Shown: positions 1-64,000 of the stretch, piece by piece
How positions within the stretch are numbered: position 1 is the first letter of the stretch
Layout: each line of letters begins with the position of its first letter
Notes under the pieces: model-generated
Told to the model about the DNA's origin: nothing
Database searches by the model: none
Seen by the model: only the letters and a program-made list of their open reading frames with translations
Assembly (NCBI GenBank): GCA_002708845.1
Contig: PAPI01000004.1
Location: forward strand, 248,001 to 312,000
Source: Leeuwenhoekiella sp.
GTDB taxonomy: Bacteria > Bacteroidota > Bacteroidia > Flavobacteriales > Flavobacteriaceae
Reading direction: 5' to 3'
DNA length: 64,000 bases
Program-made: the position numbers and the translations under genes

Positions 1-1477
1 TCTTTTGTTTGGTCTTCCAATTATCTGGGGTGTTTGTATTACCGTTTTGGACAGCTTTATTTTGCTCTTTTTGATTAATAAAGGCATTCGGAAGATGGAA
101 GCCTTTATCGTCTCACTTATTTTTATCATCGGGCTTTCTTTTTTTCTGGAGATGTTCTTTGCCAAACCCGATCTGGGCGAGGTAGCCGCAGGGTTTATAC
201 CCAGTATGCCCAACGATGCGGCGCTCTATATCGCAATTGGTATTATCGGGGCGACAGTGATGCCGCACAACTTATATCTGCATTCGTCTTTGGTACAAAC
301 CCGTAAAATCACGCATAATCCGCGAGGAATAAAACGGGCGTTGCGTTTGAACTTCCTGGATTCGGCTATTGCGCTCAATCTGGCCTTTTTTGTAAATGCA
401 GCGATATTGATTCTGGCGGCTTCGGTATTCTTTAAAAACGGACTTTACGAAGTGGCAGACATTACCGATGCGCATAAACTCCTGCAAGGACTTCTGGGTA
501 CCAAATGGGCGCCTATTCTTTTTGCCGTGGCACTGATTGCAGCCGGGCAGAGTAGCACGCTTACCGGTACACTGGCCGGTCAAATCGTGATGGAAGGCTA
601 TCTTAATTTACGGATACAACCCTGGGTGCGCCGTCTGGCAACCCGCCTGATTGCAATTATTCCTGCTTTGTTTACGGTGATTTATTTTGGAGAGCACGGC
701 CTGGGAGAGCTACTGGTTTTAAGTCAGGTAGTACTGAGTTTGCAACTGGGATTTGCGATGATTCCGCTTATACATTTGGTGAGTGATAAAAAGAAGATGA
801 AAGGCTACCACATTAAATGGCCTATGCGTATTGCTTCGTGGGTGATTACTCTGGTAATTGTGGTGCTGAATGCAAAACTGGTGATTGATGAGGTAACCAA
901 ATTTATGGGAGAAGTTTCTAATCCCATATTTATCTGGTTAGGTGTGGTTCCGCTGGTTATTGGAGCCGGTATTTTGTTGATCTACATTTCCATCCAGCCT
1001 TTAATGCTCAAACGTCTCGAATTTTACAAATCGCATACGCCACACGTGCAGGCAAATTTGAGTAATCTGGCTACAACAGACGTGCATAAAAATATCGCGA
1101 TAGCGGTAGATTTCTCCTCTGCCGATCGTAAAAGTCTGGCTTTGGCCGTACAATTGGGTAAAACTGATGCGCATTATACCTTAATTCATTCGGTTGAAAG
1201 CACCGGAGCATTGGTTTACGGAAGCAGCATCAAAGATTTGGAAACCGAAAGCGATCAGGCGGTACTGGAAACTTATGCCATACAAATGCGGCAGCAAGGC
1301 TATAGCGTAGCAACCGAATTGGTATTTGGCAGTGCCAAAAAAAGCATTCCGCAACTGATAAATGCAGGAGATTACGACCTGCTTATTTTGGGTGCTCACG
1401 GGCATACCCTGTTTAAGGATCTTGTATTCGGGACTACCGTAGACCGCGTTAGACACCGGGTAAAATTCCTGTTTTAA
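1..1477 (+). CDS. mntH: Nramp-family divalent metal transporter with C-terminal universal stress domain (5' partial)
   Basis: This is the 3' part of an Nramp (MntH) proton-coupled Mn2+/Fe2+ importer of the inner membrane. The reading frame is open to the left edge, and the first transmembrane helix with its DPGN metal-binding motif lies outside the window. Visible are about ten hydrophobic helices and the TM6 signature MPHNLYLHSSLVQTR. After the last helix comes a soluble tail of about 130 residues, from NIAIAVDFSSADRKS to ILGAHGHTLFKDLVFGTTVD, which has the fold pattern and the GAHGH-type nucleotide loop of universal stress proteins. Nramp proteins of usual length lack this tail, so this is a fusion. 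The ZIP gene follows after 19 bp on the same strand, suggesting one metal-uptake transcript. Family assignment is firm; the metal preference is not readable from the sequence. Confidence 0.93.
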   Translation, partial: LLFGLPIIWGVCITVLDSFILLFLINKGIRKMEAFIVSLIFIIGLSFFLEMFFAKPDLGEVAAGFIPSMPNDAALYIAIGIIGATVMPHNLYLHSSLVQTRKITHNPRGIKRALRLNFLDSAIALNLAFFVNAAILILAASVFFKNGLYEVADITDAHKLLQGLLGTKWAPILFAVALIAAGQSSTLTGTLAGQIVMEGYLNLRIQPWVRRLATRLIAIIPALFTVIYFGEHGLGELLVLSQVVLSLQLGFAMIPLIHLVSDKKKMKGYHIKWPMRIASWVITLVIVVLNAKLVIDEVTKFMGEVSNPIFIWLGVVPLVIGAGILLIYISIQPLMLKRLEFYKSHTPHVQANLSNLATTDVHKNIAIAVDFSSADRKSLALAVQLGKTDAHYTLIHSVESTGALVYGSSIKDLETESDQAVLETYAIQMRQQGYSVATELVFGSAKKSIPQLINAGDYDLLILGAHGHTLFKDLVFGTTVDRVRHRVKFLF

Positions 1478-1496
1478 TAGCATAAAATTATATACT

Positions 1497-2318
1497 ATGA
1501 ATGAGATTATCGATTATTTTGAAAGCCTTGATCCTGTAATGGGAGCCTTTTTGGCAACGCTCTTTACCTGGGGTGTTACCGCTTTGGGAGCGTCTTTGGT
1601 ATTTTTCTTTAAGGGGATGAACCGCAAGGTTTTTGACGCGATGCTGGGTTTTGCCGGAGGCGTAATGGTTGCTGCAAGCTTCTGGAGTTTACTGGCGCCC
1701 GGGATTGAGATGAGTCCGGGAGAGGGTTTTGTCAAAGTGATCCCGGCGGCAATAGGCTTTGGTTTAGGAGCCTTATTTCTGTTTGGCCTCGACAAGTTTT
1801 TACCCCATTTACACGTGAATTTTAAAGAAGAGGAAAAGGAAGGCGTGCGTAGTCCCTGGCATAAGTCGGTTTTATTGACTTTGGCGATTACCTTACACAA
1901 CATTCCTGAAGGTTTGGCCGTGGGTGTACTCTTTGGCGGTGTGGCGGCCGGTTTTGATGGGGCAACCATTGGAGGCGCTGTGGCGCTTGCGATAGGAATT
2001 GGTCTTCAGAATTTTCCGGAAGGTTTTGCGGTGGCGATGCCCTTGCGAAGATTGGGTTTTAGCCGCTTAAAAAGTTTTAACTACGGGCAGCTTTCAGCCA
2101 TTGTAGAACCAGTCGCAGCTGTTGTTGGGGCTTACGCGGTGATGACTTTTCAGCCTATTTTGCCTTATGCGCTGGCTTTTGCAGCAGGAGCAATGATCTT
2201 TGTGGTAGTTGAAGAGGTGGTGCCCGAGTCGCAGCAAGGTAAAAATACCGATATTGCAACTATGGGCTTTATAGGTGGCTTTATCCTGATGATGACCCTG
2301 GATGTGGGATTGGGCTAA
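1497..2318 (+). CDS. ZIP family metal transporter
   Basis: A 273-aa integral membrane protein of the ZIP (Zrt/Irt-like) family, which brings Zn2+ and related divalent metals into the cytoplasm. Two metal-site helices are clear: HNIPEGLAVG at residues 134-143 and QNFPEGFAVA at 171-180, the paired TM4/TM5 motifs of the family. A charged loop rich in E and K with a His pair (about residues 100-122) sits between TM3 and TM4, where ZIP proteins carry their variable loop. It lies 19 bp after the Nramp gene and close to the feo genes, so the left end of the window is a metal-uptake neighbourhood. The length fits the bacterial ZupT/GufA-like branch. Confidence 0.93.
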   Translation: MNEIIDYFESLDPVMGAFLATLFTWGVTALGASLVFFFKGMNRKVFDAMLGFAGGVMVAASFWSLLAPGIEMSPGEGFVKVIPAAIGFGLGALFLFGLDKFLPHLHVNFKEEEKEGVRSPWHKSVLLTLAITLHNIPEGLAVGVLFGGVAAGFDGATIGGAVALAIGIGLQNFPEGFAVAMPLRRLGFSRLKSFNYGQLSAIVEPVAAVVGAYAVMTFQPILPYALAFAAGAMIFVVVEEVVPESQQGKNTDIATMGFIGGFILMMTLDVGLG

Positions 2319-2366
2319 GCTGTAACGATGATGCTTTTAAGGCGTCTTTAAAGAAACTAATTTGAA

Positions 2367-2442
2367 TGTCAGATCGAGCACAGTCGAGATCCATTTTAAA
2401 GTAAAAGATTGATTGGCCTCTCGACCGTGCTTCGATAAGACT
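2367..2442. repeat. Imperfect inverted repeat, REP-like intergenic element
   Basis: Arms ATCGAGCACAGTCGAGA (from 2373) and TCTCGACCGTGCTTCGAT (from 2419) are near-complementary with two mismatches and are separated by about 30 A+T-rich bases. They would fold into a long hairpin between the ZIP gene and the next gene. No T-run follows, so it is not a typical terminator. Its shape suggests a dispersed intergenic element; I found no second full copy in this window. Confidence 0.5.
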
Positions 2443-2490
2443 CAGCAACCACCTCAAGGAGATACTAGGGCGTTCAAGAAAAATAACATT

Positions 2491-2937
2491 ATGAAAAAGC
2501 TACTTTTTGTTTTAGGATTATTGGTTTCCGGACTTGGTTATGCTCAGGACGAAACGGCTAAAGATACCGTGCAGGTAGATCAACCGGTACAGGTGCCGCA
2601 AATTGTAGTAAAAGTACCTTACGGGAAACTCACGACTTTTGGGGATATGGGTATTAAAATCACCAAAATCACCGATTCCCGCTGTCCGGCAAATGTGAAC
2701 TGCATTTGGGCAGGTAATGTGATTCTGGATTATGATGTTTACAAAAACAGAAAATTTTTAGAAACCCGTAAGATTACGATAGGAGCCAATAAAAACGATC
2801 GTACACTTTTGGCTACTGCTGCAGAGCAGTTAAATGCGTATTCTGTAGTGCCTTATCCCAAAACTTCATTGGGGAAAATTCCGCAGGAGGATTATGTGAT
2901 CAATATGGTGTGGGAACAGCTTACCCAGGAAGATTAG
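2491..2937 (+). CDS. Conserved secreted protein with a paired-Cys domain, unknown function
   Basis: A 148-aa protein starting at the ATG that opens a clear signal peptide, MKKLLFVLGLLVSGLGYAQ, cleaved after AQ. The frame is open further upstream, but that stretch is not protein-like and overlaps the inverted repeat. The mature part begins with a short Gln/Val/Pro-rich linker and then has a predicted beta-rich domain with the motif SRCPANVNCIWAGN, whose two cysteines could form a disulfide. Similar 'RCP..V.C.WAG' domains occur in exported proteins of Bacteroidota without known function. No partner is evident: it stands alone between the ZIP gene and the convergent feo cluster. Confidence 0.75.
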   Translation: MKKLLFVLGLLVSGLGYAQDETAKDTVQVDQPVQVPQIVVKVPYGKLTTFGDMGIKITKITDSRCPANVNCIWAGNVILDYDVYKNRKFLETRKITIGANKNDRTLLATAAEQLNAYSVVPYPKTSLGKIPQEDYVINMVWEQLTQED

Positions 2938-3074
2938 TGACAACCGCAATTATCGCTTCCACAGGATTTACCGTTAGACTTTCCGCCTAAAAAAGACGGT
3001 TTCCAGATAAATTTGGTTATCAGATAGCCAACAGCAATTAAGAAAATAAGAAGTACTACTATATTCTGTAACAT
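2934..3074 (-). CDS. FeoB-associated Cys-rich membrane protein
   Basis: A 46-aa protein with one N-terminal transmembrane helix (LQNIVVLLIFLIAVGYLITKF) and a short Cys-rich tail, KSCGSDNCGCH. This is the form of the small FeoB-associated membrane proteins found beside feoB in many Bacteroidota. The tail could bind iron or another soft metal; that is inference. I chose the inner ATG at 3074 because the extra residues upstream come from a palindromic repeat and are not conserved in type. It lies 49 bp downstream of feoB on the same strand. Confidence 0.8.
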   Translation of the reverse strand: MLQNIVVLLIFLIAVGYLITKFIWKPSFLGGKSNGKSCGSDNCGCH

Positions 3075-3095
3075 AACATTCTTTTTTGGTGTCAG

Positions 3096-3109
3096 GCTTT
3101 CGCGAAAGC
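3096..3109. repeat. 14-bp palindrome GCTTTCGCGAAAGC, copy 1
   Basis: A perfect 14-bp palindrome just upstream of the FeoB-associated gene and within its longer reading frame, where it encodes CFRES. An identical copy lies at 50947-50960. The identity of two copies 48 kb apart is seen directly; its role is unknown. Confidence 0.7.
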
Positions 3110-3123
3110 ATAACAAGATTTTT

Positions 3124-5226
3124 TTAAATGAGCAATTGGTAGGCCACTAAAGCTACAACATAAGCAAAACCACTCATAATAACAAGCTGAAGCACCGGCC
3201 ATTTCCAGGTGTTAGTCTCGCGTTTTACGATTGCCAGCGTACTCATACACTGCATCGCAAAAGCATAAAATAACAGCAATGAAATCCCACTCGCCAGGTT
3301 GAAAAGCGGTCCGCCCAAAATGGGGTTGATCTCACCCGCCATACGGTTTTTAATGGTTTCTTCTTCATCGTTACCCACGCTGTAAATAGTTGCCAGCGTA
3401 CCCACAAATACTTCACGGGCAGCAAACGAACTTACAATTGCAATACCAATTTTCCAATCGTAACCCAACGGGCGTACTGCCGGTTCAATGGCTTTACCCA
3501 TATAACCAATATAGCTGTATTCCAGTTTTTCTGAGGCTATTTGACGGTCTAGTTCGCTCTGTGGAAATGCTCCCGCTTCCATCCGGGCAATGGCGTTTTC
3601 TTTAGCGTTTCTAAAGTTTTCTCCGGGACCGTTTGAGGCTAAAACCCAAAGTACGATGGAGATTGCGAGAATGATTTTTCCCGCACCAAAAACAAAGGAT
3701 TTGGTCTTTTCAATCACATTATAGGCTACATTTTTAAATAGCGGCAACTTGTAATTGGGCATTTCGATCACAAAAAAGCTGCGTTTTTTGATTTTCAAAA
3801 TGCGGTCTAAAACCCAGGCCGAAAGAATTGCGGTACCAAAACCAATGAGGTACAACAGCATCAAAACCAGACTTTGCATACTGAAGATATACAGCACTTT
3901 TTGCTCAGGAATCACCAGCGAAATAATGATTAAATACACCGGAAGCCGGGCACTACAAGTCGTAAATGGCGTCACGAGAATCGTGATGAGGCGCTCCTTC
4001 CAGTTTTCGATATTACGGGTTGCCATAATTGCCGGAATGGCACAGGCAGTACCCGAAACAAGGGGTACAACACTTTTTCCGCTTAAACCAAAACGCCGCA
4101 TAATACGGTCCATTAAAAAGACCACACGGCTCATATAGCCGCTCTCTTCCAAAATGGAAATAAACAGGAATAAAAATGCGATTTGCGGGATAAAAATGAC
4201 GATTCCGCCCAGTCCGGGAAGAATGCCTTCAGCAATGAGATTAGTAAGCGCTCCCGGCGGCAGGGTGTTACGTACCCATTCACCAATGGCAGCAAAGCCT
4301 TCATCGATGAGATCCATAGGGTAGGAGGACCAGTCGTAAATCGCCTGAAAAATAAGCAGGAGAATGGCCAGGAAAATCACGTAACCCCAAATTTTATGGG
4401 TAAGCACGCGATCTAACCGACTGCGCAAATCTTTTGCTGCCAGATGGTCGATACTCAGGGTTTCCTTCAGCACCCCGTTAATAAACTGGTAGCGTACAAT
4501 GGTTTCTTTCTGCTGCAGCCGCTTGAGGTTTGATTTACTTTCGGTCTTAAAACTGGCGATGCCCTGCACCTCATTTCGGTCTAACTTACCAAAATTTACG
4601 TCCTGGGTAATGACCAGCCAGAGTTTGTATAAATCCTGTTTTGGGAAGGCTTTACGCAGGCGGTCAAAATATTCCGGTGCAATTACTGAAGCATTAACGC
4701 AGGGTTCTGTGGACAGTGTTTTATAATTGGCAATAAGCTCTTTCAGGTTGTCAAAACCGGTGTTTTTACGGGAGCTTACCAGTGCGATTTTGGTCTCCAG
4801 ACGCTCCTCGAGCTTTTCAATATCAAGCGTGATGGCCTTGCGCTCCATACGGTCGGCCATATTGATGACCAGAATGGTGGGTATTTTTAAATCTTTTATT
4901 TGGGTAAAGAGCAGCAGATTACGCTTCAGGTTTTCAACATCTGAAATGACTACGGCTACATCGGGATAATCTTTGTCGTTTTTGTTGAGCAGCAACTCAA
5001 TGACCACATTTTCGTCAAGCGAACTCGCATTAAGACTATACGTACCGGGAAGATCCAGAATATGGGCCTTGACACCACGGGGAAGTTTACAAACTCCCTC
5101 TTTTTTCTCAACAGTGATTCCGGGATAATTACCCACCTGTTGTTTCAGGCCAGTGAGCTGGTTAAAAACCGAAGTTTTACCAGTGTTGGGGTTTCCTATA
5201 AGGGCGACATTAAGCTGTTTACTCAT
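3124..5226 (-). CDS. feoB: Ferrous iron transport protein B
   Basis: A 700-aa inner-membrane Fe2+ transporter. The N-terminal G domain has the P-loop GNPNTGKTS at residues 11-19, a G3 motif DLPGTYSL, and a G4-like INMADR. It is followed by a helical guanine-dissociation-inhibitor segment to about residue 260 and then the polytopic membrane part with two gate-like repeats. Conserved Cys-containing motifs are GTACAIPAIMATR and TTCSARLPVY. The length matches the family. The start overlaps the feoA stop by 8 bp (ATGAGTAA), so the two are translationally coupled, and the small FeoB-associated gene follows. Together they form the standard ferrous-iron uptake unit. Assignment is firm. Confidence 0.98.
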   Translation of the reverse strand: MSKQLNVALIGNPNTGKTSVFNQLTGLKQQVGNYPGITVEKKEGVCKLPRGVKAHILDLPGTYSLNASSLDENVVIELLLNKNDKDYPDVAVVISDVENLKRNLLLFTQIKDLKIPTILVINMADRMERKAITLDIEKLEERLETKIALVSSRKNTGFDNLKELIANYKTLSTEPCVNASVIAPEYFDRLRKAFPKQDLYKLWLVITQDVNFGKLDRNEVQGIASFKTESKSNLKRLQQKETIVRYQFINGVLKETLSIDHLAAKDLRSRLDRVLTHKIWGYVIFLAILLLIFQAIYDWSSYPMDLIDEGFAAIGEWVRNTLPPGALTNLIAEGILPGLGGIVIFIPQIAFLFLFISILEESGYMSRVVFLMDRIMRRFGLSGKSVVPLVSGTACAIPAIMATRNIENWKERLITILVTPFTTCSARLPVYLIIISLVIPEQKVLYIFSMQSLVLMLLYLIGFGTAILSAWVLDRILKIKKRSFFVIEMPNYKLPLFKNVAYNVIEKTKSFVFGAGKIILAISIVLWVLASNGPGENFRNAKENAIARMEAGAFPQSELDRQIASEKLEYSYIGYMGKAIEPAVRPLGYDWKIGIAIVSSFAAREVFVGTLATIYSVGNDEEETIKNRMAGEINPILGGPLFNLASGISLLLFYAFAMQCMSTLAIVKRETNTWKWPVLQLVIMSGFAYVVALVAYQLLI

Positions 5227-5455
5227 TAGACAGCATTTCTACGGTGATGTGACGGGCGGTCTCTTTGCGAATGGCCAGATGACTGCCGTTTATATTGAGG
5301 TACATCGGGTCTTTAAAAGGCGCGATCTGTACCAGTTCTACTTCATTACCGGGCAAACAGCCCATCTCTAAAAGCTTAAGCGGCACCTGGTCGAGCGTAA
5401 ACTCGACGATAATGGCTTTTTGCCCACGTTTAAGCGTATCTAATGAAGTTTTCAA
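5219..5455 (-). CDS. feoA: Ferrous iron transport protein A
   Basis: A 78-aa SH3-like FeoA protein, the cytoplasmic partner of FeoB. It shows the FeoA pattern: a start such as TLKRGQKAIIVEF, then LLEMGCLPGNEVELVQIAPFKDP, then a final strand LAIRKETARHITVEML. It overlaps feoB by 8 bp. No Fur box or other operator could be recognised confidently in the leader. Confidence 0.95.
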   Translation of the reverse strand: MKTSLDTLKRGQKAIIVEFTLDQVPLKLLEMGCLPGNEVELVQIAPFKDPMYLNINGSHLAIRKETARHITVEMLSNE

Positions 5456-5817
5456 AATTTATTTAGATTGAATTTAAACAAGGCAAAAGTAATGGAAATA
5501 CACTACATAGGAAAAGATTTTTGGAAGTAGTTTACAGTTTTCAGCAGGTAGAAACCTTGAAAATTAGAAATATGAAATCGGAAATACGAAATCGGAATTC
5601 TGAATTTAGCGTGCAGATTTAGGAGTTTGACATTTAGGTTTTGGATGATAGCTTGAAAAACATCCTTCCCCGACCCTTCCTTCAAAGGAAGGGGGTACAT
5701 TCTTTTGAAGAAGATAAGCCTCCCAGGGAAGAAATGTTTGGATTGATAATAAGAAACGTTTTCGATTTCGTTGATTCGGTTTTAACTCAAAACCCAGAAC
5801 AATGAACTCCGTAACGC
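5456..5817. other. Gene-free spacer between feoA and the SCO gene
   Basis: Short open frames here look random. The stretch contains a tandem-like near repeat of GAAATATGAAATCG / GAAATACGAAATCGG around 5566-5595 and the hairpin at 5674-5693. The upstream sequence of feoA (5456-5520) should contain its promoter, but no convincing TAnnTTTG element was found. Confidence 0.5.
5674..5693. repeat. 9-bp-stem hairpin in spacer
   Basis: CCCTTCCTT, loop CA, AAGGAAGGG: a perfect inverted repeat in the feoA-SCO spacer. No T-run follows directly. A similar C/T-rich arm is found in the hairpin at 53974-53990, so it may be a small dispersed repeat rather than a terminator. Confidence 0.5.
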
Positions 5818-6498
5818 TCACTCTTCACTACGCCCTTCAATCTCTTTAAGAATCGCGATATCTTCAAGTAGTTGCTCAATCGCTTCGGGGTCTGTGCCGT
5901 CGTAGAAGCCGCGGATGCGTTTTTTAGAATCGATAAGCATAAAATTTTCGGTATGAATCATATCGTACTTATCGCCGTTACCCTGAGTTTTTACCGCCAG
6001 ATAACTTTTTCGCGCCAGCTCATAAATTTCTTTTTTGGATCCGGTGACCAGATTCCATTTGCTGTCGTCTACCCCTTTTTCAACCGCATAGCGTTTGAGT
6101 TGAGCTACGGTGTCTGTCGCAGGGATAACCGTATGCGAAAGTAGTTTTACCGAAGGATCGTCTTTGAGCTTTTCCTGTATCTGCAGCATATGATCGGTCA
6201 TAATGGGGCAAATCGTCTGGCAGGTGGTAAAGAAAAAATCGGCGACATAAATACCGGGATAGTCGTCCTGAGTAATGGTATCCCCGTTTTGATTCACCAG
6301 TTTAAAGTCGGCAATCTTATGGTATTTTTTGACGAATTGAACCGTGCTGTCTACCAGCGAGCGGTCAACCATATCCGGCTGATACACAGGCAGACTGGGT
6401 GCCGGCTTCATCAGGGTATAAAATGTGTAAAGAATGACTGCGGAAAGAATGACCATCACAATGGCAAACTTTTTGTATTTAGCAAAAAACTGAAGCAT
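5818..6498 (-). CDS. SCO1/SenC family copper-handling thioredoxin-like protein
   Basis: A 226-aa membrane-anchored protein: one N-terminal transmembrane helix (FAIVMVILSAVILYTFYTLM) and then a periplasmic thioredoxin fold. The copper/redox motif TTCQTICP places Cys93 and Cys97 in the CxxxC spacing of SCO proteins, and a later His in YDMIHTENF suits the third copper ligand. SCO proteins deliver Cu to, or keep reduced, the CuA centre of cytochrome oxidase. I chose the ATG at 6498 over an upstream in-frame TTG because it starts directly at the membrane anchor. No oxidase genes are in view. Confidence 0.92.
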   Translation of the reverse strand: MLQFFAKYKKFAIVMVILSAVILYTFYTLMKPAPSLPVYQPDMVDRSLVDSTVQFVKKYHKIADFKLVNQNGDTITQDDYPGIYVADFFFTTCQTICPIMTDHMLQIQEKLKDDPSVKLLSHTVIPATDTVAQLKRYAVEKGVDDSKWNLVTGSKKEIYELARKSYLAVKTQGNGDKYDMIHTENFMLIDSKKRIRGFYDGTDPEAIEQLLEDIAILKEIEGRSEE

Positions 6499-6597
6499 AG
6501 CACGCAACTTTTTGGCAAAATTACGATGCAGCGGGCTCCTGACAAAGCTAGAAAGCTCTTATTCTGCCTATTTGGTTAAACGGGTACGTTTCAAAGT

Positions 6598-6627
6598 TTT
6601 GATTACGCCACTAAAAGGTTACTTTTG
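6598..6627 (+). promoter_or_regulatory. Promoter candidate for the RseP-type protease gene
   Basis: TTTG at 6598-6601 and TACTTTTG at 6620-6627 are separated by 18 bp. This matches the Bacteroidota primary-sigma pattern (-33 TTTG, -7 TAnnTTTG). It lies about 90 bp upstream of the start codon. Confidence 0.5.
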
Positions 6628-6718
6628 TGCACTTTTTAATCGCGATCGCTGGGCGATTGCCTTATCAGATTTAAGATAGATACCGGCGGCAGTTGATGTC
6701 GCTTTTTAGTTAACATGT

Positions 6719-8050
6719 ATGGATCCATTTTTTGTAAAAGGAGCTCAGCTTTTTCTGAGTCTTTCAATATTAATAGTACTTCACGAGTTTGGTCATTTTA
6801 TCCCGGCCCGACTTTTTAAAATTCGCGTAGAAAAATTCTTCCTCTTTTTTGATGTCAAGTTTGCCCTCTTCAAAAAGAAGATCGGCGAGACCGTTTATGG
6901 TATTGGCTGGCTTCCGCTGGGAGGTTATGTCAAAATCGCGGGGATGATTGACGAAAGTATGGATAAGGAAGCGATGGCGCAGGAACCCAAACCCTGGGAA
7001 TTTCGCTCCAAGCCGGCCTGGCAACGCCTTATTGTGATGATCGGCGGGGTGACGGTAAACATTCTACTGGGCTTTTTTATCTACATTATGATTATTGCCA
7101 ATTATGGGGAAGAGTACACCACGGCAGACGATCTTAAATACGGTTTTGGTTTTTCACCTATAATGGAAAGCTACGGCTTTGAGCAGGGGGATAAGATTCT
7201 TGAAATAAACGGGGAAGAATTGTTAGATCAGATGGACTTCCCACATTTGGTTATGATGCGCGATGTGTCGCAGGTAAAAGTACTTCACAATAACGGTTCG
7301 ACCGAAGTGCTGACACTGCCCGAAGATATTGGGATGAAACTCTTTAAATCTGGTGAAATGCCCGGTGTGAATGCTCCACGTACGCCGGTAGTACTCGATT
7401 CGGTGTTTAGCGGAGCAAAAGAAGTGGGAATTTTAGGAACCGATGAGCTCATCAGTATTAATGAGGTGCCTATTGAGTTTAAAACCGATGCGACTTATGC
7501 CTTACAAAAGAAGCGCGATAGCATTGCTACGGTGACCGTGATGCGCGATGGCGTGGCCCGTGAGTTTGAAGTGCCTATAGGTGATGATAAGATGGTAGGT
7601 GTAGGTTTTGATTTTGAAGACAAAGATTATGTGATGCCTAAGCGCAATAAGCGTGAGTATGGTTTGGGGGAAAGTATAAGCCGTGGTATTAACTACGGGG
7701 TAGATCAACTGGTAGATTATGCGGTGCAGTTTAAATATGTGTTTACCTCTAAAGGCGCTTCACAGGTAGGTGGTTTTGGAGCGATTGCAGGCCTGTTCCC
7801 AGATCAGTGGGACTGGTTGTCGTTTTGGCAAACCACAGCCTTTATTTCGATTATTTTGGCGTTTATGAACATCTTGCCCATACCGGCTCTTGATGGCGGT
7901 CACGTGATGTTTTTGCTCTACGAAATGATCACTGGCAGAAAGCCCAGCGATAAGTTTCTGGAGTACGCACAAATGATAGGTTTCTTCCTGCTTATTGCCC
8001 TGGTTTTATATGCAAACGGAAACGACATTTACCGCTACTTTTTTGAGTGA
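6719..8050 (+). CDS. rseP: RIP metalloprotease, site-2 protease RseP family
   Basis: A 443-aa membrane zinc protease of the M50 family, which cuts transmembrane segments of substrates such as anti-sigma factors. The first helix carries the catalytic zinc motif HEFGH (His22, Glu23, His26). The second conserved motif NILPIPALDGGH near the C-terminus supplies the third ligand (LDG at about 391-393). Between them lie two PDZ-like segments (around residues 130-210 and 210-290). The length fits the family. The gene stands alone, with its own promoter candidate. The substrate in this organism is not readable from the sequence. Confidence 0.95.
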   Translation: MDPFFVKGAQLFLSLSILIVLHEFGHFIPARLFKIRVEKFFLFFDVKFALFKKKIGETVYGIGWLPLGGYVKIAGMIDESMDKEAMAQEPKPWEFRSKPAWQRLIVMIGGVTVNILLGFFIYIMIIANYGEEYTTADDLKYGFGFSPIMESYGFEQGDKILEINGEELLDQMDFPHLVMMRDVSQVKVLHNNGSTEVLTLPEDIGMKLFKSGEMPGVNAPRTPVVLDSVFSGAKEVGILGTDELISINEVPIEFKTDATYALQKKRDSIATVTVMRDGVAREFEVPIGDDKMVGVGFDFEDKDYVMPKRNKREYGLGESISRGINYGVDQLVDYAVQFKYVFTSKGASQVGGFGAIAGLFPDQWDWLSFWQTTAFISIILAFMNILPIPALDGGHVMFLLYEMITGRKPSDKFLEYAQMIGFFLLIALVLYANGNDIYRYFFE

Positions 8051-8093
8051 TAACGCGGTAAAGAAGCCGGCTTAATAATTTTTTAATAATTCG

Positions 8094-8124
8094 TTTTGCA
8101 GGTTTAAAATGTTGTGTATATTTG
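8094..8124 (+). promoter_or_regulatory. Promoter candidate for tRNA-Asn
   Basis: TTTTG at 8094-8098 and TATATTTG at 8117-8124, spacing 18 bp, fit the Bacteroidota -33/-7 consensus. They lie about 95 bp upstream of the tRNA. Confidence 0.5.
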
Positions 8125-8219
8125 CATCCGCTTTAAACAAAGAAGCGCACGTTCTTTTAAGCATCACAACCGGCCGTATCGCGATACGCCTGATGTTTTA
8201 AAAAATAGAAAATTTAAAT

Positions 8220-8293
8220 TCCTCCTTAGCTCAGTTGGTTAGAGCATTTGACTGTTAATCAAAGGGTCCTTGGTTCGAGCCCAAGAGGGGGAG
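8220..8293 (+). tRNA. tRNA-Asn (anticodon GTT)
   Basis: A 74-nt cloverleaf. The acceptor stem TCCTCCT pairs with AGGGGGA (one T-G wobble). The D-loop TAGCTCAGTTGGTTAGAGCA is canonical. The anticodon stem-loop TTTGA-CTGTTAA-TCAAA gives anticodon GTT (Asn). The T-arm is CTTGG-TTCGAGC-CCAAG. The 3' CCA is not encoded. It is followed at once by a strong terminator. Confidence 0.97.
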
Positions 8294-8300
8294 CAAAATT

Positions 8301-8335
8301 AAGCCTGTAAACGTACTGTTTACAGGCTTTTTTGT
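8301..8335 (+). terminator. Rho-independent terminator after tRNA-Asn
   Basis: AGCCTGTAAAC / GTTTACAGGCT stem (11 bp) with a 5-nt loop, followed by a T-run. Confidence 0.9.
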
Positions 8336-8418
8336 TTTTGGGCATTTCGGTTTTATCCAACATTTTATTATACAAATACCAATAGAGTAGAAAATAAACA
8401 TTTAACGGTTTATTGATT

Positions 8419-9396
8419 TTAGCCTAGAAAAACCTCTTGATTGTGCCATTTTAATGCTTCGGCAGAGGGTTTGTATTTTTCGTGCTTGGGTAATCTTATT
8501 GGAGATCCACTTAGATTTAGGAGCTCTTTTGTGGATTCAGATTGAATTATTGAAGAAGAGATTTTTATCCTGTAGTTTGAGTCGATTGTTATAAGGCCTC
8601 TATCAAAAGCTCTATGTAAAGTTGGGCTTAAAGATATTCCGTTGCTGATCGTATCATCCTGACTTTGGCTAAAAGGAATTATATGACAGGCATCAACCAA
8701 TTGAAAATTATGATTCGAAATGATTTTTAGTCCTGAAATACAACACGTGTAATCATATATTTTAGGCACTGTTTTTTTGAATACACCACCCCTAACAAAT
8801 AACTCCTCTTCAAAATTAGCATCTTCAAGTTTGGCTTTAATACTATTTAATTTTAATACGTATTCGACTCTTGACTCATTTAATATTTCGTGCTCTATGA
8901 GGTTTTCTAAATATCCCTGTGCATTTATTTTAATATTCGATTTATTTCTAAAAAAGTAAGAATCTAATAGAAACTCCTTTATGATAATTCTATAAGATTG
9001 TATTTGAAGTAATTCAAATAATTCTTTATCAATTTCGGCAAAAGCAATTATTTCGATTAGCTTATAAATGCTTTTTACGCTTTTCATCTTATCAAACTTT
9101 CTTTCAAAACCCACACGAGGGATCAACCTATAGAAAGGTTCACTTTTCATATGAAAAAAAGGGAGTGCAAAATTATCGTGATGTCCAGTATCAACTAAAG
9201 CAATAAAATATTCTTTAAATCTTAATACCAATTCAGGAGTAATACCAAACCTATTACTGTTTAGAAGACCTCTTTCAGAGATGTCTATTATTGAAAGCAG
9301 GAGGATTGGTTTATGAGGAGCTTTACCAAAGCCAGGGTTAAAACCCCTATTCAATTTCTTGAAATAGTCTAAATATTTCAGTAATAACTCGTCCAT
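8419..9396 (-). CDS. HNH endonuclease, predicted restriction enzyme (COG3440-like)
   Basis: A 325-aa protein with a C-terminal HNH nuclease: after CCISGLKI comes CHIIPFS, then ISNGISLSPTLHRAFDRG, giving His238, Asn252 and His261 as likely catalytic and metal residues. The N-terminal part has the segment KAPHKPILLLSIIDI (residues 25-39). The 'HKP-LLL' pattern is shared with the N-terminal DNA-reading domains of modification-dependent HNH enzymes, including the sulfur-binding domain of ScoMcrA-type type IV restriction enzymes. That resemblance is from memory of the family and is not proof of specificity. No cognate methylase or dnd gene is adjacent. It is visibly more A+T-rich than its neighbours and sits beside a tRNA, which suggests horizontal acquisition. 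Confidence 0.85.
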   Translation of the reverse strand: MDELLLKYLDYFKKLNRGFNPGFGKAPHKPILLLSIIDISERGLLNSNRFGITPELVLRFKEYFIALVDTGHHDNFALPFFHMKSEPFYRLIPRVGFERKFDKMKSVKSIYKLIEIIAFAEIDKELFELLQIQSYRIIIKEFLLDSYFFRNKSNIKINAQGYLENLIEHEILNESRVEYVLKLNSIKAKLEDANFEEELFVRGGVFKKTVPKIYDYTCCISGLKIISNHNFQLVDACHIIPFSQSQDDTISNGISLSPTLHRAFDRGLITIDSNYRIKISSSIIQSESTKELLNLSGSPIRLPKHEKYKPSAEALKWHNQEVFLG

Positions 9397-9561
9397 TAGC
9401 GTAAAAATACACCGTTAAAATTTAAATGTTTTGGTATGAGTCTAAGAAATCTACTAACAAAAAAGTCCTGATCCTGCTAAGAGACAGGGTTTGTTATTTA
9501 AAGAAACTCGTTTTACTTTTTGATAAACAATTCCCTAATTTCTACCTCCTAAACATTCCCT

Positions 9562-10035
9562 ATGAAAAAAATTGCATTCCTCTTGCTTGCCCTTCCTGTT
9601 TGGCTAACTGCCGGGGAAACCACCTATACCATCAAATCCTATAACGAAGAAGGGGTTAAAGCGCCCAATACGCATTATCTGGGAGAAGCCTGGCTGAGTC
9701 ACGTTCTGGAAGCCGACGACACGCTGGATTATAACATCACCAAAGCCACGTTTAAGGCCAATTCAACCCTTGACTGGCACAAGCATGCCACGCCACAGGT
9801 GCTTATTGTAGTAGATGGCGAGGGCTACTATCAGGAACGGGGTAAAGATCCGGTACGTACTAAAGAAGGGGATGTGATACGCTGTGAACCAAATGTTGAG
9901 CACTGGCACGCTTCATCAAGAGAACAGGATGTGACCTATCTCGCAATTTATGGCGGAAATGAACCCACCACCTGGACGGAGGTCTTATCCCGCGAGGCTT
10001 ACGATGAGGTGGCTAAAAAGCTAAAAGTAGAATAA
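9562..10035 (+). CDS. Secreted cupin-domain protein
   Basis: A 157-aa protein with a signal peptide (MKKIAFLLLALPVWLTAG) and a single cupin barrel. Metal-binding motif 1 is seen as WHKHATPQVLIVVDGEGYYQ and motif 2 as EGDVIRCEPNVEHWHAS, giving the usual His cluster. Small cupins of this type are often carboxymuconolactone-like or quercetinase-like metal proteins, but the substrate cannot be named. The start is the ATG at the signal peptide; a longer frame upstream is not protein-like. It stands alone. Confidence 0.82.
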   Translation: MKKIAFLLLALPVWLTAGETTYTIKSYNEEGVKAPNTHYLGEAWLSHVLEADDTLDYNITKATFKANSTLDWHKHATPQVLIVVDGEGYYQERGKDPVRTKEGDVIRCEPNVEHWHASSREQDVTYLAIYGGNEPTTWTEVLSREAYDEVAKKLKVE

Positions 10036-10059
10036 AAGACAGAGGCGATTTGAAATTTT

Positions 10060-10085
10060 TAAATGTAAAGCTTGCTTTACATTTA
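10060..10085. promoter_or_regulatory. 26-bp palindromic operator candidate
   Basis: Two perfect 12-bp arms (TAAATGTAAAGC and GCTTTACATTTA) flank a TT centre. The element overlaps the presumed -33 region of the promoter whose -7 element TATTTTTG lies at 10094-10101. A further half site, CTTTACATT, follows at 10111-10119. It is a natural candidate operator for the XRE regulator encoded at 10625. Confidence 0.6.
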
Positions 10086-10101
10086 TTTTTGAGTATTTTT
10101 G
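10072..10101 (+). promoter_or_regulatory. Promoter candidate for the membrane protein/XRE pair
   Basis: TTG at 10072-10074 and TATTTTTG at 10094-10101 with 19-bp spacing. It is overlapped by the palindrome at 10060-10085. Confidence 0.4.
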
Positions 10102-10137
10102 TCAAGTACACTTTACATTAATCAAAAATCAAACACT

Positions 10138-10527
10138 ATGAATGCTCAAGTAATTGCCTCACGTAACAAATTGGCCAAATGGTCAATCGCCTGGGTTTTA
10201 ACCACCGCTTTAGTCACTTTTGGCTCTCAGTTTTTATGGGAGGCCCAGTGGATCACCATTCTCGCAATTCTGTTAAGCCTGGCCGTAGGGATTGGGATGG
10301 TGCTCGCCAACCGGGATTTTGTAAATGCCGGTGATGAGCTGCAGCGCAAAATACAGCTCGAGTCTATGGGCTTAACACTGGGACTTTCGGTGGTATGCGG
10401 TATCGCGTATTCGCAACTCGACACCACAAACCTGATAAAACAGGATGCCGAAATCGCCTTTCTGATTTTGTTTATGGGAATTACCTATATTCTGTGTGTA
10501 TTCTTTAATGCGCGTAAGTATTCATAA
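10138..10527 (+). CDS. Small four-helix membrane protein of unknown function
   Basis: A 129-aa protein from the ATG before NAQVIASRNK. It has four hydrophobic stretches (about residues 17-34, 38-55, 72-90 and 105-123) arranged as two pairs, with a conserved-looking charged loop, DFVNAGDELQRKIQLES, between them. No enzymatic motif is visible. It is followed 97 bp later on the same strand by a short XRE-type regulator. Such membrane protein/XRE pairs are frequent in Bacteroidota, and the two are probably co-regulated through the palindrome upstream. Function not recognised. Confidence 0.75.
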   Translation: MNAQVIASRNKLAKWSIAWVLTTALVTFGSQFLWEAQWITILAILLSLAVGIGMVLANRDFVNAGDELQRKIQLESMGLTLGLSVVCGIAYSQLDTTNLIKQDAEIAFLILFMGITYILCVFFNARKYS

Positions 10528-10624
10528 CCTTCATTGAGGGTTTTAGCACGACCCAAAACCGGGTAATGCCGCAACATTTTATTTTAGATCGATTTGAATT
10601 GATCTGTAACGAAAAAATTTTCAA

Positions 10625-10822
10625 TTGAAGAATACGATTAAAGACTACCGCGCCCGCTTCAATTTGACGCAGGAAGATCTGGCTCAAACCATAAACGTCT
10701 CGCGCCAGACCATAAATGCGATTGAAAAAGGTAAATTTGACCCCAGCCTGCCCACGGCATTTCGTCTGGCGGCTGTTTTTAAATGCAGCATTGAGGAGTT
10801 GTTTCTCTTTGATGCTGAATAA
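10625..10822 (+). CDS. XRE-family helix-turn-helix transcriptional regulator
   Basis: A 65-aa protein that is nearly all HTH domain: IKDYRARFNLTQEDLAQ, then the recognition helix region VSRQTINAIEKGKFDPSL, then LAAVFKCSIEELF. This is the compact form of the family that includes YozG-like regulators. The start is TTG: an in-frame stop at 10607-10609 lies just upstream and no ATG is available. The likely target is its own upstream region, where the 26-bp palindrome lies (inference). It ends 11 bp before the TVP38-type gene, so it may be co-transcribed with it. Confidence 0.88.
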   Translation: MKNTIKDYRARFNLTQEDLAQTINVSRQTINAIEKGKFDPSLPTAFRLAAVFKCSIEELFLFDAE

Positions 10823-10833
10823 CCTGAATACCC

Positions 10834-11520
10834 ATGCAAAAAAAGATACTGAGCCTGCTTCCTAAAATCCTTTCAGCTGTACTGGTAGTAGGCCTGGTGT
10901 TGTCGTATTTCTTTATTCCGGAAGCTAAAGAATTTTTTAACGAGGCCTGGTCTGTTTTGTCAAGCGGGGATGAGCAGCGCATTGAGCAATGGGTTTCCGA
11001 TTTTGGTTGGGCCGGTCCTTTAGTTCTAATCGCTGCGATGATTGCCCAGATGTTTCTTATTGTGATTCCTTCGGTCGCACTTATGGTCGTGTGTATTTTG
11101 GCTTACGGTCCCATTTGGGGGAGTTTGCTGGTGCTGGTCAGTATATTTTCGGCCTCCAGCATCGGTTACCTGTTAGGCAAAGTTTTTGGCGCCGGACTCA
11201 TCAGCAATCTCGTAGGTTCTAAAACCGAAGATAAACTGGAAGACTTTATAGAGGAATTCGGTTTTTGGGCTATTGCCATCACGCGTCTCAATCCCTTTTT
11301 ATCTAATGATGCCATCAGTTTTGTAGGCGGAATTTTAAAAATGAATTACCTGAAATTTATAGGTGCTACCTTGGCCGGAATCGCGCCACTTACAATCTTT
11401 ATCGCTATTATGGGCGAAAGCACAGACGGCCTTAAAAACGGAATGCTCTGGGGATCTCTGATAAGTCTGGTAATCTTTGGGTTTTACGTGTGGTGGAGCA
11501 AACGGAAGCGCGACGACTAA
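10834..11520 (+). CDS. TVP38/TMEM64 (VTT, SNARE-associated) family membrane protein
   Basis: A 228-aa inner-membrane protein of the DedA/VTT superfamily. It has an N-terminal helix and a central VTT core: PSVALMVVCILAYGPIWGSLLV, SSIGYLLGKVFGAG, and the characteristic loop FWAIAITRLNPFLSNDAISFVGGILKMNYLKF. The re-entrant loop with Arg and Pro is the family hallmark. Members act in membrane lipid or undecaprenyl-phosphate flipping in some bacteria; the substrate here is not known. It begins 11 bp after the XRE gene. Confidence 0.88.
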   Translation: MQKKILSLLPKILSAVLVVGLVLSYFFIPEAKEFFNEAWSVLSSGDEQRIEQWVSDFGWAGPLVLIAAMIAQMFLIVIPSVALMVVCILAYGPIWGSLLVLVSIFSASSIGYLLGKVFGAGLISNLVGSKTEDKLEDFIEEFGFWAIAITRLNPFLSNDAISFVGGILKMNYLKFIGATLAGIAPLTIFIAIMGESTDGLKNGMLWGSLISLVIFGFYVWWSKRKRDD

Positions 11521-11521
11521 C

Positions 11522-11881
11522 CTACCACAATTTTAAAAATAGAAAGACAGCGGCGATCAGGATGCTATAGAATATAAATTCCCCGGCTTCAAATCCTGCA
11601 AATAAGCCTCTAAATCTGCGTGTGGGAGGGGCATCATCTGCGGGGATTTCCACATAAAAGTTCTCAAACGGCCAAAACCCATCAAGTTCCTGCTCCTTGT
11701 GCCCAACCTGATCAGTTGCAGGAGATGCTTTGGATGTATCGGTCAATAAAAAAAATTCAAAACAGCTGTGATTCTTTTCAAAATCAAATCGCGGTGAGAT
11801 TCCGCAGCAATTAACAGAGAAAGCAATGCTGTTTAATGCTATAAACAGCAGGGTAAGGCGTATACATAGTGTATTTTTCAT
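11522..11881 (-). CDS. Small exported or membrane protein, unknown function
   Basis: A 119-aa reading frame from the ATG at 11881. It has a hydrophobic start (LCIRLTLLFIALNSIAFSV) and a C-terminal transmembrane helix (FIFYSILIAAVFLFLKLW). The middle is polar with a Cys pair, NCCG, and a Pro-rich stretch. A TACATTTG sequence (plus strand 11898-11905) lies in the leader and could be a -7 element. It is convergent with the TVP38-type gene, ending 1 bp beyond it. No family recognised; a real gene seems likely but not certain. Confidence 0.5.
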   Translation of the reverse strand: MKNTLCIRLTLLFIALNSIAFSVNCCGISPRFDFEKNHSCFEFFLLTDTSKASPATDQVGHKEQELDGFWPFENFYVEIPADDAPPTRRFRGLFAGFEAGEFIFYSILIAAVFLFLKLW

Positions 11882-12023
11882 ACCGAAAGCTTTGTTACAA
11901 ATGTAGCCGTAAACAAAAAGCGGGGTAAGGGGGATTTCCCCCATAATCTTAATAGTATCTTAAAACTAGCTGCTTTTAATATTGGCGTTATAGCTCCTGA
12001 ATGCGTTACTTTGTATCTTTTAA

Positions 12024-12809
12024 ATGAGCATGAGAAAGATTTTTGCCTATCCGCTAAGCGTGTTTTTTTATCTGGCTTTTGGTCTTACCATTTGCATTTT
12101 TCATCCCATACAATGGGTGTGTTATAATTGGTTTGGCTATCAGGCACATAAAAAGAGTGTTGATTACCTCAATTTTATGATTATGCGCTGTCTTAACCTG
12201 CTGGGTACGCGGTTTACGTTTACCAACCCGTATTCGATAAAGCGGGACCAACCCATTATTATTGTCGCAAATCACCAGGGGCAATGGGATATTCCACCAC
12301 TCATCTGGTATTTGCGTAGAATACATCCTAAATTCATCAGCAAAATTGAGCTGGGCAAAGGCATTCCCAGTATTTCATACAACCTGCGTAAAGGCGGTTC
12401 GGCTCTAATAGATCGAAAAGACAAAAGACAGTCTATACTGGCGATACGCGACCTTACCCGAACCCTTAATTCGACCAATCGTTCGGTAGTGATTTTCCCC
12501 GAAGGAACCCGCAGTAAAGATGGTGTGCCTAAAGAATTTGCGACTGGCGGACTCATAACCTTATTTAAGGCTATGCCGACGGCAATTTTATTACCAGTGA
12601 CTATAGAAAACAGCTATAAACTGATGCGCTGGGGCGGTTTTCCGCAGGATATTGGGGTACACGTAAAACACACCGTGCACGAGCCCATACCGGTGGCGGG
12701 TTCTGATCCTGAAGCTTTGGTAAAACGTGTTCAGGATGTGGTTTTGGGTGATTTCCCCGAAATACGCAAGCATCAGTCTAAATCAGTAATCCCGCAAACC
12801 AGACCATGA
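12024..12809 (+). CDS. plsC: 1-acyl-sn-glycerol-3-phosphate acyltransferase
   Basis: A 261-aa PlsC-type acyltransferase that makes phosphatidic acid in phospholipid synthesis. It has a membrane-associated N-terminus, the catalytic block NHQGQWD (H-x4-D), and the acceptor-binding block FPEGTRSKDG, followed by the strand PTAILLPVTIENSYK. The length is typical. A second ATG two codons in (MRKIFAYP) is an alternative start. It overlaps the HD-domain gene by 4 bp (ATGA), showing translational coupling. Confidence 0.92.
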   Translation: MSMRKIFAYPLSVFFYLAFGLTICIFHPIQWVCYNWFGYQAHKKSVDYLNFMIMRCLNLLGTRFTFTNPYSIKRDQPIIIVANHQGQWDIPPLIWYLRRIHPKFISKIELGKGIPSISYNLRKGGSALIDRKDKRQSILAIRDLTRTLNSTNRSVVIFPEGTRSKDGVPKEFATGGLITLFKAMPTAILLPVTIENSYKLMRWGGFPQDIGVHVKHTVHEPIPVAGSDPEALVKRVQDVVLGDFPEIRKHQSKSVIPQTRP

Positions 12810-13486
12810 CAGATACCGTATCGCTGCATCTCGAAGATATAAAGCTCATAGAGCGCACCCGTGATTTTGTAAAGGAAACACTGGCTAATGCTGAGGGCGG
12901 TCACGACTGGTTTCACATCTTGCGTGTTTATAAAAATGCATTGCATATTGCCAAAGGCGAAAAGACCGCGGATGTACTCACGTTGGCCCTGGCTTCTTTG
13001 TTGCACGATATTGCAGATTCTAAATTTCACGATGGTGATGAAGAGAAAGGGCCTAAAATGGCGCGGGCTTTTCTGGTAAAAAATCATGTAGAGGAAGTAC
13101 GCCTGGAAGCGGTAGTCAAAATCATTGAAAACGTATCCTTTCGCGGCGGACATAAAAAAAGCGAGTATACCAGTCTGGAATTGCAAATCGTACAGGATGC
13201 TGACCGGCTTGATGCTATTGGTGCCATAGGCATCGCCCGTACCTTTAATTACGGGGGTTTTAAAAACCGAAAACTATACGATCCTGCTATTAAACCTGAT
13301 TTGGAAATGAGCGCAGAAGACTACAAAAAGTCAGATGCTCCAACTATTAACCATTTCTACGAAAAATTACTGCTTCTTAAAGACCAGATGCATACCCAAA
13401 CGGCAAAAGAGATTGCTGAAGAGCGTCATGCATTTATGGAGACTTTTTTAGAACAATTTTATGCCGAATGGGAGGGCATTAAATAA
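12806..13486 (+). CDS. HD-domain phosphohydrolase
   Basis: A 226-aa protein of the HD superfamily (YedJ-like). The metal-binding residues are seen as HDWFHILRV, LLHDIADSKFHDG and the distal DADRLDAIG. These proteins hydrolyse phosphate esters, often of nucleotides; the substrate is not predictable. Its start overlaps the plsC stop by 4 bp. A long gene-free leader of nrdB follows. Confidence 0.88.
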   Translation: MTDTVSLHLEDIKLIERTRDFVKETLANAEGGHDWFHILRVYKNALHIAKGEKTADVLTLALASLLHDIADSKFHDGDEEKGPKMARAFLVKNHVEEVRLEAVVKIIENVSFRGGHKKSEYTSLELQIVQDADRLDAIGAIGIARTFNYGGFKNRKLYDPAIKPDLEMSAEDYKKSDAPTINHFYEKLLLLKDQMHTQTAKEIAEERHAFMETFLEQFYAEWEGIK

Positions 13487-13895
13487 GTTTGCACTAACTT
13501 AGATGTCCTTCATTTTTTAAGCGTCAAAAATCAATTTTTTCAGCAGTTTTCTGACAACTTTTTCCATTCAAAATTTCAAAAAGTTTACAAAAGTTGACAA
13601 CTTTTGAGTTTTTCCAGACCTTTTAATTTTCATTTTAAAATTCCCATTAGCCCGTATGTTTAAAGGCGTAGGGGGCAAAATCCCCGTTAAATAATTCAGA
13701 ATAATTTTTTATATAAATAATTGATTTTCAGATTTTTATATTAAAAAAGTTAAAGGTTGGGAGCCTCTTTTTAAACATGCCATGTTGACAACTTTGTTGA
13801 AAACGCGATGTGTTTTTATAGGGTTGCTCTTCATTTTTTTTCCAAATTTGTTAGTCCCTAGAGATTTGAAAAGTTAACCAAAAAATTTACCGAAA
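13487..13895. other. Long A+T-rich leader of nrdB
   Basis: 409 bp without a gene. Three copies of TGACAACTTT lie at 13552-13561, 13595-13604 and 13786-13795, the middle one inside a perfect palindrome. The rest is A+T-rich (poly-T/A tracts). No NrdR-box pair of the classical type was recognised. Confidence 0.6.
13588..13606. promoter_or_regulatory. 19-bp perfect palindrome, candidate operator of nrdBA
   Basis: CAAAAGTTG-A-CAACTTTTG is a perfect inverted repeat with a 1-bp centre. The core GTTGACAAC recurs at 13784-13792 and, with one change, at 13551-13558. The position upstream of the ribonucleotide reductase operon suggests a regulator site; the regulator is not known. Confidence 0.5.
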
Positions 13896-14882
13896 ATGAG
13901 TAGTGCAGTAGAGCCGATTTTACAGGAAAACAGTAACCGATTTGTCATATTTCCTATCCAACATCCAGACATTTGGGAATGGTATAAGAAATCTGAAGCC
14001 AGTTTCTGGACCGCTGAAGAAATCGACCTGCATCAGGACCTTACCGATTGGTCTTCAAAACTCAATGACGATGAGCGTTATTTCATCAAGCATATTCTTG
14101 CCTTTTTTGCTGCGTCAGACGGTATTGTTAATGAAAACCTGGCTGAAAACTTCGTAAATGAAGTACAGTATTCAGAAGCCAAGTTTTTCTATGGTTTTCA
14201 AATCATGATGGAAAACATCCATTCAGAAACCTATTCGCTTCTTATTGATACCTATGTAAAAGACGAGAAAGAAAAAGATATGCTATTCAACGCGATCGAA
14301 AACTTTCCAGCAATTAAAAAGAAAGCAGACTGGGCGTTGAAGTGGATTGAGAGCCCTTCTTTTGCAGAGCGTTTAATCGCGTTTGCAGCAGTAGAAGGTA
14401 TTTTCTTCTCCGGGGCATTTTGCTCTATTTTCTGGTTGAAAAAGCGCGGTCTTATGCCGGGTCTTACCTTTTCTAATGAATTGATTTCAAGAGATGAAGG
14501 TGTGCATTGTGACTTTGCAGTACACCTGCATAACCAGCACCTGATTAATAAAGTTTCAAAAGAGCGCATCAAAGAGATTATTGTTGATGCCCTTAATATT
14601 GAGCGCGAGTTCATCACCGAATCGCTTCCGGTAAGTCTTATTGGTATGAATGCCAAGCTGATGACCCAATACCTGGAGTTTGTGACCGACCGTCTTCTGG
14701 TAGAACTGGAGTGCGAGAAGGTGTACAACGTGACCAATCCGTTTGATTTTATGGATATGATTTCGCTTCAGGGGAAAACCAATTTCTTTGAGAAGCGCGT
14801 GGGTGAGTACCAAAAAGCCGGTGTTGCCAGTGGTAGCGGCGGTAAAGAAGGTTCAAAAATCAGTTTTGACGCTGATTTTTAA
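13896..14882 (+). CDS. nrdB: Ribonucleoside-diphosphate reductase, small (R2) subunit, class Ia
   Basis: A 328-aa ferritin-like radical-generating subunit. It supplies the tyrosyl radical used by NrdA to reduce ribonucleotides to deoxyribonucleotides. The iron/radical motif [12 protein letters not shown] gives Glu106, His109 and the likely radical Tyr113 in the spacing found in E. coli R2. The second iron motif is seen as [12 protein letters not shown]. The length fits the short R2 type of Bacteroidota. It precedes nrdA by 149 bp on the same strand, and its long leader contains repeated TGACAACTTT sites. Confidence 0.97.
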
Positions 14883-15031
14883 AACCGTCATTATCAAATA
14901 ATTTGGCTTAAGCCAAAATCACAATATACCTTAGCTTGATTTGGGCAACAGTTGCGAAACTGCCGCCGCTAACCATTATTTTCTAAAACGAAGGCGACAT
15001 CGTTTTAGAACACCTTAAAAACCAAAACCTT

Positions 15032-17557
15032 ATGTATGTAGTAAAAAGAGACGGCCGCAAAGAACCTGTAATGTTTGATAAAATTACAGCGCGTATCAGA
15101 AAGCTGTGCTATGGCTTAAACCCGCTTGTTGATCCTGTGAAAATTTCGCTTCGCGTAATTGAAGGACTTTACGATGGGGTAACGACCAGTGAATTAGATA
15201 ATCTGGCTGCAGAAGTGTCAGCTACCATGACCACTTCACATCCCGACTATGCTAAACTTGCTGCACGTGTTTCAGTCTCTAACCTGCATAAAAATACCAA
15301 GAAGTCTTTTAGTGATGTGGTTACCGATTTGTACGAGTACATAAATCCGCGTACCGGGCAAAAGGCACCGCTTATCGCTGATGATGTGTATGAGGTGATT
15401 ATGAATAATAAAGAAGAACTGGATTCTTCAATTATTTACAGCAGGGATTTTGGTTACGATTATTTTGGTTTTAAAACACTGGAGCGCTCTTATTTGCTGA
15501 AGCTTGACGGAAAAATCGCCGAGCGTCCACAACATATGTTGATGCGGGTTGCTGTAGGGATACATCTTAATGATCTCGATTCGGTCAAGGAAACTTACGA
15601 GTTGATGTCGAAGAAATATTTTACGCATGCAACACCTACTTTATTCAACTCGGGTACGCCTAAACCTCAAATGTCTTCGTGCTTCTTACTTGCGATGCAG
15701 GATGACAGTATAGATGGTATTTACGATACGCTGAAGCAAACTGCAAAAATTTCACAAAGCGCAGGAGGAATAGGTCTTTCTATTCACAATGTACGTGCAA
15801 CTGGTTCATACATAGGCGGTACTAACGGTACTTCTAACGGAATTGTGCCGATGTTACGCGTGTACAACGATACGGCGCGCTATGTAGATCAGGGTGGCGG
15901 TAAGCGTAAGGGTTCTTTTGCGATGTATATTGAGCCATGGCATGCCGATATTTTTGACTTTCTGGATTTAAAGAAAAACCACGGGAAAGAAGAAATGCGT
16001 GCACGTGACTTATTCTACGCAATGTGGATTCCAGACCTGTTTATGGAGCGTGTTCAGAATAATGAGGAATGGACGTTGATGTGTCCTAACGAGTGTCCAA
16101 ACCTGTTTAATGTACACAGTGAGGAGTTTGAGAAGTTGTACTTACAGTATGAGTCTGAAGGTAAAGGCCGCAAGACCATAAAAGCGCGTGAACTTTGGGA
16201 GAAAATACTCGAGTCACAAATTGAGACCGGTACGCCCTATATGTTGTATAAAGATGCGGCAAACCGCAAGTCAAATCAGCAGAATTTAGGAACCATTCGT
16301 TCTTCAAACCTGTGTACTGAGATTTTAGAGTACACTAGCCCGGATGAAGTGGCCGTGTGTAACCTGGCGTCTATTGCCCTGCCTATGTTTATCAAAGACG
16401 GGCAATTTGATCACAAAGAATTATTTAGAATCACCAAGCGTGTTACGCGCAACCTGAACCGTGTAATCGACCGTAACTACTATCCGGTAAAAGAAGCTGA
16501 AAACAGCAATATGCGCCACAGACCTATAGGTTTGGGTATTCAGGGACTTGCTGATACGTTTATCAAATTAAGAATGCCGTTTACTTCTGACGAAGCTAAA
16601 AAGCTGAATCAGGAAATCTTTGAAACTTTGTATTTCGCAGCAGTTACGGCTTCTAAAGAGATGGCGATAGAAGAGGGGCCTTACTCAACATTTAAAGGCT
16701 CTCCTATTTCAAAAGGAGACTTTCAGCATAACCTGTGGGGTATAAAAGATGACGAATTAAGCGGTCGCTGGGATTGGGCAAAACTGCGCAAGGAAGTGAT
16801 GGAGCATGGGGTGCGTAACTCCTTACTGGTAGCACCAATGCCAACAGCATCTACCTCTCAGATTTTAGGAAACAATGAAGCTTTTGAGCCATATACTTCA
16901 AACATTTATACCAGACGTGTGCTTTCAGGAGAATTTATCGTGGTAAACAAGCATCTGCTTGAAGACCTTGTTGCGCTGGACTTGTGGGATGAAGAATTGA
17001 AGCAGGCTATCATGCGTGCTAACGGTTCTATTCAGCACATAGATGGTATTCCTGAAGATTTAAAAGAACTGTATAAGACTGTTTGGGAACTGAGTATGAA
17101 AGACATTATTGATATGTCACGTCATCGCGGATATTTTATAGATCAGTCGCAGTCGCTGAACCTGTTTATGGAAAATGCGAATTTTGCCAAGCTTACTTCA
17201 ATGCACTTTTACGCATGGAAGAGCGGCCTAAAAACCGGGATGTACTACCTGCGTACCAAATCTGCTGTTGATGCGATTAAGTTCACGCTCAATAAAGAAG
17301 CAAAGAAAGAACCGGTTGCAGAGAAGCAGGTTGCTCAACGCGCTGCAGAAACGTTGAAAGCTAATGCAGCACAACTACACCGCCCAGATTCGGTAGAGGA
17401 GCGTGCTGAGCCTTACGAAACCAAAGCTGTTGAAGTTGATGTAGCCCAAAAGGCCGAAGTGAACACAGCGCCTATGAGTGCCGAAGAAATGCGTGCTATC
17501 ATTGCACAGGCCAAAGCTGCAGAAGGCGATGATGACTGTCTGATGTGTGGTTCATAA
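15032..17557 (+). CDS. nrdA: Ribonucleoside-diphosphate reductase, large (R1) subunit, class Ia
   Basis: An 841-aa catalytic subunit. The N-terminal ATP cone ([20 protein letters not shown], to about residue 90) gives overall activity control by ATP/dATP. The 10-stranded barrel contains the redox Cys in SSCFLL, the active-site block NLCTEI (Asn, Cys, Glu) and a second block [10 protein letters not shown]. The extreme C-terminus CLMCGS is the swinging Cys pair that takes electrons from thioredoxin or glutaredoxin. A low-complexity Ala/Glu-rich linker (about residues 755-830) joins the barrel to the tail. It forms an operon with nrdB and is followed by a terminator. Confidence 0.98.
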
Positions 17558-17591
17558 GCAAAAGTTTAAATTAAGTAGTTAAGTGAGAATT

Positions 17592-17620
17592 ACCCCGTCT
17601 GGTTTCAGATGGGGTTTTTT
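17592..17620 (+). terminator. Rho-independent terminator of nrdBA
   Basis: ACCCCGTCTG-GTTT-CAGATGGGGT stem (one mismatch) followed by TTTTT. Confidence 0.85.
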
Positions 17621-17732
17621 ATTGCGATTGTTTTATGGAAGCTCTGTTTCAAGGATATACCCATCCGGTCTGTGTTTTCTATGGGTGGATACTATTTTCA
17701 TTTATAGCTAAACGGGATAGGCTAAACAAAAA

Positions 17733-17761
17733 AAAGCGCATCCCGTAAAGAGATGCGCTTT
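17733..17761. terminator. Terminator, probably of the Pit gene
   Basis: AAAGCGCATC / GATGCGCTTT perfect 10-bp stem with a 9-nt loop. It is flanked by an A-run on the left, which is the T-run for the minus-strand Pit gene that ends at 17785. Confidence 0.8.
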
Positions 17762-17784
17762 GTTATTTGAATACCAAAGTGCGT

Positions 17785-20037
17785 TTATTTGCCTACACCG
17801 TGCTTTTTATTTTCTATATAATAATGCTCTAATAGGTTCATAGTAGCTTTTACCAGGTCTTCGGTTTCCTGCAGGATGCTAAAATACAGCATCGTATTTT
17901 TAGGACTCGAGTCGCTGTTGCGGGTACGCTCTACCTGCTTTTCGATTTTAGCTGAAATGCTTTCGAGCAGGTTTTGCTTCTCTTCTAAAATCGAAATAAG
18001 GTCACCAAAGTTCTTAGCTTTAAACGTATCTTCAATTTGCGAGAACAGCTTATTTAGTTTGGTTTCGATTTCCTTAAGGTCTTTAAGCTGTGTAAACTTA
18101 AGACCCTTGTGGTTGTTGTTGAGGTGATCGTAACTTGCAGCAGTCACAAACTCTATAGATTGAGTTACGTCCTGCAGATAACCCAAAACATCAATATAGA
18201 ATCGACTCGCCTGTACGTGGCTTTCATCCAGGTTTTTGATAAAATAATAAAGGTTGTTTCGCAGTTCTTCAACCTCATTGTTAAGCTTAGCGATTCCTTT
18301 TTTACTTTTACGCAGTTTACCCAGATCCACTTTAGCTAAACCTTCAATGGTACCTACATAAACCTTATTACCGCGTTTAAAAGCAGAAGCTACATTTGTG
18401 GTGCTTTCATCGATAATTCCCTGTATAGAACTGCTCACGGCGCGTAAGAGACGGCCTTCTTCGGCTTCGGCTTCAGAACGCTTGCGGTGATTCATATAAT
18501 TGCGCACCAATAGTGCGATAGCTGCAGCAAATAAAAGGAAAAGTGCAATGCTTCCACCTTTGTATAATATAAAAGCCATGAGAGCTGCAGCGGTAAATGC
18601 ACTGATAGCCGTCATAAACCAGCCACCAATTACGTTAAGCACCCCGGCAACGCGATATACTGCACTTTCGCTTCCCCAGGCGCGGTCTGCAAGCGAACTA
18701 CCCATTGCAACCATAAAAGTAACATAGGTAGTACTGAGTGGTAGTTTGAGTGAAGTAGCCATTGAAATTAGCACACTGGCAACCATTAGATTTACCGCAG
18801 CGCGGACCAGGTCAAATGCAGGCATATCTATCTTGGCCACACGAGTTGCCGGTTGAATTTTAGCAAAACGATTTTCAATAAAGTTTTTAGATTTTTGCGG
18901 TAAGATAGACAGAATAGCGGTGTTGAGTCGCATAGCTCCGCGTACTAACGAGCGTGAAATGGCATTAGCTTTAAAGCGCTCGTGGCCCTCATCCTGGCGC
19001 GCAAGATCTACCGAAGTTTTAACCACGCGACGTGCTTTTTTAGAAAACCAAAGGGTTAAAATCATGACCAGACCTGCGATCAATAGCAATAGCGGCTGCG
19101 TAGGGACTTTTTCGGCCAGTGATTCCATAGTAAACGAGCTGGCGGGTTCGCCACTGGCAACCCAGATTTCATATGAGTTATAGGCGGCCATAGGAACGCC
19201 TATAAAATTAACCAGGTCATTACCCGCAAAAGCCATCGCAAGGGCAAATGTTCCCAAAACGATTATCATAACATAAACATTAAGTTTAAAGGCTTTGATC
19301 AGGATATACGAAATCGCAAACCATACGATAAAACTCATTGCTAAGAATGGCCACAGATTGGCATTTGCCCAGTCTAAGAAAGCTCCCTGAATAAAATCAG
19401 CACTCTTTAAACCTTTGATAATGATAAAATATCCAATAGCTGCTGTAGAAATACCGCTAAAAACTGCAGCATACCAGGTTGGTCGTTTCGAAAAGTTGAA
19501 TGTAAGCAGCAATCGCGTAAAAAACTGAACCAAAGCCCCTATTGTAAAGGCTATGACTACCGAGAGCAAAATACCCGTTATAATCTCTATCGCTTTGTCT
19601 GAATTGATGTATTCACCTAAATGAAGTAACGTATCCGAGTTACCAGAGAGCTTAATAAATGTCATACAAAAGGCGGCTCCAAGTAACTCAAAAACAATGG
19701 AAACTGTTGTAGATGTGGGTAGGCCCAGAGTATTAAAAAAGTCGAGGAGTAAGATATCGGTGAGCATGACGGCCATAAAAATGACCATAATCTCGTCGAA
19801 GTAGAACTTTTCGGGAACAAAAATGCCTTTTCGTGCTACCTCCATCATTCCGCTGGAAGAGAGTGCTCCAAAAGCAATACCCACACTGGCAACAATCATA
19901 ATGGTTTTAAAGCTCACAGCTTTTGAACCTATAGCTGAGTTCAGGAAATTAACCGCGTCGTTACTCACTCCTACCACAAGATCTGCAATGGCTAGAATGG
20001 CCAGCGCGATCAACATAATCAGGTAAATATTATCCAT
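17785..20037 (-). CDS. pit: Inorganic phosphate transporter, PiT family, with C-terminal PhoU/DUF47-like helical domain
   Basis: A 750-aa protein. The membrane part holds the two PiT signatures in diverged form: VGVSNDAVNFLNSAIGSKA near the N-terminus and FAGNDLVNFIGVPMAA in the middle. PiT proteins import phosphate, as a metal-phosphate complex, with H+ or Na+. After the last membrane helix (about residue 515) comes about 220 residues of charged helices, with segments like KLNNEVEELRNNLYYFIKNL, that resemble the DUF47/PhoU-like regulatory domain normally encoded as a separate gene beside pit. The fusion is a family variant common in Bacteroidota. It stands alone, with its own terminator. Confidence 0.93.
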   Translation of the reverse strand: MDNIYLIMLIALAILAIADLVVGVSNDAVNFLNSAIGSKAVSFKTIMIVASVGIAFGALSSSGMMEVARKGIFVPEKFYFDEIMVIFMAVMLTDILLLDFFNTLGLPTSTTVSIVFELLGAAFCMTFIKLSGNSDTLLHLGEYINSDKAIEIITGILLSVVIAFTIGALVQFFTRLLLTFNFSKRPTWYAAVFSGISTAAIGYFIIIKGLKSADFIQGAFLDWANANLWPFLAMSFIVWFAISYILIKAFKLNVYVMIIVLGTFALAMAFAGNDLVNFIGVPMAAYNSYEIWVASGEPASSFTMESLAEKVPTQPLLLLIAGLVMILTLWFSKKARRVVKTSVDLARQDEGHERFKANAISRSLVRGAMRLNTAILSILPQKSKNFIENRFAKIQPATRVAKIDMPAFDLVRAAVNLMVASVLISMATSLKLPLSTTYVTFMVAMGSSLADRAWGSESAVYRVAGVLNVIGGWFMTAISAFTAAALMAFILYKGGSIALFLLFAAAIALLVRNYMNHRKRSEAEAEEGRLLRAVSSSIQGIIDESTTNVASAFKRGNKVYVGTIEGLAKVDLGKLRKSKKGIAKLNNEVEELRNNLYYFIKNLDESHVQASRFYIDVLGYLQDVTQSIEFVTAASYDHLNNNHKGLKFTQLKDLKEIETKLNKLFSQIEDTFKAKNFGDLISILEEKQNLLESISAKIEKQVERTRNSDSSPKNTMLYFSILQETEDLVKATMNLLEHYYIENKKHGVGK

Positions 20038-20237
20038 AAAATAGGGAATCTAATAAAGGTGCAAATTTGATAACAATTTTACGTTTTAATGTTATGCAAA
20101 AGTTATATAAGGGGTTTTATAAGGCCATTTTCACTCCCTAAATCGCTCTATATTAGGAGATAACTAACGTTAAATTTAAAATTTATTTATTTGAAAATCA
20201 GATAATTGCAAATTTAATGTTAACTTAATGTTACCTC

Positions 20238-20272
20238 AATGTAAATTTACATTTAAACATTGTGTATATTTG
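20238..20272 (+). promoter_or_regulatory. Promoter region with 16-bp palindrome upstream of the MORN-like gene
   Basis: A perfect palindrome AATGTAAATTTACATT (20238-20253) is followed by a -7 element TATATTTG (20265-20272). The ATG is 33 bp further on. The TGTAAA/TTTACA arms resemble those of the palindrome at 10060-10085. Confidence 0.5.
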
Positions 20273-20305
20273 TAAAGTAAAGTTTAACCCTAAATACCTG
20301 TTATT

Positions 20306-20665
20306 ATGAAAAAGTTATTTGTTATCGTTGCCCTTATAGGTGCTGTAAGCTTTGTTTCTGCTCAAGAAAAAAAGAATACGTACGTAAAAGAAGGTAATTT
20401 GATTAAAGCAACTTTGTTTTATGATAATGGACAAGTAAGTCAAGAGGGTTACTACACTGCAAATGGTAAATTGCACGGAGAATGGGTTAGCTATGATACA
20501 GACGGAAAGAAAACTACTGTAGCTAACTACAACGAAGGAAAGAAAACCGGAAAATGGTTTTTCTGGGAAGATGACACTTTACGCGAAGTAGATTACGATC
20601 AGTCAAGAATTACCAGTGTAAATACCTGGAAGATTGAAGGTGAGCGTGTAGTAAGCAATGAGTAA
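20306..20665 (+). CDS. Secreted MORN-like repeat protein
   Basis: A 119-aa protein with a signal peptide (MKKLFVIVALIGAVSFVSAQ). The mature part contains MORN-variant repeats of the YwqK type: ATLFYDNGQVSQEGYY, KLHGEWVSYDTDGKK, YNEGKKTGKWFFWEDD. Such repeats form beta hairpins, and the proteins are common, mostly uncharacterised exported proteins of Bacteroidota. The leader carries a palindrome and a good -7 element, and a terminator follows, so it is a single-gene unit. Confidence 0.85.
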   Translation: MKKLFVIVALIGAVSFVSAQEKKNTYVKEGNLIKATLFYDNGQVSQEGYYTANGKLHGEWVSYDTDGKKTTVANYNEGKKTGKWFFWEDDTLREVDYDQSRITSVNTWKIEGERVVSNE

Positions 20666-20700
20666 ACAAGTCCTGATTCAGGAAACAAAACAAAAAAACA

Positions 20701-20735
20701 AATGCCTGTTGATTTTTCAACAGGCATTTTCATTT
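20701..20735. terminator. Rho-independent terminator
   Basis: AATGCCTGTTG / CAACAGGCATT 11-bp perfect stem with loop ATTTTT and following T-rich tail. It separates the MORN-like gene from the convergent DUF2805 gene. Confidence 0.85.
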
Positions 20736-20745
20736 TATAGGGTTT

Positions 20746-21039
20746 TTAGCGTTTGCTAATTTTGTTGTGGGTGATTTGCTTTTGTCGTGTACTTTTAAAT
20801 GTACCCTTTTCAAAATTACGTAATGCAGCATGTTTGGTGACACGGCCCTGCACGCGTTCGCGCCACATTCTAAAACTTGAGGGCTTCATCTGCCGCCGCA
20901 TTAATTCAATAACTTCCTGTTCTTTTAAGCTAAACTGAAATTCAATCGCATCAAAGGTCGTTCGATCCTCCCACGCCATTTCAATGATGCGGTCAAGTTC
21001 GCGATCTGTAAATTGTTCGGAAGTAGAATTACTGCTCAT
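20746..21039 (-). CDS. TIGR03643/DUF2805 family protein
   Basis: A 97-aa basic protein. Conserved segments LDRIIEMAWEDRTTFDAIEFQFSL and EVIELMRRQMKPSSFRMWRERVQGR look like a helix-turn-helix-type fold and match the TIGR03643 family (DUF2805), found in many Gram-negative marine bacteria. Function is unknown; DNA binding is a guess from the basic helices. The start is the ATG at 21039. Confidence 0.85.
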   Translation of the reverse strand: MSSNSTSEQFTDRELDRIIEMAWEDRTTFDAIEFQFSLKEQEVIELMRRQMKPSSFRMWRERVQGRVTKHAALRNFEKGTFKSTRQKQITHNKISKR

Positions 21040-21285
21040 TTCTATTTTTACGCCAAGTTAAAAACTTCGAAGCAAAAAGTTACATTACAACACTCAGATT
21101 TGCAAAAGCTTAACGTTTGTAATTATTCTTTAACATAAGAGTCAGGAATAAGCCGATATGAGCAAAAAGTTTATGATTAATTTATCTAGGCTGGCGGTTT
21201 AGCAATTTAAAAGACTATTAATTTTGTTTGCATCAGTCTTCAGTAAGAAATGAGTTGGGGCTGTTAGTTAACTTAAAATCAAATT

Positions 21286-21873
21286 ATGAGAACAATAAAA
21301 ATAATATTGGGAACCTTGTTGCTTACAGGTGCGTTGATTTCCTGTAAAAATGATCAAAAAGAGGCTCAGGTTGATGAGCGTAATGAAAATGAGCAACAGG
21401 TAGAAAAAGACTCTGCAGATCTCGAGCGTTTGCGTTATGCTGAAAATGCTGAAACGGGAATTGAGAAACCCAGACTTCCAGAAAATTATGAGATCGATTG
21501 GGATGCTGTAGAATCTGACCCAAAAATGCGGTCAGACATTGAAGGGTGGAACGACTACAATACGTTTTCAGCTTCGGTAAAATCCCTGGGACTTAAAGAA
21601 GTGCCGCAGGAAGAAATTACTGATTATATGACTCGCCTCGAGCAGGAAGCAAATAACCTGCAGAATACGATTCCTGCTTCAGTAATGACAGAGGAAGTGC
21701 AGGAAGATATTAAAGACATTCGTGAGGAGGTTGCAGATTTGCGAATGATTATCAAAAAGTATGGAACCGACGAGAATAAAATTTCAAATCAGGTAGAAGA
21801 ACTTATTGAGGCTTATGATGACTTAAATGAAGAATTGCAGGAAACTGCTTCTAAAAAAGACGTCAGTATATAA
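21286..21873 (+). CDS. Lipoprotein, first of three divergent paralogues
   Basis: A 195-aa lipoprotein with lipobox LISC (Cys20). An acidic, Glu-rich linker follows (about 21-70), then an alpha-helical domain. The pattern is W..Y (EGWNDYNTF), a central hinge IPASVM, and a C-terminal helix EELIEAYDDLNEELQ. The next two genes show the same order of landmarks in proteins of 147 and 196 aa, so the three appear to be a tandem family of periplasm-facing helical lipoproteins. I do not recognise the family. It ends in its own terminator. Confidence 0.75.
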   Translation: MRTIKIILGTLLLTGALISCKNDQKEAQVDERNENEQQVEKDSADLERLRYAENAETGIEKPRLPENYEIDWDAVESDPKMRSDIEGWNDYNTFSASVKSLGLKEVPQEEITDYMTRLEQEANNLQNTIPASVMTEEVQEDIKDIREEVADLRMIIKKYGTDENKISNQVEELIEAYDDLNEELQETASKKDVSI

Positions 21874-21900
21874 GCTTATCGCTTAAAGTCCCTAAAAAAA

Positions 21901-21931
21901 AATCCTGCCAACTGAGGCAGGATTTTTTTTT
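21901..21931 (+). terminator. Rho-independent terminator
   Basis: AATCCTGCC / GGCAGGATT perfect 9-bp stem, loop AACTGA, then T8. Confidence 0.9.
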
Positions 21932-22055
21932 GCTAATTGTTAAAATTCCGCTTCAATTTTTAGAAATGGATTTAACTTTTAAGGAAAGCTTATCATACCT
22001 ATTTAGATTGAAAAGAACTAATCTTTTAATTTTACCTAATTAAATACTCGGGTAC

Positions 22056-22499
22056 TTGAAAATCAATTTGTTAATCATATTATTAGGCTTGCTTACGTTT
22101 ACCTCCTGTAAGAATGGAGATGAAAGTGATGCGCATAGTTTGGATTTAAAAGTACCTGTAGTTTCACTTGATGAAGAGGCTTCCGAAGCCGTTCAGGAAT
22201 GGAAAGGATATCTTGAGCTCGAAAAAGACCTTGCTCTTATCACCAATACCAATGCTCTCAATGCTCTTGATTTGCTGGATGATTTAGCTGTAACTAGTAA
22301 TCAAATGGCACTGGGTATACCGGAATCGCTTGCAACACCTTCCATTCTAAAAAAGGTAAAGCGCATCGATTTGGAAATCAATGACTTTTATGCCAGTGTA
22401 AACCGAAGCGAAACTCGTGAGCGGGTCGTTCAGACGCACATTGAGACACTGGTAAAAGCTTTTGATACCTTAAATAAAGAACTCAATCGCAGTTTATAG
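22056..22499 (+). CDS. Lipoprotein, second of three divergent paralogues
   Basis: A 147-aa lipoprotein. The start is TTG, directly at the signal sequence KINLLIILLGLLTFTSC, with the lipid-modified Cys18. The mature part has the W..Y landmark (VQEWKGYLEL), the hinge GIPESLATPSI and the C-terminal helix IETLVKAFDTLNKELN, which align in order with the proteins encoded at 21286 and 22582. Little sequence identity is left beyond these marks. Probably exposed at a membrane surface; function unknown. Confidence 0.7.
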   Translation: MKINLLIILLGLLTFTSCKNGDESDAHSLDLKVPVVSLDEEASEAVQEWKGYLELEKDLALITNTNALNALDLLDDLAVTSNQMALGIPESLATPSILKKVKRIDLEINDFYASVNRSETRERVVQTHIETLVKAFDTLNKELNRSL

Positions 22500-22581
22500 A
22501 ATAGTTTTAGATTATTTTCTCCAATTTTTCTTCCCTGATTTTTCAAACTTTTTAATCAACAGCATTGCGTATTTTTACGGT

Positions 22582-23172
22582 ATGCGAATACTATTTTTTA
22601 TATCTACCTGCTTTTTCCTTTTTGGCTGTAAAGAAGAGCAAAAGGAAATTAAAGACCCTCGTACGGCTACCGATACGTTGCAGATTTCATTCTTAGAATT
22701 TAAAAAACCGAATATCATACTTACTCCGGCAACTCGTGGTGCAATTGCCACCTGGGACTACTATAAGGAGTTAAGCGAAAATATGCAGACTCTAGATACC
22801 GTAAGCTTGCGGTTTTTAAGGTTAAATTCAAAGGGATATCTTGATAACGCTGCGGCCCTGGTTACCAAAACCCCAGATTCTTTAATAAACAATGCTATTA
22901 GGGCGCGTTTACTGGTGGTGTATTCTAAAATGAATACCACCATTCAAGAGGCTTCAAAGTTAGAGGTAGACACCTTAGCCGTTTCTCAGGAGGGAACCGA
23001 ATTATACAATGCCTTTCAAAATTTAAAACTTCAACTTAATTTGAAGCATCAAAAGTCTGTTGAAGAATTGCTGGAGGAATTTGAAATTGAAGCCGATTCG
23101 CTTGCTACCGCTCGTGACACTGTTGCGCCGGGTAGAACTGAGAGAGGCACACTTAAGCCTATTGAAAATTAA
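22582..23172 (+). CDS. Lipoprotein, third of three divergent paralogues
   Basis: A 196-aa lipoprotein with signal peptide MRILFFISTCFFLFGC (Cys16). It shares the landmark order of the two genes before it: IATWDYYKEL, then TPDSLINNAI, then TELYNAFQNLKLQLN. A charged C-terminal tail (LLEEFEIEADSLATARD and onward) is unique to this copy. The next gene begins only 10 bp later, so they are probably co-transcribed. Function unknown. Confidence 0.72.
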   Translation: MRILFFISTCFFLFGCKEEQKEIKDPRTATDTLQISFLEFKKPNIILTPATRGAIATWDYYKELSENMQTLDTVSLRFLRLNSKGYLDNAAALVTKTPDSLINNAIRARLLVVYSKMNTTIQEASKLEVDTLAVSQEGTELYNAFQNLKLQLNLKHQKSVEELLEEFEIEADSLATARDTVAPGRTERGTLKPIEN

Positions 23173-23182
23173 AATTACAGGT

Positions 23183-23683
23183 ATGAAACGTAAAATAAGT
23201 TTAGTTCTGCTACTCTTCGTTTTGGGATTGCAGGCACAGGATCGCGATGCAACTGAGATGTCGATTAATACCCAACTAGAAAAATGGCACAAAGCCGCTT
23301 CCGATGCAGATTTTGACGCGTATTTTGAGTTGATGACTAAAGATGGCGTATTTATAGGTACAGATGCAGAAGAGAACTGGCAGCTAGATGATTTTAAGGC
23401 CTTTTCAAAACCCTATTTTGATGCCGGCAAGGCTTGGAGTTTTAAAACACTCGAGCGTACGATTTACCATCCCAAGAAATCAAAAATAGCCTGGTTTGAT
23501 GAGCTTTTAGAAACACAGATGGGTATTTGCAGAGGCTCGGGTGTGATGCGCCTGGACGGCAAAGAGTGGAAAGTGCAGCACTATGTGCTATCTATTGCCG
23601 TACCCAATGAGAATGTTTCTGAATTAACTGAGTTAAAAAAAGAGCATGACAGCTTGCTCATCAAAAAGCTGCGATCTAATTAG
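23183..23683 (+). CDS. Exported NTF2-like/SnoaL-like protein
   Basis: A 166-aa protein with signal peptide MKRKISLVLLLFVLGLQAQ. The mature domain follows the NTF2/SnoaL pattern: a first helix INTQLEKWHKAASDADFDAYFELM, then strand KDGVFIGTDAEENW, then a long sheet containing GSGVMRLDGKEWKVQHYVLS. Such domains bind small ligands or act as simple enzymes; no ligand can be named. The ATG at 23183 was chosen because it opens the signal peptide; the frame upstream overlaps the previous gene. Confidence 0.82.
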   Translation: MKRKISLVLLLFVLGLQAQDRDATEMSINTQLEKWHKAASDADFDAYFELMTKDGVFIGTDAEENWQLDDFKAFSKPYFDAGKAWSFKTLERTIYHPKKSKIAWFDELLETQMGICRGSGVMRLDGKEWKVQHYVLSIAVPNENVSELTELKKEHDSLLIKKLRSN

Positions 23684-23710
23684 AATACCATAATTCCCTA
23701 ATATTTATAT

Positions 23711-25777
23711 ATGAAATCACTATTTAAAACGATGATTCCGGTGTCGATCGGAATTTTAAGTCTCACGGCTTGCAAAGACGAGCCAAAAAATAATGAGGCT
23801 GTTGCAGAACTCAAAACTCCGGCCTTAGACCTTGCCAATATGGATACTTTGGTACGGCCTCAGGATGATTTTTACGACTACGTAAACGGAAACTGGATGA
23901 AAACCACCGAGATCCCTGAGGAAGAATCGGTATGGGGTGGGTTTAGCGTATTGCGTAAAAAAACACGTGAAGATGTTCTCGCAATAATTGAAGAAGCTCG
24001 AAAATCTAACGAATATGCAGCAGGTTCTGATCAGGCAAAAGCCCTGGCTCTTTTTGAAAGTGAACTGGATACGGTTGCTCGTAATGAGGCCGGTTTAAAA
24101 CCTTTACAGCCTGCTCTAGACAGTATAGCAGCGATTAAAAGCGTAAGCGATATTCAACGCGTAGGCCAATTGCGTAACGGCACAGGCACTCCGTTTTTTA
24201 ACTTCCGGGTATTTTCAGATTTTTCAAACAGCAACATGAACACCGGTTACATCACTCCGGGAAGATTGGGCTTGCCAGATCGCGACTACTATCTGGAGCA
24301 GGATGCCAAATCCAAAGAAATACGTGAACAATACAAAGATTATATCAGCTGGGTACTTCAGTATGCCGGTGATGATGAGGCCACTGCAAAGGAGGAAGCA
24401 TCACGCATTTTGGCTTTAGAGACCAAACTGTCAGAACCTCAACTGGATAAAGTAGCCCGAAGAGATGCTCGTAATATGAACAACCCACGTAGTGTTGCTC
24501 AGCTTCAAAAAATGACTCCGGCCGTAGACTGGAAAGCCTTTTTTGACAATCAGGGTCTTACTAAAGCAGTAGATACCGTAATTGTTCTTCAGCCGAAATA
24601 CATGACGGCTTTACAAAATGTACTGTCTAAAACTCCGATTGAAGACCTTAAACTTTTAATGCGATGGGCCACCTCAAATGGCTGGGCCGATGCCTTAACT
24701 ACCGAAATGGAATATGCCAACTGGGAATTCTACAGTAAAACTTTAAATGGTACTCCAAAACAAAAGCCTGCCGATGAACGGGCACTTGCGACTGTTGACG
24801 GAACTTTAGGTGAAGCTTTGGGTAAACTCTATGTAGATAAAATGTTTCCGCCGGAGGCGAAAGCTAAAGCGGAAGCTATGATTGGTAACATCAAGGAAGC
24901 TTTTAGAGATCGTATCAACAACCTGGAGTGGATGACCGATTCTACTAAAATGCGTGCCATTGATAAACTGAATAAGTTCACCGTTAAAATTGGATACCCT
25001 GATAAGTGGGAAGATTATTCCAAGCTTGAAATTTCAGCAGATAAAAACTTTTTCGAAAACCGTCTGGCAGCAGGCTCCTGGTCAATTGATGAAAATAACG
25101 CCGAATATAAAGAACCGGTAGATAAATCCAAGTGGGGCATGTCACCGCAAACGGTTAACGCCTATTTCAATCCTTCTTTTAACGAGATCGTATTTCCTGC
25201 GGCAATTTTACAGCCTCCGTTTTACAATTATCAGGCTGATGAAGCAGTAAACTATGGTGGAATTGGAGCGGTAATCGGTCATGAGATTTCTCATGCGTTT
25301 GATGACAGTGGTTCACGTTATGATGGTGATGGCAACTTGAAGAACTGGTGGAGCGATGCCGATCTTGAAGCCTTTACCGAGCGTAGTGGTGCATTAGCTG
25401 ATCAATACAGCGCTATTGAAGTAGCAGACAGTCTGTATATAAACGGTAAGTTTACATTAGGTGAAAACATTGGAGATTTAGGTGGCCTGCTTGCGGCTTA
25501 CAGTGGTCTACAGAAGTTTTATGAGAAAAACGGAAGACCCGGTGAGATTGATGGTTTAACGCCCGAACAGCGTTTCTTTATCAGTTGGGCTACAATTTGG
25601 CGTACCAAAATGCGTGACGATGCTTTGCGCACACGTATTAAAACAGATCCGCATTCTCCGGGAATGTATCGTGCATACGTACCGCTTCAGAATATAGACG
25701 CATTTTATGAAGCCTTTGATATTAAAGAAGGTGATCCTATGTTTGTAGCTGAAGAAGATCGGGTACGCATCTGGTAA
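23711..25777 (+). CDS. pepO: M13 family zinc metallopeptidase (neprilysin/PepO-like), lipoprotein
   Basis: A 688-aa exported peptidase with lipobox LTAC (Cys21). The zinc site is VIGHEISHAFDDSG with His524, Glu525 and His528; the third ligand Glu585 lies in GENIGDLGG. The substrate-binding motif NAYFNP, and the family's C-terminal block ending in VRIW, are both present. M13 enzymes cut short peptides of up to about 40 residues, here in the periplasm or at the outer membrane. The length fits. It follows the SnoaL-like gene by 27 bp and ends in a strong terminator. Confidence 0.96.
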   Translation: MKSLFKTMIPVSIGILSLTACKDEPKNNEAVAELKTPALDLANMDTLVRPQDDFYDYVNGNWMKTTEIPEEESVWGGFSVLRKKTREDVLAIIEEARKSNEYAAGSDQAKALALFESELDTVARNEAGLKPLQPALDSIAAIKSVSDIQRVGQLRNGTGTPFFNFRVFSDFSNSNMNTGYITPGRLGLPDRDYYLEQDAKSKEIREQYKDYISWVLQYAGDDEATAKEEASRILALETKLSEPQLDKVARRDARNMNNPRSVAQLQKMTPAVDWKAFFDNQGLTKAVDTVIVLQPKYMTALQNVLSKTPIEDLKLLMRWATSNGWADALTTEMEYANWEFYSKTLNGTPKQKPADERALATVDGTLGEALGKLYVDKMFPPEAKAKAEAMIGNIKEAFRDRINNLEWMTDSTKMRAIDKLNKFTVKIGYPDKWEDYSKLEISADKNFFENRLAAGSWSIDENNAEYKEPVDKSKWGMSPQTVNAYFNPSFNEIVFPAAILQPPFYNYQADEAVNYGGIGAVIGHEISHAFDDSGSRYDGDGNLKNWWSDADLEAFTERSGALADQYSAIEVADSLYINGKFTLGENIGDLGGLLAAYSGLQKFYEKNGRPGEIDGLTPEQRFFISWATIWRTKMRDDALRTRIKTDPHSPGMYRAYVPLQNIDAFYEAFDIKEGDPMFVAEEDRVRIW

Positions 25778-25800
25778 TTCAATAACATTTCAAAAATTTA

Positions 25801-25832
25801 AAAACCCGAAAGCCTTAGCTTTCGGGTTTTTT
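25801..25832. terminator. Rho-independent terminator of the M13 peptidase gene
   Basis: AAAACCCGAAAGC / GCTTTCGGGTTTT perfect 13-bp stem with loop CTTA, followed by TT. Confidence 0.92.
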
Positions 25833-25929
25833 ATTGGCACCGCCAATAGGTCTAATAACTTCGTGGCGTGCCATAAAAGTCAAAATTTGTTTCTTACGAA
25901 TGCCTCGGGGCATGCCAGAAAGTAGTTTA

Positions 25930-26571
25930 TTAACCCTTAATCTCATTAACCAGGGCAAAGGCCTGATTTACGTATTCTTTTTCCAGAAACAGCGTAAAGT
26001 AGTTTGAGGTTGAAATGGCTTCAAAAATAGGAATCCCTTCGTAGGCTAAAAGCTTAAAGATATAGAAATAGAGTCCCACTGTTTTTGAGTTGTTGACGGG
26101 TAAGGCAATAGATAAGGAAGACAAATCGTGTTTTACCATTACGCATGTTTCATTTGCAAAACAACGTTCTACAATATCAGTAAGATCGTTTGAAACCAGA
26201 ATATTGCTCTCATGAAAAGTACTCGAATAGGTTAAGTAGGCTTTAGGGATATTTTTAGTCTCCTCAAGTAATCGAGACTGACTTTCTAAAATGGTATTGG
26301 AGTTCAGAAAAGTAAAATCGGTAATACCACTACGAACTACGATATCACCCAAATCACGCATCATACGCTCATCAACCCTCTTTTGAGGATAATAACGCCT
26401 CAAGGCCATTACGATAGAACCTACATTAACGGGCTTGCCTAGTTCTTTTTCAATACGGGGTTGAAAATCTTCTGCCAGGGCGCTGTAATTAATAATTTTA
26501 CGCATCAAAGCGTCTTCGGTATACGGCTGGTGCTTGATAAGCTGCTCAACCACAGAGGTTATGGTCTTCAA
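25930..26571 (-). CDS. ACT-domain-like predicted regulator, divergent from aspartate kinase
   Basis: A 213-aa protein with a TTG start. The N-terminal third (YTEDALMRKIINYSALAED to VGSIVMALRRYY) looks like a winged-helix segment. The C-terminal part, with LSIALPVNNSKTVGLYFYIF and EGIPIFEAISTSNYFTLF, has the strand-helix-strand rhythm of an ACT domain. It is transcribed away from lysC across a 91-bp shared region. The arrangement suggests control of, or partnership with, aspartate-family amino-acid synthesis, but this is inference; no known ligand residues can be assigned. Confidence 0.7.
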   Translation of the reverse strand: MKTITSVVEQLIKHQPYTEDALMRKIINYSALAEDFQPRIEKELGKPVNVGSIVMALRRYYPQKRVDERMMRDLGDIVVRSGITDFTFLNSNTILESQSRLLEETKNIPKAYLTYSSTFHESNILVSNDLTDIVERCFANETCVMVKHDLSSLSIALPVNNSKTVGLYFYIFKLLAYEGIPIFEAISTSNYFTLFLEKEYVNQAFALVNEIKG

Positions 26572-26587
26572 TGTTATATATTTAACA

Positions 26588-26599
26588 ATTTGTACAAAT
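26588..26599. promoter_or_regulatory. 12-bp palindrome in the shared lysC/ACT-protein promoter region
   Basis: ATTTGTACAAAT lies between the two divergent genes and overlaps a minus-strand TAGATTTG (plus 26595-26602) that could be the -7 element of the ACT-like gene. It could be an operator or chance in A+T-rich sequence. Confidence 0.35.
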
Positions 26600-26662
26600 C
26601 TATATAAAATTGTTGAATTTTTTTAAGCTTTATTTTATTGGCTGTATCTATGCACCACTAAA

Positions 26663-27997
26663 ATGAAGATGATGAACGTTTTAAAATTTGGCGGCACCTC
26701 GGTAGGAAGTGCTCAAAATATTAGAAAAGTAGTAGAAATACTTGGGGTAACTGAAAACCCAAAAATTGTGGTGCTTTCAGCAATGTCTGGGGTTACCAAT
26801 ATGTTAGTGAGCCTTAACCAGGCCAGCATCGATAAAAATTCCGCAGCTATACAGGAGGTTTTGGCTCAGTTAAAAGCCAAGCATTATGAGGCAATAGCCG
26901 ATTTGTTTTCTGCAGAAAACCAGCCGGAAGCTCAGATGCAGATAGACCGCTTTTTAGGAGATCTTGAGCAAATAGCAACCTCTGGTCGTACGCTTACCAC
27001 TTATGCAGAACTGGTTACTTATGGTGAGACCATGCTGACCTGGATTTTTTCGCGTTACTTAACCCAACAAGGGGTGTCTAATGTATTGCTTAATGCAAGC
27101 AGTTTTATGAATGTGGGTATCGTCGAGAACCCTGATATTGAAGCGGTTTCTAAAGCTTTATTACCACAATTAGAGCAAAATCCATCACAAATCTACATTA
27201 CTCAAGGTTTTGTATGCAGGGATGACCGGGGAGCTTTAGCTACTTTAAAGCGCGGTGGAAGTGATTTTAGCGCAACCATCATTGCTGCTGCAGTAAATGC
27301 AGATGGCGTACAAATTTGGACAGACATAGACGGTTTACACAACAACGACCCGCGTTATGTGGAGGAAACAAATCCTATTGAACATTTAACCTATAATGAG
27401 GCGGCAGAGCTGGCTTATTTTGGGGCCAAAATATTACACCCACAAACCGTAGCTCCTGTTATTGACCGGGACATTCCGGTGTGGTTAAAAAATACCTTTG
27501 ACCCTTCAGCGGCAGGGACTAAAATCTCTAACGAATATCATAACCGTGGCCTGAAAGCCATTTCGGCTAAAGACGGTATCACCGCAATAAAAATCAGATC
27601 CAACCGAATGCTGGGTGCACACGGTTTCTTACGCACCATTTTTGAAGTGTTTGACCGTCACGAGACCTCTATTGATATGATTACCACTTCAGAGGTTGCG
27701 ATCTCGCTTACCATAGACGATACCACAAACCTACAGGCAATTAAAAATGAACTTTCAGTGATTGCTGAGGTCACAGTGGAAGAAGATCACAGCATCATCT
27801 GTATCGTGGGTGAAAATCTGATTGCAGATCAGGAGTCTTATAAAGCTTTTGGAATACTCAATTCAATCCCCGTGCGTATGATTGCGTATGGTGGTAGTAA
27901 CAATAACATTTCGCTGCTGGTTCCTACCCGCGAAAAAATAAATGCCTTAAGGTATTTAAACGCGCAATTGTTCCAGTTACAGGGAGCAATAGCTTAA
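26663..27997 (+). CDS. lysC: Aspartate kinase, monofunctional
   Basis: A 444-aa enzyme that phosphorylates aspartate in the first step of lysine, threonine and methionine synthesis. The N-terminal kinase signature KFGGTSVGS begins at residue 8, further catalytic blocks are TYGETMLTW and LKRGGSDFSATIIA, and the C-terminal third carries two ACT domains (for example AHGFLRTIFEVFDRHETSID), the usual site of amino-acid feedback. No homoserine dehydrogenase is fused. Two nearby in-frame ATGs (26669, 26672) are alternative starts. It ends in a terminator. Confidence 0.95.
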   Translation: MKMMNVLKFGGTSVGSAQNIRKVVEILGVTENPKIVVLSAMSGVTNMLVSLNQASIDKNSAAIQEVLAQLKAKHYEAIADLFSAENQPEAQMQIDRFLGDLEQIATSGRTLTTYAELVTYGETMLTWIFSRYLTQQGVSNVLLNASSFMNVGIVENPDIEAVSKALLPQLEQNPSQIYITQGFVCRDDRGALATLKRGGSDFSATIIAAAVNADGVQIWTDIDGLHNNDPRYVEETNPIEHLTYNEAAELAYFGAKILHPQTVAPVIDRDIPVWLKNTFDPSAAGTKISNEYHNRGLKAISAKDGITAIKIRSNRMLGAHGFLRTIFEVFDRHETSIDMITTSEVAISLTIDDTTNLQAIKNELSVIAEVTVEEDHSIICIVGENLIADQESYKAFGILNSIPVRMIAYGGSNNNISLLVPTREKINALRYLNAQLFQLQGAIA

Positions 27998-28050
27998 ACT
28001 TTTGTTAGTTAGTGTTAGCCTTTCTTCTGACCAACCAGAAGATTAACATG

Positions 28051-28083
28051 AAAAACCCGGTGTTGTGCTTGCCGGGTTTTTTT
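28051..28083. terminator. Rho-independent terminator of lysC
   Basis: ACCCGG / CCGGGT stem with flanking A and T runs (AAAA...TTTTTTT), loop of about 11 nt. Confidence 0.8.
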
Positions 28084-28177
28084 ATTGGCTACGCCGAAAG
28101 CTAAAAAAGCAAAGTCTTGCTTCGAAATTGAGATTCAGATTTAAAGATATTTCTGTAAAACCTTATTCTTATTGAAT

Positions 28178-28978
28178 TTACGGTTGTACTTGAAAATTAT
28201 AGCCAAGCACTGATTTTAAGGTTATAGAATCTACCTGCTTAAAAGTTTCTTCTTCTTCGCTGTCGTATTGCGGCAGTTCCAGATTGAGTTCCTGCGCCTG
28301 CCTTGTATAGTATTCTTCTTTAGTTGGATGATCGGGATGTACCGCATTTATGATGTGGCCAAAGGCATTTTTGTAAATGACAGCCAAAATAATCCCAATG
28401 CAATCTTCGCGATGAATCAGGTTTACTGGTGCGGCACCATTGCTTAGGCCACTGCGACCGGCAAGGTATTTTACCGGATTGCGCGTACCGCCTGTGAGTC
28501 CGCCAAAACGTATAATCGTGGTTTCAATGGCGGGCGATTTAAAAAACAACTGTTCAACCTCCACCAATTGCTTGCCTTTATCGTGCTGAGGTTGTGGTAG
28601 GTCTGCTTCGGTGACTTTGCCCTGAGCATCATCATAAACTCCGGTGCTACTGATTAAAATTACCTTCTCCACATCAGATTTTTCGACGGCATCAAGCAAT
28701 TGCGCCATACGCAACGCGTGATTATGACCGGTGTTGTGACGCAATCCGGGCGGAATTAAAATGATTAGGATTTCGCCTTGGTCTAAAAAGGATTGAATCT
28801 CACCACGGATCTCGTCTTCTGCAATTTCAACGCGATAGACATCCAGGCCATAACTGCGTAGTTCTTCCTGTTTAGATTGAGAAGTAACCGATCCTTTTAC
28901 CTGATGTCCCAGTTCCTGCAAGCGGGCGGCCAAAGGCAAGCCCAGCCAACCCATACCGGCGATAGCAATAGTGCTCAT
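28178..28978 (-). CDS. NAD(P)-binding Rossmann-fold protein (COG0451, YeeZ-like)
   Basis: A 266-aa protein with an N-terminal dinucleotide-binding motif IAGMGWLGLPLAARL (residues 6-20). It then has the extended-SDR pattern: ILISSTGVYDDAQGKVTE and RFGGLTGGTRNPVKYLAGR. It resembles nucleoside-diphosphate-sugar epimerase relatives such as YeeZ, but the substrate is unknown. It lies 31 bp downstream of the M28 peptidase gene on the same strand. Confidence 0.85.
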   Translation of the reverse strand: MSTIAIAGMGWLGLPLAARLQELGHQVKGSVTSQSKQEELRSYGLDVYRVEIAEDEIRGEIQSFLDQGEILIILIPPGLRHNTGHNHALRMAQLLDAVEKSDVEKVILISSTGVYDDAQGKVTEADLPQPQHDKGKQLVEVEQLFFKSPAIETTIIRFGGLTGGTRNPVKYLAGRSGLSNGAAPVNLIHREDCIGIILAVIYKNAFGHIINAVHPDHPTKEEYYTRQAQELNLELPQYDSEEEETFKQVDSITLKSVLGYNFQVQP

Positions 28979-29009
28979 TGTGTTCTCTTTTTACCGCGTT
29001 ACTACTTTT

Positions 29010-31316
29010 TTAAAATTCAATGTCCTGAATGGTAATCAGGGCATCGGTATTTACAAAGGGCATCGGCATACTGTTTGCGGGGCGCGAAGGTAGGTCAAAG
29101 ACTGGATTTTCTAAAAGATCATAACTGAAATCAAGCAGCGTAAACCGTAGCGAATCTCCTTCGGCAATCTTAAGATCTACTTCAAGCGGCTCCCGGTTAC
29201 TCAGGCGATAGCTCAATAAATAGTCTGAATCGCGATCAGACAGGGGCCCATTTTCGCCCTCACGGGTTTCAACTTCCTGCCCGTTAAAATTCAGTTTTAA
29301 AAACGCAGTTTCTTTGGGGCTCAAGAGCACCATATCGCCTACATTACGTTGCGGAAATACCGTAAACCGTAAGTTGCGCTCACCGTTTATTACCGTATCG
29401 GTTTCTGTATAAACCTGTGAAGAGGCTACAAACCGGGCTTCGGTTTCCTTGGCATAGGTAAAGCGACTGCCGTACTTTCCAGACCCGGGGCTATCAAAAA
29501 TTTCAGATGCTGCTTTAGGGTTTTCGCCCAAAATTTGAGCAAGCCAGGGATCGATATGGGTGTTATAAGTCGCGTAAAACGCCTTATTGTTGGTGAGGTC
29601 GTGTACATAATTGATGCTTGACGGAAAACGGCGTTCTTCGGTAAAATCACTCTTGCCAAAGGCTGAAATAAAAGCTCCGATACTTACCAACAGAAATAGG
29701 GTTGCCAGGCGACCTTTCATTTTATAATACCCCATCACCGGAAGCAAAAGCCCAAAGAGCAATACACTCAATGCCGTGGCAGCGACCAGCATTTTAAGAC
29801 CCAAACCTACCGGAAATTCTTTGATGTAATGCGCCACAATAAAAATTGCGGGGGCACAAAGTAGCGTAAGCAGAAACAAATTGGGTTTACTGTTGCGTAA
29901 AATGAGAAATACTGCCAAAAGCCCGAAATAAACCGGGATCACAAAAAAGGAAGCGCCTTCCAAATAAATACCTACCCCGGTTGCTATCAATAACCAGAAA
30001 AATAACGGAGCAAAACTCAGGCTTGCTGCATCATTGGGCCGGTAAAACAATTTATAAATCCAGAAGGTAAGGGCGAGTGTAAGTGCTACAAAACCGGCTA
30101 GGAGTTCGTACCCGTTATACGGAAAGCCCTGTAAAATATCGGCTTGTGCGGGATCCAAAGCAAGTATGGCTTTCCAGCCCCAGCTGATTCCATACGCCAA
30201 AAGCAAAGAAATGAGCAAAGGTAAAAATCCGCGAAGCACACCCAGAATGCGGATTTGTTGTTTACGAAAACCGTAAATAAGCACTGCAAAAAATAGAATC
30301 CAGGCCAGAATAAGCATGGGGATAATCCAGCTAAAGGGATAATAAACCATTTTTAGGAGTGGTACATTAAAATACACGTAATCTTGATCGGCTTTCAGGT
30401 TGAGGTCTGCATCTTTAAAATAATCGAGCAGAGCGGTAAGGTAACGCCCCTGATGCTCTAAAGATTCAGGATCCAGACGCGAAGTGATGTCGTTTGCCGT
30501 ATGGTAGTCAAAATGATCGCCAATAAAGGCAAAAAAGAATCCGTCTATATCACCGTCTTCACGTAGAACGGTAGAATCAGTATCATTGGGTAGGAGTTTG
30601 TAAACACTATACATCAATGAATTTGCATAGGGATGTGACGGATTGGCCTCTGCAAAAGCTTTGATGAGCGCGCCGTTTCCACCATTGGTTTCCACAATCA
30701 TATTTGAAGGGCCACCGCTACCGCGCGCTTCAAAATTTAATGCCAGATCAACGTCTTCTGCCCACGGATGTTCATTCACAAAAACCGAAGCTCCATTGAG
30801 TCCTAATTCTTCTGCATCGGTAAAGAGAATGATGATATCATTTGTTGCTTTTTCGCCTTTGGCCAGATAAGCGCGTATGGTTTCAAGAATTGCTGCGACG
30901 CCGCTGCCTGCGTCGCTGGCTCCGTGCGAAGCGGTATGCGGCGCACTGTCGTAGTGTGACATCAGCAGGAGGGTTTGCCCGTTACCGGTTCCGGGGATTC
31001 TGGCGATGATATTTTCGGCACGGCTTAAAGCGCCCCAACCCGGTTTGTACGCAAAATCACTTTGAATTTCAACTTCGAGATTCATCGCCTCAAGCGTATG
31101 TACAATATAATCCTGAACACTTTGATGCGCCGGCATTCCCACCGCATGTGCTTCTCTGGAGATAGAATCTACATAGACCATGGCCCGTGCAGTCGAGAAC
31201 TGAGTAAGTGGGGTTTCGGCATCAGAGACAGATTGCGGTTTATGCGTATAAAAACTGAAATAGACCAGTCCTAAAAGAAGAAGGAACGATAGAGCAGCAG
31301 CATAATTGGGTTTCAT
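29010..31316 (-). CDS. M28 family zinc aminopeptidase with membrane domain
   Basis: A 768-aa protein. It has an N-terminal signal anchor (residues 7-25), then a periplasmic M28 peptidase domain with the co-catalytic zinc motifs MSHYDSAPHT, SDAGSGVAA and DAEELGLNG. From about residue 320 come roughly eight transmembrane helices and finally a beta-rich C-terminal domain of about 200 residues. This matches the Fxna/ER-type M28 peptidases seen in Bacteroidota. It probably trims peptides in the periplasm. The start is the ATG at 31316. Confidence 0.92.
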   Translation of the reverse strand: MKPNYAAALSFLLLLGLVYFSFYTHKPQSVSDAETPLTQFSTARAMVYVDSISREAHAVGMPAHQSVQDYIVHTLEAMNLEVEIQSDFAYKPGWGALSRAENIIARIPGTGNGQTLLLMSHYDSAPHTASHGASDAGSGVAAILETIRAYLAKGEKATNDIIILFTDAEELGLNGASVFVNEHPWAEDVDLALNFEARGSGGPSNMIVETNGGNGALIKAFAEANPSHPYANSLMYSVYKLLPNDTDSTVLREDGDIDGFFFAFIGDHFDYHTANDITSRLDPESLEHQGRYLTALLDYFKDADLNLKADQDYVYFNVPLLKMVYYPFSWIIPMLILAWILFFAVLIYGFRKQQIRILGVLRGFLPLLISLLLAYGISWGWKAILALDPAQADILQGFPYNGYELLAGFVALTLALTFWIYKLFYRPNDAASLSFAPLFFWLLIATGVGIYLEGASFFVIPVYFGLLAVFLILRNSKPNLFLLTLLCAPAIFIVAHYIKEFPVGLGLKMLVAATALSVLLFGLLLPVMGYYKMKGRLATLFLLVSIGAFISAFGKSDFTEERRFPSSINYVHDLTNNKAFYATYNTHIDPWLAQILGENPKAASEIFDSPGSGKYGSRFTYAKETEARFVASSQVYTETDTVINGERNLRFTVFPQRNVGDMVLLSPKETAFLKLNFNGQEVETREGENGPLSDRDSDYLLSYRLSNREPLEVDLKIAEGDSLRFTLLDFSYDLLENPVFDLPSRPANSMPMPFVNTDALITIQDIEF

Positions 31317-31455
31317 AAGCGATAATGATTAGGTCTAAAGGTAATGGCTCTGGGTTTTCTGTACAAGCGCTAACTGATTTTGAAACGGGATTATAGCAAT
31401 CGTTTTCGAAAATTCAAATAAAATGCCTAATTTAAAGAGTCTAAAATCTAACTAT

Positions 31456-31917
31456 ATGGGAATCAAGAGTTTTATGGGCAAGCGTTCTAAGGCGGTTGCC
31501 GAAGAGGTAAACATTAAAGTGTCTGATTATATGACCACAAAATTAATAACCTTCACGACAGATCAATCAATTATGGAGGTTATGCAAAAATTAATCAAGT
31601 ACCGCATCTCCGGGGCGCCGGTGGTAAATGATAAATACGAACTGCTGGGCGTAATTTCTGAAGGGGATTGTGTCAAGCACATTTCAGACAGCCGCTACCA
31701 CAACCTGCCGATGCTCAATGCCACGGTAGGACAAAATATGGCCATTGATGTAGAAACCATCGACGGAAATATGAATGTGCTGGATGCTGCACGCTTTTTT
31801 ATAGAACGTAAACACCGGCGTTTTCCGGTTGTTGAAGATGGCAAGTTAGTAGGTCAGATCAGCCAGATGGATGTAATTAAAGCGGCACTCAAACTAAAAG
31901 GGAATACCTGGAAGTAA
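31456..31917 (+). CDS. CBS-domain pair protein
   Basis: A 153-aa cytoplasmic protein made of two CBS motifs (VSDYMTTKLITF... and VGQNMAIDVETID...), which together bind an adenine nucleotide and act as an energy or ionic sensor. The ATG at MGIKSF was preferred to one eleven codons upstream, because the region before it is not family-like. Its partner is unknown. It is followed by a terminator, and the accessory island begins beyond that. Confidence 0.88.
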   Translation: MGIKSFMGKRSKAVAEEVNIKVSDYMTTKLITFTTDQSIMEVMQKLIKYRISGAPVVNDKYELLGVISEGDCVKHISDSRYHNLPMLNATVGQNMAIDVETIDGNMNVLDAARFFIERKHRRFPVVEDGKLVGQISQMDVIKAALKLKGNTWK

Positions 31918-31942
31918 TTCTATTATACCTGAAAAACAGTAG

Positions 31943-31970
31943 GCGATTGCGGGTGCAATCGCTTTTTTTT
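31943..31970 (+). terminator. Rho-independent terminator of the CBS gene
   Basis: GCGATTGC-GGGT-GCAATCGC perfect 8-bp stem followed by T8. Confidence 0.9.
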
Positions 31971-32156
31971 GAGTTTCACGGAAGCTGTGAATTTTAAACC
32001 AATTGATTTTTAACTTTAGCAATTATGAAAACACATTGGATTTTCAGTTATGTTATTGTTACTTGAGATTCAGTAATTCTGATTTTACGTGGTATTGTCA
32101 ATTTTTTTGAAATGAAATTACCATTTTAATCATGAGAAAAATCCAGTCTAAAAAAA

Positions 32157-32186
32157 TTTTTTATTTAATATTAACCAATAGCTTTG
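32157..32186 (+). promoter_or_regulatory. Promoter candidate for the GHKL/receiver/methyltransferase island
   Basis: TAGCTTTG at 32179-32186 fits TAnnTTTG; TTTT at 32157-32160 lies 18 bp upstream in place of a perfect TTTG. The first gene starts 19 bp downstream. Confidence 0.35.
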
Positions 32187-32204
32187 TGTAGCTTATAGAA
32201 ACAC

Positions 32205-34922
32205 ATGAAAGAAAGAAATTGTCTCATACTTACACAATACAGGAATGAAGGTCAATACAATGACTTTATTGGTAAATTCTATCACTTTCCAGCAACTGAA
32301 AAAAAGAGTTATTTAAAGCAGTTTGAAAATTTACCTATTGAAATAGTCTATTACGAACCAGATAAAAAGGGCAGTGGTGAGTTTTATGGTTATGGTATAA
32401 TAAAAAAACCTCCTTTTGAGGATAAACGGGAAATTGGATATTATTTCGTTGAGATTTCTGAATATAAGCCTTTTGCTAAACCAGTCTTTTTTAAAAATGA
32501 CAAGGGTCAAATACTTGAAAAACTCTTCAATACCAAGTATTACAATTACAATAATGCAGTCCGACGTATAACCCCAGAATTGCTTGATGCTCTTTGTTTA
32601 GATGGAAGAATTCAGCTCAATTTCAAAGCAGATGCGCACCTCATTAAAGTACTTGGAGAGCAATTAATTGGTTCTGAAAAGGTAGGAATTCTTGAGCTCG
32701 TTAAAAATGCGATTGATGCAGGTGCAAGTTATTGTAGAGTAAGGATAGAAAAAATTAAAGGGATAGCACCAGTAGATGCTGACGAGTATGAATTTGGGGA
32801 CTTTGATGGCCCGGTTATAGTTATTGAAGATGATGGGGCTGGGATGAATAGAGAAATAATCGAAAATGGTTGGCTCCGTCCTGCATCTACAATTAAAACT
32901 AACGTTAAGGAAAAGTTAAAAGAAGAACGGAGAAGGGCTGAAGCATCAGGAAAACTAGGTGCTTATAACACTCTTATTGACCAGTTAAAAAGGGAAAATA
33001 AGGGTAGAATTCCATTAGGAGAAAAAGGAGTTGGGCGTTTCGCAACGCATCGTCTCGGTAGAAATCTTATTATTAAGAGTAAGCCAATAGACTCTACTTA
33101 TGAATATGTGTTAAAAATTAATTGGGATTCTTTTGATGAGGTTTCAGATGTGACAATTGACTTAGATTCAATAGGTGTGGAACTTACTCGTCAAGTTCCT
33201 AGCAGGGATTATGGCACAACTGGTTCGGGAACTCAAATAATAGTTTATGGAGGTCGAGAAGGTTTTGAGTGGGATGAAAAAAAGATCCGTGATATTAATA
33301 AATCAATTTTAAGACTAAACTCACCAAACCCTAATCCGTCAAAGATAAAAACATCCTTCCGGGCATTTGTTGATTGCCCACAAATTCCTGATTTAGATGA
33401 TAAAGAAGTCTTTGAGAGTTTTACACCAAATTTTAGTTTAGAAGCACTGGTAAGCAGAAGTGGTGTTTTAGAAGAGTATACTTTAAAGTTCTCTCCTCCT
33501 AAATCGGTGCCCCTCACTGAAGAAACTTGGACTGATAAGAATTATGATCTGAAGGCTTCTTCTCCGTATTGGCGTGATGAAAATGGGAATATTCGCAATC
33601 CAGTATGCGGAGGATTTTACATTCATCTAGATTCTTGGTACCGAAGAGCTCCGTGGATTGACGGACCTGATGCGGGAGAAATGAAGAAATACCTAGATGA
33701 ATATGGAGGAATATCCATTTATCGAGATGATATTATCATATTTCCAGCAGAATCTGGCACTAAAAACGATTGGCTCGATTTGTCCAAACGGCATATTAAA
33801 CAGGGCTTCCGTATATCTTATTATAATATAATTGGAAATATTGAGATCGAGCAATCTGAGAATATGGATCTAGTTGATAAAACGAATAGAGAGGGAATGA
33901 TCGAGAATTTGGCATTTAATGACCTATCAGTACTTGCCGAAACCATCATCCAAAATATCCTCGAAACACGGTATATCGCAAAGCGAGACGAGTATACTGA
34001 TCTTACCAAAGGATTGATTAGAGACCCAAAAGCGCTTAGTTCTATTGCAAAGCAAAATGGTCTTATTCTAGATGGAATTCAAAAAAACTATCCAATTGAG
34101 GAAGATCCTTGGAGGATATTACACCAACTAGGAGAGACAGTTGATGAACGTAAAGGCGGATTAGTTAATATAGATTCATCTATCAGAAATTTGAAAAAGA
34201 GTATTGATTTAATAGAAGAAGTTCAGGAACGTATGGCTGAACACGCTGGTTTTGGAATAGCTGCGGCTGTGTCAATCCATGAAATAACTAAAATTACAGC
34301 CAATTTTTATAATGGAATAAGCCAATTGCTTAAAACTGGGCAAGCCGATAGAATTCAACTTGAAGACTTAAAAAGTACTTCAGCCTCTCTTAAATCAGAA
34401 CTAAAAAGATTAAGTCCGTTAAGGGCAATCCGCAATGAAAACCGCAGGGAATTCAATATTGTCCAATCTGTTAAATATGCCCAAGGTGTATTCAGTAGAA
34501 AAATGAAACAAGAAGGTATTGAATTTGAATTCGATCTAAATGATGACTTTCAAGTTTATGCGAGATATTCAACTCTTAACCAAATATTAGGTAATCTTTT
34601 TGACAATAGTATTTATTGGATTCTTGCTTCTGGAAAGAAGCCGAGGAAAATAAAAGTTGATATTAATAGCAATCACCGTACATTAATTTTTTCAGATACG
34701 GGAACAGGAGTTGACGGAGCTATGAAACCATATCTATTCCAGCCTGGATACAGTATGAAAATTCCGCCAAGTGGTTTGGGTTTATATATTTGTAAGGCTT
34801 ATATGCATTCAATGGGAGGAGATATCCACGAAACAACAAACAGGGAGCGATTACCTAATTTTGAAGGTGCTCAGTTTACTATTGAGTTTGATAGGGTTCC
34901 TGAATCAAAAGAACAAGCATAA
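32205..34922 (+). CDS. Large dual-GHKL ATPase / histidine kinase with PUA-like N-terminus
   Basis: A 905-aa soluble protein. Residues 1-115 look like a PUA/EVE-type base-sensing domain (IEIVYYEPDKKGSGEFYGYG, YYFVEISEYKPF). Residues about 140-330 are an HSP90/MORC-like GHKL ATPase: N-box ELVKNAIDAGAS, G1 box EDDGAGM, lid GEKGVGRFATHRLG. A transducer-like region follows, with GGISIYRDD at about 500 and DKTNREGMIEN. The C-terminal third is a histidine-kinase core: SIHEITK with candidate phospho-His692, N-box NQILGNLFDNS (from 792), G1 DTGTG (Asp831), G2 PPSGLGLYICK. Two GHKL modules in one chain are unusual. The gene is A+T-rich, and its stop overlaps the next start (TAATG). A signalling or ATPase role in a restriction-related defence system is inferred. 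Confidence 0.85.
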   Translation: MKERNCLILTQYRNEGQYNDFIGKFYHFPATEKKSYLKQFENLPIEIVYYEPDKKGSGEFYGYGIIKKPPFEDKREIGYYFVEISEYKPFAKPVFFKNDKGQILEKLFNTKYYNYNNAVRRITPELLDALCLDGRIQLNFKADAHLIKVLGEQLIGSEKVGILELVKNAIDAGASYCRVRIEKIKGIAPVDADEYEFGDFDGPVIVIEDDGAGMNREIIENGWLRPASTIKTNVKEKLKEERRRAEASGKLGAYNTLIDQLKRENKGRIPLGEKGVGRFATHRLGRNLIIKSKPIDSTYEYVLKINWDSFDEVSDVTIDLDSIGVELTRQVPSRDYGTTGSGTQIIVYGGREGFEWDEKKIRDINKSILRLNSPNPNPSKIKTSFRAFVDCPQIPDLDDKEVFESFTPNFSLEALVSRSGVLEEYTLKFSPPKSVPLTEETWTDKNYDLKASSPYWRDENGNIRNPVCGGFYIHLDSWYRRAPWIDGPDAGEMKKYLDEYGGISIYRDDIIIFPAESGTKNDWLDLSKRHIKQGFRISYYNIIGNIEIEQSENMDLVDKTNREGMIENLAFNDLSVLAETIIQNILETRYIAKRDEYTDLTKGLIRDPKALSSIAKQNGLILDGIQKNYPIEEDPWRILHQLGETVDERKGGLVNIDSSIRNLKKSIDLIEEVQERMAEHAGFGIAAAVSIHEITKITANFYNGISQLLKTGQADRIQLEDLKSTSASLKSELKRLSPLRAIRNENRREFNIVQSVKYAQGVFSRKMKQEGIEFEFDLNDDFQVYARYSTLNQILGNLFDNSIYWILASGKKPRKIKVDINSNHRTLIFSDTGTGVDGAMKPYLFQPGYSMKIPPSGLGLYICKAYMHSMGGDIHETTNRERLPNFEGAQFTIEFDRVPESKEQA

Positions 34923-36301
34923 TGAAAAGAAAAATCTGTATTATTGACGATTCTCTGCCAGCACCAGACTACCCTGCCTTTATTGACGAAACTCAACTTC
35001 TTGATCAAGCGATTTTAAAATATTTGTGCTTTGAACACGAAAGTTGGCCTGAAGAACCACTTAAGCAGTTACTTATCGAAATATTTGAAAATCATAGTGA
35101 CTGGACGATAAGTGGATTTTTAAATCCAGATTTTTATTTTAATCATGTAGAAGAAGAAATTTATAGCCCAGAGGTAATAATATTTGATTGGGATTACACT
35201 ACATCTTCTATTGCTACTGAGGAACATCTTTTAAATATATTAAAATCTACTTATGCTGTTGTTGGTATTTACACAGGAGCAGACAAAAAGGAGGAAATTC
35301 GCGAGATATTAGCTCAGCCTGAATTCAAAACATTTTTAGATACTAGAATTCGTATGGTAGAGAAAGGTGATGTTGATTCTGTATCAAAAATATTAACTGA
35401 AGTAAATACTCGTTTTGAAAGTCATTTCTCATTCAAATTTGGGCAAGAATTAAAATTTAACGCAGTCAAGGCGCTTGACTCAATTTTGGTGGATATAGGA
35501 GAAATGTCCTTTGATGAATTTATTTGGACTTTTGGTCACGAAAGAGAGAAAGATGAACGTTCAATAACAGTAAACGAGTTTATAGAGATATTATCCGAAA
35601 AGTTCAGGAATAGTTTAGCGAATGCGGATTGGTCAGAAACAGCTTTTATAAGCTCTGAACCTGCAGTTGTTACAGAGGAGTTAGTAAGAAAATTATGGTC
35701 GTATCGTTTATATAAATCTCCGAGCGATGATCTGGTTCGGGTTGGTGATATAATATCTAGGATTAATGGTGACATAAATGAAAAGTTTCTTGTGATTTCT
35801 TCCGATTGTCATATGAATCAGTTTTGGAAGAAGAATTTTGGTTCTCTAACCCTTATACCGCTCTATGCAAATACCAAAACAAGCGGCAAGTTCCTAAATA
35901 AACTACTTACGGCGCAGAATCGTGGTAAAGTACGTAGTACAGGGGCAACATCCATAACTAACCTATCAAACTTTGATTCTTTAACGCTTATATCTAGTCT
36001 CCCAACTAAAGATGCAGAAGGTAGGGTTGGATTTACAGATTACATTGCTTTCCCTCGATCGGTTTTTTCAATCGATGTAAAAAAACCTGAATTAGAGGAT
36101 CATCAAGTTAGACTACAAGCATTACACTACTCTCATATTGAAGACTTCTGCGGAGAAGGTAGGCTAAGTCTTAATGAACCATTCCGAAGCCCATTAATAC
36201 AATACTGTATAAATGCAGTTACGGGATACGGCGCTCCCGACTACCCGAGTGAACTTCAGAATTCAATTAAAGACAGATTTAATGAAAACTTTACAGCTTA
36301 A
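34922..36301 (+). CDS. Atypical receiver-domain protein with unknown C-terminal half
   Basis: A 459-aa protein. Its first 150 residues follow the receiver (CheY-like) plan with insertions: acidic pair ICIIDDS (Asp9, Asp10), phospho-acceptor candidate Asp89 in VIIFDWDY, Thr118 in VVGIYTGAD and Lys148 in RMVEKGD. Residues 160-459 match no family I know; no DNA-binding HTH or nuclease motif is visible. It overlaps the kinase gene by 1 bp and the methyltransferase gene by 20 bp, so the three are translated as a unit. The likely role is phospho-acceptor for the histidine-kinase module upstream, with the C-terminal half as output. Confidence 0.75.
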   Translation: MKRKICIIDDSLPAPDYPAFIDETQLLDQAILKYLCFEHESWPEEPLKQLLIEIFENHSDWTISGFLNPDFYFNHVEEEIYSPEVIIFDWDYTTSSIATEEHLLNILKSTYAVVGIYTGADKKEEIREILAQPEFKTFLDTRIRMVEKGDVDSVSKILTEVNTRFESHFSFKFGQELKFNAVKALDSILVDIGEMSFDEFIWTFGHEREKDERSITVNEFIEILSEKFRNSLANADWSETAFISSEPAVVTEELVRKLWSYRLYKSPSDDLVRVGDIISRINGDINEKFLVISSDCHMNQFWKKNFGSLTLIPLYANTKTSGKFLNKLLTAQNRGKVRSTGATSITNLSNFDSLTLISSLPTKDAEGRVGFTDYIAFPRSVFSIDVKKPELEDHQVRLQALHYSHIEDFCGEGRLSLNEPFRSPLIQYCINAVTGYGAPDYPSELQNSIKDRFNENFTA

Positions 36302-37313
36302 TTCCATTGACTTATTTGCTGGAGCAGGAGGTCTGACAGTAGGGATGCATAAGGCTGGCTTTAAAACAAAAGCAGCGGTAGAAATAGAGCCTGCTGCAGT
36401 AAAGGCCTATCAAATGAATCATCCAGACTCAAAGGTTTTCCAAAATAATATTAAGAATATTGATATTAGTGAAATCAAGAAAATACTTGGTGATCAGCAA
36501 TTACACCTGTTAGCGGGGTGCCCACCTTGTCAGGGCTTTTCATCCATTCGAAGACTAAATAAAAGGCAAAGTGTACGTGACGACAGAAACAGCCTTGTCT
36601 TAGAATATTTAAGATTTGTAAAAGAATTGAAACCGTTAACAATAATGATGGAAAATGTACCTGGGCTAATTAACTACTATCTGTTTAAAAATGTCGTAAA
36701 GGAGCTTAAAGAGATAGGCTACAATCCTAAAGTTGAAATAGTCAATGTAAAGGATTACGGTGTACCTCAAAGGCGTAAAAGATTAGTCATGGTAGGCTCT
36801 TTATTAGGGAATGTGGAGGTTTCAAAAGTTAATGTTCCAAAAGTTACTGTGCGTGAGGCGATAGGAAGTTTGAAAAGTATAGAAGAGACTTCCGATCCAA
36901 CACATAAAATCGTAGCAAATCACACTCCGAGAATTCTAGAAATGATCAATAAAATCCCTAAAAATGGGGGTAGTAGAAAAGATCTGCCAGACAAATACAT
37001 TCTTAAATGTCACAAAAAGGAAAATGTTGGCTTTAATGACGTTTATGGTAGGTTGAAATGGGATGATTATTCTTCAACCATTACTGGTGGTTGCTTAAAT
37101 CCGTCTAAAGGTCGATTTTTACACCCCGAAGAAGATAGATGTATTACAGCTAGAGAGGCAGCATTAATACAAACATTTCCAGTAGATTATAAATTTCCAG
37201 AAGATGTTAATAAAACCGCTCTTGCTCTTTTAATTGGAAACGCCTTACCTCCTGAATTTAGTTACTATCAATCCTTAAATATTAGAAATCATATAATTGA
37301 GCATTTGAGTTAA
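36282..37313 (+). CDS. C5-cytosine DNA methyltransferase
   Basis: A 343-aa enzyme that methylates cytosine at C5 in a specific DNA sequence. The motifs are in canonical order: I DLFAGAGGLTVG (residues 10-21), IV GCPPCQGFS with nucleophile Cys83, VI MMENVPGL with Glu124, VIII QRRKR, X LIGNALPP. The target-recognition region (about 190-290) is short. The ATG at 36282 is preferred; an upstream in-frame ATG lies deep in the previous gene. No dedicated restriction endonuclease is adjacent. Its stop overlaps, tail to tail, the stop of the CDP-alcohol phosphatidyltransferase gene by 4 bp. Confidence 0.95.
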   Translation: MKTLQLNSIDLFAGAGGLTVGMHKAGFKTKAAVEIEPAAVKAYQMNHPDSKVFQNNIKNIDISEIKKILGDQQLHLLAGCPPCQGFSSIRRLNKRQSVRDDRNSLVLEYLRFVKELKPLTIMMENVPGLINYYLFKNVVKELKEIGYNPKVEIVNVKDYGVPQRRKRLVMVGSLLGNVEVSKVNVPKVTVREAIGSLKSIEETSDPTHKIVANHTPRILEMINKIPKNGGSRKDLPDKYILKCHKKENVGFNDVYGRLKWDDYSSTITGGCLNPSKGRFLHPEEDRCITAREAALIQTFPVDYKFPEDVNKTALALLIGNALPPEFSYYQSLNIRNHIIEHLS

Positions 37314-38089
37314 TATAATTCTAAGGATTTAATCACCTTCCTCAACCCAATAAAAACCGGAATCAACACCGTCATTCCGAGTAACACCGGAATGATAAAG
37401 TCCTCCAATCCCGTTGCCAGTAAAATACTTATAAGCAAGAGCTGAAATCCCAGTCCAAATACAGAGACCAAGGTCATAAACCAGCCCGGTAGGTGGTCAA
37501 TCTTTACAGCGTTGGGGTCCAGGCGGTAAATGATTTTATCAAAACTGCTGTAGAGCAGCGTGTACAGGAAGTACATCGCATTTACGGTAATCTGGCTTTC
37601 ACCGGCAAGCGCCAGCGGCCTGGTGTTTTCAAAGATTCGGCTGGTAGTATCACCGTTGTGACGGTTGCGTAGAATTACGTAGTAATAATTATACAATGTT
37701 CCTTGTAGTTGTAGGCCAATAAAAGCCAGAAAAGCGAGCCATAAAGCCGTTTCTGTTGAAAGTGCTATTACTGTAAGAATGATAAAATTTAGAATGATAT
37801 CTGCTACGGAGTCGTAATACCTGCCGGTATACGAAGGCGTATTTTTAAGACGTGCGAGTTCGCCATCTGCAGCATCTATAACCGACTTGAGTATGAGCAG
37901 CAGCGCTGCGCTTTTATAATGTCCGTAGCCAATACAGGTAACAGCCAGCAAACCGGCAACAATAAAGGCTGTTGTAAGGTGAATCGGTGTACAGGAGGTA
38001 TTTTTAAATCGCGACGCAATTGATCTTCCTGCGGTTCTTCCATAATCGGAAAGATCTGTAAATGCATATTGTGGTGGGAGTTTAGACAT
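37310..38089 (-). CDS. CDP-alcohol phosphatidyltransferase family protein
   Basis: A 259-aa membrane enzyme. The family motif D-x2-DG-x2-AR-x8-G-x3-D-x3-D is complete in DAADGELARLKNTPSYTG followed by RYYDSVAD. The enzyme joins an alcohol head group to a CDP-activated lipid (or the reverse) in phospholipid synthesis; the head group cannot be told. It ends within the methyltransferase stop region and starts 4 bp after the DUF4375 gene. Confidence 0.92.
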   Translation of the reverse strand: MSKLPPQYAFTDLSDYGRTAGRSIASRFKNTSCTPIHLTTAFIVAGLLAVTCIGYGHYKSAALLLILKSVIDAADGELARLKNTPSYTGRYYDSVADIILNFIILTVIALSTETALWLAFLAFIGLQLQGTLYNYYYVILRNRHNGDTTSRIFENTRPLALAGESQITVNAMYFLYTLLYSSFDKIIYRLDPNAVKIDHLPGWFMTLVSVFGLGFQLLLISILLATGLEDFIIPVLLGMTVLIPVFIGLRKVIKSLELY

Positions 38090-38093
38090 CGCG

Positions 38094-38570
38094 TTACAGA
38101 TTAGAGGAAGGGATAAACTGTTTCTGATTTTCCCGGATGTAGGACGCCAATAAATCGGCTACCGGCTCTCCACTTTCAAACATTTGGGTAAATAGATTTT
38201 TCCAGTGTTTGTGAGTGCTTTCGTGCATACCTTTGATGATTGCAAGGCGTTCAGCCTTATTTTTAGGCACATTTTTATGCGGAAAAACATCAACAGCCTG
38301 TTCCAGCAGGCGAACGGTTTTATAAGCTTTGATCTTGGAATAGGCCTCAATAATCTCGTGTGTAAATTGCCCGGAATTCACAAAAAAGGACTCTAAACTT
38401 CCGGTATGTAAGGCAGCTTCAAAGACATCGAGATAGATAAAAGTTTGTTCTGCCGGGTTGAGATGTTCAAACTGATCGCGTTGTTTGATTTTTGGAGTGA
38501 TGATTTCGCCAACGGCCAGAATAAGCGCCTGATTGTCCTCAAGCGAAAAAACAGAATCGGGATTATGCAT
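38094..38570 (-). CDS. DUF4375 (DMP19-like) protein
   Basis: A 158-aa soluble protein. The central part, LNPAEQTFIYLDVFEAALHTG then SLESFFVNSGQFTHEIIEAY and SKIKAYKTVRLLEQAVDVF, follows the DMP19/DUF4375 pattern of immunity-like helical proteins. In most Bacteroidota it is a conserved gene of unknown role. It is 4 bp from the CDP-alcohol phosphatidyltransferase gene, so the two are probably co-transcribed. Confidence 0.72.
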   Translation of the reverse strand: MHNPDSVFSLEDNQALILAVGEIITPKIKQRDQFEHLNPAEQTFIYLDVFEAALHTGSLESFFVNSGQFTHEIIEAYSKIKAYKTVRLLEQAVDVFPHKNVPKNKAERLAIIKGMHESTHKHWKNLFTQMFESGEPVADLLASYIRENQKQFIPSSNL

Positions 38571-38664
38571 GCAAATAAGAACTAAACCTTTTTAACAAGG
38601 TTTTCTGAGCGCCAAACAACACCGGTGCTCTTCTGCTGTAAAGATAGTCTATTTAGGACTTATT

Positions 38665-39012
38665 TTATTTTCGCTTCACCAGTGCAAAATAATCGCCTTC
38701 AAGCGGTAAATACCCCTGATCGTAGACGAAGTAATAAACGGTGCCGGCTTTAGTCGTGTAAATACTAGTAAATAAATTAAAATCAAAGCCTGCCATCACC
38801 AGCTTATCCTTAGTGGTTTTGGTTTTATCTTCGGGATTAAATTCTTGTAAAATACGGTAGTTTCTGCGCAACTGATTATTGATATTACGCACAAGATTAC
38901 GTTGGTCACTGTTTAGTTTGTTATTCGCAGCATTGCGACAGGCGTCACTGCAGTATTTTTTGTCAGCGCGGCCAATAATTTTATCACCACATTCAGGACA
39001 GGTTTTGCTCAT
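38665..39012 (-). CDS. Small zinc-ribbon protein, unknown function
   Basis: A 115-aa protein. The N-terminus has a zinc ribbon, CPECGDKIIGRADKKYCSDAC, with four Cys in CxxC...CxxxC spacing. It continues with a basic helix (RNLVRNINNQLRRNYRIL) and a beta-rich end (VYYFVYDQGYLPLEGDYFALVKR). Conserved in Bacteroidota with unknown function; nucleic-acid binding is possible. Confidence 0.8.
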   Translation of the reverse strand: MSKTCPECGDKIIGRADKKYCSDACRNAANNKLNSDQRNLVRNINNQLRRNYRILQEFNPEDKTKTTKDKLVMAGFDFNLFTSIYTTKAGTVYYFVYDQGYLPLEGDYFALVKRK

Positions 39013-39045
39013 GTCTTATGAAATTCTTCCTAAAATAATGATTTT

Positions 39046-39573
39046 CTAGGATTTAAGCGCAATTTTGATATGTTCTAAATGATGCCTGCAGTGCCAGTCA
39101 TACATACCTATCGCTTCAGCAAGATTGAAGCGTTTGCCCTGTTCCGGATGTATGTATTCGTGGGCTAAATCATCACTGTGTAGCGAACGAAGCAGCACAG
39201 CCCAACGTGCGTGCAGACTTTCAAGTAAATCTATGGAGACTTGAGCATGAACTGAAATCACATCTGGCATGACTGCCCAGCGATCTTCGTGGTAGGGTTT
39301 GATTGTAGGGGGTTCTTCGGTTAGGGCGAGTTTAAAACGAATGAAGGCATTCATGTGGCTGTCTGCGCAATGGTGCACGAGTTGCAAAATGGTCCACCCC
39401 TCAGGGCGGTAAGTTTTGGACCAGGTTTCTTCAGAGGCTGTGGCTAGTAGTTCGCGTAACTGATCAGGAAAATTTTGCAGGGTCTTTATCCAGCCCATAA
39501 GGTGCGAAGCGGTAATCACTTCGGGTTTTTGAAAGTTGCCAATGGGGTATTTTAAGTGTTCAATTTCAGACAT
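39046..39573 (-). CDS. DinB/YfiT-family metal-dependent thiol transferase
   Basis: A 175-aa four-helix protein of the DinB superfamily, YfiT (BstA) branch. The metal triad is provided by LVHHCADSHMN and WHCRHHLEHI. YfiT-type proteins transfer thiol cofactors such as bacillithiol to electrophiles, and bacillithiol pathways occur in Flavobacteriaceae. Biochemical activity here is inferred from the family. Confidence 0.88.
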   Translation of the reverse strand: MSEIEHLKYPIGNFQKPEVITASHLMGWIKTLQNFPDQLRELLATASEETWSKTYRPEGWTILQLVHHCADSHMNAFIRFKLALTEEPPTIKPYHEDRWAVMPDVISVHAQVSIDLLESLHARWAVLLRSLHSDDLAHEYIHPEQGKRFNLAEAIGMYDWHCRHHLEHIKIALKS

Positions 39574-39631
39574 CGTTTACATCATTAAATAGTCTGAAAT
39601 TAACCATTTTTATGGCGGTATCCCGTTTCTC

Positions 39632-41017
39632 TCAACTTAATTTTTTCGCGAATGCGATAAAATAATCCAGATCGTATTTAGTGGTTGCGATGCCTACCGA
39701 AATGCGTATGGCACCGCGCATTTTTTGTAGTGCGTTGATGATCTCGCGATAGCCGCCGTGCAAATTACTGCTGAAGAATTCGCCCAATTCTTCAGAAGAC
39801 AAGTCGTTATTAATCTCGTCGATACCCGGATTGCAAAAACAACCGGTACGCAACGAAATATTGCAGGCATTGGCTTTTTGCTCTACCTCTTCAAAGGGTA
39901 GCGTACGTCCGCGTTCATCGTAAAAATTCATGATCAGGGTGCCGCCGGTTTGTTTGCGATCTGCAGGGCCAAAAATGCGCACTTTAGGGCTACCATCGCA
40001 GTGTTTTAAAGCGTTTAGATTTTCAAATAGATAACGTGTAAGGGAGTTGACCCGGGTATTGATGCGTTCTATTCCGATGCTGTCAATATGATCGAGGCCT
40101 ATTTTAAGTGCCGGAATATCCAAATAATTTAAGGTTCCGTTTTCAAAGCGCTCATGATTACCCGCTAAAAAATGATGGGGTGACTTTACACTGGCAAGCG
40201 TTACCGTACCACCAGCAAACCAGGGTTTACAAAGCTTATTGAACTTAGATTTTTTTACTAAAAGGCAACCCAAACCTGTAGGGTAACCGAAAATTTTATA
40301 AAATGAGATGGAAACAAAATCGGGTTGTACCTCTTGTAAATCAAGCCTGGAGCTGGGGACGAAAGCTGCTGCGTCGAGCAAGACATCCCAGCCTTTTTGC
40401 TGTGCTTTTGACACCCAGGCCAAATCATGCTGTACGCCTGAAACGTTGGACTGAGCCGGGTAAGCAAAAAGTCGGTTAGAACCGGTATAAGGTATAGACA
40501 GTGCCTCTTCCAAAAATTCATTTTCTACACGTAAATCTTCAATTTGCATCGGTACATAGCGGTAATTGCCACCTTTACTTTTGCAGTATTCCCGAATTCC
40601 GTTAACTGAGTTGTGATTGTCTGCAAACAATAAATATTCAGAACCCGGCTGAAACGGATAACATTCTCCCACAATTTTGAGTGCGCCAGAAGCATTTTGG
40701 GTAAAAATGCAATGATAATCTTTGGCGTTAAAATAATCAAGAACCCGCTGGCGAGCGCCTTCAACTAGTTGTGTGGCGTGCATCGATGTAGGATTGGTAG
40801 AATGCGGATTGCCAAAGGTGTGCTCTTTGAGGATTTTATGATGTGCATCAAGCTGACTTGCCGCGTATAAGTTGCCGCCGGTATAGTCAAGATATATATG
40901 CTTGTGATGGTCAAGACGGCTGTATTCGGTTTTGCGTAGGCTGTTGAAAAAGGATTCGTCAAGAAGTTTAGCCGTTCGTTGTCTGGTAGATTTTCGTTTA
41001 AATAGAGAGGCAAGCAT
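39632..41017 (-). CDS. PLP-dependent aminotransferase class V, Moco-sulfurase-like
   Basis: A 461-aa protein of the cysteine-desulfurase fold type I. The PLP lysine is in SISFYKIFGYPTG, and a conserved Cys lies in RTGCFCNPG. The sequence resembles the aminotransferase half of molybdenum-cofactor sulfurase (MOCOS) rather than IscS, for example TGGNLYAASQ and GGTVTLAS. It has no MOSC domain. It may mobilise sulfur from cysteine; the acceptor is not known. The last codons contain a degenerate copy (ATTCGCGAAAA) of the 14-bp palindrome seen elsewhere. Confidence 0.85.
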   Translation of the reverse strand: MLASLFKRKSTRQRTAKLLDESFFNSLRKTEYSRLDHHKHIYLDYTGGNLYAASQLDAHHKILKEHTFGNPHSTNPTSMHATQLVEGARQRVLDYFNAKDYHCIFTQNASGALKIVGECYPFQPGSEYLLFADNHNSVNGIREYCKSKGGNYRYVPMQIEDLRVENEFLEEALSIPYTGSNRLFAYPAQSNVSGVQHDLAWVSKAQQKGWDVLLDAAAFVPSSRLDLQEVQPDFVSISFYKIFGYPTGLGCLLVKKSKFNKLCKPWFAGGTVTLASVKSPHHFLAGNHERFENGTLNYLDIPALKIGLDHIDSIGIERINTRVNSLTRYLFENLNALKHCDGSPKVRIFGPADRKQTGGTLIMNFYDERGRTLPFEEVEQKANACNISLRTGCFCNPGIDEINNDLSSEELGEFFSSNLHGGYREIINALQKMRGAIRISVGIATTKYDLDYFIAFAKKLS

Positions 41018-41197
41018 ACGTATTGATTTTGGAATTGTCGGTTAGTGGTGCCAAGTTGAAATTTATTTGAACTACAGTCAAGGGGTTATTTTCCCTTTTA
41101 ACAAAGGGGTTAAGGGATGCAAATGTGCCTTAAAACCCTTTTCAAATAACCTTATTATGCACAAGCGCTGCAATATGACAATTGCCGTATTCGTTGT

Positions 41198-41205
41198 GCC
41201 CGGGC
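41198..41205. repeat. Target-site duplication, left
   Basis: GCCCGGGC, identical to the 8 bp at 43700-43707 on the other side of the element. Confidence 0.9.
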
Positions 41206-41232
41206 GGTAACTATATACAATTCTACACCAAA
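41206..41232 (+). repeat. Left terminal inverted repeat
   Basis: Begins GGTAACTATATACAA and ends CTACACCAAA. It pairs with 43673-43699 with five mismatches. Confidence 0.88.
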
Positions 41233-41260
41233 TTAATTAGTTTTTAGTGTAATTAAGTTC

Positions 41261-41268
41261 TATATTTG
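41261..41268 (+). promoter_or_regulatory. -7 element for the transposase gene
   Basis: TATATTTG, a perfect TAnnTTTG match 22 bp before the transposase ATG and just inside the left terminal repeat. Its last bases would otherwise be read as a TTG start; the promoter makes the ATG at 41290 the better start. Confidence 0.45.
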
Positions 41269-41289
41269 TCAAGCAAAACAGATAAAGCT

Positions 41290-42195
41290 ATGTTTAACAA
41301 AGAAGTAAGTTCGATTTTAGATTTAATTAAAGCCTTTCCAGACGAGCAGTCTTGTATTGATCATTTAGAGCTTCTTAGATGGAACGGTAACGTAGTTAGT
41401 CCGTTTGATCCTACTTCTAAAGTATATAACTGTAAAGGTAATCGCTACAAGTGTAAGAATACAGGTAAATACTTCAACGTTAAGACAAACACGCTTTTTG
41501 ACAATACTAAAATGGACTTGCAAAAATGGTTCTTAGCCATTTGGTTAGTCACTTCTCATAAAAAAGGTATTTCTTCACTACAATTAGGAAGAGACTTGGA
41601 TATAACTCAAAAGTCTGCATGGTTTATGCTACAAAGAATCCGTAATTGTTTTGGAATAAGCAACGATGATCAACTAGATAATGAAGTTGAAGCTGACGAA
41701 ACTTTCGTTGGTGGTAAAGACAAAAACAGACACGTAAATAAGAAGATCAAAAACGGTGGTTCTGAAAAAACTCCTGTTGTTGGTATGGTTGAAAGAGGTG
41801 GTAATGTAAAAGCCAAAGCCATCCCTAACACTACTTATCAAACATTATCTAAAGAACTTATATTGAATGTAAAATCAGGCGCGAAACTCTATACTGATGA
41901 ATATGTGTCTTACAAAGGTATGGGACGTGTTTATGACCACAAAGTTGTAAAGCATAGTTCACACCAGTACGTTAATGGTAGAGTACATACAAACACGATA
42001 GAGGGCTTTTGGTCTATTCTAAAACGTGGTATCTTTGGAATATACCATTTTACATCTAAAAAGCATTTACAGCTTTACGTTGATGAATTTGTATTTAGAT
42101 ACAATACTCGTAAGGGTTCAGAAAATACTAGATTTAATTTGTTACTTGCAAATACTGAAAGACGTTTAACTTATAAAGAATTAATTAATGACTAA
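41290..42195 (+). CDS. IS1595-family transposase
   Basis: A 301-aa transposase. The N-terminus has a degenerate zinc-ribbon-like segment (YNCKGNRYKCKNTGKYFNVK), then a helix-turn-helix (SSLQLGRDLDITQKSAWFML). The catalytic DDE-type core is VEADETFVGG (Asp136), LYTDEYVSY (Asp203) and HTNTIEGFWSILKRGI (Asn235/Glu238). The ATG at 41290 was chosen over a TTG at 41266 because the TTG lies in the -7 element. It overlaps the KilA-N gene by 8 bp. The frame is intact, so the element may be active. Confidence 0.93.
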   Translation: MFNKEVSSILDLIKAFPDEQSCIDHLELLRWNGNVVSPFDPTSKVYNCKGNRYKCKNTGKYFNVKTNTLFDNTKMDLQKWFLAIWLVTSHKKGISSLQLGRDLDITQKSAWFMLQRIRNCFGISNDDQLDNEVEADETFVGGKDKNRHVNKKIKNGGSEKTPVVGMVERGGNVKAKAIPNTTYQTLSKELILNVKSGAKLYTDEYVSYKGMGRVYDHKVVKHSSHQYVNGRVHTNTIEGFWSILKRGIFGIYHFTSKKHLQLYVDEFVFRYNTRKGSENTRFNLLLANTERRLTYKELIND

Positions 42196-43177
42196 AACTA
42201 AAAAATTGATTGTAGATGAATTGGAAATATCCTTAACTAAAGTTAAGGATGAAGATTACATTTGCTTGACAGATATGATTAAGGCTAAGGATGGTGATTT
42301 CTTTATAAGTGATTGGCTTAGAAACATTAACACGTTAGATTATTTAGCTGCTTGGGAAAACTTAAATAATCCCGATTTTAATTATGGCGAATTCGCCATA
42401 ATTAGAAGTGAGTCTGGGGGAAATAGCTATAAGATAAGTGTAAAAGAATGGGTTAGCAGAACTAATGCTATAGGTATAACCGCTAAGACAGGTAGATACG
42501 GAGGAACTTACGCAAATGTAGATATTGCTTTTAATTTCGGAATGTGGATTAGTCCAGAGTTTCAGCTTTATATTGTAACGGAATATAAAAGACTCAAAGA
42601 AATTGAGAGCAACCAATTAAACCTTGAATGGGATGTTAGGCGGTTAATGACAAAAATAAATTATGGGCTTCATACAGACGCAGTTCAAAAACATATCATA
42701 CCTAATAGTAAGATGTCTCAAAAGAATCAATGGATTGAATACGCAAATGAAGCAGATTTATTGAATGTAGCATTATATGGATATACAGCGAAAGAATGGA
42801 AACAATCAAATCCTGAACTTTCATTAAAAGGTAAAAATATGAGGGATTTTTCCAGTATTACCGATTTATTAATAATGAGTAATTTAGAATCTCTTAATGC
42901 TGAACTTATAAAAAATAAGTTAAGTAAAGAACAAAGGTTTCATTATTTAAAAAAACTAGCTCTTGAACAAAGGGATCAGTTCAATAAGGTGGACATGATA
43001 AAATCTATAAAAAGGAAAGATGAAACCACATATGTTGAAATAGGCAATTTAACACCAGAAGAAATAGAAGAAGAATCTAAAAAAGATATTCTAGAGGCTA
43101 ATAAGAGAAATTTATCAAATTTCAATCAAAAACTAAAAAAAGGATTAAACTATAACCCTAAGGAAGAGGATAATTAA
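42188..43177 (+). CDS. KilA-N domain protein, passenger gene of the IS element
   Basis: A 329-aa protein. The KilA-N DNA-binding domain covers about residues 15-135 (YICLTDMIKAKDGDFFISDWL to ANVDIAFNFGMWISPEFQLY), as in phage antirepressors. The rest is helical and charged (LLNVALYGYTAKEWKQSNPEL, then a Lys/Glu-rich tail). It starts inside the transposase 3' end and is within the terminal repeats, so it travels with the element. It may control transposition or the small opposite gene; no prophage genes are near. A+T-rich. Confidence 0.88.
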   Translation: MTKTKKLIVDELEISLTKVKDEDYICLTDMIKAKDGDFFISDWLRNINTLDYLAAWENLNNPDFNYGEFAIIRSESGGNSYKISVKEWVSRTNAIGITAKTGRYGGTYANVDIAFNFGMWISPEFQLYIVTEYKRLKEIESNQLNLEWDVRRLMTKINYGLHTDAVQKHIIPNSKMSQKNQWIEYANEADLLNVALYGYTAKEWKQSNPELSLKGKNMRDFSSITDLLIMSNLESLNAELIKNKLSKEQRFHYLKKLALEQRDQFNKVDMIKSIKRKDETTYVEIGNLTPEEIEEESKKDILEANKRNLSNFNQKLKKGLNYNPKEEDN

Positions 43178-43338
43178 CCAGGGATATTGTCGTACTGATC
43201 TGAGTAACCTAAAACAGTATCTATTTTTCGAAGTTCATTTTCAATACCGTCTAATCTCTTATTCACACTTCTAAAACCAGATTGCATTTCAGACCTTAAT
43301 TCCGAAATTGCTTGTAAAACTTCTTTGTTATCAGACAT
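43174..43338 (-). CDS. Small coiled-coil protein inside the IS element
   Basis: A 54-aa protein from the ATG at 43338. It is a heptad-like helix, EVLQAISELRSEMQSGFRSVNKRLDGIENELRKID, followed by a short tail. It runs opposite to the KilA-N gene and overlaps its end by 4 bp. It has its own promoter candidate with a 20-bp palindrome. Small size, coiled coil and operator suggest a regulator or antitoxin-like partner; no family recognised. Confidence 0.55.
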   Translation of the reverse strand: MSDNKEVLQAISELRSEMQSGFRSVNKRLDGIENELRKIDTVLGYSDQYDNIPG

Positions 43339-43353
43339 AGCTATTAAGTTTAG

Positions 43354-43373
43354 TGTGGTATATATATACCACA
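43354..43373. promoter_or_regulatory. 20-bp perfect palindrome, operator candidate
   Basis: TGTGGTATATATATACCACA lies between the small coiled-coil gene (ATG at 43338, minus strand) and its -7 element at 43372-43379. Any bound protein would cover the transcription start. Confidence 0.65.
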
Positions 43374-43379
43374 AATTTA
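43372..43379 (-). promoter_or_regulatory. -7 element for the small minus-strand gene
   Basis: TAAATTTG on the minus strand, a TAnnTTTG match about 35 bp upstream of the ATG and touching the palindrome. Confidence 0.4.
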
Positions 43380-43672
43380 TGATGTATAATTGACTTGTCA
43401 ACAAATGGCATTTAATTTAGACCTTATTGAAATAGGTTTTTTTATAGAATTTATTTATAGTTTTTATTTAAGCATCGGTTTTGACCGTTTAGTCAGGGTT
43501 AAGCCTTCTCTTGAAAGCGAGAAGGGCATTGACATTGCGCCAAGTTCTTTTCTATTGAAGGTTTTAATTTGACTGGTTAACAGTCCGCAAGAGCGCACAT
43601 TAATTTAGCGATGTGAATTAAATGCTTCCGAAAAAAAATGCACAGTTCTATGTGCGAAATCAAACTTTACTT

Positions 43673-43699
43673 TTTAGTGTAAACTTATATATAGTTGCC
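43673..43699 (-). repeat. Right terminal inverted repeat
   Basis: Reads GGCAACTATATATAAGTTT on the minus strand, continuing ACACTAAA. It matches the left repeat at 22 of 27 positions. Confidence 0.88.
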
Positions 43700-43707
43700 G
43701 CCCGGGC
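43700..43707. repeat. Target-site duplication, right
   Basis: GCCCGGGC, identical to 41198-41205. Confidence 0.9.
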
Positions 43708-43901
43708 GGAAAATTATTCGTTTACAAATGCTTACAAACGACTATAAACGAAAGTAACTGTTTACTAACCGACTCTTTTTTGAGGTCTGTCTAATCTTTG
43801 CATGGTCAATCAGTTACAACAAATGATTTGTAATGAGGACAAATGAGATTTCCACCTGCGTGGAAAAAAAATATTAACTGTTTAACGTAAAAACAAAAAT
43901 C

Positions 43902-44234
43902 ATGAGCACATTAAGAAACAAAGTACAGTTGATTGGAAACTTGGGTAATGATCCTGAAATCGTAAATCTGGAGTCGGGTAAAAAGCTGGCAAAATTCAGC
44001 ATCGCAACCAACGAAACCTACAAAAACAACAAAGGCGAGCGCGTCACAGACACGCAGTGGCATAATGTAGTAGCTTGGGGTAAAACGGCAGAGATCGTTG
44101 AAAACTACGTCACAAAAGGTAAAGAAATCGCTATAGAAGGGAAATTAACCTCTCGTTCGTACGAAACAAAGCAGGGCGAAAAACGCTATATTACCGAGAT
44201 TGTATGCGATGAGTTGTTGATGTTGAGTAAGTAA
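43902..44234 (+). CDS. ssb: Single-stranded DNA-binding protein
   Basis: A 110-aa OB-fold SSB. It shows the family start NKVQLIGNLGNDPEIVNLESGKKLAKFSIATNE and the core TQWHNVVAWGKTAEIVENYVTKGKEIAIEGKL. It lacks the usual disordered Gly/Pro-rich linker and the acidic DDDIPF-type tail, so it is a short SSB. Such short forms are often a second copy beside a full-length SSB elsewhere. It ends in a two-way terminator. Confidence 0.93.
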   Translation: MSTLRNKVQLIGNLGNDPEIVNLESGKKLAKFSIATNETYKNNKGERVTDTQWHNVVAWGKTAEIVENYVTKGKEIAIEGKLTSRSYETKQGEKRYITEIVCDELLMLSK

Positions 44235-44255
44235 ATGCAAAATCAATAGTAATAA

Positions 44256-44286
44256 AAAAGCTCCTCAAATTTTTTGAGGAGCTTTT
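44256..44286. terminator. Bidirectional terminator between ssb and the curlin gene
   Basis: AAAAGCTCCTCAAA / TTTGAGGAGCTTTT perfect 14-bp stem, 3-nt loop, with A- and T-runs on the two sides. Confidence 0.9.
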
Positions 44287-44305
44287 AAGTTTAAAAAGTC
44301 AAAAT

Positions 44306-45169
44306 TTAATTTTGTTGAAGAACAGTTGAGGTATTTGAATTACCAGTCTGCATTACAGTACTCATATGACCTAAACCGAATTGATCAACATCAGATACAT
44401 TTAAATCTCCTGACTGCATTACATTAGATACTAAACTTGACCCATACTGGTAATTGTCAGCTTGATTGAAATCACCATTTTGAGATACATAAGACTTGTT
44501 GTCCTCTCCACCTTGAAGTCTTTGCCAAACAAACGAAATGTTGTTGTCTCCAGTTTGAGATACTTCTACCAAGCCGTTATTACTGTCTTGCCAAGAAGTA
44601 GAATTATTACGATCACCTTCCTGAGTTACCATGGCGACATTGTTTCTTGAACTCCAGTATTGAAAAAGGTTAGAGTAGTTATTATTACCAAGCTGAGATA
44701 CATTTAAGTCGTGATCATAACCCCACTGCTGTGCATGGCTTGTGTTGTTATTTCCTTCCTGCGATATTTCAGCAAAACTGTTCCCTCCCAGGATATTCAT
44801 ATCCAGGAAACTGTTATTTGTGCTTCCTATTTGTGAGATCGTTGCACTATTAACCCCATTACCGTACTGACGTTGAACAGATATGTTGTCTGCCCCTTCC
44901 TGGTAGATGGTAGCATCACTTGAATTAGAAAAGGGTCCAAAAGGCCCAAAACCCTGTATTGATTGGCTGTAGTTATTTGATCCAATTTGATCAACTGTTG
45001 CCTCATTGGAATTACCAACTTGAGATAATTGAGAATTGTTAATTGTTCCTGTTTGTGTTACAGTACCTGTGTTCGAAGAACCGGTTTGTGTAACATTAGA
45101 ATTGTTTGTTTGGGCAAATGAAAATGTTCCAAATGCTAATGCCGAAAAGCACAAAATAATTTTTTTCAT
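44306..45169 (-). CDS. Curlin-repeat secreted amyloid-like protein
   Basis: A 287-aa protein with a signal peptide (MKKIILCFSALAFGTFSFAQ). The mature chain has about thirteen copies of a curlin-type repeat with core Q-x-G-x2-3-N, for example QTGSSN, QVGNSN, QIGSNN, QEGNNN, QTGDNN, QSGDLN, each in a frame of about 18-24 residues rich in N, Q, S and T. These repeats form the cross-beta spine of CsgA/CsgB fibres. No csgE, csgF or csgG export gene is nearby, so secretion must use genes elsewhere. A surface fibre or biofilm matrix role is inferred. Confidence 0.88.
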   Translation of the reverse strand: MKKIILCFSALAFGTFSFAQTNNSNVTQTGSSNTGTVTQTGTINNSQLSQVGNSNEATVDQIGSNNYSQSIQGFGPFGPFSNSSDATIYQEGADNISVQRQYGNGVNSATISQIGSTNNSFLDMNILGGNSFAEISQEGNNNTSHAQQWGYDHDLNVSQLGNNNYSNLFQYWSSRNNVAMVTQEGDRNNSTSWQDSNNGLVEVSQTGDNNISFVWQRLQGGEDNKSYVSQNGDFNQADNYQYGSSLVSNVMQSGDLNVSDVDQFGLGHMSTVMQTGNSNTSTVLQQN

Positions 45170-45528
45170 TGAAAAAGATTTGAAATTAATAATAAATAGA
45201 ATGGTTAATATTTAAATGTCTTTAAAAGAAGTTGTTAAGACTAGCTAATTTTAAAGCGAGGTTAAAATAGTATTGAAATTCTGTTAATGAAAAGTTAATA
45301 GGATTAATTCGTTATACGGGCAGGTTTAACCGATAAAATATTGATGCAAAATGTATTATTTAAAATTTTAACTGAATAATTCCAATTATAAGAATTGATT
45401 TTAAATTCTTTAATTAGAATGATTTAGAAAATATTTTACTTTGCTGAATACGCACAATGACAATAAAAAAGCAAAAAAAGATCCGTTTTAGCACCTAAAA
45501 CGGATCTTTTGAATTTCCTGAAATGGGT
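45170..45528. other. Gene-free stretch between the curlin gene and acs
   Basis: Very A+T-rich leader of the curlin gene. No clear -33/-7 pair was found. It holds the terminator at 45476-45510; nothing else recognisable. Confidence 0.5.
45476..45510 (-). terminator. Rho-independent terminator of acs
   Basis: AAAAGATCCGTTTTA / TAAAACGGATCTTTT perfect 15-bp stem with a 5-nt loop. The A-run on its left is the T-run for minus-strand transcription. Confidence 0.9.
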
Positions 45529-47439
45529 CTATTTAATAACGTTATCCATCACTTCCTGAACGACTTCAGGATTTAAAAGTGTGCTTGTGTCTCCCAGATT
45601 TGAGGTGTCATTAGAAGCTATTTTACGCAGAATACGACGCATGATTTTACCACTACGGGTTTTTGGAAGTCCATTTGTAAACTGAATTTTATCCAACTTG
45701 GCGATAGGCCCAATTCGATCTGAAATCAATTGATTGATCTCTTTACGCAGGTTGTCCTGATTACGACTTTCGCCGGTTTCTTTAAGAATCACATAACCAT
45801 ACAGTGCATTACCTTTCACCTCGTGTGGATATCCTACGATGGCACTTTCGGCTACTGCCGGATGCTCGTTAATCGCATCTTCAATAGGTGCTGTGCCCAG
45901 ATTGTGACCGCTAACGATGACTACATCATCTACACGGCCGGTAATACGATAATAACCTACACTATCGCGTAATGCTCCGTCTCCTGTAAAATACATATTT
46001 TTAAAGGCTGAAAAGTAGGTGTCTTTATACCGCTGATGATTGCCCCAAATAGTACGGGCCATTGACGGCCAGGGGAATTTGATACACAACCTGCCGTCAA
46101 CCTGATTGCCTTTGATTTCGTTACCTTCTTCATCCATCAATGCAGGCTGAATGCCGGGTAGCGGCAAAGTGGCAAAAGTTGGAATCGCAGGGGTGGAGTA
46201 GGGAATAGGTGAGATCATAATACCGCCGGTTTCGGTTTGCCACCAGGTATCAACAATCGGGCATTTTTTCTTTCCGATATTTTCGTCATACCAGTGCCAA
46301 GCTTCTTCATTAATGGGCTCGCCTACGGTACCCAATACTTTTAAGGAAGTCAGGTCGTATTTTTCTACGTGTTCCAGATTTTCTTTGGCTAGTGCTCTAA
46401 TTGCTGTTGGCGCGGTATAAAATTGGGTGACTTTATGTTTTTCTACAATCTCCCAGAAGCGGCCATAGTCGGGATAGCTGGGTACGCCTTCAAACATGAC
46501 TGTTGTGGCACCATTCGCCAGCGGACCGTAAACAATATAACTGTGACCGGTGATCCAGCCGATGTCTGCCGTACACCAGTACACATCGTCTTCCCGGTAT
46601 TGAAATACATTTTTAAAGGTAAACGCAGAGTATACCATATACCCGGCGGTGGTATGTACCATTCCTTTGGGCGTTCCGGTTGACCCCGAAGTGTATAAAA
46701 TAAACAGCGGATCTTCCGCATCCATAATTTCAGGAGCGCAGGTAGTTTCTGCCTTTTCCAGAAGTGGCTGTAACCATTGGTCACGGCCTTCTTTCATTTC
46801 AATTTCAGCATTGATGCGGTTTACAACCAAAACGGTTTCGACGCTGTCGCATTTTTTCAATCCCTCGTCAACAATTCCTTTTAAATCGATTGTCTTGCTA
46901 CCGCGAAAAGATCCGTCGCTGGTGATAACCAGTTTACAGTCAGAATCATTAATACGGGTTGCAAGCGCAGTAGACGAAAAACCTGCAAATACAACGGAAT
47001 GTATTGCGCCTATACGGGCACAAGCAAGGACTGAAACAGCCAGTTCGGGAATCATAGGTAAGTAGATGCAGACACGGTCTCCTTTTTTGACTCCTTGTGA
47101 TTTGAGCACATTGGCCATTTTAGCGACGCGTTCATGCAACTCGTTATAGCTGATGTGCTGTGCTTCTTCATCCGGATTGTTGGGCTCAAAAAGAATGGCT
47201 GTTTTGTCACCACGTGTACGCAGATGGCGGTCGATGCAATTTTCGGTAATGTTGAGTTTTGCTCCTTCAAACCATTTAAATTCGGGCTTCTCAAAGTCAT
47301 AGCTTAACACATTATCCCAGCGTTTGTGCCACATAAAGTGTTCTTCGGCAATTTCTTCCCAATAACTTTCAGGATTCCGCACCGATTTGCGATAGACTTG
47401 AAAATATTCTTCTAAATGTTTGATATGATAATTACTCAT
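45529..47439 (-). CDS. acs: Acetate--CoA ligase (AMP-forming acetyl-CoA synthetase)
   Basis: A 636-aa enzyme that converts acetate, ATP and CoA to acetyl-CoA. Adenylation motifs are present: YTSGSTGTPKGMVHTT (P-loop), WWQTETGG, YFTGDGALRD and the C-terminal catalytic Lys in RSGKIMRRIL, the site that is acetylated in other bacteria. The length is typical. It lies downstream of the ActP-like symporter and the VOC gene on the same strand, which fits import and activation of acetate. Confidence 0.97.
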   Translation of the reverse strand: MSNYHIKHLEEYFQVYRKSVRNPESYWEEIAEEHFMWHKRWDNVLSYDFEKPEFKWFEGAKLNITENCIDRHLRTRGDKTAILFEPNNPDEEAQHISYNELHERVAKMANVLKSQGVKKGDRVCIYLPMIPELAVSVLACARIGAIHSVVFAGFSSTALATRINDSDCKLVITSDGSFRGSKTIDLKGIVDEGLKKCDSVETVLVVNRINAEIEMKEGRDQWLQPLLEKAETTCAPEIMDAEDPLFILYTSGSTGTPKGMVHTTAGYMVYSAFTFKNVFQYREDDVYWCTADIGWITGHSYIVYGPLANGATTVMFEGVPSYPDYGRFWEIVEKHKVTQFYTAPTAIRALAKENLEHVEKYDLTSLKVLGTVGEPINEEAWHWYDENIGKKKCPIVDTWWQTETGGIMISPIPYSTPAIPTFATLPLPGIQPALMDEEGNEIKGNQVDGRLCIKFPWPSMARTIWGNHQRYKDTYFSAFKNMYFTGDGALRDSVGYYRITGRVDDVVIVSGHNLGTAPIEDAINEHPAVAESAIVGYPHEVKGNALYGYVILKETGESRNQDNLRKEINQLISDRIGPIAKLDKIQFTNGLPKTRSGKIMRRILRKIASNDTSNLGDTSTLLNPEVVQEVMDNVIK

Positions 47440-47569
47440 TCGATTTAATACTTGTAGTTATGACGCTTAAAATTACTAAAACGATATCGATTCTGTCTGA
47501 ACTTTTCTATCGACAATGTATTGATTTCATTAAATTTTTGCTAAAAAATGAAAATGGAATACAATCCAA

Positions 47570-47953
47570 TCAGAATGCTTCATTGACTTCAATCCAGTAG
47601 GCATCGGGATCCTGAAAATAAACCTGCCTAATTCCATCATCCCTGACGTAGTTTTTTGATGGCGTGTCTTTCCAATCCGAAAAAGCAATGCCTAAGCTTT
47701 CTATTTGGATGATAAATGCAGAAAGATCTGAAGTAGCGATAGCAAAATGAACGGCTTTATTGGTTTTGATTACTGCATCAGGCCTGGGAATCAGGTGCAA
47801 TTCTCTGCCTTCACCCAGCGATAACCAGCGTGTCTTCGAGTTAGAAGCGGTATTTTCCAGTTCCTCAAACTGAAATACGTTTTGATAAAAATCAACCGAG
47901 GCATTCACGTCTTTTACCGAAAGTGCAATGTGATTGAATTTGAAAGACGGCAT
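47570..47953 (-). CDS. VOC (glyoxalase/bleomycin-resistance) family protein
   Basis: A 127-aa single-module VOC protein: start FNHIALSVKDVNASVDFYQNVF, middle GEGRELHLIPRPD, end VRDDGIRQVYFQDPDAYWIEV. The metal-binding His, Glu and terminal Glu positions are kept. The activity (lactoylglutathione lyase or other) cannot be assigned. It sits 23 bp downstream of the symporter gene. Confidence 0.88.
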   Translation of the reverse strand: MPSFKFNHIALSVKDVNASVDFYQNVFQFEELENTASNSKTRWLSLGEGRELHLIPRPDAVIKTNKAVHFAIATSDLSAFIIQIESLGIAFSDWKDTPSKNYVRDDGIRQVYFQDPDAYWIEVNEAF

Positions 47954-47976
47954 TATTAAAATCTATTTTTCTAAAA

Positions 47977-49749
47977 TTAATGATCGTGTGCTTCCCCTGC
48001 ACCACTGGGGATACGTATGTTTTCTACAATATCCTGCACATCTTCAGGCGGTGCAGGCGTTAGTCTGGAAACAATAACCGAGATAACCACATTTACCGTC
48101 ATCGCTACGGTTCCAAAACCTTCAGGTGAGGTGCCAAACCACCATTCGGATGGAGGTAACGGATCTAGAACACCAATGAGACCGGTCTTAAACCGTATCA
48201 TATAAAACAGCATCAGGATGATCCCTACGATCATTCCGCTAATGGCGCCCTGGCGGTTCATACGTTTGTCAAAAATTCCCAATACAATTGCCGGAAAGAA
48301 CGAAGCAGCCGCGAGACCAAAAGCCAGTGCAACCACTGCGGCTACAAATCCCGGCGGATAAATCCCGAAAAGTCCTGCAACAACCACAGCAACAAAAATA
48401 CTGATACGTGCGGCCAGCAATTCGCCTTTGTCTGAAATATCCGGTTTTAATTGCTTTTTAATCAGGTCGTGAGATACCGAAGTCGAAATGACCAGTAACA
48501 AACCGGCAGCCGTGGATAAAGCTGCGGCGAGCCCACCAGCGGCGACTAAAGCAATCACCCAGGCGGGTAGTTGGGCGATTTCAGGATTGGCCAGTACCAT
48601 AATATCCCGGTCTACATAGAGTTCGTTGGTTTCCGAAGATGCATTGGAAATGATGCGTTCTCCGTTGGCGCCACGAGCATCTGTAAACTCCGGTTTTCCA
48701 GTGGTGGCTTCGCCGTTTACATATTGCACTTTTCCATCTTCATTTTTATCAGACCAGGCAATAAGGCCCATATTTTCCCAGTTTTTAAACCATTCGGGCA
48801 AGGAAGCATATTCCTGATTGCTTACCGTTTCAATTAAATTGGTACGCGCAAATACCGAAACCGCAGGGGCAGTGGTATACAAAATGGCAATAAGCAACAA
48901 GGCCCATCCGGCTGATTTACGGGCGTCTTTTACATTGGGTACGGTAAAAAAGCGAACAATCACGTGAGGTAGTCCGGCAGTACCGGCCATCAAGGCCAGG
49001 GTGATCGCAAAAACATCCCAGGTAGATTTGGTACCTTCGGTATATTCTTTAAAGCCCAGTTGCGTATGCAGGTTGTCTAGTTTCTGAAGAAGGTAGGTAC
49101 CATCTTCCACACGACCGCCCATCCCAATCTGTGGAATAATATTCCCGGTCATTTGTATCGAAATAAAAATCGCGGGTACCATAAAGGCAAAAATGAGCAC
49201 ACAGTATTGCGCAACCTGGGTATAGGTAATTCCTTTCATTCCGCCTAAAAAAGCAAATACCAGAACCACAGCCATCCCAATGATCACACCGGTAGTAATT
49301 TCAACCTGAAGGAACTGTGAAAAAACAATACCCACGCCGCGCATTTGCCCGGCCACATAGGTAAACGATACGATGAGGGCGCAGATCACGGCTACGGTAC
49401 GGGCGGTGTTGGAGTAATAACGGTCGCCGATAAAATCGGGTACGGTAAACTTTCCAAACTTACGCAGATAAGGCGCCAACAAAAGTGCAAGAAGTACATA
49501 ACCGCCGGTCCAACCCATCAAATATACCGAACCGTCGTAACCTGCAAAGGAAATAATACCGGCCATCGAGATAAACGAAGCCGCACTCATCCAGTCAGCT
49601 GCGGTTGCCATCCCATTGGCTAACGGGGAGACGCCGCCGCCGGCAACATAAAATTCTTTAGTAGAACCCGCACGGGCCCAGATTGCAATTCCAAAATAAA
49701 GCGCAAATGACAGGCCTACGAGTAGCCAGGTCCAGATTTGAACATCCAT
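47977..49749 (-). CDS. actP: Sodium:solute symporter, acetate (ActP-like)
   Basis: A 590-aa membrane protein of the SSS family with about 13-14 transmembrane helices. Core motifs include GGGVSPLANGMATAADWMSAASFI (first helices) and GTAGLPHVIVRFFTVPNVKDAR. A large extracytoplasmic loop (about residues 310-380) carries charged and Asn-rich sequence, as in ActP relatives. It starts 20 bp after the DUF4212 gene, the usual small subunit partner, and is followed by a VOC gene and acs, supporting acetate as the substrate. Confidence 0.92.
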   Translation of the reverse strand: MDVQIWTWLLVGLSFALYFGIAIWARAGSTKEFYVAGGGVSPLANGMATAADWMSAASFISMAGIISFAGYDGSVYLMGWTGGYVLLALLLAPYLRKFGKFTVPDFIGDRYYSNTARTVAVICALIVSFTYVAGQMRGVGIVFSQFLQVEITTGVIIGMAVVLVFAFLGGMKGITYTQVAQYCVLIFAFMVPAIFISIQMTGNIIPQIGMGGRVEDGTYLLQKLDNLHTQLGFKEYTEGTKSTWDVFAITLALMAGTAGLPHVIVRFFTVPNVKDARKSAGWALLLIAILYTTAPAVSVFARTNLIETVSNQEYASLPEWFKNWENMGLIAWSDKNEDGKVQYVNGEATTGKPEFTDARGANGERIISNASSETNELYVDRDIMVLANPEIAQLPAWVIALVAAGGLAAALSTAAGLLLVISTSVSHDLIKKQLKPDISDKGELLAARISIFVAVVVAGLFGIYPPGFVAAVVALAFGLAAASFFPAIVLGIFDKRMNRQGAISGMIVGIILMLFYMIRFKTGLIGVLDPLPPSEWWFGTSPEGFGTVAMTVNVVISVIVSRLTPAPPEDVQDIVENIRIPSGAGEAHDH

Positions 49750-49769
49750 AATAAGTTGATTGGTGTGGG

Positions 49770-50030
49770 TTATTTTTCGTTGTAGCCGTATTTCTTATCT
49801 AGTTTATTCATGAGCCGGATGTAGACAAAAATGAGAATCACAAACACATAGATACTGCCCTGCTGAGCAAACCAAAAGCCCAATTTAAAACCGCCCAAAC
49901 TATATCGATTGAGAAAGTCTTTAAAAAGTATGCCGCAACCAAAGGAAACTGCGAACCATATGATCAATAAAATGGTGAGGTATTTGATGTTTTCGCGCCA
50001 GTATTTACGGGCATTTTCAGGTATTGGCAT
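49770..50030 (-). CDS. DUF4212 small symporter subunit
   Basis: An 86-aa protein with two transmembrane helices (LTILLIIWFAVSFGCGILF and YVFVILIFVYIRLMNKL) and the conserved loop GGFKLGFWFAQQGS. It matches DUF4212, the small subunit always encoded directly before SSS-type acetate symporters. It probably assembles with the protein encoded next. Confidence 0.92.
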   Translation of the reverse strand: MPIPENARKYWRENIKYLTILLIIWFAVSFGCGILFKDFLNRYSLGGFKLGFWFAQQGSIYVFVILIFVYIRLMNKLDKKYGYNEK

Positions 50031-50117
50031 AAAATAAATGTTAATTTTTTACGAATATAAAGTATTATTAACAAGTGTGCTACTTGCACTTACAGGTTTT
50101 AATAAATCAAGACATAA

Positions 50118-50147
50118 AAAAACCCGATGCGAAGGCATCGGGTTTTT
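50118..50147 (-). terminator. Rho-independent terminator of the lipoprotein gene
   Basis: AAAAACCCGATGC-GAAG-GCATCGGGTTTTT perfect 13-bp stem with tetraloop, between 50030 and 50168. Confidence 0.9.
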
Positions 50148-50167
50148 AATTGGATTGTAAAAATGGT

Positions 50168-50707
50168 TTAGATTGCGTCAACAGTAACCTTTACATCTGC
50201 AGTTACACGCACGGTGAATGTAACCGGAGCATCAGAAACGGTTCCAGAAGCAGAAAGTGTTGCTGTCGCACCACTTCTTAAGTCTGCTTCAAACGCATCT
50301 ACTAAAGCCTGGTCTACTTCAATTTCGTAGACTGTTCCATCAGCAGCGGCAGTCGTTAAATTAACAGAAGCACTATCTCCTGCAGAAAACCAGGGATACG
50401 TACTGCTCGCAGCAGTAAAACTACCAGACGCAATAACATCTTCAGTACCGCTCACACTAAGAATCTTATAGGTTAGTTTAGTGATTTGTAAATCTTCTAT
50501 TCTATCAAGATTGTCCTGTACTTGCTCATTATCTATGCTGATTGAAGCGCTTTCGGAAAAAGTGGTTTTTCCATCTGCAACGGTAATTACTAAATCTTTG
50601 GTAATTGTAGTATCAACATCGATCTCTGTTAATTCATCTACAGCATCACAGGAAATTGCTGTTACTACAACAGTAAGTAGGAAAAAAAAGGTTTTAATTG
50701 TTTTCAT
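50168..50707 (-). CDS. Secreted lipoprotein of unknown function
   Basis: A 179-aa lipoprotein with signal KTIKTFFFLLTVVVTAISC (Cys20). The start is the ATG at 50707; the longer frame is not signal-like. The mature chain is rich in T, S, A, D and V and predicted to be mostly beta (VITVADGKTTFSESASISID, ATATLSASGTVSDAPVTFTV). No domain is recognised. It is a single-gene unit with its own terminator. Confidence 0.75.
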   Translation of the reverse strand: MKTIKTFFFLLTVVVTAISCDAVDELTEIDVDTTITKDLVITVADGKTTFSESASISIDNEQVQDNLDRIEDLQITKLTYKILSVSGTEDVIASGSFTAASSTYPWFSAGDSASVNLTTAAADGTVYEIEVDQALVDAFEADLRSGATATLSASGTVSDAPVTFTVRVTADVKVTVDAI

Positions 50708-50838
50708 AAAATTTGGGTTGTTAAATTCGTTAACAAAAATAGCGCATTGGTGCTTTCGTACAAATTTTAAATTCAAAAAGGGGGAAAATCACCTCATTTT
50801 TAACGTTATCTGCTTAAAAACAGGCATTTATTGCAGAA

Positions 50839-51741
50839 TTAGAAGTAGATTTCTTGAGCTAACCTATAAGTATTTGCGTGTGCTTCAATAATTATTTTAG
50901 TATCTGGGGAATAGCCGCCGCCCATACTTACCTGAACGGGGATTTCGCTTTCGCGAAAGCAACTTAGGGCAAAACGATCACGTTCCTTGCATCCAGCAAC
51001 GGTGCACGAAAGTCTACCAAGCTTATCGGTTTCTAAAATATCGACGCCGCTTAGGTAAAAAATAAAGTCTGGCTTTACCTGATCAATTAATCGGGGTAAG
51101 GTTTCTTTCAGCTTTGCTAAATAATAATCGTTACCGCTTTTATCGGGAATGGAAATATCGAGATCTGAAACTTCCTTCTTAAACGGATAATTACCTGCGC
51201 CGTGCATACTAAAGGTAAACACCGAATCATCTCTCTGAAAAATTTCAGCCGTACCGTTACCCTGATGCACATCAAGGTCTACGATTAAAATCTGCTTGGC
51301 TAATCCCTTTAATTGAAGGTAGCGCGCACCAATCGCTTGATCGTTAAACAGGCAAAAAGCTTCGCCGTGATCAGAATACGCGTGATGCGTACCACCGGCG
51401 ATATTAAAACTTATACCGTTCTCTAAGGCGTAATGACAACCTAAAATAGTACCCTGCGCGATAATTTGTTCGCGGTCAACCAATTCTTGCGAAAGCGGAA
51501 AACCAATTTTACGCGCCGCTCTGCGCTCAATAGTAAGTGCCTTAAGGTTGGTAACGTATTCGGGTGTATGAACAGCCGTGATGTATTTCTCCTCAGGAAA
51601 ACCGGGTTCGTAGAAATTCGCTTCGGTGCAGGTACCCTCGTGCAGCAGCTGTTTGGGAAGGAGCTCGTATTTTTCCATCGGGAAACGGTGTCCTTCAGGA
51701 AGTGGATGTTTATAGATGGGGTGGTATGCGATTTTAAGCAT
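50839..51741 (-). CDS. Histone deacetylase-family (acetoin utilisation-like) hydrolase
   Basis: A 300-aa zinc hydrolase of the HDAC superfamily. Catalytic and metal residues are seen in AGGTHHAYSDHG, VDLDVHQGNG and SGVDILETDKLG, and the Gly-rich loop is SMGGGYS. Bacterial members deacetylate polyamines or other acetyl-amines. Its start overlaps the tex stop by 8 bp, so the two are translationally coupled. The 14-bp palindrome is read in frame here as CFRES. Confidence 0.9.
   Translation of the reverse strand: MLKIAYHPIYKHPLPEGHRFPMEKYELLPKQLLHEGTCTEANFYEPGFPEEKYITAVHTPEYVTNLKALTIERRAARKIGFPLSQELVDREQIIAQGTILGCHYALENGISFNIAGGTHHAYSDHGEAFCLFNDQAIGARYLQLKGLAKQILIVDLDVHQGNGTAEIFQRDDSVFTFSMHGAGNYPFKKEVSDLDISIPDKSGNDYYLAKLKETLPRLIDQVKPDFIFYLSGVDILETDKLGRLSCTVAGCKERDRFALSCFRESEIPVQVSMGGGYSPDTKIIIEAHANTYRLAQEIYF
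50947..50960. repeat. 14-bp palindrome GCTTTCGCGAAAGC, copy 2
   Basis: Identical to 3096-3109 and inside the coding region of the HDAC-like gene, where it reads CFRES on the minus strand. Confidence 0.7.
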
Positions 51742-53869
51742 TCAGTTTATGCAATTTAAGCTGAATACGCTTACGCTTGATGTCTACTTCCAGCACTTTT
51801 ACGACTACGTGCTCCTGTAAACTCACGTGCGCGTTTACATCACTCACATAACCATCAGCCAGATTAGAGATGTGAATCAAGCCACTTTCTTTAATGCCAA
51901 TATCTACAAAAGCCCCAAAGTTGGTAATGTTGTTTACAATTCCTGGAAGCAGTTGACCAACTTCAAGATCTTCAATCTTGCGAATGTTTTGATTGAAGGT
52001 AAAGGCTTTTGCCGGCTCGCGTGGATCGAGTCCGGGGTTTTCGAGTTCGTCAACGATATCTTTCAGCGTGAGTTCGCCCACATCATCCGTTACATACTCT
52101 TCAAGGCTCAATTCTTTTAAAACCGTTTTGTTGCCTACCAATTCTTCCACGGAAACCTTCAGGTTTTTGGCCATTTTTTCAACCAAATCGTAGCGTTCGG
52201 GATGCACCGCAGAATCGTCCAGCGGATTTTCGGCATTTTTAATACGTAGGAAACCGGCCGCCTGTTCGTAGGCTTTAGCGCCCAAACGGGGAACATTCAG
52301 TATTTCTTTCCTCGAAGCAAAAGCACCGTTTTCGTCCCGATAGGCAACAATATTTTCTGCCAGCTTAGGCCCAATTCCTGAAACATAACTCAACAGTGGT
52401 ACACTTGCGGTGTTGATGTTTACTCCCACGGTATTTACGCAACTTTCTACCACGCGGTCGAGTTCATTTTTCAATTTAGTTTGATCTACATCATGTTGAT
52501 ACTGGCCTACACCGATGGATTTTGCGTCAATCTTTACGAGTTCGGCGAGCGGATCTGCAAGTCGGCGCCCGATGGAAACCGCACCACGAACGGTTACGTC
52601 ATAATTGGGAAATTCGTCCCGTGCGATTTTTGAAGCTGAATAAATACTCGCGCCGGCTTCGCTCACCACAAAAACTTCGAGATTTTTATTAAATTGCATG
52701 CGTTTTATGAACTGTTCGGTTTCCCGACTAGCGGTTCCGTTACCAATGGCAATGGCTTCTATCTTGTGTGCGTCAACCAGAAAACTGATTTTACGCATGG
52801 CGCCTTTGGTATCGTTTTTTGGTGGATGCGGATAGATGGTTTCGTTGTGTTGAAGTCCGCCATTTTCATCCAGACAAACCACTTTGCAACCGGTTCTAAA
52901 GCCGGGATCGATCGCCAGTATGCGTTTTTCACCCAGCGGCGAACCCAATAGAAGCTGGCGTAAATTTTTAGCAAAAACCGAAATCGCTTCGGCATCTGCT
53001 TTTTCTTTTGCAGCACTTAAAGCTTCATTACTCAAAGCAGGAAACAGCAAACGCTTATACGCATCTGCAGCGGCAGTTTTGATTTGCTCTGCACAATCGC
53101 CCTGAGATTTAAGGAGTCGATTTTCCATATGCTCCAAAGCGCGATCGTCATCTATGGCTACTTTAAGTCGAATAAATCCTTCTTTTGTAGCGCGGGAAAG
53201 CGCAAGAAAACGATGCGAGGGAATGCGCGAGAGGGATTCTTCCCATTCAAAATAATCTTTGTATTTCAGAGCTTTCTCGTCGTCTTTTTTTGATTTAACC
53301 ACTTTGGTCGTGATCTGCGCGTGACGCGCCAGCTGATTTCTAAGGTAATTACGCAGGTCTGTACGCTCGTTGATCCACTCGGCGATGATGTTTCGGGCAC
53401 TTTCCAGGGCTTCTTCCGTTGAAGTCACTTCTTTGTTTGTAAACCTTCCGGCTGCATGGTCTAAATCCCGGGTATTTTGCGCCATAATGATTTTGGCCAG
53501 GGGTTCGAGTCCGTTTTCGCGAGCCGTATCGGCTTTGGTTTTTCGCGTTTTCTTATACGGAAGGTACAAATCTTCTAAAGCCGCCGCATCACTTGTATTT
53601 TCAATCTCTTTCTGAAGTTCGGGCGTTAATACTTCCTGTTCTTCTAAAGCTTTCAGAATGGTGGCTTTGCGTTTTTCTAAGGTTTCAAACTGCTCTTTAA
53701 ATTTTACAATATCCCCGATTTGCACTTCGTCCAGATTACCCGTGCGTTCTTTACGATAGCGCGCAATAAATGGAATCGTCGCATCTTCTTTCAGCAGTTG
53801 CAGCGTGTTTTTAATGCTGCTTTCCGGGAGGGTGGTTTGTGATTTTAGGTAGGAAAGGATGGTGGGCAT
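51734..53869 (-). CDS. tex: Tex-family RNA-binding transcription accessory protein
   Basis: A 711-aa protein. It has the N-terminal helical Tex segment (PFIARYRKERTGNLDEVQIGDI), the YqgF-like RNase H fold (LAIDPGFRTGCKVVCLD), the helix-hairpin-helix pair (VSGIGPKLAENIVAYRDENGAF) and a C-terminal S1 domain (GQLLPGIVNNITNFGAFVDIG). Tex binds nucleic acids and affects transcription and stress tolerance. The length is slightly shorter than in E. coli. It overlaps the HDAC-like gene by 8 bp. Confidence 0.96.
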   Translation of the reverse strand: MPTILSYLKSQTTLPESSIKNTLQLLKEDATIPFIARYRKERTGNLDEVQIGDIVKFKEQFETLEKRKATILKALEEQEVLTPELQKEIENTSDAAALEDLYLPYKKTRKTKADTARENGLEPLAKIIMAQNTRDLDHAAGRFTNKEVTSTEEALESARNIIAEWINERTDLRNYLRNQLARHAQITTKVVKSKKDDEKALKYKDYFEWEESLSRIPSHRFLALSRATKEGFIRLKVAIDDDRALEHMENRLLKSQGDCAEQIKTAAADAYKRLLFPALSNEALSAAKEKADAEAISVFAKNLRQLLLGSPLGEKRILAIDPGFRTGCKVVCLDENGGLQHNETIYPHPPKNDTKGAMRKISFLVDAHKIEAIAIGNGTASRETEQFIKRMQFNKNLEVFVVSEAGASIYSASKIARDEFPNYDVTVRGAVSIGRRLADPLAELVKIDAKSIGVGQYQHDVDQTKLKNELDRVVESCVNTVGVNINTASVPLLSYVSGIGPKLAENIVAYRDENGAFASRKEILNVPRLGAKAYEQAAGFLRIKNAENPLDDSAVHPERYDLVEKMAKNLKVSVEELVGNKTVLKELSLEEYVTDDVGELTLKDIVDELENPGLDPREPAKAFTFNQNIRKIEDLEVGQLLPGIVNNITNFGAFVDIGIKESGLIHISNLADGYVSDVNAHVSLQEHVVVKVLEVDIKRKRIQLKLHKLNA

Positions 53870-53973
53870 GCTATCTGATATTATTTAATGGGAGGCACCT
53901 CAATTCGATTGCTTTCGGGAGCGCTGAATGCGTCCTGTAGAACCACCCTTGTTCCAACAAAGCTGAAATTTCC

Positions 53974-53990
53974 CCTCCTTAATAAGGAGG
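53974..53990. repeat. Hairpin CCTCCTTA/TAAGGAGG between tex and metG
   Basis: A perfect 8-1-8 inverted repeat followed, on the plus strand, by GAAGC and a T-run; on the minus strand (the direction of the genes) no T-run follows. It resembles a small dispersed C/T-rich repeat, like 5674-5693. Confidence 0.45.
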
Positions 53991-54002
53991 AAGCTTTTTT
54001 GT

Positions 54003-56084
54003 CTAACTAATCACCCCACCATTTTTTACGCCGGCAGTATCGGGATTCATAAATACCAATTTACCCTGTGAATCTTCAGTCATTAAGATCATGCCTTCGC
54101 TTTCTACGCCGCGTAGCGCGCGAGGGGCAAGGTTTACCAAAACGGTTACCTGTTTACCTATAATATCTTCGGGCTTAAAACTTTCGGCTATGCCCGAAAC
54201 GATAGTGCGCACGTCAATACCGGTATCTACTTTTAAAACTAAAAGCTTTTTGGTTTTTGACATTTTTTCAGCTTCAATAATGGTCCCAACGCGCATGTCA
54301 AGCTTGGTGAAATCATCAAACTGAATGGTGTCTTTTTGCGGGGTTACTGCGGTATTTTCGGCTTGATTACTCATTTTAGTCGCTTCAAGTTTATCGAGTT
54401 GTTTTTGTATTTGTTCGTCTTCAATCTTGCTGAACAAGAGGGCTGCAGCATTGATGGTATGACCTACGGGTAGCAAGTCAATTTTTTCGCCTAAAGATTT
54501 CCAGCTCAACGGTTGGGGTAAACGCATTAGAGGATCTTCGCTTTCAATATTTAGCATGTGTTTAAGCGTTTTTGCAGTATGGGGTAAAAAAGGTTCACTT
54601 AATACAGCAAGTATAGCCGCAATTTGCAAGGCCACATACATCACGGTCTGCGTGCGCTCGGCATCGGTTTTGACGGTTTTCCAGGGCTCAGCATCAGCCA
54701 GATATTTGTTTCCGAGTCGGGCTACATTCATCAGTTCGTTTTGTGCTTCGCGGAAGCGATAGCGTTCAATAGAACTCGCAATAACTGCCGGATAGGCTTT
54801 CATTTCAGCAAGCACACGCTCGTCTTCTTCATTAAAGTCATAAGCCTGGGGGATTTTACCTTCGTAATATTTGTTAGTCAGGACTACCACACGGTTGATG
54901 AAATTTCCAAAGATTGCAACCAGCTCGTTATTATTACGCGCTTGAAAATCATTCCACGTAAAGTCATTGTCTTTGGTCTCGGGAGCGTTTGCGGTTAGGG
55001 TATAACGCAACACGTCCTGCTGGCCAGGAAAATCCTGAAGGTATTCGTGAAGCCATACCGCCCAGTTTTTTGAAGTGGAGAGCTTATTGCCTTCCAGGTT
55101 TAAAAACTCATTTGCCGGTACATTATCCGGCAAAATATAACTGCCTTCCGCTTTAAGCATACTTGGGAAAATAATACAGTGAAACACAATATTGTCTTTA
55201 CCAATAAAGTGCACCAATTTGGTGTCTTCTTTCTTCCAGTAGTCCTCCCAGTTTTTGCCCTCGCGTGCTGCCCATTCTTTAGTAGACGAAATATAGCCGA
55301 TAGGCGCATCAAACCAAACGTACAATACTTTGCCTTCGGCTCCTTCAACTGGCACCGGAATTCCCCAGTCGAGATCGCGGGTTACCGCACGTGGGCGTAA
55401 TCCATCGTCTATCCAGGATTTACATTGGCCGTAAACATTGGGCTTCCAGTCTTTTTTATGATCTTCCAGAATCCACTGCTTAAGAAATGCTTCGGAGCGT
55501 TCTAAAGGCAAGAACCAATGTTTGGTTTCCTTGAGAATGGGTTTTGCACCCGATATGGTAGATTTCGGATTGATTAAATCGGTTGCATTTAGCGACGAAC
55601 CGCAATTTTCGCACTGGTCTCCGTAAGCTTCCTCGTGCCCACATTTGGGGCAGGTGCCAATCACAAAACGATCTGCCAGATATTGATTGGCCTCCGGATC
55701 GTAGAGTTGCTCAGTTACTTCTTCGATAAAATCTCCTTTATCGTAAAGGGTCTTAAAAAATTGGGATGCCGTATCGTGATGTACCTGCGCAGAAGTGCGT
55801 GAGTAATTGTCAAAAGAGATTCCAAATTCTTCAAAAGAATCTTTAATGATTTTATGGTATTTATCTACCACTTCCTGCGGAGTAATTCCCTCTTTTTTTG
55901 CCTTGATGCTGATGGCCACCCCGTGCTCATCGCTTCCGCAGATATAGGCAACATCTTTATCAAGTCCTCTCAGATAGCGTGCATAAATATCGGCAGGGAC
56001 ATAAACGCCAGCCAGATGACCTATATGAATGGGGCCGTTTGTATATGGTAAAGCAGCAGTAATGGTATATCTCTTGGGATCCAT
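54003..56084 (-). CDS. metG: Methionine--tRNA ligase with C-terminal tRNA-binding domain
   Basis: A 693-aa class I synthetase. The nucleotide motif is seen in [10 protein letters not shown] and the KMSKS-type loop as NKLSTSKN. The zinc knuckle [18 protein letters not shown] gives the double-Cys MetG type. The C-terminal region ([15 protein letters not shown] to APRALRG) is the Trbp111-like tRNA-binding domain. The ATG at 56084 was chosen; an upstream in-frame ATG would add eleven residues that are not conserved. Confidence 0.97.
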
Positions 56085-56303
56085 GAGGTTCAAAATTTTG
56101 TGCGGCAAAGATACCATTATGCGATTAAACCTACTAACCGCTACAGCTACAAATACAAAGTGCGTATATTAGTGGTTTGATGGGAATCATTATTTTTGAT
56201 TGGCTCGGCCAAAGGGTATATTTCCTGAAGGCTTATCACTAAATCAAGACCAGGTTTCCTTTGGATGCCTCGCGAGGTTATCTCGGGGTAGTTCACTCTA
56301 AAT

Positions 56304-56311
56304 TAAATTTG
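56304..56311 (+). promoter_or_regulatory. -7 element before the LD-carboxypeptidase gene
   Basis: TAAATTTG (TAnnTTTG) only 5 bp upstream of the ATG at 56317. If used, transcription would start at or very near the start codon, giving a leaderless or near-leaderless mRNA. Confidence 0.35.
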
Positions 56312-56316
56312 CAACT

Positions 56317-57234
56317 ATGTTAACGCCACCCTTTTTAAAATCAGGAGATAAAGTAGGAATTGTGTGTACTGCACGTAAAATTGATCGTGACGAGCTTGAT
56401 GATGGCATGGCAATGCTTAAAAGCTGCGGTTTAGTGCCGGTTTTGGGTAAAACAATTGGTGCTTCAGACGATCAGTTTGGTGGTGATGATGCGCTGCGGG
56501 CTGCAGATTTACAGGAAATGCTTGATGATGAAGACATACGTGCAATATGGTGCGCGCGTGGGGGATATGGCACCGTACGCATTATTGATGACATCAACTT
56601 CTATCAATTTGTGAAATACCCCAAGTGGGTAATTGGCTATAGCGATATTACGGTCTTACACTCTCAAATTCATAAACTGGGTTTTGAGACCATTCATGCG
56701 GTGATGCCTGTAGGTATTGCAAAAAACACGGCTTTGGCCAAGCAAACTCTTGAAAACGCCTGGTTTGGAAAACCTTTGCACTATCACGTGCCTGCATCTC
56801 CTTTAAATCGATTGGGACAAGGCCGCGGTGAACTTGTGGGTGGAAATATCTCTATTCTTTATTCGCTTTGCGGAAGTCCGTCAGCCATAAATACAGACAA
56901 CAAAATTCTGTTTATCGAAGATCTTGATGAATACCTGTATCACGTAGACCGTATGATGGTAAATTTGAAACGTAACGGATTGCTGCGCAATTTACAGGGA
57001 CTCATAGTAGGCGGATTGACCAAAATGCACGATAATACCATTCCCTTTGGTAAGACCGCTCAGGAAATAGTTCTGGATGCAGTTGCTGAATATGATTACC
57101 CCGTATGTTTTGATTTTCCTGCCGGACATATTAAAGATAACCGGGCACTTATTTTTGGCCGGGATACTTCTTTTGAAGTGACCGATACTACTGCGAAGGT
57201 GTATTTTGAAAATCTGGAAAGCGGAACCAATTAA
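56317..57234 (+). CDS. ldcA: LD-carboxypeptidase, S66 family
   Basis: A 305-aa enzyme that removes the terminal D-alanine from murein tetrapeptides during cell-wall recycling. Family motifs: IWCARGGYGTVRIID, the Ser nucleophile region WVIGYSDITVLH, GGNISILYSLCGS, EDLDEYLYHVDRM and the His of AGHIKDNRAL. The length is typical. It ends 8 bp before yraN, so the two are probably co-transcribed. Confidence 0.93.
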   Translation: MLTPPFLKSGDKVGIVCTARKIDRDELDDGMAMLKSCGLVPVLGKTIGASDDQFGGDDALRAADLQEMLDDEDIRAIWCARGGYGTVRIIDDINFYQFVKYPKWVIGYSDITVLHSQIHKLGFETIHAVMPVGIAKNTALAKQTLENAWFGKPLHYHVPASPLNRLGQGRGELVGGNISILYSLCGSPSAINTDNKILFIEDLDEYLYHVDRMMVNLKRNGLLRNLQGLIVGGLTKMHDNTIPFGKTAQEIVLDAVAEYDYPVCFDFPAGHIKDNRALIFGRDTSFEVTDTTAKVYFENLESGTN

Positions 57235-57242
57235 GAGTTGCA

Positions 57243-57599
57243 ATGAACCACAACGAACTCGGGAAATGGGGCGAAAAATATGCAGCCGATTATCTCGAGC
57301 GTAAGGGCTACGAGATCCTGGAACGCAACTGGTTTTTCGCAAAAGCGGAAATTGACATTATTGCTAAAAAAGAGAATGAACTTGTAATCGTAGAGGTTAA
57401 AACCCGCAATTCCGATTTTTTTGGTGATCCACAAGAATTTGTAAAACCATCCAAAATAAAATTGCTGGTTAAAGCAGCAAATGAATACATCATCTCAAAC
57501 GATTTGGATATTGAAACCCGTTTTGATGTGATTGCGGTTCTAAAAAATAAAACCCAAGAAAAGCTAAAGCATTTTAAAGATGCGTTTTATCACTTCTAG
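57243..57599 (+). CDS. yraN: YraN family (UPF0102) nuclease-fold protein
   Basis: A 118-aa protein of the UPF0102 family with an endonuclease-like fold: GKWGEKYAADYLERKGYEIL, then AEIDIIAKKENELVIVEVKTR (the D...E-x-K triad of the PD-(D/E)xK superfamily). Conserved across bacteria, usually near rnhB or ldcA-type genes; function not settled. Confidence 0.92.
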   Translation: MNHNELGKWGEKYAADYLERKGYEILERNWFFAKAEIDIIAKKENELVIVEVKTRNSDFFGDPQEFVKPSKIKLLVKAANEYIISNDLDIETRFDVIAVLKNKTQEKLKHFKDAFYHF

Positions 57600-57644
57600 G
57601 CAGATAGTATCTGTCGTCTAAAAATTTAATTCTCTACTGAAACA

Positions 57645-60600
57645 CTACTCAGACGTTGCAGATTGCGCCTGCTTAGGCATCAAAGGCTTTAATAATTCAA
57701 CAGCTTTATTTACGGAAGAAATTCCGGGAGCGGTGAGGAGTAAACGCAGGCCTTTTGAAGTTATCTTCTCTTTAAGCGTGACCCGGTTTGAATGCGTTTG
57801 TACATACTGAAGCACTCTGGAGAATGCTGCGCTTTGATAGAATTTTGAATTCTGGTCTGCAATAAAAAACCCGATCAGCTTTTTATTTTTCATCACCACT
57901 TTTTCGAGTCCGTAATGCGTGGCAACCCATTTAATTCTTACCGAATTCAGCAAATCTTCCGCCTGTGGTGGCAGTTCGCCAAAACGGTCAATCAATCGGG
58001 TTTCAAAGGCCGCGAGTTCTTCTTCGGTCTTTAGATTATTGAGTTCGGTATAGAGATTTAAACGCTCGGTAATGTTATTGATGTAATCATCCGGGAAGAG
58101 CAAGGAGAAATCAGAATCGATCACCGTATCCTTGACGTACTCTTTATTTTCGTCATCGGCGTTTTGCTCGGCATACAAATCGGCGAACTCATTTTCTTTG
58201 AGTTCTTCAATGGCTTCGTTCAGAATTTTTTGATAGGTATCAAATCCTATTTCGTTGATAAATCCGCTTTGTTCACCACCCAGGAGATCTCCGGCACCCC
58301 GAATTTCCAAATCCTTCATCGCGATATTGAAGCCGCTGCCCAAACTGGAAAACTGCTCCAGTGCGGTCATACGTTTTCGGGCATCTTCGGTCATTGCAGA
58401 GAGTGGTGGCGTAATGAAATAACAGAATGCCTTTTTATTGCTTCGGCCCACACGACCGCGCATCTGGTGCAAATCTGAAAGTCCGAAATTATTGGCATTA
58501 TTGATGAAAATCGTGTTAGCATTCGGCACGTCAAGACCGCTTTCCACAATCGTGGTCGACACCAAAACGTCAAACTCCCCATCCATAAATTTAAGCATCA
58601 ACTCCTCGAGCTTTTTACCGTCCATCTGCCCGTGACCGATGCCTATTTTAGCATCAGGAACCAGTCGCTGAATCATACCGGCGACTTCTTTGATGTTTTG
58701 CAGACGGTTGTGAATAAAGAAAACCTGTCCACCTCGTTGTATTTCATACGAGATCGCATCGCGAATGGTTTCTTCAGACAATCGTATAATGTGCGTCTCA
58801 ATCGGGTAGCGATTGGGTGGGGCTGTGGTAATCGTACTCAGATCTCGAGCTGCCATCAAACTAAATTGAAGCGTTCTTGGGATTGGCGTTGCAGTCAGGG
58901 TAAGCGTGTCTACATTTTCCTTTATGGTCTTGAGCTTATCTTTTACAGCGACCCCAAATTTTTGCTCTTCGTCAACAATGAGCAAGCCTAAATCTTTAAA
59001 CTTTACGTTCTTGCTGGTCAATTGATGCGTGCCTATGATAATGTCAACCCTTCCGTTTGCAAGTCGCTCAAGGGTTTCGCGTTTTTCTTTCGCTGTGCGG
59101 AAACGATTCAGGTAATCTACCGTAACCGGTAAATCTTTAAGCCGTTCACTAAAGGTCTTATGATGCTGGAACGCCAAAATCGTTGTAGGCACCAAAACCG
59201 CAACTTGCTTGCCGTTATCTACTGCTTTAAAGGCTGCGCGAATGGCAACTTCGGTTTTACCAAAACCTACGTCCCCACAGACCAGACGATCCATTGGGCG
59301 GGCACTTTCCATATCGGCTTTTACAGCTTCGGTAGCGGTGCTTTGATCGGGCGTGTCTTCATAGATAAAACTCGCTTCGAGTTCGTTTTGCAAAGAGGTG
59401 TCGGGACCAAAGGCAAAGCCTTTTTCCAGACGACGTTTTGCGTATAATTTGATAAGGTTAAAGGCAATTTCCTTAACCTTGGTTTTGGTTTTTTGCTTCA
59501 GTTTTTTCCAGGCGCCACTGCCCAATTTATAAATCTGGGGCGGCTTGCCGTCTTTACCGTTGTATTTGGTAACCTTATGCAGGGAGTGAATACTCAGGTA
59601 CAACACATCACGCTCCCCGTAAATAAGTTTGATGGCTTCTTGTTTTTTACCTTCAACTTCTATTTTTTGAAGTCCGCCAAATTTCCCAATCCCGTGATCA
59701 ATGTGTGTGACGTAATCCCCTATTTGCAGGCTGGTCAATTCTTTAAGCGTGATCGCCTGTTTTTTGGCGTAACCATCTTTGATTTTAAACTTGTGATAGC
59801 GCTCAAAAATCTGATGATCGGTATAGCAAACCAGCTTTAAATCATCATCTATAAAACCGCGATAGAGTGGAAGAATAACCGTCTCATACTGCTTGACGTT
59901 GAGGTCTGCATCGTTAAAAATATCCTGAAAACGCTTAGCCTGTTGCTCACTGGCGCAGCAAATATAATTGGTATACCCGGCCTCCTGGTTCTCATTTAGA
60001 TTTTCAATAAGCAGATTGAATTGCTTATTAAACGCGGGCTGGGGTTGTTGGGAAAACTGTATTGTGGTTTTGGCTTGCTCGGTCGCGCTGTTGATTTGAA
60101 CAAGAGTGAAATCAAGCAGTTGACGTTTGATCAGCGTCGAATCGCAAAACAGATCTTTTGGGGCTGTGCGTTTGATTTCGCTATCCAGTTTTTCAAAAGC
60201 TTCTTCGGCTTTGCGGAAATTGGTTTCTATCCGTTCAGCAAGTTGTTCGATATCCTGAGTAAAAATAACAGTCTCAGGCGAAATGTATTTAAAAAAGCTG
60301 TCGCGGGTTTCCTGAAGCGCTTTGTTTTCGACATTGGGCATCAGGCTGATTTTATTGACCTTGTCAACAGAAAGCTGGGTTTCTACATCAAAAGTACGTA
60401 TGCTGTCAACCTCGTCACCAAAAAACTCAATACGATAGGGCTCATCGTGAGAGAATGAAAATACGTCAATGATCCCACCGCGTACCGAAAATTCGCCGGG
60501 TTCGGTCACAAAATCCACGCGCTTGAATTTGTATTCAAAAAGCATTTCGTTTACAAAATCGAGCGAAAGCTTATCGCTGAGCTTTACCTTAAGCGTGCTT

Positions 60601-61019
60601 TTATCAAGTTCTTTGCGGGTGACTACTTTCTCAAAAAGCGCATCGGGATAGGTGACGATCAACGCCGGTTTTTTACGACTGTTGATGCGGTTGAGTACCT
60701 CAGCACGTAATAAAACATTGGCGTTATCGGTCTCTTCAATCTGATAAGGCCTGCGATAACTTCCCGGATAAAAAAGCACATTGCTTTCTTTGACCAGTTG
60801 TTCCAGATCGTTTAGCACGTAGGCGGCCTCCTCCTTATCGTTGAGGATAAGCAAAAATGGTTTTGCGGTATTCTTAAAACTTTCAGCAATGGTAAGGGAT
60901 AATGACGAACCAATAAGTCCGTTGAGGGCAACCCTATTTTGAGATACGGCAAGCGCATCCTGCAGATTCTGCAATTGCGGAGCCTGTGAAAAGATGCCGG
61001 TGATCGCGGTTTTACCCAT
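57645..61019 (-). CDS. mfd: Transcription-repair coupling factor
   Basis: A 1,124-aa ATP-driven translocase that frees stalled RNA polymerase from DNA lesions and recruits UvrA. In order: a UvrB-like N-terminal part (SFSHDEPYRIEFFGDEVDSIR), the RNA-polymerase-interaction (CarD-like) domain (YVTHIDHGIGKFGGLQKIEV), the RecG-like helicase core with Walker A GDVGFGKTEV, DEEQ box (VDEEQKFGV) and the TAT motif LTATPIPRTL, and the C-terminal TRCF domain. The length fits. Confidence 0.97.
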   Translation of the reverse strand: MGKTAITGIFSQAPQLQNLQDALAVSQNRVALNGLIGSSLSLTIAESFKNTAKPFLLILNDKEEAAYVLNDLEQLVKESNVLFYPGSYRRPYQIEETDNANVLLRAEVLNRINSRKKPALIVTYPDALFEKVVTRKELDKSTLKVKLSDKLSLDFVNEMLFEYKFKRVDFVTEPGEFSVRGGIIDVFSFSHDEPYRIEFFGDEVDSIRTFDVETQLSVDKVNKISLMPNVENKALQETRDSFFKYISPETVIFTQDIEQLAERIETNFRKAEEAFEKLDSEIKRTAPKDLFCDSTLIKRQLLDFTLVQINSATEQAKTTIQFSQQPQPAFNKQFNLLIENLNENQEAGYTNYICCASEQQAKRFQDIFNDADLNVKQYETVILPLYRGFIDDDLKLVCYTDHQIFERYHKFKIKDGYAKKQAITLKELTSLQIGDYVTHIDHGIGKFGGLQKIEVEGKKQEAIKLIYGERDVLYLSIHSLHKVTKYNGKDGKPPQIYKLGSGAWKKLKQKTKTKVKEIAFNLIKLYAKRRLEKGFAFGPDTSLQNELEASFIYEDTPDQSTATEAVKADMESARPMDRLVCGDVGFGKTEVAIRAAFKAVDNGKQVAVLVPTTILAFQHHKTFSERLKDLPVTVDYLNRFRTAKEKRETLERLANGRVDIIIGTHQLTSKNVKFKDLGLLIVDEEQKFGVAVKDKLKTIKENVDTLTLTATPIPRTLQFSLMAARDLSTITTAPPNRYPIETHIIRLSEETIRDAISYEIQRGGQVFFIHNRLQNIKEVAGMIQRLVPDAKIGIGHGQMDGKKLEELMLKFMDGEFDVLVSTTIVESGLDVPNANTIFINNANNFGLSDLHQMRGRVGRSNKKAFCYFITPPLSAMTEDARKRMTALEQFSSLGSGFNIAMKDLEIRGAGDLLGGEQSGFINEIGFDTYQKILNEAIEELKENEFADLYAEQNADDENKEYVKDTVIDSDFSLLFPDDYINNITERLNLYTELNNLKTEEELAAFETRLIDRFGELPPQAEDLLNSVRIKWVATHYGLEKVVMKNKKLIGFFIADQNSKFYQSAAFSRVLQYVQTHSNRVTLKEKITSKGLRLLLTAPGISSVNKAVELLKPLMPKQAQSATSE

Positions 61020-61173
61020 AAGCCGGCAAAGATAATCACTTCGTTATTTATTTTAAGTGGACAAAACAGGAATTATCATTTTTGTAACACGCTTTTTTAT
61101 GCAGGCGTTTAAGTTTTAGTAATTCACTAACAGCCTTACGCAAACTACTTGGGTATCTTTAAAAAAACTGAAA

Positions 61174-61956
61174 ATGGACTTACAACTTAAAAATAAACGG
61201 GCCTTTATTTCTGGCTCTACGAAAGGAATAGGAAAAGAAATTGCCAAAACCCTAGCTGAAGAAGGTGCTATTGTGGTTATAAATGGGCGAAGTGAGGATT
61301 CTATCAACAAAGCGAAAAATGAAATCTTAAAAGAAGTTCCCGATGCGCAGATAAGCGGGATTGCCTGTGATTTTAGCAAAAAGGAAGAAGTAACGGCTTT
61401 AATTGAAACTTTAGGTACCGTAGATATTTTGATAAATAATGTCGGAATTTTCAAAGAGGTGGATTTTCTGGATACTACTGACGAATTGTGGCAGGAATTT
61501 TACAACCTCAACGTGATGAGCGGCGTGACACTATCCCGTGCTTTGCTTCCGGCGATGCTGGAGCAAGACTGGGGGCGCATAATTTTTATAAGTAGTGAAA
61601 GTGGACTTAATATTCCTGTTGAAATGGTACATTACGGAATGACCAAAACGGCACAACTCGCTATTTCCAGAGGTCTTGCTGAAATTACTAAAGGTACTCG
61701 GGTGACCGTAAATAGTGTACTGCCGGGACCTACTTTTTCTGAAGGTGTTCAGGAAATGACCGATGCTAATAATGGGAAAGACCGTTCTGATATTGAAGAC
61801 GAATTTTTCGATAAAGCCCGCCCTACTTCACTTATTCAGCGTTTTGCAGAACCGCAGGAAGTGGCCAATATGGTGGCTTATGTTGCCAGCCCAAGATCTT
61901 CGGCGACCAATGGTGCGAGTCTGAGAGTTGATGGTGGTGTTGTAAAAATTATTTAA
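61174..61956 (+). CDS. SDR-family oxidoreductase
   Basis: A 260-aa classical short-chain dehydrogenase. NAD(P) motif GSTKGIGKEIAKTL (residues 14-27), NNVGIF, catalytic serine in ISSESGL and the Y-x3-K in HYGMTKTAQL. The ligand loop LPGPTFSEGV is longer than usual. Substrate unknown. It starts the two-gene set with the FAD enzyme, 37 bp apart. Confidence 0.92.
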   Translation: MDLQLKNKRAFISGSTKGIGKEIAKTLAEEGAIVVINGRSEDSINKAKNEILKEVPDAQISGIACDFSKKEEVTALIETLGTVDILINNVGIFKEVDFLDTTDELWQEFYNLNVMSGVTLSRALLPAMLEQDWGRIIFISSESGLNIPVEMVHYGMTKTAQLAISRGLAEITKGTRVTVNSVLPGPTFSEGVQEMTDANNGKDRSDIEDEFFDKARPTSLIQRFAEPQEVANMVAYVASPRSSATNGASLRVDGGVVKII

Positions 61957-61993
61957 AGACTAATAACGAGGTGGCTCGTCAAAAATAATAATT

Positions 61994-63349
61994 ATGGGAA
62001 TTGAACATTATGATCTGTTTATTATTGGCACCGGCAATGCTGGCAAACACGTGGCTTACGATGCCGTTGATGCAGGTATGTCTGTGGCTATTGCAGATAA
62101 TAGAGAGTACGGCGGAACCTGCGCCAATCGCGGCTGTGATCCCAAAAAAGTTCTGGTAGGTATTACCGAAGTTTTAGAACGCAGCATTGATATGCAGGGT
62201 AAAGGGGTTTGCGACTTACCCAGAATAGATTGGTCAGATCTAATAGCATTTAAAAAAACATTTACCGAAGCGGTACCTTTTACCACAGAGCGAAAACTGG
62301 AGGATTTGGGAATTAAGCTCTACCATCAATCTCCAAAATTTTTAGACGAAAAAACACTTTCTGTAGAAGGAAAGACGGTGACTGCAGATAAAATTGTGAT
62401 TGCAACCGGAAACATTCCACTAGAGCTGAAAATCCCCGGAAGGGAACACTTGCTCATTAGTGATGATTTTCTGAAGCTTGAGGCCTTACCTGAAAGTATG
62501 ATTTTTGTGGGCTCAGGCTACATCGGGATGGAGTTCGCCCATATCGCCGCCCGTTGTGGGGTAGATGTAACCTTAGTAGATGTAAACGACCGCATCCTTT
62601 CTAATTTTGATGAAAATCTGGCTACCTATCTCCAGGAAAATTCACGACAGTTGGGAATCAAATTTATTTTTAACGCCCGCGCCACGGCAGTCGAAAAATT
62701 GCGCAAGAATTACCGGGTTACCCTAGATGTTGACGGTAAAGAAAAAGAGATTAAAGCCGAGATGGTTTTTAATACTGCGGGTCGGGTACCGGCTATTGCT
62801 GATTTGGATTTAGAAAAAGGAAATGTCGCCTTCTCAAACCGCGGGGTTACCATTAATGAGTATACCCAAAGTACTACAAACCCAAATGTGTATGCCTGTG
62901 GGGACGTTGCTGTCAGCGGAGAATTACCGCTTACGCCCATAGCACACCAGGAAGCGCGTATTACCGCAAAAAATATCCTTAAGGGCGAAAATTATATGAA
63001 ACTCGATGTACCGCCTACACCTTCGGTGGTATTTACGCAGCCCCAATTGGCGATGGTCGGGATGAACGAAAAGCAGGCGCGTGATGCTGGTTATGATTTT
63101 GTGGTCAAAGAGCAAAACGTACCCGACTGGTATAACTCCAAGCGCATGAATCAAAACTGCTATGCGTTTAAAACTATTGTAGACAAAGAGACCGGTTATG
63201 TATTAGGCGCACACCTCCTTAGCTGGGATGCCGCCGAAACCATCAACATGTTTGTAATGGCGATGTGCGGTAAGCTTGATGTAAACACCCTAAAGGGAAT
63301 GGTATTTACCTATCCTAGTTGGGCGAGTGATATAAAGTCTATGATTTAG
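61994..63349 (+). CDS. FAD/NAD(P)-dependent disulfide oxidoreductase-like protein lacking the usual catalytic His
   Basis: A 451-aa flavoprotein of the glutathione reductase/dihydrolipoamide dehydrogenase superfamily. FAD motif IIGTGNAGKHVA, redox-active cysteines in GGTCANRGCDPKK, NAD motif VGSGYIGMEFAH, second FAD contact VYACGDVA. In classic members the C-terminus carries an HPT...E active-site base; here the matching stretch reads VFTYPSWASDIKSM, with no His and no Glu. The Cys pair could still relay electrons, but the substrate side differs, so the reaction is unknown. Confidence 0.9.
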   Translation: MGIEHYDLFIIGTGNAGKHVAYDAVDAGMSVAIADNREYGGTCANRGCDPKKVLVGITEVLERSIDMQGKGVCDLPRIDWSDLIAFKKTFTEAVPFTTERKLEDLGIKLYHQSPKFLDEKTLSVEGKTVTADKIVIATGNIPLELKIPGREHLLISDDFLKLEALPESMIFVGSGYIGMEFAHIAARCGVDVTLVDVNDRILSNFDENLATYLQENSRQLGIKFIFNARATAVEKLRKNYRVTLDVDGKEKEIKAEMVFNTAGRVPAIADLDLEKGNVAFSNRGVTINEYTQSTTNPNVYACGDVAVSGELPLTPIAHQEARITAKNILKGENYMKLDVPPTPSVVFTQPQLAMVGMNEKQARDAGYDFVVKEQNVPDWYNSKRMNQNCYAFKTIVDKETGYVLGAHLLSWDAAETINMFVMAMCGKLDVNTLKGMVFTYPSWASDIKSMI

Positions 63350-64000
63350 AAAACACCTATTTGCTTAAACCGTTCATATAACAGATTACCGATTAAGTAA
63401 TAGCCTATTTCGTTAAAGTGGACGCTATCACCAAGAAGCTGTGGTGGACATTTACCGGATTCGATTGCTTGTAGATCCTCAGAGGTAGGGTTAAGTTGTG
63501 CGTCTGCCAGGCCTCTGTTGACCATATATTTTCTGAGGTTAAGATAATTTGCTCCAAATTCTTTTTCCATCAATAATTCCAATGGTTTTCTATAAGACTC
63601 AGAACCTGTATGAAGACCTAATATCAGATAATTAGGACTACCGCTGAAATCAATCATCTTTTTCAACTGAGTTGCTAAATCTTGAGGAGAAGACCAACCT
63701 CCATTTTGACCTATAAAGAAAATATTTGCATAATTGTTCCGAAAATTACGCATCGAAGAAGTGAAGATTATAGATCTTTTCGGAATATTAATAGTTTTAT
63801 CAATATTTATATTTCTAGCAAGAGTATATGAACCATTGGGATCATTCCACGATTTTCCGGTCCACTTCAAAAAGTATTTATCGCCATCAATGATGCAAGA
63901 ATTAACTGAAGAACTACCTCCTTGAAGCAAAGGTCGAATAGCAGAATCGTCATATAAACTCTGAATATTTGGCTGAGAAAAGTTGCCAACTATAATTTCA
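63346..64000 (-). CDS. SGNH/GDSL-like hydrolase, partial at the right edge
   Basis: The reading frame is open to the window end, so the N-terminus is missing; the visible part is about 217 residues. The block LLGDSVHFNEIGYYLIGNLLYERF near the C-terminus is the D-x2-H catalytic motif of SGNH esterases, and VGNFSQPNI lies near the open end. The middle (FFIGQNGGW, YLILGLHTGS) also fits. Possibly a polysaccharide O-acetylesterase, but the Gly/Ser block is not fully seen. It overlaps the end of the FAD enzyme gene tail to tail by 4 bp. Confidence 0.75.
   Translation of the reverse strand, partial: EIIVGNFSQPNIQSLYDDSAIRPLLQGGSSSVNSCIIDGDKYFLKWTGKSWNDPNGSYTLARNINIDKTINIPKRSIIFTSSMRNFRNNYANIFFIGQNGGWSSPQDLATQLKKMIDFSGSPNYLILGLHTGSESYRKPLELLMEKEFGANYLNLRKYMVNRGLADAQLNPTSEDLQAIESGKCPPQLLGDSVHFNEIGYYLIGNLLYERFKQIGVF

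Follow-up and report, generated by a model that had tools for sequence, protein, structure and literature searches.

The analyzed DNA, a window of 64,000 nucleotides, carries on its forward (+) strand three genes with overlapping ends: gene 1 (32205–34922, an ORF of 905 aa in the ORF listing), gene 2 (34922–36301, likewise listed, 459 aa) and gene 3 (36282–37313, 343 aa when read from the ATG at 36282; its ORF is listed from 36213). The overlap is 1 bp between genes 1 and 2 and 20 bp between genes 2 and 3, and the GC content of the three-gene island is 0.358 vs 0.411 for the window, in agreement with the preliminary description of three overlapping genes in an A+T-rich island. That description also placed the island between a terminator and a convergent gene. 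The latter is a CDP-alcohol phosphatidyltransferase gene (37310–38089), which is the downstream neighbor and runs convergently to the operon. On the other side a terminator-like hairpin with a T-run (31941–31970, + strand; stem 31941–31964, 10 pairs) is present 3' of a CBS gene, although the hairpin scan alone (4 such sites in the region vs 3.3 in shuffles) proves no terminator.

The three products had been described as a dual-GHKL ATPase/histidine kinase, a receiver-like protein with an unassigned C-terminal half and a C5-cytosine methyltransferase, with no nuclease present. Our domain analyses bear out these assignments, except that the C-terminal half, to which Pfam indeed assigns no family, now has a predicted MazF-like fold. 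In gene 1, Pfam identified a HATPase_c_3 domain of the MORC-type GHKL ATPases (residues 161–338, after an N-terminal region; 1.2e-13) and a HATPase_c domain (residues 790–896; 5.1e-18), and the His-Glu of the histidine kinase part, which includes His692 (codon 34278–34280), is kept in 21/21 relatives. Gene 3 encodes a C5-cytosine DNA methyltransferase (Pfam DNA_methylase, 1.5e-63), the sole C5 methyltransferase found in its genome, and its motifs are intact, as are those of the kinase and the receiver. The receiver part of gene 2 (residues 1–165, 34922–35416) has Asp9, Asp10, the acceptor Asp89 and Lys148; its acidic residues are conserved in 21/21 and 20/21 relatives, the phospho-acceptor aspartate in 21/21 and the lysine in 20/21. 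The N-terminal part of the predicted model resembles receiver structures and the profile of a 16-sequence gene 2 family matches a PDB receiver at 6.4e-9; the sole match to gene 2 in Pfam was a sub-threshold DUF (0.073).

The predicted MazF-like fold lies in an output domain at approximately residues 252–434 of gene 2 (35675–36223) and comes from a single predicted domain model. When that model was compared with the PDB, matches 1–12 were all MazF with probabilities of 0.87–1.00, followed by match 13 at 0.05; the best E value was 1.1e-3, the TM scores were 0.52–0.61 by target length and the rmsd 6.7–9.2. Against a viral library, match 2 (0.97) was an endoribonuclease. None of the 16 gene 2 family members matched a Pfam toxin family, including PF02452, at E ≤ 0.05, PDB sequence-profile searches with four alignments (A4, A5, A6 and A10) returned nothing above chance, and the gene 2 profile did not match the one PemK gene compared (from L005). 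A MazF profile, built in both comparisons from 6 of 30 MazF loci, aligned with A10 as expected, with the GDI strand and the strand after it in register, and gave P values of 0.055 and 0.078 in two runs, compared with 0.11–0.93 for unrelated alignments and 0.47–0.54 for a reversed MazF alignment. The score of that profile was reached by 0/60 column shuffles for A10 and 5/60 for the wider family. Gene 2 differs from MazF/PemK in having no sequence-level match, in its invariant cysteine motif (Cys296, codon 35807–35809, one of several conserved residues in the family alignment) and in the fusion of its output to a receiver, whereas MazF pairs with a MazE antitoxin. The catalytic residues of MazF are an arginine and a threonine, and by eye these seem to have no counterpart in the gene 2 output domain.

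No cognate restriction endonuclease was identified in the operon, as Pfam finds no nuclease family among the three genes. It could be argued that gene 2 is itself the endonuclease of a type II restriction-modification system, and hence a new type of nuclease, since it sits where the endonuclease would be and Cys296 and the other conserved residues could form an active site; in addition, one related locus (L069) has an EcoO109I-type endonuclease nearby. We consider this very unlikely, as gene 2 matched no DNA-nuclease family or structure in Pfam, PDB profile or model searches, and a plain endonuclease would need no kinase.

The three-gene set is an insertion, because three same-genus genomes have the flanking genes and not the set. 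The inserted segment starts to the right of the hairpin at 31941–31970, and the empty site of L148 has the same hairpin motif after its CBS gene. The kinase was absent from the 12 same-genus genomes searched, apart from one distant relative with 26% identity. It has relatives of 50–84% identity in several phyla. Among 395 Bacteroidota genomes, a plain search with gene 2 gave a match in four, namely the genome it comes from and three with weak, partial matches; plasmids, phages and viral contigs gave none. Gene 2 evolves too fast for such a search, so relatives were sought via the kinase, with loci gathered by kinase similarity alone. Co-occurrence of the three families in other genomes, which the preliminary description had made its check, was found. 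In all 18 complete loci of the 50–84% relatives the receiver gene adjoins the kinase, and in 17 of them a methyltransferase lies within three genes of it; in the remaining one (L074) it is ~4.5 kb away. Vsr is encoded near 7/18 relatives, which fits a genuine m5C mark. Of the 84 genes for such kinases, 76 are closely followed by a gene on their own strand and 50 have a C5 methyltransferase within four genes, whereas any C5 methyltransferase was found in 43 of 99 Bacteroidota genomes. A scan of viral contigs yielded 0 loci with a narrow kinase alignment and 28 with a wider one. Together, these results support a three-gene unit that is real, inserted and recurrent.

A mobile and patchy distribution, along with the occurrence of gene 1 relatives on plasmids (72 of 72,556 records) and the predicted MazF-like output, is also what would be seen if the unit were an addiction module resembling a toxin-antitoxin pair. 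The methyltransferase would then quiet the kinase, loss of the module would set the MazF-like domain loose to kill or arrest the cell, and any phage defense would be incidental. This explanation seems rather improbable to us: Pfam identified no MazE-like partner among the operon's genes, and defense explains the same evidence equally.

Sister kinase operons encode a short receiver together with either a 175-aa protein or, in the next gene, an HNH or metallo-beta-lactamase-fold protein. Six of nine available genes after the short receiver were scanned, of which four were HNH and two had the metallo-beta-lactamase fold, and the kinase tree contains one clean effector swap (97/98). Since other genes occupy the output place in these operons, kinase and receiver look like a shared trigger to which different effectors can be coupled. 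The 175-aa protein was considered as a split-off C-terminal half of gene 2, but although the lengths sum, there is no match between the two profiles (P 0.11). The effector-like genes also bear on a more conventional explanation, that the operon is a cytoplasmic two-component regulator which tunes how strongly a solitary methyltransferase is expressed or how active it is, as an epigenetic switch with neither killing nor restriction. Two-component pairs usually regulate, and the window operon has no nuclease domain by Pfam. However, HNH or metallo-beta-lactamase-fold genes adjoining the receiver would be superfluous for regulation alone, nine long-receiver members have no DNA-binding output domain by Pfam, and the output model resembles MazF. 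We therefore regard regulation alone as unlikely, even though control of restriction-modification systems has been proposed for a related association (PMC8011034).

That paper, from 2021, describes kinases of the HATPase_c_3/HEF_HK kind that have Response_reg_2 proteins as partners and C5 methyltransferases and Vsr as neighbors, and its available text gives the association no tested function (PMC8011034). The preliminary description had matched the set to no named system. This stands to the extent that genes 1 and 2 have no match in PADLOC-DB 2.0.0, but the kinase/receiver/C5-methyltransferase/Vsr association has been known since 2021 and is not new in kind. As in the HEF_HK (PF19191)/Response_reg_2 (PF19192) pair, the window kinase has HATPase_c_3 on its N side, a His-Glu helix and HATPase_c on its C side, and it adjoins a divergent receiver with a C5 methyltransferase, often with Vsr, nearby. 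Judged by their sequences, the window proteins are a divergent branch of this association, because they match neither family: PF19191 had no match in the window kinase at E ≤ 1, and PF19192 had none in gene 2 or elsewhere in its genome. A distant kinase relative on an Agrobacterium plasmid matched PF19191 below the cut-off (0.0039) and three of nine close gene 2 family members matched PF19192 (best E 0.0019). The methyltransferase is downstream in most of the window branch, as opposed to directly upstream in the published pair, and an output fold is predicted for the window branch where the available text gives none (PMC8011034). In the literature searched, HEF_HK or Response_reg_2 is named in two papers, one of them that of 2021, and no description of a MazF-like output in these proteins was found.

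Other known systems share parts of this arrangement. In MORC/paraMORC restriction operons (PMC2292703, 2008), a HATPase_c_3-type GHKL ATPase is likewise found beside a cytosine methylase and Vsr, and a minority of those operons are without a helicase; the window operon has neither a helicase nor a PD-(D/E)XK gene by Pfam, and adds a histidine kinase part and a receiver. It resembles type II restriction-modification in having a DNA methyltransferase (gene 3), but no cognate endonuclease family accompanies it. Detocs is a two-component phage defense system in which a kinase signals to a receiver bearing the effector, and the window operon would share this logic. The Detocs effector is PNP, according to PMC10952713, whereas the window operon has no purine nucleoside phosphorylase domain by Pfam and its set includes a methyltransferase. 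When PADLOC was applied to ten relatives, all four distant-type kinases weakly matched REase_II via their GHKL part (1.4e-10 to 7.3e-7), one of them also matched the candidate model PDC-M43B (2.4e-4), and the receiver of one relative matched PDC-M60B (3.5e-4). These matches probably reflect shared domains and not the same system.

We give an even chance to the operon being a horizontally moved, restriction-like defense or addiction module with an effector under the control of a phosphorelay, the defense role itself being what we infer. As part of that, the best reading is that methylation is paired with a phosphorelay in place of a recognizable sequence-specific endonuclease. The methyltransferase would mark self, and the GHKL part of gene 1, perhaps as a DNA clamp, would report DNA that is foreign, damaged or lacking the mark. 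The kinase would then autophosphorylate at His692 and pass the phosphate to Asp89 of gene 2, whose receiver would free or pair the MazF-like output domain. That domain might bring the infected cell to a halt, and the simplest way would be to cut or bind RNA. More tentatively, we suggest as a possible general form a signal-transduction type of restriction, in which a GHKL-clamp kinase reads DNA methylation or integrity, a phosphorelay unleashes a receiver-fused MazF-fold effector, and effectors are exchanged among lineages. If true, this would be a restriction logic, plasmid-borne and present in several phyla, without a PADLOC-DB 2.0.0 label for genes 1 and 2. What is new here is the predicted MazF-like output on the receiver protein and the change of effector in related kinase operons, as the published association had, in the available text, neither an output domain nor a mechanism (PMC8011034). 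Together with the nuclease-type sister genes, the MazF-like output turns a correlation into a direct hypothesis, that His-Asp phosphotransfer links methylation-based self-recognition to an effector.

A figure legend in the DefensePredictor paper (PMC13092281) lists HATPase and REC among the domains of predicted, untested systems, which may or may not include this one. Lastly, an HNH_2 gene elsewhere in the window (8419–9396) was considered as the missing nuclease, which is unsupported, the gene being 23 kb distant; it has only its C-terminal half in common with the HNH_2 genes beside relatives, at ~30% identity.

The three genes of the island, all on the plus strand, encode a 905-residue dual-GHKL histidine kinase (gene 1, 32205–34922), a 459-residue receiver protein with an output domain (gene 2, 34922–36301) and a 343-residue C5-cytosine methyltransferase (gene 3, 36282–37313), and form a set with a recurring gene content that is co-inherited and retains its switch residues. 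The layout in the preliminary description was borne out: the ORFs overlap by 1 and 20 bp, a terminator-like hairpin lies to the left (31941–31964), the right-hand neighbor (37310–38089) is convergent, and GC content is 0.358 versus 0.411 for the window. Pfam searches identified both HATPase_c_3 and HATPase_c in gene 1 and a C5 methyltransferase in gene 3, the only such match in the source genome, while Vsr had no match in that genome and gene 2 no Pfam domain above cut-off.

The three families also co-occur outside this genome, a check proposed in the preliminary description. Scanning a one-per-species genome collection with the kinase alignment gave 22 loci (kinase identity 50–84% in 20), which include Bacteroidota, Chlorobiota, Planctomycetota, Nitrospirota, one alphaproteobacterium and one Desulfovibrio; the contigs of L076, L082 and L084 had already been recovered by another search as G141, G016 and G200. 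With L084 and L085 interrupted by contig ends, 18 complete loci were counted, all with a receiver gene directly after the kinase, 17 with the methyltransferase family within three genes (it lies ~4.5 kb further on in the exception, L074), and seven with Vsr nearby. Since the scan was based on two short peptide patterns, the family extends beyond the loci given here. In addition, L133 and L136, contigs of the IMG/VR viral collection, carry window-type sets of kinase, long receiver, methyltransferase and Vsr. An EcoO109I-type restriction endonuclease gene lies two genes beyond the methyltransferase of one locus (L069, 12460–13176).

In 21 relatives, the N-box, G1 and G2 motifs were found in 21, 18 and 21 first GHKL domains and in 21, 16 and 20 second ones, with misses possibly stemming from strict patterns, and the kinase His-Glu was kept in all. 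Receiver residues were also conserved (Asp9 and acceptor Asp89 in 21; Asp10 and Lys148 in 20). A 16-member gene 2 family profile matched a response regulator at 6.4e-9, with CheY-type receivers ranking lower, and the full-length model (pLDDT 76.8, pTM 0.61) matched many receiver structures (E of 2.6e-3 and weaker, TM at most 0.71 by target length). Its first two matches, to mitofusin at low TM, were disregarded.

Residues ~252–434 of gene 2 contain an invariant Cys and Gly common to receivers adjoining distant kinases, the Cys being kept in 11/11 long-receiver members. When the output domain was modeled by itself, with 16 sequences as input (pLDDT 78.9, pTM 0.73), PDB matches 1–12 (probability 0.87–1.00, E 1.1e-3 to 0.098) were all MazF proteins of Mycobacterium, E. 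coli or Deinococcus, and match 13 was unrelated (0.05); in a viral library the first match was an uncharacterized protein (0.63) and the second an endoribonuclease (0.97). As sequence comparison gave no firm match to MazF, our claim is limited to a predicted MazF-like fold and does not extend to MazF activity.

Long receivers (434–524 residues) homologous to gene 2 occur in eight of the 18 loci, the window, L133 and L136, and the other ten loci have a short receiver (281–299 residues) followed by a 173–181-residue protein, which stands in this sister branch in place of the MazF-like domain. These ten form one side of a single branch of the 22-row kinase tree (support 97/98; L085 unclassed, L133 a long branch of unsure placement), so one exchange explains them. 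The 173–181-residue family (L082, 10597–11124; L071, 6060–6581; eight more), a candidate effector, had no match in Pfam or PDB and conserves CHTN, GGE and SxRxG-type motifs. Bacteroidota rows need four changes, at least three forced by starred branches, and transfer between phyla is therefore likely, albeit not proved.

A comparable exchange may exist beside distant kinases. Among 84 wider-family kinase genes of at least 600 residues (duplicates L076, L082, L084, L088 and L138 removed, short-flank copies excluded), ten distant ones are followed by a short receiver of 209–228 residues. The next gene was available for nine, of which the six scanned for families encode HNH (L009, L126, L128, L135) or metallo-beta-lactamase-fold proteins (L124, L060); by eye, L131 appears HNH-like and L127 and L130 metallo-beta-lactamase-like. 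Such pairs appear to be the same trigger with its effector as a separate gene. Four other scanned genes, adjoining longer receivers or in the receiver position of L006, gave no family match. L041, L071, L077, L109, L112 and L114 have HNH genes nearby as well.

Across the 84, a same-strand downstream gene begins at −80 to +60 bp in 76, Vsr is present in 20, and a C5 methyltransferase lies within four genes in 50, or in 75 if proteins with a loose, merely suggestive [DNS]PP[YFW] motif are counted; for comparison, the base rate of any C5 methyltransferase is 43/99 Bacteroidota genomes. Among 72,556 plasmid records, 72 carry weak relatives of gene 1. Eight plasmid stretches were inspected, and in these the gene directly after seven kinases is annotated as hypothetical or as a response regulator. 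Annotated methyltransferases of one type or another lie no more than three genes away in L003, L004, L005, L008 and L009, and none lies there in L002, L006 or L007.

The set had been proposed as a new defense system, a claim that stands in part. The association itself is already described in PMC8011034, the available text of which reports a kinase/receiver pair (HEF_HK and Response_reg_2) with 91.6% linkage in 644 regions, together with C5 methyltransferases and Vsr, and leaves its function without experiment. Response_reg_2 was above cut-off in 8/395 Bacteroidota genomes, and all eight stretches (L107–L114) have a C5 methyltransferase immediately upstream of the kinase. Neither Pfam model captures the window set, a divergent branch that was therefore classed as a variant that would work like the published family rather than a member of it. 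The nature of the sensed signal, the phosphotransfer, the action of the effector and the role in defense are inferred; defense and addiction are indistinguishable by sequence.

Right-hand neighbor matches were found in three (L147, L148, L149) of 12 same-genus genomes and not in nine, and in all three the M28 peptidase gene is still followed by those for CBS, CDP-alcohol transferase and DMP19, without the island. The empty site is a 145-bp gap in L148, ~100 bp separates the aligned parts in L149, and L147 has 1.66 kb of different A+T-rich small ORFs instead. A close gene 1 kinase is absent from all 12, and one has a distant relative (26% identity). The site is a possible insertion hot spot. 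A+T-rich insertions of other kinds lie at or near it (L147, 5055–6720; L148, 7645–9728). A KilA-N domain gene overlapped by an IS1595-type transposase gene (41278–43177, plus strand) forms a second A+T-rich, mobile-looking patch close to the island. Elsewhere in the window, a lone HNH_2 endonuclease gene (8419–9396, minus strand; E 1.5e-12) lies in an A+T-rich patch (GC 0.333), and its C-terminal half is similar to HNH_2 genes adjoining relatives of the operon.
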